Shown here piece after piece: positions 1 through 35,717 of a DNA stretch of 35,717 nt. A model generated the notes under the pieces. It did not search any database. It was given only the letters and a program-made list of their open reading frames with translations, and was not told the origin of the DNA. Position numbers and translations under genes: made by a program. The DNA is from Syntrophomonadaceae bacterium (lineage in GTDB: Bacteria > Bacillota > Dethiobacteria > DTU022 > UBA8154): the NCBI GenBank assembly GCA_007131175.1, contig SLRC01000137.1, positions 1 to 35,717 on the forward strand. The letters run 5' to 3'. The stretch's first letter is position 1, and each line of letters starts with the position of its first letter.

Positions 1-17
1 GAAGGGAGAGGGTAAGG

Positions 18-443
18 ATGGAGCTGTTCCGCTCTTTTCATATCAGCGGCTCGGCACTCACGGCAGAGAAGTTGCGTGTGGATACGGTGGCAAGCAACCT
101 GGCTAACCTGCAGACAACCCGCACGGCGGCCGGTGGACCGTACCAGCGTAAGACCGTAATTTTTGCGGAAAGGCTGGCTCAGGCGCGCAGTATGCCGCCG
201 GCGTATCGTGGCTATGGTGTGCGTGTGGCGAATGTGGTGAGTGATCCCAATCCGCCCCGGATGGAGTTTGACCCGGAACATCCCGATGCCAACGAAGATG
301 GTTTTGTGGCCTATCCTAATATTGATATGGCCAAGGAGATGACCGACCTGATCACGGCATCCCGCTCCTATGAAGCCAATACCACGGCAGTGAATACGGC
401 CAAGAGTATTTACCTTAAGGCGCTGGAGATCGGCCGGGGTTAA
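18..443 (+). CDS. flgC: Flagellar basal-body rod protein FlgC
   Basis: 141 aa; N-terminal rod motif 'VDTVASNLANLQTTRT..PYQRKTVIF' and C-terminal 'EMTDLITASRSYEANTTAVNTAKSI'; followed by fliE. Confidence 0.97.
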   Translation: MELFRSFHISGSALTAEKLRVDTVASNLANLQTTRTAAGGPYQRKTVIFAERLAQARSMPPAYRGYGVRVANVVSDPNPPRMEFDPEHPDANEDGFVAYPNIDMAKEMTDLITASRSYEANTTAVNTAKSIYLKALEIGRG

Positions 444-501
444 TTGATAAATACAAGGAGGCAGGATACAGGAACTTAAGATTAAGAACAGGGGGATCTT
501 T

Positions 502-801
502 ATGAAAATTAATCCTTTTGTAACACCACTTCCGGCGCCGCTGCAGCAGGATGGTGAAAAAAAGAGCGGTATCAGCGGAGGTTTTGAGTTTGCCGATCTT
601 TTAACAGATGCCCTTTACAAAGTAAACCAGGAGCAGTTGAAATCAGCGGAGGCGGCAAAAGGACTGGTTTCGGGAAATATTGAGGACCTGCACCAGGTGA
701 TGCTCGTATCGGAAAAGGCGAAGCTTTCCCTACACCTCAGTGTACAGGTGACAAATAAGCTGATTGATGCGTACCGTGAAATTTCCCGGATGCAGATTTA
801 A
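502..801 (+). CDS. fliE: Flagellar hook-basal body complex protein FliE
   Basis: 99 aa; 'DLHQVMLVSEKAKLSLHLSVQVTNKLIDAYREISRMQI' is a FliE C-terminus; lies between flgC and fliF. Confidence 0.95.
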   Translation: MKINPFVTPLPAPLQQDGEKKSGISGGFEFADLLTDALYKVNQEQLKSAEAAKGLVSGNIEDLHQVMLVSEKAKLSLHLSVQVTNKLIDAYREISRMQI

Positions 802-837
802 TAGAAAGTCCAAAGTCAACGACTTAGACTTTCTATT
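800..837. other. Hairpin-forming inverted repeat between fliE and fliF
   Basis: AATAGAAAGTC (800-810) is the exact reverse complement of GACTTTCTATT (827-837); inner AAGTC-AAC-GACTT. Confidence 0.9.
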
Positions 838-846
838 TTAAAGTAG

Positions 847-2418
847 GTGCGGATTATGGCAGAGGAAAAAGGTTTCTCTATGGGAACTTTGCAGGAGCGC
901 TGGCAGGGGGTAGGAAGAACCCGCCAGCTTGTTGTCATGATCATTGCTGCTGCCCTGTTTATCTCCATTCTGTTGTACATATTTACCCCGCAAAGAATAG
1001 AATACGTAACCCTGTACCGCAACCTTGATTCGGCCCAGGCAGCACCCCTTGTCCAGTATTTGCGGGATCGGGGGGTGGCCTATCGCCTGGAGGATTTCGG
1101 GACCACCATTCAGGTCCCGGCCGCAGTTGCGGATGAACTGCGGATTGAGATGGCCGGTCAGGATATGCCCTTCTCCCAGGGATTGGGTTTTGAACTCTTT
1201 GATGAGGACCAGCTGGGGATTACCGATTTTGACCGCCAGGTTAAACTGCAGCGTGCCCTGCAGGAAGAACTGCGGCGCACCATTACATCCCTCGACGCCG
1301 TTTCCCAGGCCCGTGTACATCTTGCCATTCCTGAACAACGTGTTTTCCTCAGTGAGCGGGGCAATCCCTCTGCGGCCATAACCCTCACCCTGAACCCCTT
1401 CGTGTCCATCAAAGAAGAGCAGGTGCGGGGTATTGTTTTTCTTGTGGCTTCCAGCGTGGAGGGGCTCAAAGCAGAGAATATTGTGGTCATTGATACCCAG
1501 GGAAATGTGCTCCATGATGCCCTCAGCAGTTCTGACCCGGTTATGGCCATGGCCGATTCCACCTTAAAGCAACTGGAAATCAAGCGGGCATTTGAAGTGG
1601 AACTGGAAAGGCGGGTTCAGCGCATGCTGGAGCAGGTTTTTGGGCCGGGCCGGGCCTTAACCCTCATTACAGCAGAAATGGACTTTGATGCCCGGGAAAT
1701 GACCCTGATCACCTATGATGAACAGGGAGTCCCCCGCAGCACCCAGGTGATTCATGAGGAGTTTGAAGGGACGGGTCCCGTAATGGGTGAAGTAGGAGAG
1801 GCAAATTATCCCGGGTATATCGGGGCAGTGCCCGGTGGTGACAGCAGGTATGAGCGAAGTGAAGAGATCATCAACTACGAAATCAGCGAGAGCAGCGAGC
1901 GGGTGATTGCCGCTCCCGGGAAAATAATTAATTTACATACTTCGGTGGTGGTTGATACGGGAGAGAACCAGGTTACGGCAGAGGAGATTGAGCAGGTAAA
2001 CCTCCTGGTTGCTTCCGCTATCGGTTATGATGATATGCGGGGAGATCAGATCAGTGTTCAGGGGATGAGATTTGACACCACATTTGCAGATGAAATGAAA
2101 GCGGCCATGGCCGATCTGGAGGCACAGCAGCGACGTGAAGAGATGTTTCAGCTAGCAGTATTGGGCGGTTTTGCCCTGCTGGCCCTTATTATTATTATAG
2201 TGATCTGGCGGCGCCGGCGCCGGATGCGGGAACAGCTTCTTGTCCCCGTTTCCGAAGGCAGAAGCCTGGATGATCTGCTGGCGGCAGGTCTGGCAGAAGA
2301 AGAATATGTGCCAGAGGTTGCACCGGGAAGGACACCGCTGGGCCGTGCCCGTAAAATTGTTGAGGAAAATCCTGAGATCGCCGTTTCCGTATTTCGTTCC
2401 TGGATGGTTGAGGATTAG
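847..2418 (+). CDS. fliF: Flagellar MS-ring protein FliF
   Basis: 523 aa; N- and C-terminal TM segments; 'LDAVSQARVHLAIPEQRVFLSERGNPSAAITL' typical of the FliF/YscJ family. Confidence 0.97.
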   Translation: MRIMAEEKGFSMGTLQERWQGVGRTRQLVVMIIAAALFISILLYIFTPQRIEYVTLYRNLDSAQAAPLVQYLRDRGVAYRLEDFGTTIQVPAAVADELRIEMAGQDMPFSQGLGFELFDEDQLGITDFDRQVKLQRALQEELRRTITSLDAVSQARVHLAIPEQRVFLSERGNPSAAITLTLNPFVSIKEEQVRGIVFLVASSVEGLKAENIVVIDTQGNVLHDALSSSDPVMAMADSTLKQLEIKRAFEVELERRVQRMLEQVFGPGRALTLITAEMDFDAREMTLITYDEQGVPRSTQVIHEEFEGTGPVMGEVGEANYPGYIGAVPGGDSRYERSEEIINYEISESSERVIAAPGKIINLHTSVVVDTGENQVTAEEIEQVNLLVASAIGYDDMRGDQISVQGMRFDTTFADEMKAAMADLEAQQRREEMFQLAVLGGFALLALIIIIVIWRRRRRMREQLLVPVSEGRSLDDLLAAGLAEEEYVPEVAPGRTPLGRARKIVEENPEIAVSVFRSWMVED

Positions 2419-2454
2419 GCGGCGTTTTGAGACTGAATTAAAGGAGGCTCTCCC

Positions 2455-3465
2455 TTGCCAAAGGAAGAGAAGTTTTCCGGCAAGCGAAAAGTTGCTGTTA
2501 TGCTCCTGGCCATGGGGCCGGAGTTGGCTTCCCGCATGCTAAAGCAATTATCAGAGCAGGAAATTGAAGCTGTGACGATGGAGATAGCCAATCTGAACCG
2601 TGTTCCCCAGGAGCTGCGTGACGAAATCGCGGAAGAGTTTTTGCTGATCAGCCAGGCCCAACGTTTCATGCTGGAGGGTGGGGTTGATTATGCCAAGGAG
2701 ATCCTGGAGAAAACACTGGGGCAGCACAAAGCAGTTGAGATCATGAAACGGCTCAAGGAACAGGTCAAGGTCAAGCCCTTTACCTTCGTGCGCCATGCTG
2801 ACTCCAAACAACTGGTAAACCTCATCAGCCAGGAACATCCCCAGACGATTGCCCTTATTCTTTCATACCTGGACCCGGATCAGTCAGCTAGCATCCTCTC
2901 TGAACTGCCAGCGGAAATGCGGTCCGATATTGCCCGCCGTATTGCCCTTATGGATCGGACCTCACCGGAAATTTTAAAGCAGGTGGAGAATGTTTTGCGG
3001 GACAAGCTTTCTACAATTTTTCAGCAGGACTTCACCCAGGCCGGTGGTGTGGACACGGTGGTGGATATCCTGAACAGTGCGGATCGGGGCACGGAAAAGC
3101 TTATCCTGGAAGACCTGGAAAAAGAAGATGCGGAGCTGGCCGATGAGATCAGGCAGCGCATGTTTATCTTTGAAGATATTATTTCTCTGGACGATGCCTC
3201 CATCCAACGCGTGGTGCGTGAGGTGGACAGCAAAGATCTGGCCAAAGCCCTCAAAGGTTCAAGTGAAGAGGTAAAAGAACGTGTTTACCGAAACATCTCC
3301 AAGCGGGCTGCAGAGATGCTGAAAGAAGATTTGGACTTCATGGGTCCGGTACGATTACGCGAGGTGGAAGAAGCTCAGCAGCGTATTGTGGGTATTATCA
3401 GGCGTCTGGACGAATCCGGTGAAATTATTATTTCCAGGGGTGGGGAAGATGCCATTATCGCCTAA
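2455..3465 (+). CDS. fliG: Flagellar motor switch protein FliG
   Basis: 336 aa; TTG start; 'EHPQTIALILSYLDPDQSASILSELP' and C-terminal 'RGGEDAIIA'. Confidence 0.97.
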   Translation: MPKEEKFSGKRKVAVMLLAMGPELASRMLKQLSEQEIEAVTMEIANLNRVPQELRDEIAEEFLLISQAQRFMLEGGVDYAKEILEKTLGQHKAVEIMKRLKEQVKVKPFTFVRHADSKQLVNLISQEHPQTIALILSYLDPDQSASILSELPAEMRSDIARRIALMDRTSPEILKQVENVLRDKLSTIFQQDFTQAGGVDTVVDILNSADRGTEKLILEDLEKEDAELADEIRQRMFIFEDIISLDDASIQRVVREVDSKDLAKALKGSSEEVKERVYRNISKRAAEMLKEDLDFMGPVRLREVEEAQQRIVGIIRRLDESGEIIISRGGEDAIIA

Positions 3466-4210
3466 GGTTTTGCGCGGCCTCAACGTAAAAGGATGGAAAA
3501 CTTATGAGCCCCGGGTCGTGGAAGAGAAAATGCCCGGGGACGATCATGGGGGTAATGATTTGGCGGCGGAGCAATCAGCTCCGCCACCGTCACGTGAAGC
3601 GATAGAAAGGGAGCATAAGGAAATCCTGGCGGCGGCACGCAAGGAGGGGGAACAACTGCGCCGGGAAATGCTGGCCAAAGGGGAGAAAGAAGCAGCAGCG
3701 CTGCGTAAAGAGGCTGAACAGGAAGGTTACCGTGAAGGGTTTAGCCGCGGCGAACAGGAGGCGGCAAAGCTGAAGGAAGATGCAGCCCGCACCCTGGAAG
3801 AGGCAAAAAAGGAGCACCGGTCCATGCTTGACGGGGCAGAGGGGGATATGCTGAGTATTGCTGTGAGTATGGCGGAGAAGCTTTTAAACGTGCAGGTAAC
3901 AATGAGCGAAGACGTTATCCTTGCCGTGATTACCCGCTGTCTGAAAGCTCTTCCCGGCGGGCATGAAGTGGTTTTGCGGGTTAGCCCAAGGGATGAATCC
4001 CTCTGCAGGCTTCATGCACAAGCATTACAAGCCCTATTGCGAAAGGACGTTTCGCTGCAAATTATTGGAGATGAATCAATTCCGGCAGGCGGCTGTGCTG
4101 TGGAATCGGAAGAGGCTGAAATTACATTCCAACTGGAAAAAGAGCTGGAAATCCTCATTAAAAAACTCCTTACCTTAACAAACGGACGATATTTACCAGG
4201 GTTATCATAA
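3449..4210 (+). CDS. fliH: Flagellar assembly protein FliH
   Basis: ATG at 3449 (MPLSPKVLRGLNVKGWKTYEP) overlaps the fliG end; the track start at 3386 is probably too early. Charged coiled-coil N-terminus, FliH/YscL-like C-terminus; precedes fliI. Confidence 0.88.
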   Translation: MPLSPKVLRGLNVKGWKTYEPRVVEEKMPGDDHGGNDLAAEQSAPPPSREAIEREHKEILAAARKEGEQLRREMLAKGEKEAAALRKEAEQEGYREGFSRGEQEAAKLKEDAARTLEEAKKEHRSMLDGAEGDMLSIAVSMAEKLLNVQVTMSEDVILAVITRCLKALPGGHEVVLRVSPRDESLCRLHAQALQALLRKDVSLQIIGDESIPAGGCAVESEEAEITFQLEKELEILIKKLLTLTNGRYLPGLS

Positions 4211-4254
4211 CCTTCCCCTAAGCTGAAAAGTTTGATTCTGGAGATAAAAAAAAT

Positions 4255-5580
4255 ATGACAGCAAAAGTTATTGATTTAGAACAATACTACCGGGAAATTT
4301 GGGCGCACACGCCCCTGAGCATTAAAGGGAGGGTCACCCAGGTGATTGGCCTGGTGATGGAAGTAAGTGGATTGCGTCCATTTGTAGGTGAATTCTGCCT
4401 CGTGGAAGTTCAAAAAGAAGCAGAGCCCATTGCCGCTGAGGTAGTGGGTTTTCGCCAGGGGAGAGCCCTGTTGATGCCCCTGGGTAACCTGCGGGGTATC
4501 GGGCCGGGATGCCGTGTTCTGGCTACGGGGAAACCTTTTTATGTTAATATTGGTCCGGACCTTGTGGGCAAAGTCCTGAACGGGCTGGGCAGGCCCATCC
4601 TGGGTGGGGATCTGGAAGGTCCGGTCATGGAGCGCCCTGTGGATAACCAGCCGCCCAACCCCCTGGAGCGATGCTCCATAGATGAAGTTATGGCCACCGG
4701 GGTGCGGGCCATAGACAGCCTGCTAACCTGCGGCCAGGGACAGCGTGTGGGCATCTTTTCCGGCAGCGGTGTGGGTAAGAGCACCCTCCTCGGCATGATT
4801 TCCCGCTACAGCGACGCAGAGGTCAATGTAATCGGGTTGGTGGGGGAACGGGGCCGGGAGGTCATGGATTTTATCAATAAGGACCTGGGTCCGGAGGGGC
4901 TGAAGCGCTCTGTAGTCATTGTATCCACATCGGACCGGCCAGCCCTGGAACGGGTGAAGGCGGCCCAGGTTGCTACTGCCGTGGCAGAATACTTCCGGGA
5001 TCAGGGACGCCGTGTTATCCTCATGATGGATTCGGTAACACGCTATGCCATGGCACTGCGGGAGATCGGCCTCGCCATCGGTGAACCGCCGGCCACCAAG
5101 GGTTATACTCCCTCAGTGTTTGCCGCCCTGCCCCGTTTATTGGAACGGTCCGGTACTGCCAGCACCGGTTCAATTACGGGGTTTTATTCTGTGTTGGTTG
5201 ACGGGGATGATTTAAACGAACCCATTTCCGATGCGGTAAGGGGAATTCTGGACGGGCATATCATTCTCAGCCGCAATCTGGCATCTCGCAATCACTATCC
5301 TGCCATTGATGTGCTGGGAAGCACGAGCAGGCTGATGCCATATATTGTGCCCTCGGAGCACCGGGAACAGGCGTCCCAGGTCCTGGAACTGCTGGCCACG
5401 TACCGGGATAATGAGGATTTGATCAATATCGGGGCTTATGTAAAGGGTTCCAATCCACGCGTGGACCGGGCTATTACCTACCGGGAAAATATTGAACGTT
5501 TCCTTTGCCAGGATATGACGGAGCCTGTAACATGGCAACAAACCATGGAAGCCTTTGCCGGTCTTTTTCACACGCCCTAA
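4255..5580 (+). CDS. fliI: Flagellar type III export ATPase FliI
   Basis: 441 aa; Walker A 'GIFSGSGVGKSTLLGMISRY', 'VILMMDSVTRYAMALREIGLAIGEPPATKGYTPSVFAALPRLLERSG'. Confidence 0.98.
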   Translation: MTAKVIDLEQYYREIWAHTPLSIKGRVTQVIGLVMEVSGLRPFVGEFCLVEVQKEAEPIAAEVVGFRQGRALLMPLGNLRGIGPGCRVLATGKPFYVNIGPDLVGKVLNGLGRPILGGDLEGPVMERPVDNQPPNPLERCSIDEVMATGVRAIDSLLTCGQGQRVGIFSGSGVGKSTLLGMISRYSDAEVNVIGLVGERGREVMDFINKDLGPEGLKRSVVIVSTSDRPALERVKAAQVATAVAEYFRDQGRRVILMMDSVTRYAMALREIGLAIGEPPATKGYTPSVFAALPRLLERSGTASTGSITGFYSVLVDGDDLNEPISDAVRGILDGHIILSRNLASRNHYPAIDVLGSTSRLMPYIVPSEHREQASQVLELLATYRDNEDLINIGAYVKGSNPRVDRAITYRENIERFLCQDMTEPVTWQQTMEAFAGLFHTP

Positions 5581-5669
5581 AAAAATAATTTGTCAATCCT
5601 TCTTTAAAAAGGTAATTAATTAGCGAAAATAATAGTAGAGGGGAGCATTCCTTCAAATGGTGATCTGCT

Positions 5670-6113
5670 ATGGCTTTTGAGTTCAGGCTGCAGAAACTGC
5701 TGGAATACCGGGAGAATCAAAAAAAGATAGCGGAGGAGGAACTGGCACGTCGTCAAAGGGAGGTCCTGTCTGTACAACAGGAGATAATGCGATTGCAGGC
5801 CGAAGAAGAGCGCCTGCTTGAGAACCACCGTACACAACAGGGGTCAGAGCTTAATATCATGGGTCTTATTGCCATGGAAAACTACCGCTGTTTTTTGCAA
5901 AGGTGCCATCAGGAGCGTATGCAGAGACTGCAAAAGGCTGAAAAAGAGCTGGAGCGGCAGCGCAACGTGGTAATGGAATCGTGGCGTTCCTGCCGTTCCC
6001 TGACGTTGCTGCGGGAAAAGGCAGAGCATAATTACCTGGAAGAGGAAAAGGTAAGTGATCAGCGCCTGAACGATGAACTCAGTATTAATTGTTATATGAG
6101 GCAGAAGGAATGA
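5670..6113 (+). CDS. fliJ: Flagellar export chaperone/stalk protein FliJ
   Basis: 147 aa coiled coil 'MAFEFRLQKLLEYRENQKKIAEEELARRQ'; follows fliI. Confidence 0.9.
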   Translation: MAFEFRLQKLLEYRENQKKIAEEELARRQREVLSVQQEIMRLQAEEERLLENHRTQQGSELNIMGLIAMENYRCFLQRCHQERMQRLQKAEKELERQRNVVMESWRSCRSLTLLREKAEHNYLEEEKVSDQRLNDELSINCYMRQKE

Positions 6114-6156
6114 ACTCTTAAATTTCCATATTAAGGAAAGGAGGTGATGAAAAGAA

Positions 6157-7575
6157 ATGAAAACGGAAGCCATCGGCAATGGGGTCCCCCGGGTACATGA
6201 AAACGGCGTGGCCGGCCGGCCGGCGGTCGTGGACGGCGATTCTTTCTCCACGATGCTGCAGGCCATTTTTGCTGCCCGGACGCAAAGCAACCAGGCACCG
6301 GAAAAGGGTTTGCACACTGCCCTGGGTGCCATTTCTGGGGAAAAATCTGCAAAAGATGGGGAAGCGCTGCAAGAATGGCTTGCCATAGAGGATCCTGCGT
6401 TGGCTTTGGCCCTGCAGCAGCAAAGCGAATTAACCGAACCTGCTGAGCAGGCACTGGCCGGTTTAATCCTGGCAGGCCTGTTGGAAGGGGAAGCTACCCT
6501 TAAGGGGAAGCAAAATGAGGTCGGGACGAAAGCAGAACAATACCCCCAGGGCAAACAACCGGGATTATGGCCGGGACAGCCCCTGGGAGGCAAAGCACCG
6601 GAGCAAATGCCGGAACTAAAGCTGGAACAGTTGCCACAGCACTTACTGGAGCGGATTGAAGCACTGGCCCGTCCCCTGGAAGAGAAAACCGTTATGGAAA
6701 AGCAGCTCCATACGGCAACGGCACCCCTCATCTCCGATAAAGGTCTGAGCCCCCAGGCAACAACCCTTGTGGCGTCTTACCTGCAGGAAGGGAAGCCTCT
6801 TGGCGATCTGCCTGCCCCACTCCTGATACAGTTAAGGGAACACCTGGAGGGAATGGAGCTTTTCCGGGAAGGGGAAAGTGGAGAAAAGGCACGTCCTTTT
6901 GCAGCACTGCTCACCCGTGTGGAGAAATTCCTCAATAGCATGCTGTCGGGCGGCAGTGAAGAAGCGAAGGCAGGCACGGCACGACAATTTGGCGAGCTTG
7001 TTGCGGAACAGCAGTTAAAAGGGACAGCACAGGCCCTTGACCGGGATTTCCAACCCCGTTTTGGGGAAAATGACAGTGCCAGGGCCGGCGCTGTATTGAG
7101 CGGCCGGGGAGAAATGGTTGCCGGCACCCGCAGTTTTACCCCTCCCACCCCTTCATTCCAACCGCACGAAGTTATGGCCCAGGTAATGGAGCGCCTTGCC
7201 ATGCTGGCACGGCCGGGGGTTCAGGAATTACGCATGCAACTGCACCCGGCACATCTTGGCAACATGATGATTAAGCTGCGTAATGTCCGGGGTGTCCTTT
7301 CTGCGGAAATTTTAACGGAGCATGTGGCCGTAAAGGAACTGCTCGAGGGACAGTTGGACGCGTTGCGCCAGCGTTTTCAGGATATGAACATGCAGGTGGA
7401 GGAGTTCCGTGTACTTGTGGGAGACGAGGAACAGGAGAAGGGGGGCGAAGCGGGGAAATGGGGAAAAAACCCGCCCGTTAATGGTGCTGCAGCACTGCAG
7501 CAAAATGAGAGCCTGCAGCAAATGGGAATTCCCCAACCTGATGGAGGGGTACACCGGGTGAACTATCTGGTTTAA
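6157..7575 (+). CDS. fliK: Flagellar hook-length control protein FliK
   Basis: 472 aa; C-terminal 'VQELRMQLHPAHLGNMMIKLRNVRGVLSAEILTEHVAVKELLEGQLDALRQRFQDMNMQVEEFRV' matches the Flg_hook domain. Confidence 0.92.
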   Translation: MKTEAIGNGVPRVHENGVAGRPAVVDGDSFSTMLQAIFAARTQSNQAPEKGLHTALGAISGEKSAKDGEALQEWLAIEDPALALALQQQSELTEPAEQALAGLILAGLLEGEATLKGKQNEVGTKAEQYPQGKQPGLWPGQPLGGKAPEQMPELKLEQLPQHLLERIEALARPLEEKTVMEKQLHTATAPLISDKGLSPQATTLVASYLQEGKPLGDLPAPLLIQLREHLEGMELFREGESGEKARPFAALLTRVEKFLNSMLSGGSEEAKAGTARQFGELVAEQQLKGTAQALDRDFQPRFGENDSARAGAVLSGRGEMVAGTRSFTPPTPSFQPHEVMAQVMERLAMLARPGVQELRMQLHPAHLGNMMIKLRNVRGVLSAEILTEHVAVKELLEGQLDALRQRFQDMNMQVEEFRVLVGDEEQEKGGEAGKWGKNPPVNGAAALQQNESLQQMGIPQPDGGVHRVNYLV

Positions 7576-7599
7576 AAAGTTGGAAAGTTGGAAAGTTGG
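7576..7599. repeat. Three perfect tandem copies of the octamer AAAGTTGG
   Basis: AAAGTTGG at 7576-7583, 7584-7591 and 7592-7599, in the fliK-flgD spacer. Confidence 0.97.
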
Positions 7600-7618
7600 C
7601 CAAATGGAGGTGTTTAGC

Positions 7619-8098
7619 ATGCCCATCGACGGGATAGCGGGTGGTTCCGGTGAACCGTACGGCAGCACGCAGGAGAGCAGAGTGGAAAACAAGGCCATGG
7701 ATATGGGGACAGAAACCTTTCTCAAACTGCTCGTAACCCAGATGAAATACCAGGATCCCTTTAGCGGGGGGCAGGATATGGGTGATTTCATGAGCCAGAT
7801 AGCCCAGTTTACCATGCTGGAGCGCGTTATCAAGCTGCAGCAGACGGTGGAAGACTTTGCTGCACAGCAGGCACCTGTGCAGTCCCTTAATCTGCTTAAC
7901 CGCACGGTGGAGGTAATGGACAGCCAGGGCCAGCTCCACCAGGGTGAGGTAACGGCGATCCGCTTTGAGGATGGGAAGCCTTTGCTTATGGTAAAGGGGC
8001 AGGAATATACCATGCAGGCCGTGCAGCGAGTAGAGGGCGTTGAAAGTAAAAGTAACCATGTACTAAATGACAGAGGCGGTGAAATGGATGATGTCTGA
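7619..8098 (+). CDS. flgD: Flagellar hook assembly scaffold protein FlgD
   Basis: 'ETFLKLLVTQMKYQDPFSGGQDMGDFMSQIAQFTMLERV'; preferred ATG at 7619 with GGAGG at 7606-7610; the track start at 7580 is a TTG inside the tandem repeat. Confidence 0.93.
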   Translation: MPIDGIAGGSGEPYGSTQESRVENKAMDMGTETFLKLLVTQMKYQDPFSGGQDMGDFMSQIAQFTMLERVIKLQQTVEDFAAQQAPVQSLNLLNRTVEVMDSQGQLHQGEVTAIRFEDGKPLLMVKGQEYTMQAVQRVEGVESKSNHVLNDRGGEMDDV

Positions 8099-8504
8099 CG
8101 GCGGGATTGGCAGGTCCCGGCTCCCCGGATTGGGAGAAGGGGTACCGACGGGCAGGCCTTCCCGGTCCCAAACAGACAAGGCCAGGGGATCGGAAGCCTC
8201 CGGAAATGATTTTGCAACGGTGCTGGGACAGCAACAGGTCCGGACACGGGAGATCAGCTTTTCCGCCCACGCCCGGCAGCGGCTGCAGGACAGGAGTATC
8301 GAGCTTGGACCGGAGGAAGTGGGAAAGCTGGCCCAGGCTGTGGACAAAGCGGCGGAAAAAGGATGCCGTGCTTCCCTGTTGCTTTATGGGGATATGGCTT
8401 TTGTGGCCGGGGTGGATAACCGCACAATCATTACAGCGTTGGATGGGCAAAGCATGAAGGAGCATGTCTTTACCAATATTGACAGCGCATTGATTGTGGA
8501 ATAA
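8067..8504 (+). CDS. Flagellar operon protein, TIGR02530-like
   Basis: 'ISFSAHARQRLQDRSIELGPEEVGKLAQAVDKAAEKGCRASLLLYGDMAFVAGVDNRTIITAL'; lies between flgD and flgE as this family does in Firmicutes. The start could be internal to the flgD overlap. Confidence 0.85.
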   Translation: MTEAVKWMMSDGGIGRSRLPGLGEGVPTGRPSRSQTDKARGSEASGNDFATVLGQQQVRTREISFSAHARQRLQDRSIELGPEEVGKLAQAVDKAAEKGCRASLLLYGDMAFVAGVDNRTIITALDGQSMKEHVFTNIDSALIVE

Positions 8505-8526
8505 AGATATTGTGGTAAAAACAAAA

Positions 8527-8656
8527 GGGCTGGACCTCCCCGCGAGGAAGCCCGGGGCTGTGGAATGAACGAAGCAGTCCGCCCGGTTTGTATAATTAAT
8601 GAGAAACCGGGACCTTGGGATTTATTTTCAGCGGTAAGATGGAGCTAAAGGAGGTC
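8527..8656 (+). promoter_or_regulatory. Candidate structured 5' leader of flgE
   Basis: GGGC(T)GGAC 8527-8535 pairs with GTCCGCCC 8577-8584; CCCCG 8538-8542 pairs with CGGGG 8553-8557; CCCGGTTT 8582-8589 pairs with AAACCGGG 8604-8611; GACCTCC 8533-8539 is the exact reverse complement of the SD GGAGGTC 8650-8656. Confidence 0.5.
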
Positions 8657-8664
8657 ATTAAAAG

Positions 8665-10605
8665 ATGATCAGATCTTTGTCAGCAGCAGTCTCCGGCTTG
8701 CGCAATCATCAAAACAAGCTGGACGTGGTGGGTAACAATATTGCCAATGTGAATACGGTGGGCTACAAATACAACACGGCTCTTTTCCAGGATATCTTCA
8801 GCCAAACAGTGCGGGGAGCCACCGCCCCCCAACCGGGCCAGGGGGGGATCAACCCTGTGCAGGTGGGCCTTGGAATGGGCCTTTCCTCCTCCACTCCCAT
8901 CCATACCCAGGGAGCCTTGACGAGCACGGGGCGGGAGTCGGACCTGGCAATCGAAGGACGGGGCTTTTTTGTGGTGAGTGACGGGGCACAAAACTACTTC
9001 ACCCGGGATGGTTCTTTTGTGCGGGACTCCTCCGGGGTTCTTGTTAATGCCAACGGGATGACCCTCATGGGATGGGTGCCCGTCCTTAACGATGATGGGG
9101 AAGAGGTTATCGACACATCCCAGCCCCTGAGCAGGATCAATATCCCCCTTGGGGAAGACACCATTGCCAAAGCAACTTCCATGATGGATTTTGCCGGGAA
9201 CCTGAATGCTGTTTTGGGACGGCCATCAAACCTCGTAATTGACGCCAATTCAGGGATTAACAAGGTCCTGGCCAGCGGTTTGCAGTTTGGCGATTATGAG
9301 ATAATTACGGAAGAAATGGCCGGGGGTGTGGATTATTCAGTAACTGCTTTACAGCAGTTTGTGCAGCACGAGGATCTGAACAGCTGGCTAGACGGCGCTG
9401 ATCCCGATGTGGATCCATCGAATATTAATGCATCAATGTTACTGGAAGTTGTGTCCAAAGACGGGGATTTGGTTACTTTCCGCCTTACATCACATCAGTA
9501 CAACAAAGACGGCTCTTATACAAAGCCTGAATCAATTACGTTTAGCGTGGACACTGAAGCAGATAACGAAACGGGTGACCAGGTAATAGGCGGGCTCACT
9601 TTCAGCGCCGGGCTTATTGGTGGTACTGCGGGGAGTGGAGCAAACTACACTGTTGGTGACAAAGTTGTTTTTGATGTAAAAGCTGAGGCGGTTGCCGGTG
9701 ATGATCTTGTTAGGGTAGGTTATGATTCCCCAGCTGCTGCCGGCTATGATATTAATGCCGAATGGGTTTTTGATGATGAAGCGATCAATGACAATACCAC
9801 AGTTTTACGCTTTTTCACCCTCGATTCCCGCGGCAACGTTTACGACGGTTTTACAACTTTGGGGGTTGACGAAATAGGCGATTCCACTTATCCCCATACC
9901 ACCTTTTCTTTTATGCTTGAAAACGAGTCCGCTTACGGCTACACGGCCTATGCGTATGATTCCCTGGGCAATCAGCACTTTCTGGATATTGTTTTTCAGA
10001 AAACGGATATAAATACGTGGGAATACACCATCAGCCATCCCGATCCAAACATTACGCTGAACGGGGCGACGGGGATCCTGGAGTTTAATGCCAGCGGCAG
10101 GCTGAGGGAAACCTCAACAATTAATGAGCTATTCTTTGATCCCAATAACGGGGCAGATATGGTGGAGTTTACCCCCGATTTCAGCATTGTTACCCAGTTG
10201 GTGGCGGACAGCAACGTGATCGCACGCCGGCAGGACGGCTTTGCCGCCGGGGAATTGGTGGCTTTTGAAATTCAGGCTACGGGGGTTGTTTCGGGTACGT
10301 ATACGAACGGGATGATCAAAGCGCTGGGGCAGGTGGCCATGGCCTCCTTTATCAACCCCGAAGGTTTGTTTAAAATAGGTGCAAACCTCTATGATGTCTC
10401 AGCCAACTCCGGTGATGCCCGTATCGGTTTACCCGGCGACCAGGGGCGGGGCCTGATCCAGGCCAGATCTCTGGAGATGTCCAATGTTGACCTTGCCAAT
10501 GAGTTTACGGAGATGATCACCACGAGCCGGGCTTTTCAGGCTAATTCCCGGGTAATCAGCACCTCCGATGAGGTGCTGCAGGAACTGGTTAATATTAAGC
10601 GGTAG
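8665..10605 (+). CDS. flgE: Flagellar hook protein FlgE
   Basis: 646 aa; N-terminal 'MIRSLSAAVSGLRNHQNKLDVVGNNIANVNTVGYK', C-terminal 'LEMSNVDLANEFTEMITTSRAFQANSRVISTSDEVLQELVNIKR'; SD AAAGGAGG upstream. Confidence 0.97.
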   Translation: MIRSLSAAVSGLRNHQNKLDVVGNNIANVNTVGYKYNTALFQDIFSQTVRGATAPQPGQGGINPVQVGLGMGLSSSTPIHTQGALTSTGRESDLAIEGRGFFVVSDGAQNYFTRDGSFVRDSSGVLVNANGMTLMGWVPVLNDDGEEVIDTSQPLSRINIPLGEDTIAKATSMMDFAGNLNAVLGRPSNLVIDANSGINKVLASGLQFGDYEIITEEMAGGVDYSVTALQQFVQHEDLNSWLDGADPDVDPSNINASMLLEVVSKDGDLVTFRLTSHQYNKDGSYTKPESITFSVDTEADNETGDQVIGGLTFSAGLIGGTAGSGANYTVGDKVVFDVKAEAVAGDDLVRVGYDSPAAAGYDINAEWVFDDEAINDNTTVLRFFTLDSRGNVYDGFTTLGVDEIGDSTYPHTTFSFMLENESAYGYTAYAYDSLGNQHFLDIVFQKTDINTWEYTISHPDPNITLNGATGILEFNASGRLRETSTINELFFDPNNGADMVEFTPDFSIVTQLVADSNVIARRQDGFAAGELVAFEIQATGVVSGTYTNGMIKALGQVAMASFINPEGLFKIGANLYDVSANSGDARIGLPGDQGRGLIQARSLEMSNVDLANEFTEMITTSRAFQANSRVISTSDEVLQELVNIKR

Positions 10606-10658
10606 ATATTGCCTGGTATCGCAATGTATTGATTGAAAAGGGAGTATCTGAGTGGGGA

Positions 10659-10716
10659 CAATGATAATTCGGGGGGATCTTTTTCGGGAAAGCAGGGATC
10701 TCCCCGGATATTGTTG
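10659..10716. other. Long imperfect inverted repeat/hairpin in the flgE-motA spacer
   Basis: Core GGGGGGATC (10671-10679) pairs with GATCTCCCC (10697-10705), one G-U; outward extension by eye to 10659/10716 with one bulged A and further G-U pairs. Confidence 0.75.
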
Positions 10717-10767
10717 AAAATTACCAGGGACGTTTCGGGCGCCTAATGGTGGAAACGGGGTAAATGA

Positions 10768-11580
10768 ATGAAAAAAATCGATATCTTGACCGTGGCCGGT
10801 GTGGTCCTGGGATCGGTCCTTGTTCTTTGGGGAATCCTGATGGGCAGTCCTATCGGCGCTTTTATCAACTGGCCGGGGATGGTTATCGTATTGGGTGGGT
10901 CCACGGGAGCCCTTTTGGTCAGTTTCCCCATGGAACAGATTAAACAGGTTGCCAAAGTGACGATGCAGGCCCTTTTTGAAAATAAGCGGGATGTGGGTGC
11001 CCTCGCCGAATCGTTCGCCGGGTTGGCACAGCGGGCCCGCCGTGAAGGGCTGCTGGCCCTGGAAGATGACCTGGAAGAACTGGAAGACCCGTTCATGCGT
11101 AACGGCTTGCAGATGGTCATTGACGGTTTCGAGCCCGAATCCATTCGCGATATTATGGAGACGGATATACGCAGCCTGGGAATGCGTCACACCATGGGCC
11201 AGAATGTCTTTCGGACATGGGGAGGCATTGCCCCTGCCTTTGGGATGATCGGGACCCTGATCGGGCTTGTGCAAATGCTTACCTCCCTGGATGATCCGGA
11301 GATGATCGGCCCCGGGATGGCGGTTGCCTTGCTGACTACATTTTACGGCACGCTGCTGGCCAACCTGGTCTTGAATCCCATTGCTGCCAAGCTGGCGATC
11401 CGCAGTGAAGCGGAGATGAGCTACCGGGAGGCCATTGTGGATTCCCTGCTGGCTCTCCAGGCTGGTGTGAATCCACGTATTGTCCAGGAAAAACTTAAAG
11501 CTTACCTGTCTCCCCAGGAGCGTAATGGGGTCGAGGAGAAGAAACCTGCCGATGCCCAGGCCGTTTCTGAAGAAATGTAA
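10768..11580 (+). CDS. motA: Flagellar motor stator protein MotA
   Basis: 270 aa; 'TWGGIAPAFGMIGTLIGLVQML', 'MAVALLTTFYGTLLANLVLNPIAAKL'. Confidence 0.97.
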   Translation: MKKIDILTVAGVVLGSVLVLWGILMGSPIGAFINWPGMVIVLGGSTGALLVSFPMEQIKQVAKVTMQALFENKRDVGALAESFAGLAQRARREGLLALEDDLEELEDPFMRNGLQMVIDGFEPESIRDIMETDIRSLGMRHTMGQNVFRTWGGIAPAFGMIGTLIGLVQMLTSLDDPEMIGPGMAVALLTTFYGTLLANLVLNPIAAKLAIRSEAEMSYREAIVDSLLALQAGVNPRIVQEKLKAYLSPQERNGVEEKKPADAQAVSEEM

Positions 11581-11634
11581 TTCCTGGTTATGAAGGTTTA
11601 AATGGAGCAAGAAACTAATGGCGGAGGTGGTCAG

Positions 11635-12408
11635 ATGAACCGGGAAAAGCGTCCTAAAAAAACGGAAGAGTCAGGTTCGCCTGCCTGGATGACCACCTAC
11701 GGTGATATGGTTACCCTGCTGCTTACATTCTTTATCCTGCTCTTCACCTTTTCTTCCCTTGATGTGCAGCGCTTTCAGGAGGTAATGTCCGCCATCCAGC
11801 ATTCCTTTATGGGACGGAGCGGTATCCTGGTAGGCTCCACTGATCCCACGGCGGGAGAGGGGGAGCGTTTGGATACGGCTGATGTTCCCATGCAAGAATT
11901 AGCTGAGGCTATGGGGGAGCGGGAACAAACCTTGATCGAAATGTTGCATGAACTGGAAGAAACTTATGAAGAGGTGAAAAACTTTCTGCAGGAGGCGGGC
12001 CTGGAAGATGATATCCAGTTAAGCCTGGAAGAACGGGGGGTTGTCCTTGAGCTGCCGGAAAGGATTCTTTTCGATTCGGGACAGGCCGTGCTAAAAGAGA
12101 ATTTTCTGCCTACACTGGATATCCTAGTCCATTTGCTGGCCGAACTTCCCAACCAGATTATTGTGGAGGGGCATACGGATAATATTCCGATCCAAACCTT
12201 TCAATACCCAAGTAACTGGGAACTTTCGGTGGCGCGGAGCGTGACGGTGGCCCGTTACCTGGTGGAAGAACATGATATAAACCCCCGACGTATGGTGGCT
12301 ACCGGGTACGGCGAGTATCATCCCATTGACACGAACGAAACGGCAGAAGGCCGGGCACGCAACCGTCGGGTTACCCTGGTCATATCGGTTATCAGAATTA
12401 ACGACTAG
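11635..12408 (+). CDS. motB: Flagellar motor stator protein MotB (OmpA-like peptidoglycan-binding domain)
   Basis: 'AWMTTYGDMVTLLLTFFILLFTFSSLD' and 'VEGHTDNIPIQTFQYPSNWELSVARSVTVARYLVE'; ATG 11635 has GGAGG upstream, track start 11602 is an alternative. Confidence 0.96.
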   Translation: MNREKRPKKTEESGSPAWMTTYGDMVTLLLTFFILLFTFSSLDVQRFQEVMSAIQHSFMGRSGILVGSTDPTAGEGERLDTADVPMQELAEAMGEREQTLIEMLHELEETYEEVKNFLQEAGLEDDIQLSLEERGVVLELPERILFDSGQAVLKENFLPTLDILVHLLAELPNQIIVEGHTDNIPIQTFQYPSNWELSVARSVTVARYLVEEHDINPRRMVATGYGEYHPIDTNETAEGRARNRRVTLVISVIRIND

Positions 12409-12428
12409 CGGATGCAGGAGGTGGGAAA

Positions 12429-12947
12429 GTGGCTGGGGAAGAAGAGGTTATCAAGGTTGAGAAGAAACCCAAAAAAAGAAAAAAAACTTTAATTATCATT
12501 GCTGTGGTCCTGCTTGCTGTGCTGCTGCTTTTAGTTTTACTTGGCTGGCTTGCATTGCGCATAGGCGTGCTCGGGTTTTTGTTCCCGGCGTTGGAGGAGA
12601 GATGGCCGGCTCCAACCCCGCCGGAGCATGTTGAAAAGGTGCCCGATTATATGTTTGAAGTGCCGGAAATACTGGTGAACCTGGACGATGGAGGTTCGCG
12701 CAACCGTTTTTTAAGTGTTAAATTTTATGTTGGTTACGATAATGCCCGCTTGGAGTCTCAACTGGAGCAACGGATGCCGGAGATCCGGGACAAGGTGAAC
12801 AAGGTACTCTGGGATGTCAGCAGTGAAGAGATTATGACTGCTGAAGGCAAGGAGCAGTTGCGTGACGATTTGCACCGGACCATTGACGAGATGTTTCTTG
12901 AAGATGAAATCGTGGGGATATATTTTTGGCACGTGATGGTTCAGTAA
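12429..12947 (+). CDS. fliL: Flagellar basal-body-associated protein FliL
   Basis: 172 aa; GTG start; one N-terminal TM; 'LVNLDDGGSRNRFLSVKFYVGYDNARLESQLEQRMPEIRDKVNKVL'. Confidence 0.9.
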   Translation: MAGEEEVIKVEKKPKKRKKTLIIIAVVLLAVLLLLVLLGWLALRIGVLGFLFPALEERWPAPTPPEHVEKVPDYMFEVPEILVNLDDGGSRNRFLSVKFYVGYDNARLESQLEQRMPEIRDKVNKVLWDVSSEEIMTAEGKEQLRDDLHRTIDEMFLEDEIVGIYFWHVMVQ

Positions 12948-12987
12948 TCAGGTGCGTGCCATTTAATAGCTCAGACTGTCCTTTAGA

Positions 12988-13521
12988 TTGGTGGTGTTTG
13001 CTTTGAGTGAATCCATGAGCCAGGAAGAGCTTGACGCCATGCTGAAAAGCCTGGCAGATGATTCGGGTAAGGCTGAATGTTCCGCAGAAAATGCAGTGAA
13101 ACAAACAGGGGAAAATAGCAAAAAGCCACTGGTGCAGCGCGTGGAGTTTGTCCAGTTGAAGCCCCGCCCCAGATCGTCGGCACAACAACCACACGGAAGC
13201 CTTTTCAACAATATTCCCCTGGTGTTATGCGGTGAACTGGGGACGGCGGACATAACGGTGCGGGAACTGCTGGCACTTGAAGAGGGATCGGTGATTAGAT
13301 TGGATAAAATTGCGGGAGATAGTGCAACAGTTCTCGTTAATGAGCAATATCTGGGCCAGGCGGAGACGGTTGTGGTCAATGACCGGTTCGGTTTGCGCAT
13401 TACCACCATTGGCAAAGAAGCGCTGCGGGACAAAAAGGAAGAACCGCAAAAAGGCAATGTCTCTCCCGGTTCGCCTCCTGGAAATGAGCCAGGGCCAAGG
13501 GGAGCGGAAAATAATGCTTGA
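12988..13521 (+). CDS. FliN-like SpoA-domain protein (flagellar switch paralogue)
   Basis: 'IPLVLCGELGTADITVRELLALEEGSVIRLDKIAGDSATVLVNEQYLGQAETVVVNDRFGLRITTI' is a FliN/SpoA domain; N-terminal 'MSQEELDAML' switch-protein-like peptide. Exact start (12988 TTG, 13003 TTG or 13015 ATG) uncertain. Confidence 0.85.
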   Translation: MVVFALSESMSQEELDAMLKSLADDSGKAECSAENAVKQTGENSKKPLVQRVEFVQLKPRPRSSAQQPHGSLFNNIPLVLCGELGTADITVRELLALEEGSVIRLDKIAGDSATVLVNEQYLGQAETVVVNDRFGLRITTIGKEALRDKKEEPQKGNVSPGSPPGNEPGPRGAENNA

Positions 13522-13550
13522 ACGTCCTGCGGCCCTTTGCTTTTCAGTTT

Positions 13551-13693
13551 AATTCAAGAAGCAGGAAGCAAGATGTAAGATTCGTTTTCACTCGCAACCC
13601 TACGCCGCTCAGCTTGCTGTTGAATTTTCATCCTGATGGTGCCGGCAACGCAGGGACCGGCGTGGAGGGTCTGAATTCTGAACACCTGAGTTG
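13551..13693. repeat. Non-coding fliN-fliO spacer: degenerate period-7 flanks around a structured core
   Basis: Left flank AAGAAGC/AGGAAGC/AAGATGT/AAGATTC; right flank GTCTGAA/TTCTGAA/CACCTGA; core pairing ACCCTACGCC (13597-13606) with GGCGT-GG-AGGGT (13659-13670). Confidence 0.5.
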
Positions 13694-13714
13694 TTAATAA
13701 GGAAGTATAATCTC

Positions 13715-14152
13715 ATGGAACTTTACCAAGCTGTGCTGAGACTTTTAATTGTTTTTCCCCTGGTAATCATCCTGACGTACTTTGGGCTGCGTTTTTTTCT
13801 GAGGCGATTTGCTCCCGCCTTCGGTATGGGAAGGCAGGTGAGGGTGCTTGAACGATCCGCCTTGAACAGCCGCACTTTTCTCTATGTGGTTAAGGTCGGG
13901 GATGATTACCTTCTTGTAAGCACTACTGCAAATACGGTAGTGCTTCTTAAGGATCTGGGACCTAATTGGGGTGAAAAGTTTTACGGGGAAAATGAGAGTC
14001 TGGAAGGTTACCCGGAAAGGGAAAATTTATCTTTTGCTGCTATGTTGCAGGAAATGAGGGAAAGTAAGGCCGGTAGTTGGTTTGCCCGCATCGAAAGATG
14101 GTTAAAAAGTTTGTCAGTTAAAGTAAAAAACATAATTAGCAGGAGAAAATAA
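13715..14152 (+). CDS. fliO: Flagellar biosynthesis protein FliO/FliZ
   Basis: N-terminal TM then 'RQVRVLERSALNSRTFLYVVKVGDDYLLVSTTANTVVLLKDL'; precedes fliP. ATG 13715 preferred over the track start 13691. Confidence 0.88.
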   Translation: MELYQAVLRLLIVFPLVIILTYFGLRFFLRRFAPAFGMGRQVRVLERSALNSRTFLYVVKVGDDYLLVSTTANTVVLLKDLGPNWGEKFYGENESLEGYPERENLSFAAMLQEMRESKAGSWFARIERWLKSLSVKVKNIISRRK

Positions 14153-14251
14153 AGAGGAATATGTCAATTTAACGAGAAATTATAAATTCAGGAAAGTATA
14201 GGAAGAAGAATATTTTCAGTGTTGTGGCAGGAAAGGGTAGAGGGAAAGCAT

Positions 14252-15016
14252 ATGATGAAAAAAATGCTGCCGGTTTTACTGGCCTGCCTGTTGTTTACCC
14301 TGCTCTGCGGTGGCAGCATGGCTGTAGCTCAGCCTGCCATTCCCATTCCTGATATAAACCTCCAGGTGGGAACGGCCGATGATCCGGAACAGCTTGTGGG
14401 AACACTACAACTTTTACTCCTTATCTCCATATTGAGTCTGGCCCCCGCGTTTGTCATTCTCATGACCTCTTTTACCCGCATCGTGATTGTCCTTGGATTT
14501 GTGCGTAATGCCCTTGCCACGCAGCAAATTCCACCCAACCAGGTTGTTATTGGCCTGGCACTATTCCTTACATTTTTTGTTATGTCACCCGTTTTGGCAG
14601 AGATGAATGAGCAGGCTCTAGGGCCTTACCGGGCTGAGGAAATCAGCTTTGAGGAAGCCCTGGACATGGCAAGCCATCCCCTGCGGGAATTTATGCTGAA
14701 CAATACCCGGGAAAAAGACCTGGCCCTTTTCCTGGATGTGGCCAATTTGGAAGTACCCGAGGAACGGGCCCAGACCCCTTTTGGGGCACTTGTCCCTGCA
14801 TTTGTAATCAGCGAGTTGAAAACCGCTTTCCAAATGGGCTTTATTATTTTTGTTCCTTTTTTAATAATTGACATGGTGGTGGCCAGCATCCTCATGTCCA
14901 TGGGGATGTTTATGTTGCCACCGGTTATTGTTTCCCTGCCTTTTAAGATATTGCTTTTTGTCCTGGTGGACGGCTGGTACCTGGTGGTACAGTCCCTGGT
15001 TCAAAGTTACGCCTAG
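14252..15016 (+). CDS. fliP: Flagellar type III export protein FliP
   Basis: 'LAPAFVILMTSFTRIVIVLGFVRNALATQQIPPNQVVIGLALFLTFFVMSPV', 'FQMGFIIFVPFLIIDMVVASILMSMGMFMLPPV'. Confidence 0.97.
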   Translation: MMKKMLPVLLACLLFTLLCGGSMAVAQPAIPIPDINLQVGTADDPEQLVGTLQLLLLISILSLAPAFVILMTSFTRIVIVLGFVRNALATQQIPPNQVVIGLALFLTFFVMSPVLAEMNEQALGPYRAEEISFEEALDMASHPLREFMLNNTREKDLALFLDVANLEVPEERAQTPFGALVPAFVISELKTAFQMGFIIFVPFLIIDMVVASILMSMGMFMLPPVIVSLPFKILLFVLVDGWYLVVQSLVQSYA

Positions 15017-15030
15017 AGGAGGGATAAAAA

Positions 15031-15297
15031 GTGACCCCCGAATTTGTTATTGATACGGCACGGGAAGGAATTGCCACTATTTTGCTTGTGGCAGCGCCTG
15101 TCCTGGCAACGGGTCTGGCAGTAGGCCTCATGGTGAGTATTTTTCAGGCCACCACACAGATCCAGGAGCCAACACTGGCCTTTGTTCCAAAAATCGCAGC
15201 AGTGCTCCTTTCCATTTATATTTTTGGAAGTTGGATTCTGAGTATGGTTATGAATTTTACCATTAACCTCTGGGCAAATTTGGGCGTTCCATTTTAA
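15031..15297 (+). CDS. fliQ: Flagellar type III export protein FliQ
   Basis: 88 aa, GTG start; 'GLAVGLMVSIFQATTQIQEPTLAFVPKI'. Confidence 0.97.
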   Translation: MTPEFVIDTAREGIATILLVAAPVLATGLAVGLMVSIFQATTQIQEPTLAFVPKIAAVLLSIYIFGSWILSMVMNFTINLWANLGVPF

Positions 15298-15318
15298 ATC
15301 TTTAATGCTGTACTCTTA

Positions 15319-16116
15319 TTGTTTTATGAGGGGATGAACAAAATGGCAGAGGCTTTTTTCCTGGAATTTTGGTGGCCCTTTCTGCTTATCTTTGCCCGTA
15401 TCGCTGCTTTTGTTGCGGCAATTCCCCTCTTCGGCTGGCGGGGTATTCCCATTGTGGTACGAATATTTTTTTCCTTTGTCTTTGCACTCCTTCTTACCAT
15501 AAGCTGGGACGGACAATTGGAATTACCTGCCAATGATTTGGAATTGTTTCTGGTGCTGGGAAGGCAGATCCTTACCGGCCTGGTTTTAGGCTTTACCGTG
15601 TACCTTTTCCTGGCTACCTTCCTGATGGCCGGGCAGTTTATGGACCATAAGGCCGGACTCATGATGGCCGGCAGTTTTGATCCCCTGTTCGGTGGACAGG
15701 TTACCATTATGGGGCAGTTTTTCTACTTTATGGCGGTGGTTCTTTACCTCACAGTAAATGGGCACCATATTCTTATTCTTTCTTTGCGGGAGAGTTTCAA
15801 CCTTGTTCCCCTCACCGGTGCCTTTGCAAGTGGGGATGTAATCTGGCATTATGTACGCACATTTGGTTTCGTTTTTTTACTTGCTTTCCAGATCTCCGCC
15901 CCGGTGGTGATTGTGCTGTGGATGCTTGATTTGGCATTGGGCTTTTTATCGCGGACTGTGCCCCAGATTCATGTTTTTATCGTAGGCCTCCCCCTGAAAG
16001 TGGCCCTGGTTTTGCTGGTGTTTATGCTCGTTCTTCCCCTTATGGGCAGGGTGATGCGGGATGTTTTTGATATGCTTGCCAGGGATCTGATCCTGGTGTT
16101 ACGGAGTTGGACATAG
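15319..16116 (+). CDS. fliR: Flagellar type III export protein FliR
   Basis: 265 aa multi-TM protein; lies between fliQ and flhB; 'RIAAFVAAIPLFGWRGIPIVVRIFFSFVFALLL'. True start may be ATG 15334 or 15343. Confidence 0.94.
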   Translation: MFYEGMNKMAEAFFLEFWWPFLLIFARIAAFVAAIPLFGWRGIPIVVRIFFSFVFALLLTISWDGQLELPANDLELFLVLGRQILTGLVLGFTVYLFLATFLMAGQFMDHKAGLMMAGSFDPLFGGQVTIMGQFFYFMAVVLYLTVNGHHILILSLRESFNLVPLTGAFASGDVIWHYVRTFGFVFLLAFQISAPVVIVLWMLDLALGFLSRTVPQIHVFIVGLPLKVALVLLVFMLVLPLMGRVMRDVFDMLARDLILVLRSWT

Positions 16117-16117
16117 G

Positions 16118-17239
16118 ATGGAAGATATTCGTTTGCTAAACCTCCAGCTTTTTGCTGAAGGAGAAGACAAAACAGAGCAGCCCACGCCGCACCGTCTACG
16201 TGAAGCGCGTAAACGGGGGCAGGTGATGAAGAGCATGGAATTGAACGCGGCGATTAACATGGTTGGCATGGTCGCTGTTTTTATTCTTCTCTGGCCGTTT
16301 TTCCGTGACAGGCTTTTTGCCATGCTGAACCATTATCTGCGTGCCCTTCCCGTGGAAATGGCCTCCGGTGAACTGCCCATCCTTTCTCTGGTGCACCTGT
16401 CCCTGAACCAATTCATGGGATTGGTTTTGCCCTTCCTGCTGGCGGCTTTTTTTCTTGGTTTCATGTCCAATGTTATGCAGGTAGGTTTTCTTGTATCCAC
16501 GGAGTCGATTAAACCGCAACTGAATCGTCTTAACCCGGTGGAAGGATTCAAACGTGTTCTTTCCCGCCGTTCCCTTTTTGAAATGCTCAAATCCATCCTT
16601 AAAGTACTTATTTTTGCCCTGGTCAGCTATTTTTACCTGCGCAACCAGCTGCCCCACATGCTGTTGTTGCTGGGGCAGGAAGCGTGGGTAACGGCCAATG
16701 TGCTGGGAAAGGTTTTAGTGGGGCTGGCCTTTCGCGTGGCTGCCCTCTTTTTTATCCTGGCCATTATTGATTTTATCTACCAGCGCCACGAATTTATTAA
16801 AAATCTCCGTATGTCCCGTCGGGACATTAAGGACGAATATAAGCAGATGGAAGGGGATCCACATGTGCGCTCACGTTTGCGGGAGCGGCAGCGTGCCATG
16901 GCCCGGGAGCGCAGTATGGCCCAGGTGCCTGAAGCTACAGTTGTTGTTACAAATCCTACGGAGTTGTCCGTAGCCCTCCGTTACAATGAAAAGGAAAATA
17001 GTGCCCCCGTGGTTCTTGCCAAGGGTGCCGGGGTGCTGGCGAAACGGATCCGGGAAATAGCCGGCGATCATCAGATCCCCATTATCCAAAATCCGCCGGT
17101 GGCCCGTCTCCTTTACCGTGAGGTGGATGTGGGGTCTGAGATTCCCGGCAATCTTTACCAGGCAGTGGCAGAGATCCTGGCCCTCGTTTACCGCCTGCAG
17201 GAAAAAGAGCGGCTGCGCCGTCGCAGGGTAGGGGCCTGA
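16118..17239 (+). CDS. flhB: Flagellar export switch protein FlhB
   Basis: 373 aa; 'EDKTEQPTPHRLREARKRGQV' and autocleavage NPTE motif ('VVVTNPTELSVALRY'). Confidence 0.98.
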   Translation: MEDIRLLNLQLFAEGEDKTEQPTPHRLREARKRGQVMKSMELNAAINMVGMVAVFILLWPFFRDRLFAMLNHYLRALPVEMASGELPILSLVHLSLNQFMGLVLPFLLAAFFLGFMSNVMQVGFLVSTESIKPQLNRLNPVEGFKRVLSRRSLFEMLKSILKVLIFALVSYFYLRNQLPHMLLLLGQEAWVTANVLGKVLVGLAFRVAALFFILAIIDFIYQRHEFIKNLRMSRRDIKDEYKQMEGDPHVRSRLRERQRAMARERSMAQVPEATVVVTNPTELSVALRYNEKENSAPVVLAKGAGVLAKRIREIAGDHQIPIIQNPPVARLLYREVDVGSEIPGNLYQAVAEILALVYRLQEKERLRRRRVGA

Positions 17240-17262
17240 TAAGGAGCCAGGGCATAGGGCCC

Positions 17263-17291
17263 TTGCAAAAATTGGAGGCGGGGCATATAAT
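17263..17291 (+). promoter_or_regulatory. Candidate sigmaA-type promoter upstream of flhA
   Basis: TTGCAA (17263-17268), 17-nt spacer, TATAAT (17286-17291) in the flhB-flhA spacer. Confidence 0.5.
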
Positions 17292-17362
17292 AATAGCAAA
17301 ATATGTCTGAAAAAGCAGTACAAGGAATCAGGAATACTCAACTTACAAGGAGGCTGACCCGA

Positions 17363-19456
17363 TTGCCTTCTCCCCTCACAGCTTCCCGCAGTACAATAGT
17401 AACCCTGTTCAAAAATGCCGACGTTATTGCGGCCCTGGCTTTTGTTTTCATCATTGCCATCATTATTATTCCCATCCGGCCGGGGATGCTCGATGTCATG
17501 CTCGTGATCAACCTCACCCTGGCCTTGATTATTGTGCTGATGACCCTGTTTGTGACGGAGGTGCTGCAGCTTTCCACGTTCCCTTCTGTCCTCCTGGTAG
17601 CAACCCTCTACCGCCTTTCCCTGAATATCTCCTCCACCCGTCTTATTCTCACGGAGGCGCGGGCCGGCGATGTGATTAACGCGTTCGGGGAGTTTGTGGT
17701 TGGGGGTAACTATGTAATCGGCCTGGTCATTTTTGTAATCATTACCGTTGTGCAGTTTGTGGTAATCACCAATGGTGCGGGCCGGATCGCAGAGGTTGCA
17801 GCAAGGTTTACTCTTGATGCCATGCCCGGCAAGCAGATGAGTATTGATGCCGATCTTAATGCAGGCCTAATCGACGAGGACGAAGCCCGTACCCGGCGGA
17901 ACAAGATTCAACGGGAAGCGGACTTTTTCGGTGCAATGGATGGTGCCAGCAAATTCGTGCGCGGCGATGCCATTGCCGGGGTGATTATTGTGCTGATCAA
18001 CATCATCGGGGGACTGGTGGTGGGAATGGTGATGGGAGGAATGAATTTCGAGGAAGCTGCGCGCACTTATACAATTCTTACGGTGGGTGACGGATTGGTG
18101 GCAACTATCCCTGCGCTTCTTGTTTCCACCGCTGCCGGCATGCTTGTAACCCGCACAACCGGGGACTTATCTTTCGGAAAGGATTTTAGCGCCCAGTTTC
18201 TTAGTGTCCCCAAGGTCTTGGGTATTGTGGCGGCGATCCTCCTCTCCATGGGTCTGATCCCCGATTTGCCTTTCCTTCCCTTTCTGGTGATGGCCCTGGC
18301 GTGTGGTTCGGGTGCGTTCCTGCTCATGCGGGAGGAGCAAAAAACAGCAATGCAGAAGCATGAGATGGAAGAAGAGGAACCGGAGGAGGAACCTGTTGGC
18401 CCCGATGAAGATATTCGCAGCCTGATGAAGCCTGACCTGATGGAAATTGAAATTGGCTATAACCTTGTATCCCTCACTGAAAAAACGGAAGAAGGGGACT
18501 TACTGCAGCGGATCACCACAGCACGGCGCCGCCTTTCCACGGAACTGGGGATCATTATCCGTCCCATCCGGATCCGGGATAATTTGCAGCTTCCCCCCAA
18601 TACATACCTCATAAAACTAAAAGGAAATGAAATAGCCCGCGGCGACCTCCGTCCCGGTTACCTGTTGGCCCTCAATCCGGATGGTGTTCCTCCGGAGGAA
18701 CTGGGTGGTATACCTACCACGGAGCCCACCTTCAACCTGCCGGCCGTATGGATTTCCCCTGCCCAGAAGGATGAAGCGGAAATCAAGGGGTGTACGGTAG
18801 TGGATGTGGCCACCGTATTGATTACACATCTTACAGAAATTACACGCTCCCATGCCCACGAACTGATTGGCCGCCAGGAAGTGAGGGAGATGGTGGATAT
18901 GGTCAAGGAGAGCAGGCCCACGGTGGTGGATGAATTGATCCCGGAACTAATGAGTGTGGGCGATGTGCAAAAGGTGTTGCAAAACCTTTTGCGGGAGAAT
19001 ATCCCACTGCAGGATCTCCCCTCCATCCTGGAGACGCTGGCAGATCATGCCCCGTCTACCCGTGCTCCCGATTTGCTTACGGAATACGTACGCCAGTCCA
19101 TGGCGCGGACAATTAGCGCCCGTTTTACCGGGGATGAGGGGAAGCTTTCTGTCATTACCATCGATCCCTCACTGGAAAAGCATATTGCATCATCATTGCA
19201 GGAGACAATGCATGGCAGTTTTCCCGTGCTGGAGCCGGAAATTTCCCAGCGTATTGTGCAGGGTATTTCCAGTATGGTGGAAAAGTTGCGTAATCGGGGT
19301 CTTTCCCCTGTTGTGCTTACCTCACCGCGCATCCGCCTGCCGTTTCGTCGCCTGGTAGAGCGTTTCCTTCCCGATCTGCCGGTAGTTTCCCTAAACGAAG
19401 TTGTGCCGCAGGTAGCCGTAGAAGCCGTGGGGGTGTTAAAGGAAAATGAAAGTTAG
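17363..19456 (+). CDS. flhA: Flagellar export protein FlhA
   Basis: 'LPSTFPSVLLVATLYRLSLNISSTRLIL'-type FlhA segment and 'MPGKQMSIDADLNAGLIDEDEARTRR'; likely start TTG 17363 preceded by AAGGAGG; track start 17303 is an upstream alternative. Confidence 0.96.
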   Translation: MPSPLTASRSTIVTLFKNADVIAALAFVFIIAIIIIPIRPGMLDVMLVINLTLALIIVLMTLFVTEVLQLSTFPSVLLVATLYRLSLNISSTRLILTEARAGDVINAFGEFVVGGNYVIGLVIFVIITVVQFVVITNGAGRIAEVAARFTLDAMPGKQMSIDADLNAGLIDEDEARTRRNKIQREADFFGAMDGASKFVRGDAIAGVIIVLINIIGGLVVGMVMGGMNFEEAARTYTILTVGDGLVATIPALLVSTAAGMLVTRTTGDLSFGKDFSAQFLSVPKVLGIVAAILLSMGLIPDLPFLPFLVMALACGSGAFLLMREEQKTAMQKHEMEEEEPEEEPVGPDEDIRSLMKPDLMEIEIGYNLVSLTEKTEEGDLLQRITTARRRLSTELGIIIRPIRIRDNLQLPPNTYLIKLKGNEIARGDLRPGYLLALNPDGVPPEELGGIPTTEPTFNLPAVWISPAQKDEAEIKGCTVVDVATVLITHLTEITRSHAHELIGRQEVREMVDMVKESRPTVVDELIPELMSVGDVQKVLQNLLRENIPLQDLPSILETLADHAPSTRAPDLLTEYVRQSMARTISARFTGDEGKLSVITIDPSLEKHIASSLQETMHGSFPVLEPEISQRIVQGISSMVEKLRNRGLSPVVLTSPRIRLPFRRLVERFLPDLPVVSLNEVVPQVAVEAVGVLKENES

Positions 19457-20531
19457 AAAGTTTTATGTGCAGGACATGCGGGAAGGAATGATGCGTGTTA
19501 AGGATGAACTCGGCCCTGATGCGGTTATTTTGGAAAGCCGCCGTGTCCGTTCAAAGGGTTGGAGAGGTTTTTTCATCCCACCCCGGATGGAGATTACAGC
19601 TGCGGTGGACAATTATTATTCCCGGAATGAAGCGCCAAAGCCCCCTCCCATCCAGGAGGTGGACCGGGGGATTCGGGAAGAGCTTTCAGAGTTAAGGAAA
19701 ATTGTGACCCGTCTTGTGCAGCTAGAAGAGAAGCCTGCCGAGGTGAGCAACACGGAGCATGAACAACTCCAACGCTGGCGCTATCACCTGGAGCAGCAGG
19801 AGGTTATTCCGGAGCTGATCCAGGAGTTGATAGACGAGGTTAGATGCTTTATTAATGAGGATGTTCGCCTCCCTGAAGCGGTGGCGTCCCTGTTTCTGCG
19901 CAAAAGTCTGCGCAAACGCTTAAAAACAGTCCCGGAAAAAGGGGCGGCGGTGCAGATCTTTGTGGGTCCCACCGGGGTAGGCAAAACAACGACCCTGGCC
20001 AAACTGGCGGCCCGCTACGCCCTCTACCAGGGGGAGCATGTGGGAATTATCACTATAGATCATTACCGTATCGGCGCCCTGGAACAATTACGCACTTATT
20101 CGGACATTACGGGCCTGCCTCTGGAAGTGGTGATGACCCCAAAAGACTTGCGCCGTGCCATTGAAAAGTTTAGCCATTGCCAGCGCATCCTGGTTGACAC
20201 CGCAGGCCGGAGCACCCTTAATCTTCCCCATATTAAAGAACTGGCAGGCTACCTGCAGAATTTGCCGCCGGCCGAAACGTTTCTTGTAGCCAGTGCCACC
20301 ACAAAAATGCGGGATTTGAAACTGATTACAGAAAATTTTCGTTGCATGAATTACAACCGATTAATCTTCACCAAGCTTGACGAGACGAGTACGTACGGAT
20401 TTTTGCTTAACGCTATTCATTATACCGGCTTGCCGGTGATTTACCTGACTATGGGACAGAGCGTGCCGGACGATATCTGTGTGGCAGATGTGGACAAGGT
20501 TGCCGCTTTGATCCTGGGGGAGGAAGAATAA
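19446..20531 (+). CDS. flhF: Flagellar SRP-like GTPase FlhF
   Basis: 361 aa; 'IFVGPTGVGKTTTLAKLAARYALYQGEHVGIITIDHYRIGALEQLRTYSDI'. Confidence 0.96.
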   Translation: MKVRKFYVQDMREGMMRVKDELGPDAVILESRRVRSKGWRGFFIPPRMEITAAVDNYYSRNEAPKPPPIQEVDRGIREELSELRKIVTRLVQLEEKPAEVSNTEHEQLQRWRYHLEQQEVIPELIQELIDEVRCFINEDVRLPEAVASLFLRKSLRKRLKTVPEKGAAVQIFVGPTGVGKTTTLAKLAARYALYQGEHVGIITIDHYRIGALEQLRTYSDITGLPLEVVMTPKDLRRAIEKFSHCQRILVDTAGRSTLNLPHIKELAGYLQNLPPAETFLVASATTKMRDLKLITENFRCMNYNRLIFTKLDETSTYGFLLNAIHYTGLPVIYLTMGQSVPDDICVADVDKVAALILGEEE

Positions 20532-21427
20532 TGGCTGACCAGGCAGAACGGTTGCGGGCACTTGTACAGGGTCAGCGGGATGTGGCGCCCATAAAAAGGC
20601 AGGGCAATTCCCGTATCATTGTTGTGGCCAGCGGCAAGGGAGGCGTGGGCAAAACTAACCTTGTGGTCAACCTGGCCATTACCATGGGGCAATTGGGACA
20701 CAAAACCCTTATTTTGGATGCAGATTTGGGAATGGCCAATGTGGATATTCTCCTGGATCTGAAACCTGTTTTTACCCTTGTGGACGTTATGAATGGAAAG
20801 AAGGAGTTACGTGATATTATCCTGCAGGGTCCGTATAACCTGGAAGTCCTTCCCGGTGGTTCCTGTATCCCGGAGATCATAAATATGGATAACCAGCAGC
20901 GCGAACAACTTATCTCCCGCCTTTCCTACCTGGAAGAGGAGACAGATGTTTTGTTTGTTGATTGTTCAGCAGGTTTATCCCGCAATGTGCTTAATTTTAT
21001 TGCCACCGCCGATGACCTTGTATTGGTAACAACGCCTGAGCCCACAGCCATAACGGATGTTTACAGTGTTATCAAGCTGGTTGATAAATACGGTATGCAT
21101 TCCAGCGTGGGTCTTATTGTCAACATGGTCAGTGGCCCTAAAGAAGGGGAAATGATTTATCATCGTATTGCCAAGGTTTGTCACAATTTTTTAAGTTTGG
21201 AACTAACATATCTTGGGAGTGTTGATTTTGACCAGCATGTGCAAAAAGCAGTGGTCAGCTGTTCACCTTACGTCCTTCAGTTTCCCCGTTCCCGGGCAGC
21301 CCAGGCTACGCAGCAGATTGCCCGTCATCTCCTGGGAATAGATAAAGCTCCGCTCCCGCAGAAAAAAGAAAAAAGGTTTCTCAAGCGTCTGTTTCAGCGG
21401 TGGCTGGGCGAGACAGCCGAGCAATAG
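20531..21427 (+). CDS. flhG: MinD/ParA-like ATPase FlhG (FleN/YlxH)
   Basis: 298 aa; 'IIVVASGKGGVGKTNLVVNLAITMGQLGHKTLILDADLGMANVDILL'; TAATG overlap with flhF. Confidence 0.95.
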   Translation: MADQAERLRALVQGQRDVAPIKRQGNSRIIVVASGKGGVGKTNLVVNLAITMGQLGHKTLILDADLGMANVDILLDLKPVFTLVDVMNGKKELRDIILQGPYNLEVLPGGSCIPEIINMDNQQREQLISRLSYLEEETDVLFVDCSAGLSRNVLNFIATADDLVLVTTPEPTAITDVYSVIKLVDKYGMHSSVGLIVNMVSGPKEGEMIYHRIAKVCHNFLSLELTYLGSVDFDQHVQKAVVSCSPYVLQFPRSRAAQATQQIARHLLGIDKAPLPQKKEKRFLKRLFQRWLGETAEQ

Positions 21428-21440
21428 GTCAGGGGGATAA

Positions 21441-22205
21441 ATGATGGCGGTGAAAATTATTTTCCGGGAAAATATGCTCATCGAAGTTTATGATGAAGAA
21501 AATGATGTTTATTATAAAAGCATTATCCAGGAAGTGGATGAGGGTTCATTGGCAATTGGTGTGCCCATGAAGGGGCAGGCTCAGTTCATCCTGCGCGAAA
21601 AAAAAGAGTATGCTTTGCGTTTGGCTTTTGGAGACGGCCTCTACAGTTTTACCAGCAGGGTGACCGGCCGTCGGCGCAGCAATAATATTCCCCTTTTTGT
21701 CCTGGAATGGCCCGATGAGATTAAACGGAGCCAGCGCCGGCAGTTCTACCGGCTACCCGTATCCATGGATGTCCATTACTGGATGCTTGAGAAAGGGAAC
21801 GGCTATGAAGGAGAAGATCCTGGGGAACGGGGAAAAGAATTTCCAGACACGGGTAATGGCGAGTGCGTGCAACTGAATATAAACCAGCCCTTGCATAAGT
21901 TGTTGGACTCCCTGGGAGAACCGAACAAGGGGCTGATCCTGGACATCAGCGGAGGCGGGCTTGCCATGTCAGTAAACCATTTTATACCTGTGGGCAGCCT
22001 GATGGGCGTGCGTATCTTTTTGCAAAGTAAGGAGCATAAAAAGGTTATGTTACTGAAAGGCCGGGTTGTCCGTTCCTCTCCCCTGGAGAGGGGGAAGGTA
22101 ATGGTGCGTTACCGTCTCGGAGTGAAATTCGAAGAGATTAGCGAAAAATTAAGGGATGAACTGATAAACTTTATTTTTATCCTATCACGGGAAAAGACGC
22201 GTTAG
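21441..22205 (+). CDS. PilZ-domain flagellar brake protein, YcgR/YpfA-like
   Basis: 'RRQFYR' (RxxxR) and 'LDISGGGLAM' (DxSxxG) c-di-GMP-binding motifs after a YcgR-N-like domain. Confidence 0.9.
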   Translation: MMAVKIIFRENMLIEVYDEENDVYYKSIIQEVDEGSLAIGVPMKGQAQFILREKKEYALRLAFGDGLYSFTSRVTGRRRSNNIPLFVLEWPDEIKRSQRRQFYRLPVSMDVHYWMLEKGNGYEGEDPGERGKEFPDTGNGECVQLNINQPLHKLLDSLGEPNKGLILDISGGGLAMSVNHFIPVGSLMGVRIFLQSKEHKKVMLLKGRVVRSSPLERGKVMVRYRLGVKFEEISEKLRDELINFIFILSREKTR

Positions 22206-22207
22206 GG

Positions 22208-22975
22208 GTGGTAAGATTGACCGATGAACTGTGGCAGAAATACATGCAGACACGGGATAAAGATACAAGGGACGCGCTGATTCAGGAGTATCTCCCCTTG
22301 GTGAAACAGATTGCCGGGCGCCTTTCTCTCGGGTTACCACCTCAGGTTGAAGAAGAAGATCTGGTGGCCAGCGGGGTGATTGGCCTTTTGGAGGCCCTGG
22401 AGCGTTTCAACACTTCCTACGATACCGGTTTTAAGACTTTTGCCACTTGGCGGATCCGGGGGGCTATGCTTGATGAGTTGCGCAAGTTGAGCTGGCCGCC
22501 CCGTTCCCTGTTTCGTCGGCTGCGCGAGTTGCAGGGGGCGGAACAAAAATTGTCCCACCAGTTTGGTCGGGAACCATCCACGGCAGAACTTGCTGTGGAG
22601 TTAAAATGGTCAACGGAGGCGGTTGACCAGGTTTACAGTCAGATGAACAGCTATTCTTTGGTTTCCCTTGAATCGCTCCTTTTTGCTCCTGCTGCTGCAG
22701 AGGGAAACGAAGAGGACCTGCTTCCCGCAGGACCTTTTGTTACGCCGGAAGAAAGCGTGGAACGGACGGAACGGCGCTCAGTGCTAACCAGAGCCATTGA
22801 TGCACTGCCGGAACGGGACAAGCTGCTCCTGGCTCTCTATTATAAAGAAGAGCTTACACTTAAAGAAATTGGCATGGTGCTTAAAGTTTCCACGGCCCGC
22901 GTTTCACAACTCCACGCCCGGGCGTTGCGTAGTTTGCGGGACAAGTTGGATGCAGCCGGTTATATGAACAAATAA
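22208..22975 (+). CDS. fliA: RNA polymerase sigma factor for flagellar operons (sigma28; FliA/SigD/WhiG)
   Basis: 255 aa; 'YDTGFKTFATWRIRGAMLDELRKLSWPPRSLFRRLRELQ', 'LPERDKLLLALYYKEELTLKEIGMVLKVSTARVSQLHARAL'. Confidence 0.95.
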   Translation: MVRLTDELWQKYMQTRDKDTRDALIQEYLPLVKQIAGRLSLGLPPQVEEEDLVASGVIGLLEALERFNTSYDTGFKTFATWRIRGAMLDELRKLSWPPRSLFRRLRELQGAEQKLSHQFGREPSTAELAVELKWSTEAVDQVYSQMNSYSLVSLESLLFAPAAAEGNEEDLLPAGPFVTPEESVERTERRSVLTRAIDALPERDKLLLALYYKEELTLKEIGMVLKVSTARVSQLHARALRSLRDKLDAAGYMNK

Positions 22976-22994
22976 CCGGCAGGGGGGATCGCCC

Positions 22995-23465
22995 ATGGAT
23001 ACGGCAATATTGCTTTTAGGAATATTAATTGGAAGCCTGGCCGGCCTTTTCCTGGTATGGTGCCTACTACGACACGGGGGAGGGGTTGAGCCTTTTTTTT
23101 TACGATTGCTGCAACAGGAAAAGGGCGCGGAGGCACGCGTTGAAACCCGTCTCATGCTCCACGAGTTGTTGCGCAAGGTGGAAGACTTAACGGCAAAGTC
23201 TCAGCGAACAGATAAGGAACTGCAGGAACTGCGGGATCGTTTTCTTGATCATATACCCGTTGATGGACCGGAGCAGCAAAAGAAAAATCCGACCCTGGAA
23301 GTGTGCCGCCTATCCCGGGAGGGACTCAGTCCTGACGAGATAGCCTGCCGGCTGCAGCTGGGGCGGGGCGAAGTGGAGTTGCTCCTCTCCTTGCAGAAAA
23401 GGCCTGACTGGGTGGTTTCAAACGAAAACATCCTCGTAAAAAACAACTTAAATGATGAAACATAG
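22995..23465 (+). CDS. Single-pass membrane protein with C-terminal HTH-like segment, SwrB/DUF6115-like
   Basis: 156 aa; N-terminal TM, coiled-coil middle, 'EVCRLSREGLSPDEIACRLQLGRGEVELLLSLQ'; directly downstream of sigma28 as swrB is in Bacillus. Confidence 0.65.
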   Translation: MDTAILLLGILIGSLAGLFLVWCLLRHGGGVEPFFLRLLQQEKGAEARVETRLMLHELLRKVEDLTAKSQRTDKELQELRDRFLDHIPVDGPEQQKKNPTLEVCRLSREGLSPDEIACRLQLGRGEVELLLSLQKRPDWVVSNENILVKNNLNDET

Positions 23466-23475
23466 ATGCCGATAA
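23449..23475 (+). promoter_or_regulatory. Candidate sigma28 (SigD) promoter for flgF/flgG
   Basis: TAAA (23449-23452), N15, GCCGATAA (23468-23475); matches SigD consensus TAAA-N15-GCCGATAT at all but the last base. Confidence 0.75.
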
Positions 23476-23538
23476 TAAAGTATAGGCAGTGCGAAAGTAT
23501 GGAGACAATGTTGCACGTTGCCTGGAAAGGAGCCGTAT

Positions 23539-24300
23539 ATGCGCGGCCTTTATAATGCGGCAGGGTCAATGCTTGTTAACCAGGCTCGACTGGAAAATAT
23601 TAGCAACAACCTTGCCAATCTTAACACAAATGGTTATAAAAGAAGTGAAGTAATTAACAGGTCTTTCCCCGAAATATATCTTTACCGTTTGGAAAAAACG
23701 GCCCCCCATACGAATACTGCCCTTTATGGCCCCGTTGGTGTTGCTGCTGAAAATGTTGCCGTGGAAGAAACGGTGGTTATTCATCTGCCCGGTGCTCTCA
23801 GGGAAACAGGAAGAGAATTGGATTTGGCCCTGCAGGAGCCAGGTTTCTTTATGGTGCAGACACCGGAGGGGATGCGCTATACGCGTGACGGTCATTTTCA
23901 CCTAAGTGGGGACGGGACGCTTGTAAACCCAAGGGGGTTTCCCGTATGGGGAGAGGATGGCCCTGTAACGCTGCAAACGGACCGCCCCGTAATTGACCGG
24001 CGGGGAAATATCTATGAGGACGGGGAACTGGCGGGGCGGCTGCAGGTGGTTGATCTGGCACCGGAAGAGTTGATTTGGAAGGAAGGTTATAACCTTTATG
24101 AAGCGGTTGGAGATGCTCAGCCGGTGGCAATACAGCAATTATCCGTTTTCCAGGGTTACCTGGAAGAGGCTAACACGGACCTGGGACGGCAAATGACCGA
24201 TATGATTAAAGTGCGCCGCAGCTACGAGGCGGCTCAAAAAGTTTCACAGGTATATGACCGTCTCCTTTCCCGTGCCGCCAATGAATTGGCTCAACTTTAA
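23539..24300 (+). CDS. flgF: Flagellar basal-body rod protein FlgF/FlgG family (FlhO-like)
   Basis: 'MRGLYNAAGSMLVNQARLENISNNLANLNTNGYK' and C-terminal 'YLEEANTDLGRQMTDMIKVRRSYEAAQKV'; AAGGAG before ATG 23539. Confidence 0.88.
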   Translation: MRGLYNAAGSMLVNQARLENISNNLANLNTNGYKRSEVINRSFPEIYLYRLEKTAPHTNTALYGPVGVAAENVAVEETVVIHLPGALRETGRELDLALQEPGFFMVQTPEGMRYTRDGHFHLSGDGTLVNPRGFPVWGEDGPVTLQTDRPVIDRRGNIYEDGELAGRLQVVDLAPEELIWKEGYNLYEAVGDAQPVAIQQLSVFQGYLEEANTDLGRQMTDMIKVRRSYEAAQKVSQVYDRLLSRAANELAQL

Positions 24301-24315
24301 CTTGGAGGTCTTACC

Positions 24316-25149
24316 GTGCTGAAAGCTATTTCGCAGAGTTACAGCGGGTTGCAGGAATTCCAGCAAATGCTTGATATAACGGCACACAATATTGCCAACG
24401 TGAACACGGTTGCTTATAAGGAAAAACAGGTCTCATTTCATGAGCTTACTTACCGGGTCCTGGGTGAAAGACGGTTGCCCCAGGCAGGCAGTCCCCCATT
24501 ACCGCCTCACAACAGTGGCCGGGGGGTTGCCGTATCAAGCGTTGTCCCTTCCCGGGAACAGGGCGGGCTTGCCTTCACGGGCAGAAACATGGACCTTGCT
24601 GTGGTGGGGGAAGGTTTTTTCCGTGTTACACTGCCCGGTGGTGGCTATGCGTATACACGCAGCGGTAATTTTTCCCTTGATATGGACGGTAATTTTACCA
24701 TGCCTGGTGGAATCCTTTTGGACCCGCCCTTATTGCTGGGGGAAAGGGAGGATATGATTGATTTTGAAAGCCTCATGGTAACACCCTCTGGTATAGTGCA
24801 GGCCAACCGCCTGCAGCCGGGAGATGAAGCGGATCCTCTGGCAGAACCCACCGGGAATATCATAGAGTTGGGCCAGCTTCAACTCTATACTTTTATCAAT
24901 CCCCAGAGTCTTTCTGAGATCGGTGGCAATCTTCTCCTTCCCTCTGCGGCCACTGGCCCTCCCCGGGAGGGATCCCCCGGTGCCGATGGTTACGGGGAGA
25001 TCCGGCAGGGCTTCCTGGAAAGTGCCAATGTGGATCTGGCTCGTCAGGTTGCCTCACTGATCCGTGGACAACGGGCACTGCAGTCCGGTTCCCGGGTCCT
25101 GCATGTTGCGGACGAACTGTGGGCTCTGACGCTTAATCTCCAGTCATAG
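24316..25149 (+). CDS. flgG: Flagellar basal-body rod protein FlgG family (FlhP-like)
   Basis: 'MLDITAHNIANVNTVAYKEKQVSF', 'GFLESANVDLARQVASLIRGQRALQSGSRVL'. Confidence 0.88.
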   Translation: MLKAISQSYSGLQEFQQMLDITAHNIANVNTVAYKEKQVSFHELTYRVLGERRLPQAGSPPLPPHNSGRGVAVSSVVPSREQGGLAFTGRNMDLAVVGEGFFRVTLPGGGYAYTRSGNFSLDMDGNFTMPGGILLDPPLLLGEREDMIDFESLMVTPSGIVQANRLQPGDEADPLAEPTGNIIELGQLQLYTFINPQSLSEIGGNLLLPSAATGPPREGSPGADGYGEIRQGFLESANVDLARQVASLIRGQRALQSGSRVLHVADELWALTLNLQS

Positions 25150-25176
25150 CAGAGGCGATTACCTGAATGTAGATAA

Positions 25177-25210
25177 TCCCTGCGAATTTTTTGTTTTCAG
25201 GGGTTTTTTT
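25177..25210 (+). terminator. Rho-independent terminator after flgG
   Basis: CCCTG...CAGGG stem (TCCCTGCGAATTTTTTGTTTTCAGGGG) followed directly by TTTTTTT. Confidence 0.75.
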
Positions 25211-25237
25211 ATATTAATGTGTAAAATTTCTTGCTTT

Positions 25238-25270
25238 TGCATTTACCTTATTTATGTTAAGATAAATGCA
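25238..25270. promoter_or_regulatory. 33-nt imperfect palindrome upstream of fliM
   Basis: TGCATTTACCTTA-TTTATGT-TAAGATAAATGCA: 13-nt arms with 12/13 complementarity and a 7-nt loop. Confidence 0.8.
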
Positions 25271-25300
25271 TTCAGGATATATATGGGGCAGGTGTAAATA

Positions 25301-26296
25301 ATGTCCAAAGATATTTTGTCCCAATCTGAAATTGACTCCCTGATAGGTGCTTTAAGCAGTGGCACAGTGCAGCCTGCAGAAAAGGAAGAAGATGATGGGG
25401 AGCACCGGGGATACGATTTTCGTCGTCCCAGCAAATTTTCCAAAGAACACATCCGGACCTTACAATTCGTTCATGACAATTACTCCCGGATGCTCAGCAA
25501 CTACCTGGGTGCTTACCTGCGCGTGCCGGTGCAGGTTCAATTAATATCTGTGAGCCAGGTAACTTATGAAGAGTTTGTATTTTCTCTCCCCGTCCCCACC
25601 CTGGTTACCGTATTCAACATGAATGCGGATATGGGGAGTGCAATGCTGGAAACCAACGCTTCTTTTGTTTTTCCCCTTATTGATCTTGTCTTTGGCGGAG
25701 AGGGCAGCATCCCCAAGGAAACCCGTGAACTTACCGACATTGAACTAACCGTAATGCGGCAGATTAACGAGAAGTTGCTGAGTAACTTACGTTACGTCTG
25801 GGAAGATATTGTGGATATAACACCCCGTGTGGAAGGTATGGAAACAAATCCCCAGTTTAACCAAATATTCGCTTCCACCGAAACGGTGGCACTCCTTACT
25901 TTTTCCACACAGATAAAGGGGAACCAGGGACTTTTAAATCTCTGTTTTCCCTTTATTACATTAGAAAAAATTATGCCTAAATTAACGGCCCAGTTCTGGT
26001 TTAAACAGTCGCCGCAGGAGATTTCCCGTTTCCACGAGACCCGTTTGCTCAGGCAACTGGAAAAAGTTGAGGTGGAGGTGGGTGTTGTTCTGGGTCGCAC
26101 AACGGTGACGTTAGACGATTTCTTAAACTTTTCAACCGGCGATATAATTCCCTTGCATTGCATGGAAGGGGATGACCTGGATGTCCTGGTGGAGGGAGAA
26201 GCCTTATTTAAGGCTCAGCCGGGGGCTTTGGGGCAAAATGTGGCCATACAAGTGACGGGGTGGCTTACAGGGGAAGAGGAGGAAGAGCGTGTCTGA
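25301..26296 (+). CDS. fliM: Flagellar motor switch protein FliM
   Basis: 331 aa; 'LSQSEIDSLIGAL' CheY-P-binding N-peptide, 'YDFRRPSKFSKEHIRTLQFVHDNYSRMLSNYLGAYLR'. Confidence 0.98.
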   Translation: MSKDILSQSEIDSLIGALSSGTVQPAEKEEDDGEHRGYDFRRPSKFSKEHIRTLQFVHDNYSRMLSNYLGAYLRVPVQVQLISVSQVTYEEFVFSLPVPTLVTVFNMNADMGSAMLETNASFVFPLIDLVFGGEGSIPKETRELTDIELTVMRQINEKLLSNLRYVWEDIVDITPRVEGMETNPQFNQIFASTETVALLTFSTQIKGNQGLLNLCFPFITLEKIMPKLTAQFWFKQSPQEISRFHETRLLRQLEKVEVEVGVVLGRTTVTLDDFLNFSTGDIIPLHCMEGDDLDVLVEGEALFKAQPGALGQNVAIQVTGWLTGEEEEERV

Positions 26297-26687
26297 TAAT
26301 TTTTTGAGCCAGGAAGAAATAGATGCACTCCTTGGGGGGAAACCTGATGCTTCCACTTCCACAGCGGAGGGGACTGGAGACAGTTTGGATCAACATCATC
26401 GGTCCGGTCATGGGGAAAAAGAAGAGCAACGCAACCTGGAGCTCATTCTCGATTTCCCTTTGCGTTTGTCTGTCCGCCTTGGTGAAGTAACGAAAACTTT
26501 GGAAGAAGTGCGGGAGGTTGGCCCCGGGACGGTGGTGGAACTGGACCGGGTAATCAGCGATCCCGTTGATATTTTTGTTAACGGAAAGTTAATCGGTCGT
26601 GGTGAAGTTGTTGTAGTGGGAGAAAATTTTGGTATAAAGATTACGCACATCTTCACGCCGGTGGAGAGAGTAAAAATTTTAAAATAA
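26289..26687 (+). CDS. fliN: Flagellar motor switch protein FliN
   Basis: 132 aa; 'NLELILDFPLRLSVRLGEVTKTLEEVREVGPGTVVELDRVISDPVDIFVNGKLIGRGEVVVVGENFGIKIT'; 8-nt overlap with fliM. Confidence 0.95.
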   Translation: MSDNFLSQEEIDALLGGKPDASTSTAEGTGDSLDQHHRSGHGEKEEQRNLELILDFPLRLSVRLGEVTKTLEEVREVGPGTVVELDRVISDPVDIFVNGKLIGRGEVVVVGENFGIKITHIFTPVERVKILK

Positions 26688-26711
26688 AAATTACAGACCT
26701 CAGGTGCTGAT

Positions 26712-28436
26712 ATGAGTGAAAAGAATTTACAACCTATGGAAGCAGAAATACTGCTGGAAATCGGGAACGCAACCATCAATGCCGCATCCCAGTCCCTTAC
26801 TTCCTTTGTCAGCGGCGCGATCAGTGTAAAGCCCCCCGCGATAAAAATTGTCAGCATGGAAGAACTGCTTGGGGTGGCAGATAAGGGATTGTTTGTAACT
26901 GTTGTTTTTCATGAAGGAGTGGCCGGGCAGCAGTTTTTGTTTTTCCCGGCGGCAAGCGGAGCGCTCCTTGCAGCCCTTATGCTGGGAAAAGAGCCGCCTG
27001 TTACCCCCCCTCATTTCCTTGATGAGATGGAGCAAAGCGCCCTCAGTGAAGTTGTGGGCATGCTCATGGGCGTTTATACCACTTCTTTGTCCGGTTTTAT
27101 GGGCAGGAGTGTGGAGATTGATCCGCCACAAACTGAAACTGTCTCCCCGGCAGAAAAAGATTATGCCTCCGCCGGCTTTGATAACGAACATTGGGTTGTG
27201 CTGGAGTTTGCCCTTGGATTTGAATCTGACAATGAAGCTGTTTTCTTTCAATATATTCCTTATCCCCTTATGAAAAAGATTGTGGCCCCCCTCATACCGG
27301 AAGAGAGCGGTGCAAAAGTACCGGAGAAAACAACTGATCTTCCGGGGACAGAGCGGGATGCTTTAATTGAAGATACAATAGAGGCTGAAGCAGCTGAAAC
27401 GGCCGAAACGGAAGAAGGCCTCAGCGAAATGCAGCTGGATGCGTTGGCGGAGATTGGCAATATCTCACTCGGGGCATCGGCTACGGCCCTTTCAGAGCTG
27501 CTCAGGCGGAGAGTTCAGATAACCACTCCTGCAGTTAGCCTGACAACAATGCAGGATGTTCGTGCCGGCTATCCTTTACCCTGTCTTGTGATTATGGTCA
27601 ATTACAGTAAGGGACTGGCCGGCAACAATGTGCTCATTCTTAAAAATGATGATGCCCTGTCAATTGTGGGAGTAATGATGGGAATGGAACCTCCCGAAAA
27701 GCCACCGGAATTGGGGGAAATGGAATTGTCCGGCATTGGTGAGGCCATGAACCAGATGATGGGAGCATCGGCTACAGCCATGTCCGATTTTTTTGGCAGG
27801 CTTATTGATATTTCCCCGCCCCGTGTGGAATCCAAAGACCTGCATAGCGAACCCCTGGATGTTACTGAACTGGACGAAGACAACCCGGTGGTTAAGATAA
27901 CTTTCAATATTGAAGTGGATGGGTTGCTGGAAAGCACTTTACTGCAGCTCATCCCATTATCGTTTGCCCGGGAAATGGCCAGTTCGCTCCTCGCCAGTAT
28001 GGGCTTTCCAGAGCCCGGCGTCACGGATAGTATCATGGGTGACCCTGTTGTGCCGCCAACGGTTGAGGAAGAAGAATCCATTAGCTCCAGTTTCAATTTC
28101 TTAGATACGGATGATCCAGCGGAAGGGGAAGCTCTTTCCCCTCCAGGGACATTGGGCCGTATTGCAGAAACGCCCGCTCCTCCTGGGGATCAGGATGCAT
28201 CACGCATCGACATGATTCGGGATATTCCCATAAATATACACGTTTTATTGGGGAAGACACGCCTGCCCCTAAGAAAAGTATTTTCCCTTTTACCCGGCGA
28301 GATCATTGCACTGGAGCGGTACCTTGGGGAAGCAGTGGATATTTATGCCAATGATCGCCTGGTTGCCAAAGGGGAAGTGGTTATGGTTAACGGACAATTT
28401 GGGATCAAGATAATAGACATGTTTAGTGCCCAATAA
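26712..28436 (+). CDS. fliY: FliY-type switch protein: two CheC-like regions plus C-terminal SpoA/FliN domain
   Basis: 574 aa; 'LDALAEIGNISLGASATALSELL' and 'ELSGIGEAMNQMMGASATAMSDFF' CheC motifs; additional N-terminal CheC-like region; C-terminal 'DIPINIHVLLGKTRLPLRKVFSLLPGEIIALERYLGEAVDIYANDRLVAKGEVVMVNGQFGIKI'. Confidence 0.92.
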   Translation: MSEKNLQPMEAEILLEIGNATINAASQSLTSFVSGAISVKPPAIKIVSMEELLGVADKGLFVTVVFHEGVAGQQFLFFPAASGALLAALMLGKEPPVTPPHFLDEMEQSALSEVVGMLMGVYTTSLSGFMGRSVEIDPPQTETVSPAEKDYASAGFDNEHWVVLEFALGFESDNEAVFFQYIPYPLMKKIVAPLIPEESGAKVPEKTTDLPGTERDALIEDTIEAEAAETAETEEGLSEMQLDALAEIGNISLGASATALSELLRRRVQITTPAVSLTTMQDVRAGYPLPCLVIMVNYSKGLAGNNVLILKNDDALSIVGVMMGMEPPEKPPELGEMELSGIGEAMNQMMGASATAMSDFFGRLIDISPPRVESKDLHSEPLDVTELDEDNPVVKITFNIEVDGLLESTLLQLIPLSFAREMASSLLASMGFPEPGVTDSIMGDPVVPPTVEEEESISSSFNFLDTDDPAEGEALSPPGTLGRIAETPAPPGDQDASRIDMIRDIPINIHVLLGKTRLPLRKVFSLLPGEIIALERYLGEAVDIYANDRLVAKGEVVMVNGQFGIKIIDMFSAQ

Positions 28437-28450
28437 TAGGCAAGGGGTGA

Positions 28451-28948
28451 ATGTCCATGACGGAAAACAGTGGCACCACAGAAGTGCAAATGGTAGCTTT
28501 TAAGCTTGAAAATGAAGAGTTTGCCGTTGACATACATCAAGTGCGGGAAGTGCTGAAAATGACCCAGGTCACCCCCCTTCCCCAATCAGCCCATTATATT
28601 GAGGGAGTCATCAACCTACGTGGGGAGGTTATCCCCGTAGTGGATTTACGGAAGCGGTTTGAATTATCGGAGGAAAAGTGTAATGATCAAACCCGTATTA
28701 TTATTGTGGAAATAATGGATAATGACGTTGGGTTAATTGTAGATTCGGTAACGGAAGTGCTGCGCTTCCCTTCCTCAGCCATCCAGCCTCCACCCACACG
28801 TATCGCCGGTACCCGTACCGACCTGATTCGGGGAGTGGGGAAGCTAGAAAATCGTCTTTTGATTGTCCTGGATATTGAAAAAATACTCTCAACGGAAGAA
28901 ATTATTGCCCTTGATGAAATTACCCTCGGGGATAAGGTTGAGCAGTAA
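28451..28948 (+). CDS. cheW: Chemotaxis coupling protein CheW
   Basis: 165 aa; 'FKLENEEFAVDIHQVREVL', 'IEGVINLRGEVIPVVDLRKRF'. Confidence 0.96.
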   Translation: MSMTENSGTTEVQMVAFKLENEEFAVDIHQVREVLKMTQVTPLPQSAHYIEGVINLRGEVIPVVDLRKRFELSEEKCNDQTRIIIVEIMDNDVGLIVDSVTEVLRFPSSAIQPPPTRIAGTRTDLIRGVGKLENRLLIVLDIEKILSTEEIIALDEITLGDKVEQ

Positions 28949-28975
28949 GCCTGCCTGGGGAAAGGAGAAGATTGT

Positions 28976-31147
28976 ATGGAGGAGTACAGGGCTCTCTTCC
29001 TTGCTGAGGCCCGGGATTACCTGCAGGGCATGACAGATCATTTGCTGCATATGGAAAAGGATCCCGGCGACGCAGCTCATCTCACAGAGGTGTTCCGTTC
29101 TGCCCACAGTCTTAAGGGGATGGCCGGAACCATGGGATACAATCTAATCTCCGGTTTGACACATAAGATGGAAACGCTGCTTGATTCATTAAGGGGGGGC
29201 CACACCAAGGTGGAAACTGAGATGGTCAGCCTGCTTTTTGAAGCGGTGGATCTGGTTCAGTTAATGGTGAACAACCTGGACAGGCAGGCAGATTATACAG
29301 AAACGGTGCTGGAATTGGAACATAAGCTTCTGGCCTGGCTGGACCGGGAACCTGGCTTAGAACCGGTTCCCGTTAAGCAAAATATAAACCAGTTGGCAGT
29401 TAAGGATCCAGACAAAGGCACTTCAGGTGGTGGTAGCCAAACCTTTAACAAAGATGTGCAAAATTTCAATGAATATGAAAAGGAAATGTTAAAGGATGCC
29501 ATGCTTAAAGGGAAATCCATCCTGCATATTCATGTACGGTTGCTTGAAGGCTCCCTTTTGAAAGCAGTGCGGGCCTATATGATTTATAAAGCAGTGGAGG
29601 ATCAGGGTGATATTATTAAGACAGAACCTTGTATGCCCGAACTGGAGGAGGGACAGTTTGAGCGGGACTTTAGCCTGTTTGTTGTTGGTTTGCCTGATCA
29701 TGATGAATTGCGCCGCTCCATTGAGGGTATCTCCGAAGTGGAGAAAGTGCATGTTGTCCCCCTGGTGCCCGATTGGGAACCGGAAATGGAGATTGCTGCT
29801 ACGGCGGCTGTTTTTGTATCCCCTGAAGGGGATACTCCTGCAATATCAACGGCAGATCTGCCTTTGGAGCAGGAGCATCAGCCCCCGTCAACTTCGGATA
29901 TGGCTAACCGGTTAGCAATCCCCCGGGATAACAAAGAAAAGGCCCCAACCCTGGCCAGGGCTGCTGAAAAGACAGTACGGGTGGAGACGGCCAAGCTTGA
30001 CATCCTGGTTAATCTGGTAGGTGAACTGGTTATCAATCGCACCCGTGTGCTGGAATTGGGAAAAGGTGCGGACAAGGAGTTGTTGGAAGGGTCCCTGGAA
30101 CAACTTAAGCGTATAACCAATGATCTGCAAAGCGCCGTAATGACACTGCGTATGTTCCCCATTAAACAGGTATTTCACCGCTTTCCCCGTATGGTACGTG
30201 ATCTTGCTATTGGGCAAAACAAGGAAGTGGAACTGGTAATTACGGGAGAGGATACAGAACTGGACCGAACGATTGTAAACCAGGTGGGTGACCCCCTTGT
30301 TCACTTGCTGCGCAATGCAGTTGACCACGGGATTGAAACGCCGGAAGAACGAAAAGCCAAAGGCAAAAACCCTGCCGGCCGTATCGTTTTGGAAGCACAT
30401 CATGAAGGCAGCCATGTTGTTGTCAGTGTTTCTGATGATGGCAAAGGGATAGACCCGGAAGCTATCAAAAAGAAAGTCCTGGAAAAGGGCATTGTCAGCA
30501 GTCAGGAACTGGAAATAATGAACGGGTCGGAGTTGGTGAACCTCATATTTCGCAGCGGTTTCAGCACTTCGGAGACAGTTACGGATATTTCCGGCCGGGG
30601 CGTGGGAATGGATGTGGTAAAGACGTCAGTGGAGGCCATAAACGGTACTGTGGAACTAAAAAGTGAAATAGATAAGGGCTCACATTTTGTGTTAAGGCTG
30701 CCCCTTACCCTGGCCATTATCCATGCCCTTATGGTAAAGGCCGGCAATGAGATTTATGCCATCCCCATTGAAGCCATCCTTGAAAATATATTTGTGGAAC
30801 CTGATGAAATCCGGACAGTAAACCGGGACAGGGTGATTACCTTGCGGGAAGAAGTTCTCCCCCTGAGCAGTTTAAGCGAGAGCCTGGGTATGGGAACGTT
30901 TAAACAACGAAAGATGTATCCGGTGGTCGTGGTCCGGGCTGGAAATAAAAAAGCCGGCCTTATCGTTGACGATCTGCTGGGCCAGCAGGAGATAGTGATT
31001 AAATCACTCAGTAAATTTGTTGATGGCATTAGAGGTATTGCCGGCGCCACTGTTTTAGGTGACGGCCGGGTGGCGTTGATTCTGGACGTGGCCACTTTGC
31101 TTGAAGATGGGAGGGTTATTATTGGGAAAGAAAGTTCTCATCACTGA
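28976..31147 (+). CDS. cheA: Chemotaxis histidine kinase CheA
   Basis: 723 aa; HPt 'FRSAHSLKGMAGTMGY', 'HLLRNAVDHGIETPEERKAKGKNPAG', C-terminal CheW-like domain. Confidence 0.98.
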   Translation: MEEYRALFLAEARDYLQGMTDHLLHMEKDPGDAAHLTEVFRSAHSLKGMAGTMGYNLISGLTHKMETLLDSLRGGHTKVETEMVSLLFEAVDLVQLMVNNLDRQADYTETVLELEHKLLAWLDREPGLEPVPVKQNINQLAVKDPDKGTSGGGSQTFNKDVQNFNEYEKEMLKDAMLKGKSILHIHVRLLEGSLLKAVRAYMIYKAVEDQGDIIKTEPCMPELEEGQFERDFSLFVVGLPDHDELRRSIEGISEVEKVHVVPLVPDWEPEMEIAATAAVFVSPEGDTPAISTADLPLEQEHQPPSTSDMANRLAIPRDNKEKAPTLARAAEKTVRVETAKLDILVNLVGELVINRTRVLELGKGADKELLEGSLEQLKRITNDLQSAVMTLRMFPIKQVFHRFPRMVRDLAIGQNKEVELVITGEDTELDRTIVNQVGDPLVHLLRNAVDHGIETPEERKAKGKNPAGRIVLEAHHEGSHVVVSVSDDGKGIDPEAIKKKVLEKGIVSSQELEIMNGSELVNLIFRSGFSTSETVTDISGRGVGMDVVKTSVEAINGTVELKSEIDKGSHFVLRLPLTLAIIHALMVKAGNEIYAIPIEAILENIFVEPDEIRTVNRDRVITLREEVLPLSSLSESLGMGTFKQRKMYPVVVVRAGNKKAGLIVDDLLGQQEIVIKSLSKFVDGIRGIAGATVLGDGRVALILDVATLLEDGRVIIGKESSHH

Positions 31148-31487
31148 TGACACCGCATTTATGCGCATGACCTTGCGCAACGTTCTGGAAAAGAACGGCT
31201 ATGAAATAGCGGATGAAGCGGAAGATGGGCAACAGGCTGTGGAAAAGTACGAGCAACACAAACCTGACCTGGTGACGATGGATATTACCATGCCCAACAT
31301 GGATGGTATCACCGCCATCAAATTAATCGTGGAGAAAAATCCCGATGCAAAAATTGTCGTTGTGAGTGCCATGGGGCAAAAAGCCCTGGTAATTGAAGCA
31401 CTGAATGCCGGGGCAAGAGATTTTATCGTGAAACCTTTCCAACCAGACCGTATTGTTGAAGCCTTAAACAAGGTGGGGGGAGCTTAA
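31122..31487 (+). CDS. cheY: Chemotaxis response regulator CheY
   Basis: 'LGKKVLITDDTAFMRMTLRNVLEKNGYEI...DLVTMDITMPNMDGITAIK'; likely TTG start at 31122, 26-nt overlap with cheA. Confidence 0.95.
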   Translation: MGKKVLITDDTAFMRMTLRNVLEKNGYEIADEAEDGQQAVEKYEQHKPDLVTMDITMPNMDGITAIKLIVEKNPDAKIVVVSAMGQKALVIEALNAGARDFIVKPFQPDRIVEALNKVGGA

Positions 31488-31505
31488 TGGAAACAAGACA
31501 ATGGG

Positions 31506-32120
31506 GTGAATTCTTTGGACGAACCTAAAATGGACAGTAACAGGCTGGATGTTTTAAAAGAGCTGGCTAATATCGGTGTTGGCAATGCCCTAACTTCCCT
31601 TTCCACGTTACTTTCCGGTGAAAAGATCGACATGGATGTTCCCGTTGCCACCCTCGTTCCCCTCCAGGATGTACCGGAAATGCTGGCAGAAGAGGAATCG
31701 GCCATGGCAGGCATTTATATTAAAGCTTCCGGGGATGTTGACCTCACCGTCCTCTTTGTCCTTTCCCTGGAAAGTGCAAACAACCTGATTACTTCTTTAG
31801 TCCCCGGTTCCAGGGGAGATTTTGACGAGATGGGTATATCAGTGTTAATGGAAGTGGGTAATATCCTTACTGCATCTTATCTTAATGCCATTTCCGTTAT
31901 GACTGACTTAATATTATTGCCGTCACCACCGGAAGTGGCAGTGGATATGGCAGGGGCCATCGTTTCAACGGTGCTGGCACAGTCCAGTGCTATTGAAGAC
32001 AACATTGTCCTGCTTAAAACATCCTTGTATACGAAGCAAACTGAAATCAATGGCAGTATCCTAATCGTGCCTGAAATAGATTCCATGGAAAAAATCCTGG
32101 GCATTTTGGGTCTTGGGTGA
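31506..32120 (+). CDS. cheC: CheY-P phosphatase CheC
   Basis: 204 aa; both D/S-x3-E-x2-N motifs present ('DVLKELAN', 'SVLMEVGN'); followed by cheD. Confidence 0.94.
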   Translation: MNSLDEPKMDSNRLDVLKELANIGVGNALTSLSTLLSGEKIDMDVPVATLVPLQDVPEMLAEEESAMAGIYIKASGDVDLTVLFVLSLESANNLITSLVPGSRGDFDEMGISVLMEVGNILTASYLNAISVMTDLILLPSPPEVAVDMAGAIVSTVLAQSSAIEDNIVLLKTSLYTKQTEINGSILIVPEIDSMEKILGILGLG

Positions 32121-32626
32121 CTCTAATGGGGTCAGGGGATATGGAAGCTGTGAAAGTGAAGATCGCTGATCTTGCTGCGTTAAAGGAAAGGGGTATGATT
32201 ATTACTGTGGGACTGGGGTCCTGTGTGGGAATAGGTCTTTACGATGATAACACGAAGGTAGGCGGTTTGGCTCACATCCTCCTTGCAGAGAGTGCACCAT
32301 ATAAGAACAGGGATGGAGCTTTAAATGCAGCTAAATTTGCCGATACGGCAATTCCTGAACTGGTTAGGAAAATGGAAAGTTTAGGTGGACAATGCAGGCG
32401 CCTCCAAGCCAAGATCGCCGGCGGAAGCCAGCTTTTCCCGTTTAATAAAACGGGTATCAGTGTGGGGGAAAAAAATATAAATGCGGTGCGCCGTACCCTA
32501 AAAGAGTTGAATATTCCCATTTTGGGGGAAGATGTGGGAGGAAACCATGGACGCACAATGCGGCTTTTTATTCATAACGGCCAGGTTAAAATAACAACAG
32601 TGGGCAAAGGGGAAATAATACTATAA
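32117..32626 (+). CDS. cheD: Chemoreceptor glutamine deamidase CheD
   Basis: 'VGLGSCVGIGLYDDNTKVGGLAHILL', 'NINAVRRTLKELNIPILGEDVGGNHGRTMRL'; GTG start overlapping the cheC stop, alternative ATG 32141. Confidence 0.95.
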   Translation: MTLMGSGDMEAVKVKIADLAALKERGMIITVGLGSCVGIGLYDDNTKVGGLAHILLAESAPYKNRDGALNAAKFADTAIPELVRKMESLGGQCRRLQAKIAGGSQLFPFNKTGISVGEKNINAVRRTLKELNIPILGEDVGGNHGRTMRLFIHNGQVKITTVGKGEIIL

Positions 32627-32661
32627 ATTTCAGCAGATAACGATGTTACAGGGGAGAAGTA

Positions 32662-33744
32662 ATGGGCGAAGGGCAACGAAAGCTCAAGGTGTTAGTTGTG
32701 GATGATTCAGCATTCATACGGAAGTTTATCGGAAATATCATTCGTGAAGATAAAGAACTGGAATTGGTGGGGACGGCTCGGGATGGGTATGATGCATTGG
32801 AGAAATGCAAGTCACTGCGACCCCACGTCCTAACCTTGGATGTGGATATGCCCCGGCTTAATGGATTGGAAACATTACGGAGACTGATGGGGGAGAACCC
32901 ATTGCCGGTGGTAATGGTGAGCAGTCTCACCCGGGAAGGCAGCGCGATCACAATTGAAGCGCTGAGCAGTGGTGCGGTGGATTTTGTAAACAAACTGGCC
33001 CTTTTTAAAGGGGAAAATGCAGACGGATTCAAGGACGAACTCCCTGAAAAAATCAAGACAGCAGCCCGGGCCCGTGTTTGCCGGGATCAGGCAAATGTAC
33101 GCATGCCACCTGCCCCCGGACTTGCATCTCAACCTGTGTTGGCCAAACAATGGGGTATGAAAAATTCCCTGCCTCGTAATATAGTAGCCATTGCTTCTTC
33201 CACCGGAGGCCCCCGTGCCCTTGATCTGGTATTCCGGGATTTGCCGGCAGGGTTGCCGGCTGCTTTTTTTGTTACCCAGCACATGCCTGCAGGCTTTACC
33301 GAATCTCTCTCCCAGCGCCTGGACCGTATTTCCGACCTCAAGGTCAGGGAGGCAAAGGGAGGCGAGAATATTAAAGAGGGAGAGGCTTACGTAGCTCCTG
33401 GGGGATACCATTTGGTGGTGCATAAACACGGCCTTACGCAGCTTAGCAGTGCCCTGCCGGTCCAGCATGTGCGCCCTTCTGCCGACGTAATGATGGGGGC
33501 CTTGGCAGAGTTTTTTGGCAAAGTTGTGATCGGAGTAATTCTTACCGGTATGGGACGGGACGGAGCAGAGGGTATGGCTCGCATTAAGGCAAAAGGTGGG
33601 CGCACCATTGTCCAGGATCCTGCTACGGCTGTAATTCCCAGTATGCCCCAGGCTGTGCTGAAAAACGTTAAAGTGGACATGGTGGTTCCCCTGGAACAAA
33701 TAGGAACGTGTATTATGCGGTTACTGCATGATAAGGAGAGATAA
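32662..33744 (+). CDS. cheB: Chemotaxis methylesterase/deamidase CheB
   Basis: Receiver domain plus 'IVAIASSTGGPRALDLVFRDLP', 'FVTQHMPAGFTESLSQRLD', 'VILTGMGRDGAEGM'. Confidence 0.98.
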   Translation: MGEGQRKLKVLVVDDSAFIRKFIGNIIREDKELELVGTARDGYDALEKCKSLRPHVLTLDVDMPRLNGLETLRRLMGENPLPVVMVSSLTREGSAITIEALSSGAVDFVNKLALFKGENADGFKDELPEKIKTAARARVCRDQANVRMPPAPGLASQPVLAKQWGMKNSLPRNIVAIASSTGGPRALDLVFRDLPAGLPAAFFVTQHMPAGFTESLSQRLDRISDLKVREAKGGENIKEGEAYVAPGGYHLVVHKHGLTQLSSALPVQHVRPSADVMMGALAEFFGKVVIGVILTGMGRDGAEGMARIKAKGGRTIVQDPATAVIPSMPQAVLKNVKVDMVVPLEQIGTCIMRLLHDKER

Positions 33745-33748
33745 AGGC

Positions 33749-34555
33749 TTGGCAGTAAAAAATGAGTGGGATTACGATGAGTTTAAAAACGCTTTTTTCC
33801 AGTATACGGGGCTTGACTTAAACCTCTATAAGGACAAGCAGATGGAAAGGCGTATCCGCCAGCTTATTAAACGTGAAGCAAAGCCTGGTTTTAAAGAATT
33901 CTATGAATACCTGGCAGCCACACCTCCGGCCCTTGACCGCTTTATGAATTATCTTACCATAAATACATCTGAATTTTTTCGCGATGAGAAAGTTTATAAC
34001 CAGCTTGTGGCAGAAATCTTTCCCGCGTTAATAGAAAATTTCCCGGGCAAGCTGGTGGTATGGAGTGCCGGGTGCTCTATTGGGGCGGAACCGTACACAA
34101 TAGCCATAATTATGGATCGTTTAAAGGTACTGTCCCGCGTCGAAATACATGCAACGGATGTGGATGACAAGGCCCTGCTGCTGGCACAAAAAGGGTGTTA
34201 TAATCAGAAACAGCTGGGGAAGACACAGCCCCATGTGGTGGAAGAATATTTTTTGCGAGAACGGGATACATTCAGTGTAAAACCTGAAATAAAAAAAACA
34301 GTGAAGTTTCACCGCCATAACCTTTTTACCGATGATCCATTTCCCGGATGCCATATGATTCTCTGCCGCAACGTTTTCATTTATTTTAAACAGGAGGCAC
34401 AAATTTTTTTGCTAAAGCGTTTTTCTGACTCCCTTAAGCCCGGTGGTTACATGGTCATCGGTTCCTCAGAATACGTCAGTAACCCTGCACAATACTCCTT
34501 GATCAAGCGCTCCAATACCATATTTCAAAAAAACTACCAGCATCATCCTTTTTAA
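33749..34555 (+). CDS. cheR: Chemotaxis methyltransferase CheR
   Basis: 'FMNYLTINTSEFFRD', 'VVWSAGCSIGAEPYTIAII', 'HMILCRNVFIYF'; TTG 33749 with AAGGAG upstream preferred over the track start 33728. Confidence 0.96.
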   Translation: MAVKNEWDYDEFKNAFFQYTGLDLNLYKDKQMERRIRQLIKREAKPGFKEFYEYLAATPPALDRFMNYLTINTSEFFRDEKVYNQLVAEIFPALIENFPGKLVVWSAGCSIGAEPYTIAIIMDRLKVLSRVEIHATDVDDKALLLAQKGCYNQKQLGKTQPHVVEEYFLRERDTFSVKPEIKKTVKFHRHNLFTDDPFPGCHMILCRNVFIYFKQEAQIFLLKRFSDSLKPGGYMVIGSSEYVSNPAQYSLIKRSNTIFQKNYQHHPF

Positions 34556-34561
34556 TACTTT

Positions 34562-35476
34562 CTATCCAACCAGCCGAAGCCCTGCAGCAGCAGCAATATT
34601 GCGTGCTTTCCTCACTTCCTGACTGGTTACACGGCGGTCCAGGGGAGGATGCTGCCCTGCCCGGTAAGCCGGGTAATACTGGCCCATAATGTTTACGGCG
34701 CAGCGGGGGGAGATCTCAGTAGCCAGGAAGCGGACAACTTCTTCCGTGCCGGCCAACCCGCCTGGTAGCACGAGGTGCCGCACCAAAAGCCCCCGCTTCG
34801 CGATACCCGTTTCATTTACCTGTAAATCGCCTACCTGGTGCTGCATTTCCTGAAGCGACTGACGAGCCCGGGAAGGATAGTCCGACGGTCCGGAACAAAG
34901 CTCTGCGTCAGCAGTTTTCCCGTATTTGAAGTCGGGCATGTAAATGTCCACAACCCCTTCCAGCAGGCGGAGCGTTGCCACCGATTCGTATCCGCCGCAG
35001 TTATAAACAAGGGGAAGCTTCATTCCCTGCTCCCGGGCTGGCAGCAGGGCCTCCAGGATCGGGGCGATATGGGGTGATGGCGTGACCAGGTTAATATTGT
35101 GACACCCCCGCTGCTGCAAAACCAGCATGATGCGTGCCAATTCATCTGGTAAAATTTCCCTTCCTTCGCCGTGATGACTTATTTCCCAGTTCTGACAAAA
35201 GACGCAGTCCAAATTACAGTGACTGAAAAAAATTGTTCCTGAGCCACCGTGCCCCACAAGCGGCGGTTCTTCACCAAAATGGGCATTGAAGCCGGAGACG
35301 ACAGCTTCCGCTGGAGCGCGGCAGTGCCCCTTTTCCCCCTGGGACCGGTTAACAATACATTCCCAGGGACATAATGTGCAGGCAGATAAACGCTCCCGCG
35401 TTTTTTGAGCCCGCGCTGTCAGCTCAGGGAGGGAAAGCTTTAAATAAGAAGCTTCATAATGTGTCAAAGCCCACAC
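34562..35476 (-). CDS. Radical SAM protein, PflA/PflX-like (COG1313 type)
   Basis: 'CNLDCVFCQNWEISHHGEG' (Cx3Cx2C radical SAM motif), N-terminal cysteine cluster 'CTLCPWECIVNRSQGEKGHC', 'LVYNCGGYESVATLRLLEGVVDIYMPDFKY'; probable GTG start. Confidence 0.9.
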   Translation of the reverse strand: MWALTHYEASYLKLSLPELTARAQKTRERLSACTLCPWECIVNRSQGEKGHCRAPAEAVVSGFNAHFGEEPPLVGHGGSGTIFFSHCNLDCVFCQNWEISHHGEGREILPDELARIMLVLQQRGCHNINLVTPSPHIAPILEALLPAREQGMKLPLVYNCGGYESVATLRLLEGVVDIYMPDFKYGKTADAELCSGPSDYPSRARQSLQEMQHQVGDLQVNETGIAKRGLLVRHLVLPGGLAGTEEVVRFLATEISPRCAVNIMGQYYPAYRAGQHPPLDRRVTSQEVRKARNIAAAAGLRLVG

Positions 35477-35651
35477 CCTTTTGGAGTCCTGACTCCTTGA
35501 TTTAGAATGCCGAAATAATTACAAATCATTTTTATGATTTTAACTCATTTTTCCCCATTTGTCTAAGGCCGCTGTTATCGCTGCTTTTATCATCCCCGTT
35601 TAAGATTCTTTTAAATGTTTTAGTACCCCTTTTTCATTTGAGTTTTGTTTG

Positions 35652-35670
35652 CTCAGTTCTGACTTCTGAG
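35652..35670. repeat. Short inverted repeat with heptamer-like composition at the right edge
   Basis: CTCAGTTCTGACTTCTGAG; CTCAG/CTGAG arms; the other strand reads CTCAGAAGTCAGAACTGAG. Confidence 0.55.
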
Positions 35671-35717
35671 TTACTATTTAACAGCAATATTTTTGTCCCA
35701 CAGGCACAAAATAAAAA

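Follow-up and report, generated by a model that had tools for sequence, protein, structure and literature searches.

A conserved two-hairpin RNA upstream of the hook gene flgE co-occurs with the flagellar protein TIGR02530

Introduction

Autoregulatory mRNA leaders of the ribosomal-protein type carry small conserved hairpins that are bound by a protein. In Salmonella, the flagellar hook protein FlgE is reportedly under post-transcriptional control by assembly stage. About 120 copies of FlgE are used per hook (PMC4032328). For flagellin, three other arrangements have been described: CsrA and FliW control its synthesis in Bacillus subtilis (PMC6529632), its mRNA is localised in Campylobacter jejuni (PMC4894983), and FlbT has been proposed to bind the 5'UTR of its mRNA in Caulobacter and Brucella (reviewed in PMC4347634).

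Here we analysed the leader of flgE in a Syntrophomonadaceae bacterium, on a contig of 35,717 nucleotides (SLRC01000137.1, the window). The leader had been proposed to hold an RNA switch. We found a different structure, two adjacent hairpins, which is shared by many flagellated bacteria and accompanies an uncharacterised flagellar protein family known as TIGR02530. The results suggest that hook production is under a form of control that is widespread and apparently not yet described.

Results

The flgE leader and its two hairpins

The flagellar operon around the leader runs fliK, flgD, TIGR02530, flgE and onward. The features used below are as follows.

7580..8098, plus strand: flgD, hook cap protein (PF03963).
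8067..8504, plus strand: TIGR02530-family flagellar protein (PF12611), 96.9 bits against a curated cut-off of 83.2; the true start codon is uncertain.
8523..8585, plus strand: covariance-model match to the whole element (R1, E 6e-14; R2, E 7.3e-12).
8527..8553, plus strand: hairpin H1, with covariation across phyla; its pairs are kept in the genus except for one gap.
8533..8539, plus strand: GACCUCC, complement of the flgE Shine-Dalgarno sequence (SD), kept in close relatives and not family-wide.
8555..8580, plus strand: hairpin H2, with two-sided changes in 7/7 stem pairs among 100 distinct sequences.
8650..8656, plus strand: GGAGGUC, the flgE SD, seen in the sequence and invariant in the genus alignment.
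8665..10605, plus strand: flgE, hook protein, 646 aa, identified by relatives and FlgE-family matches.

The 160-nt gap between the TIGR02530 stop (8504) and flgE (8665) is non-coding, as the original prediction had it, and a sigma-70 consensus scan of the gap gave no promoter. The FlgE of the window is long. Residues ~184-420 form a variable insert that is missing from most relatives of the same family, whose FlgE frames are ~410-450 aa.

It is near certain that this leader contains a real, conserved structured RNA of about 55 nt at 8527-8580. H1 has the layout GGGC-UGGA-CCUC...GAGG-AA-GCCC, in which an outer stem (8527-8530/8550-8553) and an inner stem (8535-8538/8544-8547, loop 8539-8543) are separated by an asymmetric internal loop, UGGA (8531-8534) opposite AA (8548-8549). 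H2 is a 7-bp stem (8555-8561/8574-8580) closed by the 12-nt loop GGAAUGAACGAA (8562-8573), whose consensus is NGAMYGANNGAN and which holds three GA dinucleotides. This loop sequence would allow tandem sheared G.A/A.G pairs closing a hexaloop, MYGANN.

Several unpaired loop bases are conserved in sequence. In H1 the loop GG is invariant, as are A92 and G99 in the loop of H2, where G95 is kept in 99%. In H1, alignment positions G10, G11 and C13 are invariant and A12 is present in 89%. The inner stem of H1 varies freely with compensation (CUGC/GCAG, CCGC/GCGG, CUUAG/UAAG), and the first base of the H2 GGA is G in 46%, C in 30% and U in 25%.

FlgE neighbours from 60 relatives revealed a conserved module in the gap, GGGCYGGACCUCC-n-GAGGAAGCCC and, after it, a stem whose loop is GYGGAAYGANNGAAGC. 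Covariation was examined with covariance models R1, R2 and R3, built in successive rounds. A structure-free alignment of 14 leaders, made with MAFFT only, already showed strong covariation for the two adjacent hairpins. Among 100 distinct homologues, 97.0% of cells were paired and two-sided covariation was present in 14/15 pairs. The covariation score of these sequences was 0.650, beyond both the shuffled (0.205, sd 0.009) and the slid (at most 0.158) controls; this larger alignment leans towards the model because it was fitted to it, a bias of which the 14-leader result is free. After background correction, the nine top-ranked pairs by mutual information were all pairs of the model. The next signals, columns 90-101 and 91-100, lengthen the H2 stem into its loop, as the sheared pairs suggested above would.

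Three relatives of the same genus keep both H1 stems and the H2 stem; some pairs have changed in a compensatory way, and one gap is the only interruption. The conserved hairpins also appear in the minimum-free-energy fold of the window. Thermodynamics alone is weak evidence here, because the gap folds only mildly better than shuffled sequences (z = -2.04; 7/200 shuffles as good).

Gene context and distribution

The window's own genome has one copy of the RNA, at 8523..8585, by searches with R1 and R2. The element was found in 24/71 genomes of the window's order, and R2 matched 222/399 sampled genomes of its phylum. A scan of GTDB species gave 24 true copies in 21 contigs, with carriers that include Heliorestis, Paenibacillus nasutitermitis, Anaerovorax, Syntrophomonadaceae and Latescibacterota. 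A third group, entered through a record labelled uncultured proteobacterium, has a recognisable H1, and often H2, in most of its TIGR02530 leaders. In ten loci of that group (L204, L205, L207-L214), the conserved inner stem of H1 has another sequence (GGACCAAGGA...UCCAAGGGGGCC). About 20 pattern matches from other phyla fell below 22 bits and were judged to be chance. Plasmids contained no homologue of the window DNA or of TIGR02530.

The gene context is narrow. In a set of 149 distinct copies, TIGR02530 immediately precedes 130 (median 2 nt past the family match), and flgF or a first flgE paralogue precedes 17; of the other two, one lies at a contig end and one (L161) has a TIGR02530 frame visible upstream. 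Wherever the sequence extends far enough downstream, the start of a FlgE/FlgG-family gene comes next. Start codons lie a median of 36 nt (range 14-270) past the end of the model.

Some genomes have several copies. Where flgE paralogues stand in tandem (L062, L070 and L086; Anaerovorax and other Clostridia), each is preceded by its own copy. Extra copies are found between flgF and flgG, the distal rod gene, in L127, L130, L132, L134, L135, L138, L140 and L142, and also in L228, L234, L237 and L244.

No Rfam 15 family matched the window at its gathering threshold, the sole hit up to E 5 was at chance level on the opposite strand, and a search of 20 diverse loci gave no match on the element. The original prediction had likewise recognised no known riboswitch consensus. 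Our literature search returned nothing on TIGR02530 by name or on an RNA motif of flgE; subscription papers lay outside it, so priority is not assured. Two large RNA-motif discovery surveys mention no flagellar gene.

Co-occurrence with TIGR02530

TIGR02530 is present in 275/399 sampled genomes of the phylum. It was found in 221 of the 222 R2-positive genomes (Fisher p = 2.6e-58, a value that overstates independence because the genomes are related). Fifty-four TIGR02530 genomes had no R2 match. Nineteen of these were inspected by eye, and all 19 have a diverged element. R3 was used on the other 35 and matched 24 at E below 0.001 and 7 weakly; the weak cases belong to one genus, and of these two were checked and precede flgE, in one instance with TIGR02530 immediately upstream. 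R3 found no RNA in the remaining four TIGR02530-positive genomes (G250, G275, G382 and G363), in which it is either lost or too diverged. Altogether, by R2, R3 and inspection, 271 of the 275 TIGR02530 genomes carry the RNA, 7 of them weakly.

The reverse comparison used 79 sampled genomes that are negative for TIGR02530, 38 of which have FlgE/F/G genes. The RNA was found in none of these 38. R3 found nothing on 29 loci from TIGR02530-negative genomes (best E 2.6), some of these loci being flgF/G and not flgE. Of 64 Latescibacterota genomes, 8 encode TIGR02530; R3, although trained on no sequence from that group, detects the RNA in each of the 8 at E below 1e-11. One genome with a 410-contig assembly (G403) has a flgG-type copy and no detected TIGR02530. 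The protein was found in none of 14 control genomes, E. coli among them. In Desulfobacterota, Geobacter encodes a flagellar operon protein belonging to this Pfam family (DUF3766) beside flgD (PMC4033198). A homologue is also encoded in a phage record, MT835480.1 (37633-37977; Bacteriophage sp., human faeces), possibly a misassigned bacterial contig.

The AlphaFold model of the conserved domain of TIGR02530 is confident (pLDDT 86). Compared with the PDB, neither of two models matched a solved fold at E below 0.001. Remote resemblance consists of weak DUF4258 matches, the best at E 0.0034. A RelE/BrnT-like identity, hinted at by an F.HA..R motif and these matches, was not supported by the fold search. 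RNA binding by TIGR02530 is thus without structural support, since no solved fold matched and the DUF4258 lead stands alone.

Alternative stems and the anti-SD

The original prediction had drawn two mutually exclusive stems, A and B, that control masking of the SD by an upstream complement. It was right that the leader holds a genuine, conserved RNA of a regulatory type; its structure was drawn wrongly, and conservation supports H1 and H2 instead. The sequences it quoted, the arms of stem A and of stem B (8582-8589/8604-8611) included, are all present in the window at those positions. Neither stem is conserved even within the genus. In each of the three same-genus relatives, 2-3 pairs of stem A and 4-6 of the 8 pairs of stem B are broken, while H1 and H2 hold, and the switch was rejected. 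Stem A is made of pieces of the H1 and H2 helices with the wrong partners, and it is absent from the minimum-free-energy fold of the window.

The anti-SD is real in the window, where GACCTCC (8533-8539) is the exact complement of GGAGGTC (8650-8656), and the pairing has no mismatch in 3/4 genus members. It is not general. The run between the H1 arm and the SD averages 5.7 nt, compared with 3.7 for shuffled arms, and it reaches 6 nt or more in only 58/104 leaders. In the other 46 it is 5 nt or less, owing to changes in the H1 inner stem or, in some leaders, in the SD flank, and a universal anti-SD was rejected. Sequestration is weakened further as a general mechanism because compensated variants of the H1 inner stem cannot mask the SD. 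In some lineages the complementarity may act as a further layer; alternatively, it may be a by-product of a CCUC/GAGG stem that resembles an SD.

Discussion

We propose that the element is a cis-acting operator of rod and hook genes, acting on translation or on mRNA fate and recognised by the TIGR02530 protein (probability about 0.55). This reading was chosen because a generic stabiliser would not call for such specificity of sequence and gene context, and a typical metabolite riboswitch would not depend so closely on a single protein gene. The intercistronic RNA would mark the mRNAs of axial proteins of the rod/hook class: flgE, tandem flgE paralogues and, in some lineages, flgG. TIGR02530 would most likely read the UGGA/RR internal loop of H1 together with the GA-rich loop of H2. 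Binding just 5' of the ribosome-binding site would tune hook-protein translation or the fate of the message, plausibly in step with assembly of the hook-basal body, and the control could be repression or activation. The start codon is a median of 36 nt away, and in many genomes a protein sitting on the element would reach into the 30S footprint. For the flgG copies, which are not next to TIGR02530, recognition would have to be in trans. In the window's lineage, opening of H1 could additionally mask the SD, since the 5' arm of H1 is complementary to it.

Several observations sit less well with a TIGR02530 operator. Distances of up to 270 nt from RNA to start codon are a poor fit to simple SD occlusion, no RNA was found in four TIGR02530 genomes, and the G403 copy has no detected TIGR02530. 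The linkage could also reflect shared operon history, in which the protein and the element were parts of one ancestral flgE locus and do not interact. It seems unlikely to us that the element is a targeting signal, with TIGR02530 as adaptor, that carries rod and hook mRNAs to the export gate and couples their translation to secretion. Such a signal would agree with the restriction of the element to FlgE/FlgG-type export substrates, with the tolerated 14-270 nt to the start codon and with the localised flagellin mRNA of C. jejuni (PMC4894983); local control of translation would account equally well for the compact layout seen in many genomes. We also find it improbable that the element acts without a dedicated partner, as a processing or stability element that raises the flgE (and flgG) message over its operon neighbours. 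Its intercistronic position directly past a stop codon would fit, as would the need for hook protein in far more copies than its neighbours (PMC4032328), whereas conserved unpaired loop bases and dependence on TIGR02530 are unexpected for a generic stabiliser.

The GGA triplets had been taken to make a CsrA-type regulator conceivable. Among those listed in the original prediction, only the triplet at 8532-8534 is near-invariant, and CsrA is possible and not favoured. As an operator, the RNA would have CsrA dimers bound at the H1 and H2 GGA motifs to repress hook synthesis, with FliW-like relief. CsrA is present in 78/80 high-quality RNA-positive genomes, and the H1-loop GG is invariant, with its A at 89%. 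A CsrA site is a GGA in a hairpin loop, and the H1 GGA sits in an internal loop while the H2 GGA is not conserved; no conserved hairpin-loop GGA was found. Nor does CsrA occur wherever the element does. Two genomes of one family (f47; G110 and G347), both 99% complete, lack it and keep the RNA between TIGR02530 and flgE, which makes CsrA unlikely as the universal partner. Five relatives (G001, G004, G011, G017 and G020) have three CsrA-family matches each, and none was found in the window's own genome, an incomplete assembly. CsrA-FliW control of flagellin in B. subtilis (PMC6529632) offers a precedent; that species has CsrA and no TIGR02530. We hold a CsrA operator to be doubtful at best, with a secondary role for CsrA possible.

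A metabolite riboswitch governing hook and rod genes would explain the compact shape and strongly conserved loops, and the SD complementarity of some lineages could serve as its expression platform. We found an aptamer-like core conserved without a conserved platform, SD pairing being limited to 58/104 leaders. Zero metabolic gene contexts among 149 copies, no conserved alternative pairing, no conserved terminator, no Rfam match and near-strict dependence on one protein gene leave this reading very improbable. The switch between stems A and B, for which the stems and the 7-nt complement in the window speak, is almost certainly wrong, given that both stems are broken in all three same-genus relatives and that the anti-SD reaches 6 nt in 58/104 leaders only. 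Mapping a transcription start would be less decisive for it than had been assumed, because the element is intercistronic within a flagellar operon.

The RNA family, absent from Rfam, occurs in over half of the genomes sampled from the window's phylum, in Latescibacterota and in the third group. If the TIGR02530 operator is real, it gives a molecular handle on how hook and distal-rod output is matched to assembly, and assigns a function that can be tested to a flagellar protein family named by number alone. The conservation pattern points to the exact mutations for such tests.

The described systems that come closest are functional analogues; none is known to share the element. FlbT resembles TIGR02530 in that it too is a flagellar protein for which binding to the leader of a flagellar mRNA has been proposed. 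It differs in serving flagellin rather than the hook and in belonging to other phyla, and the review shows no conserved two-hairpin motif (PMC4347634). Salmonella FlgE is likewise reported (Bonifield 2000, cited in PMC4032328) to be a hook protein adjusted after transcription in response to assembly; neither an RNA element nor a partner from that system enters the comparison, and TIGR02530 is in 0/14 control genomes, including E. coli. Like leaders of the ribosomal-protein type, the element consists of small conserved hairpins adjoining the gene of the candidate binder, which here is encoded upstream of the element and not by the following gene. CsrA-FliW-Hag of B. subtilis and C. jejuni is also a case in which a small protein and a leader RNA control a flagellar structural gene post-transcriptionally. 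Compared with it, our element serves the hook and distal rod, has a much larger conserved structure, adjoins its candidate partner gene and also occurs in genomes without CsrA. Tentatively, and at a little short of even odds, we read TIGR02530 and its RNA as an old multi-phylum pair, in which the protein would read a two-hairpin code on flgE and flgG mRNAs and couple early export-substrate output to assembly, the rod/hook counterpart of FliW-CsrA control of flagellin.
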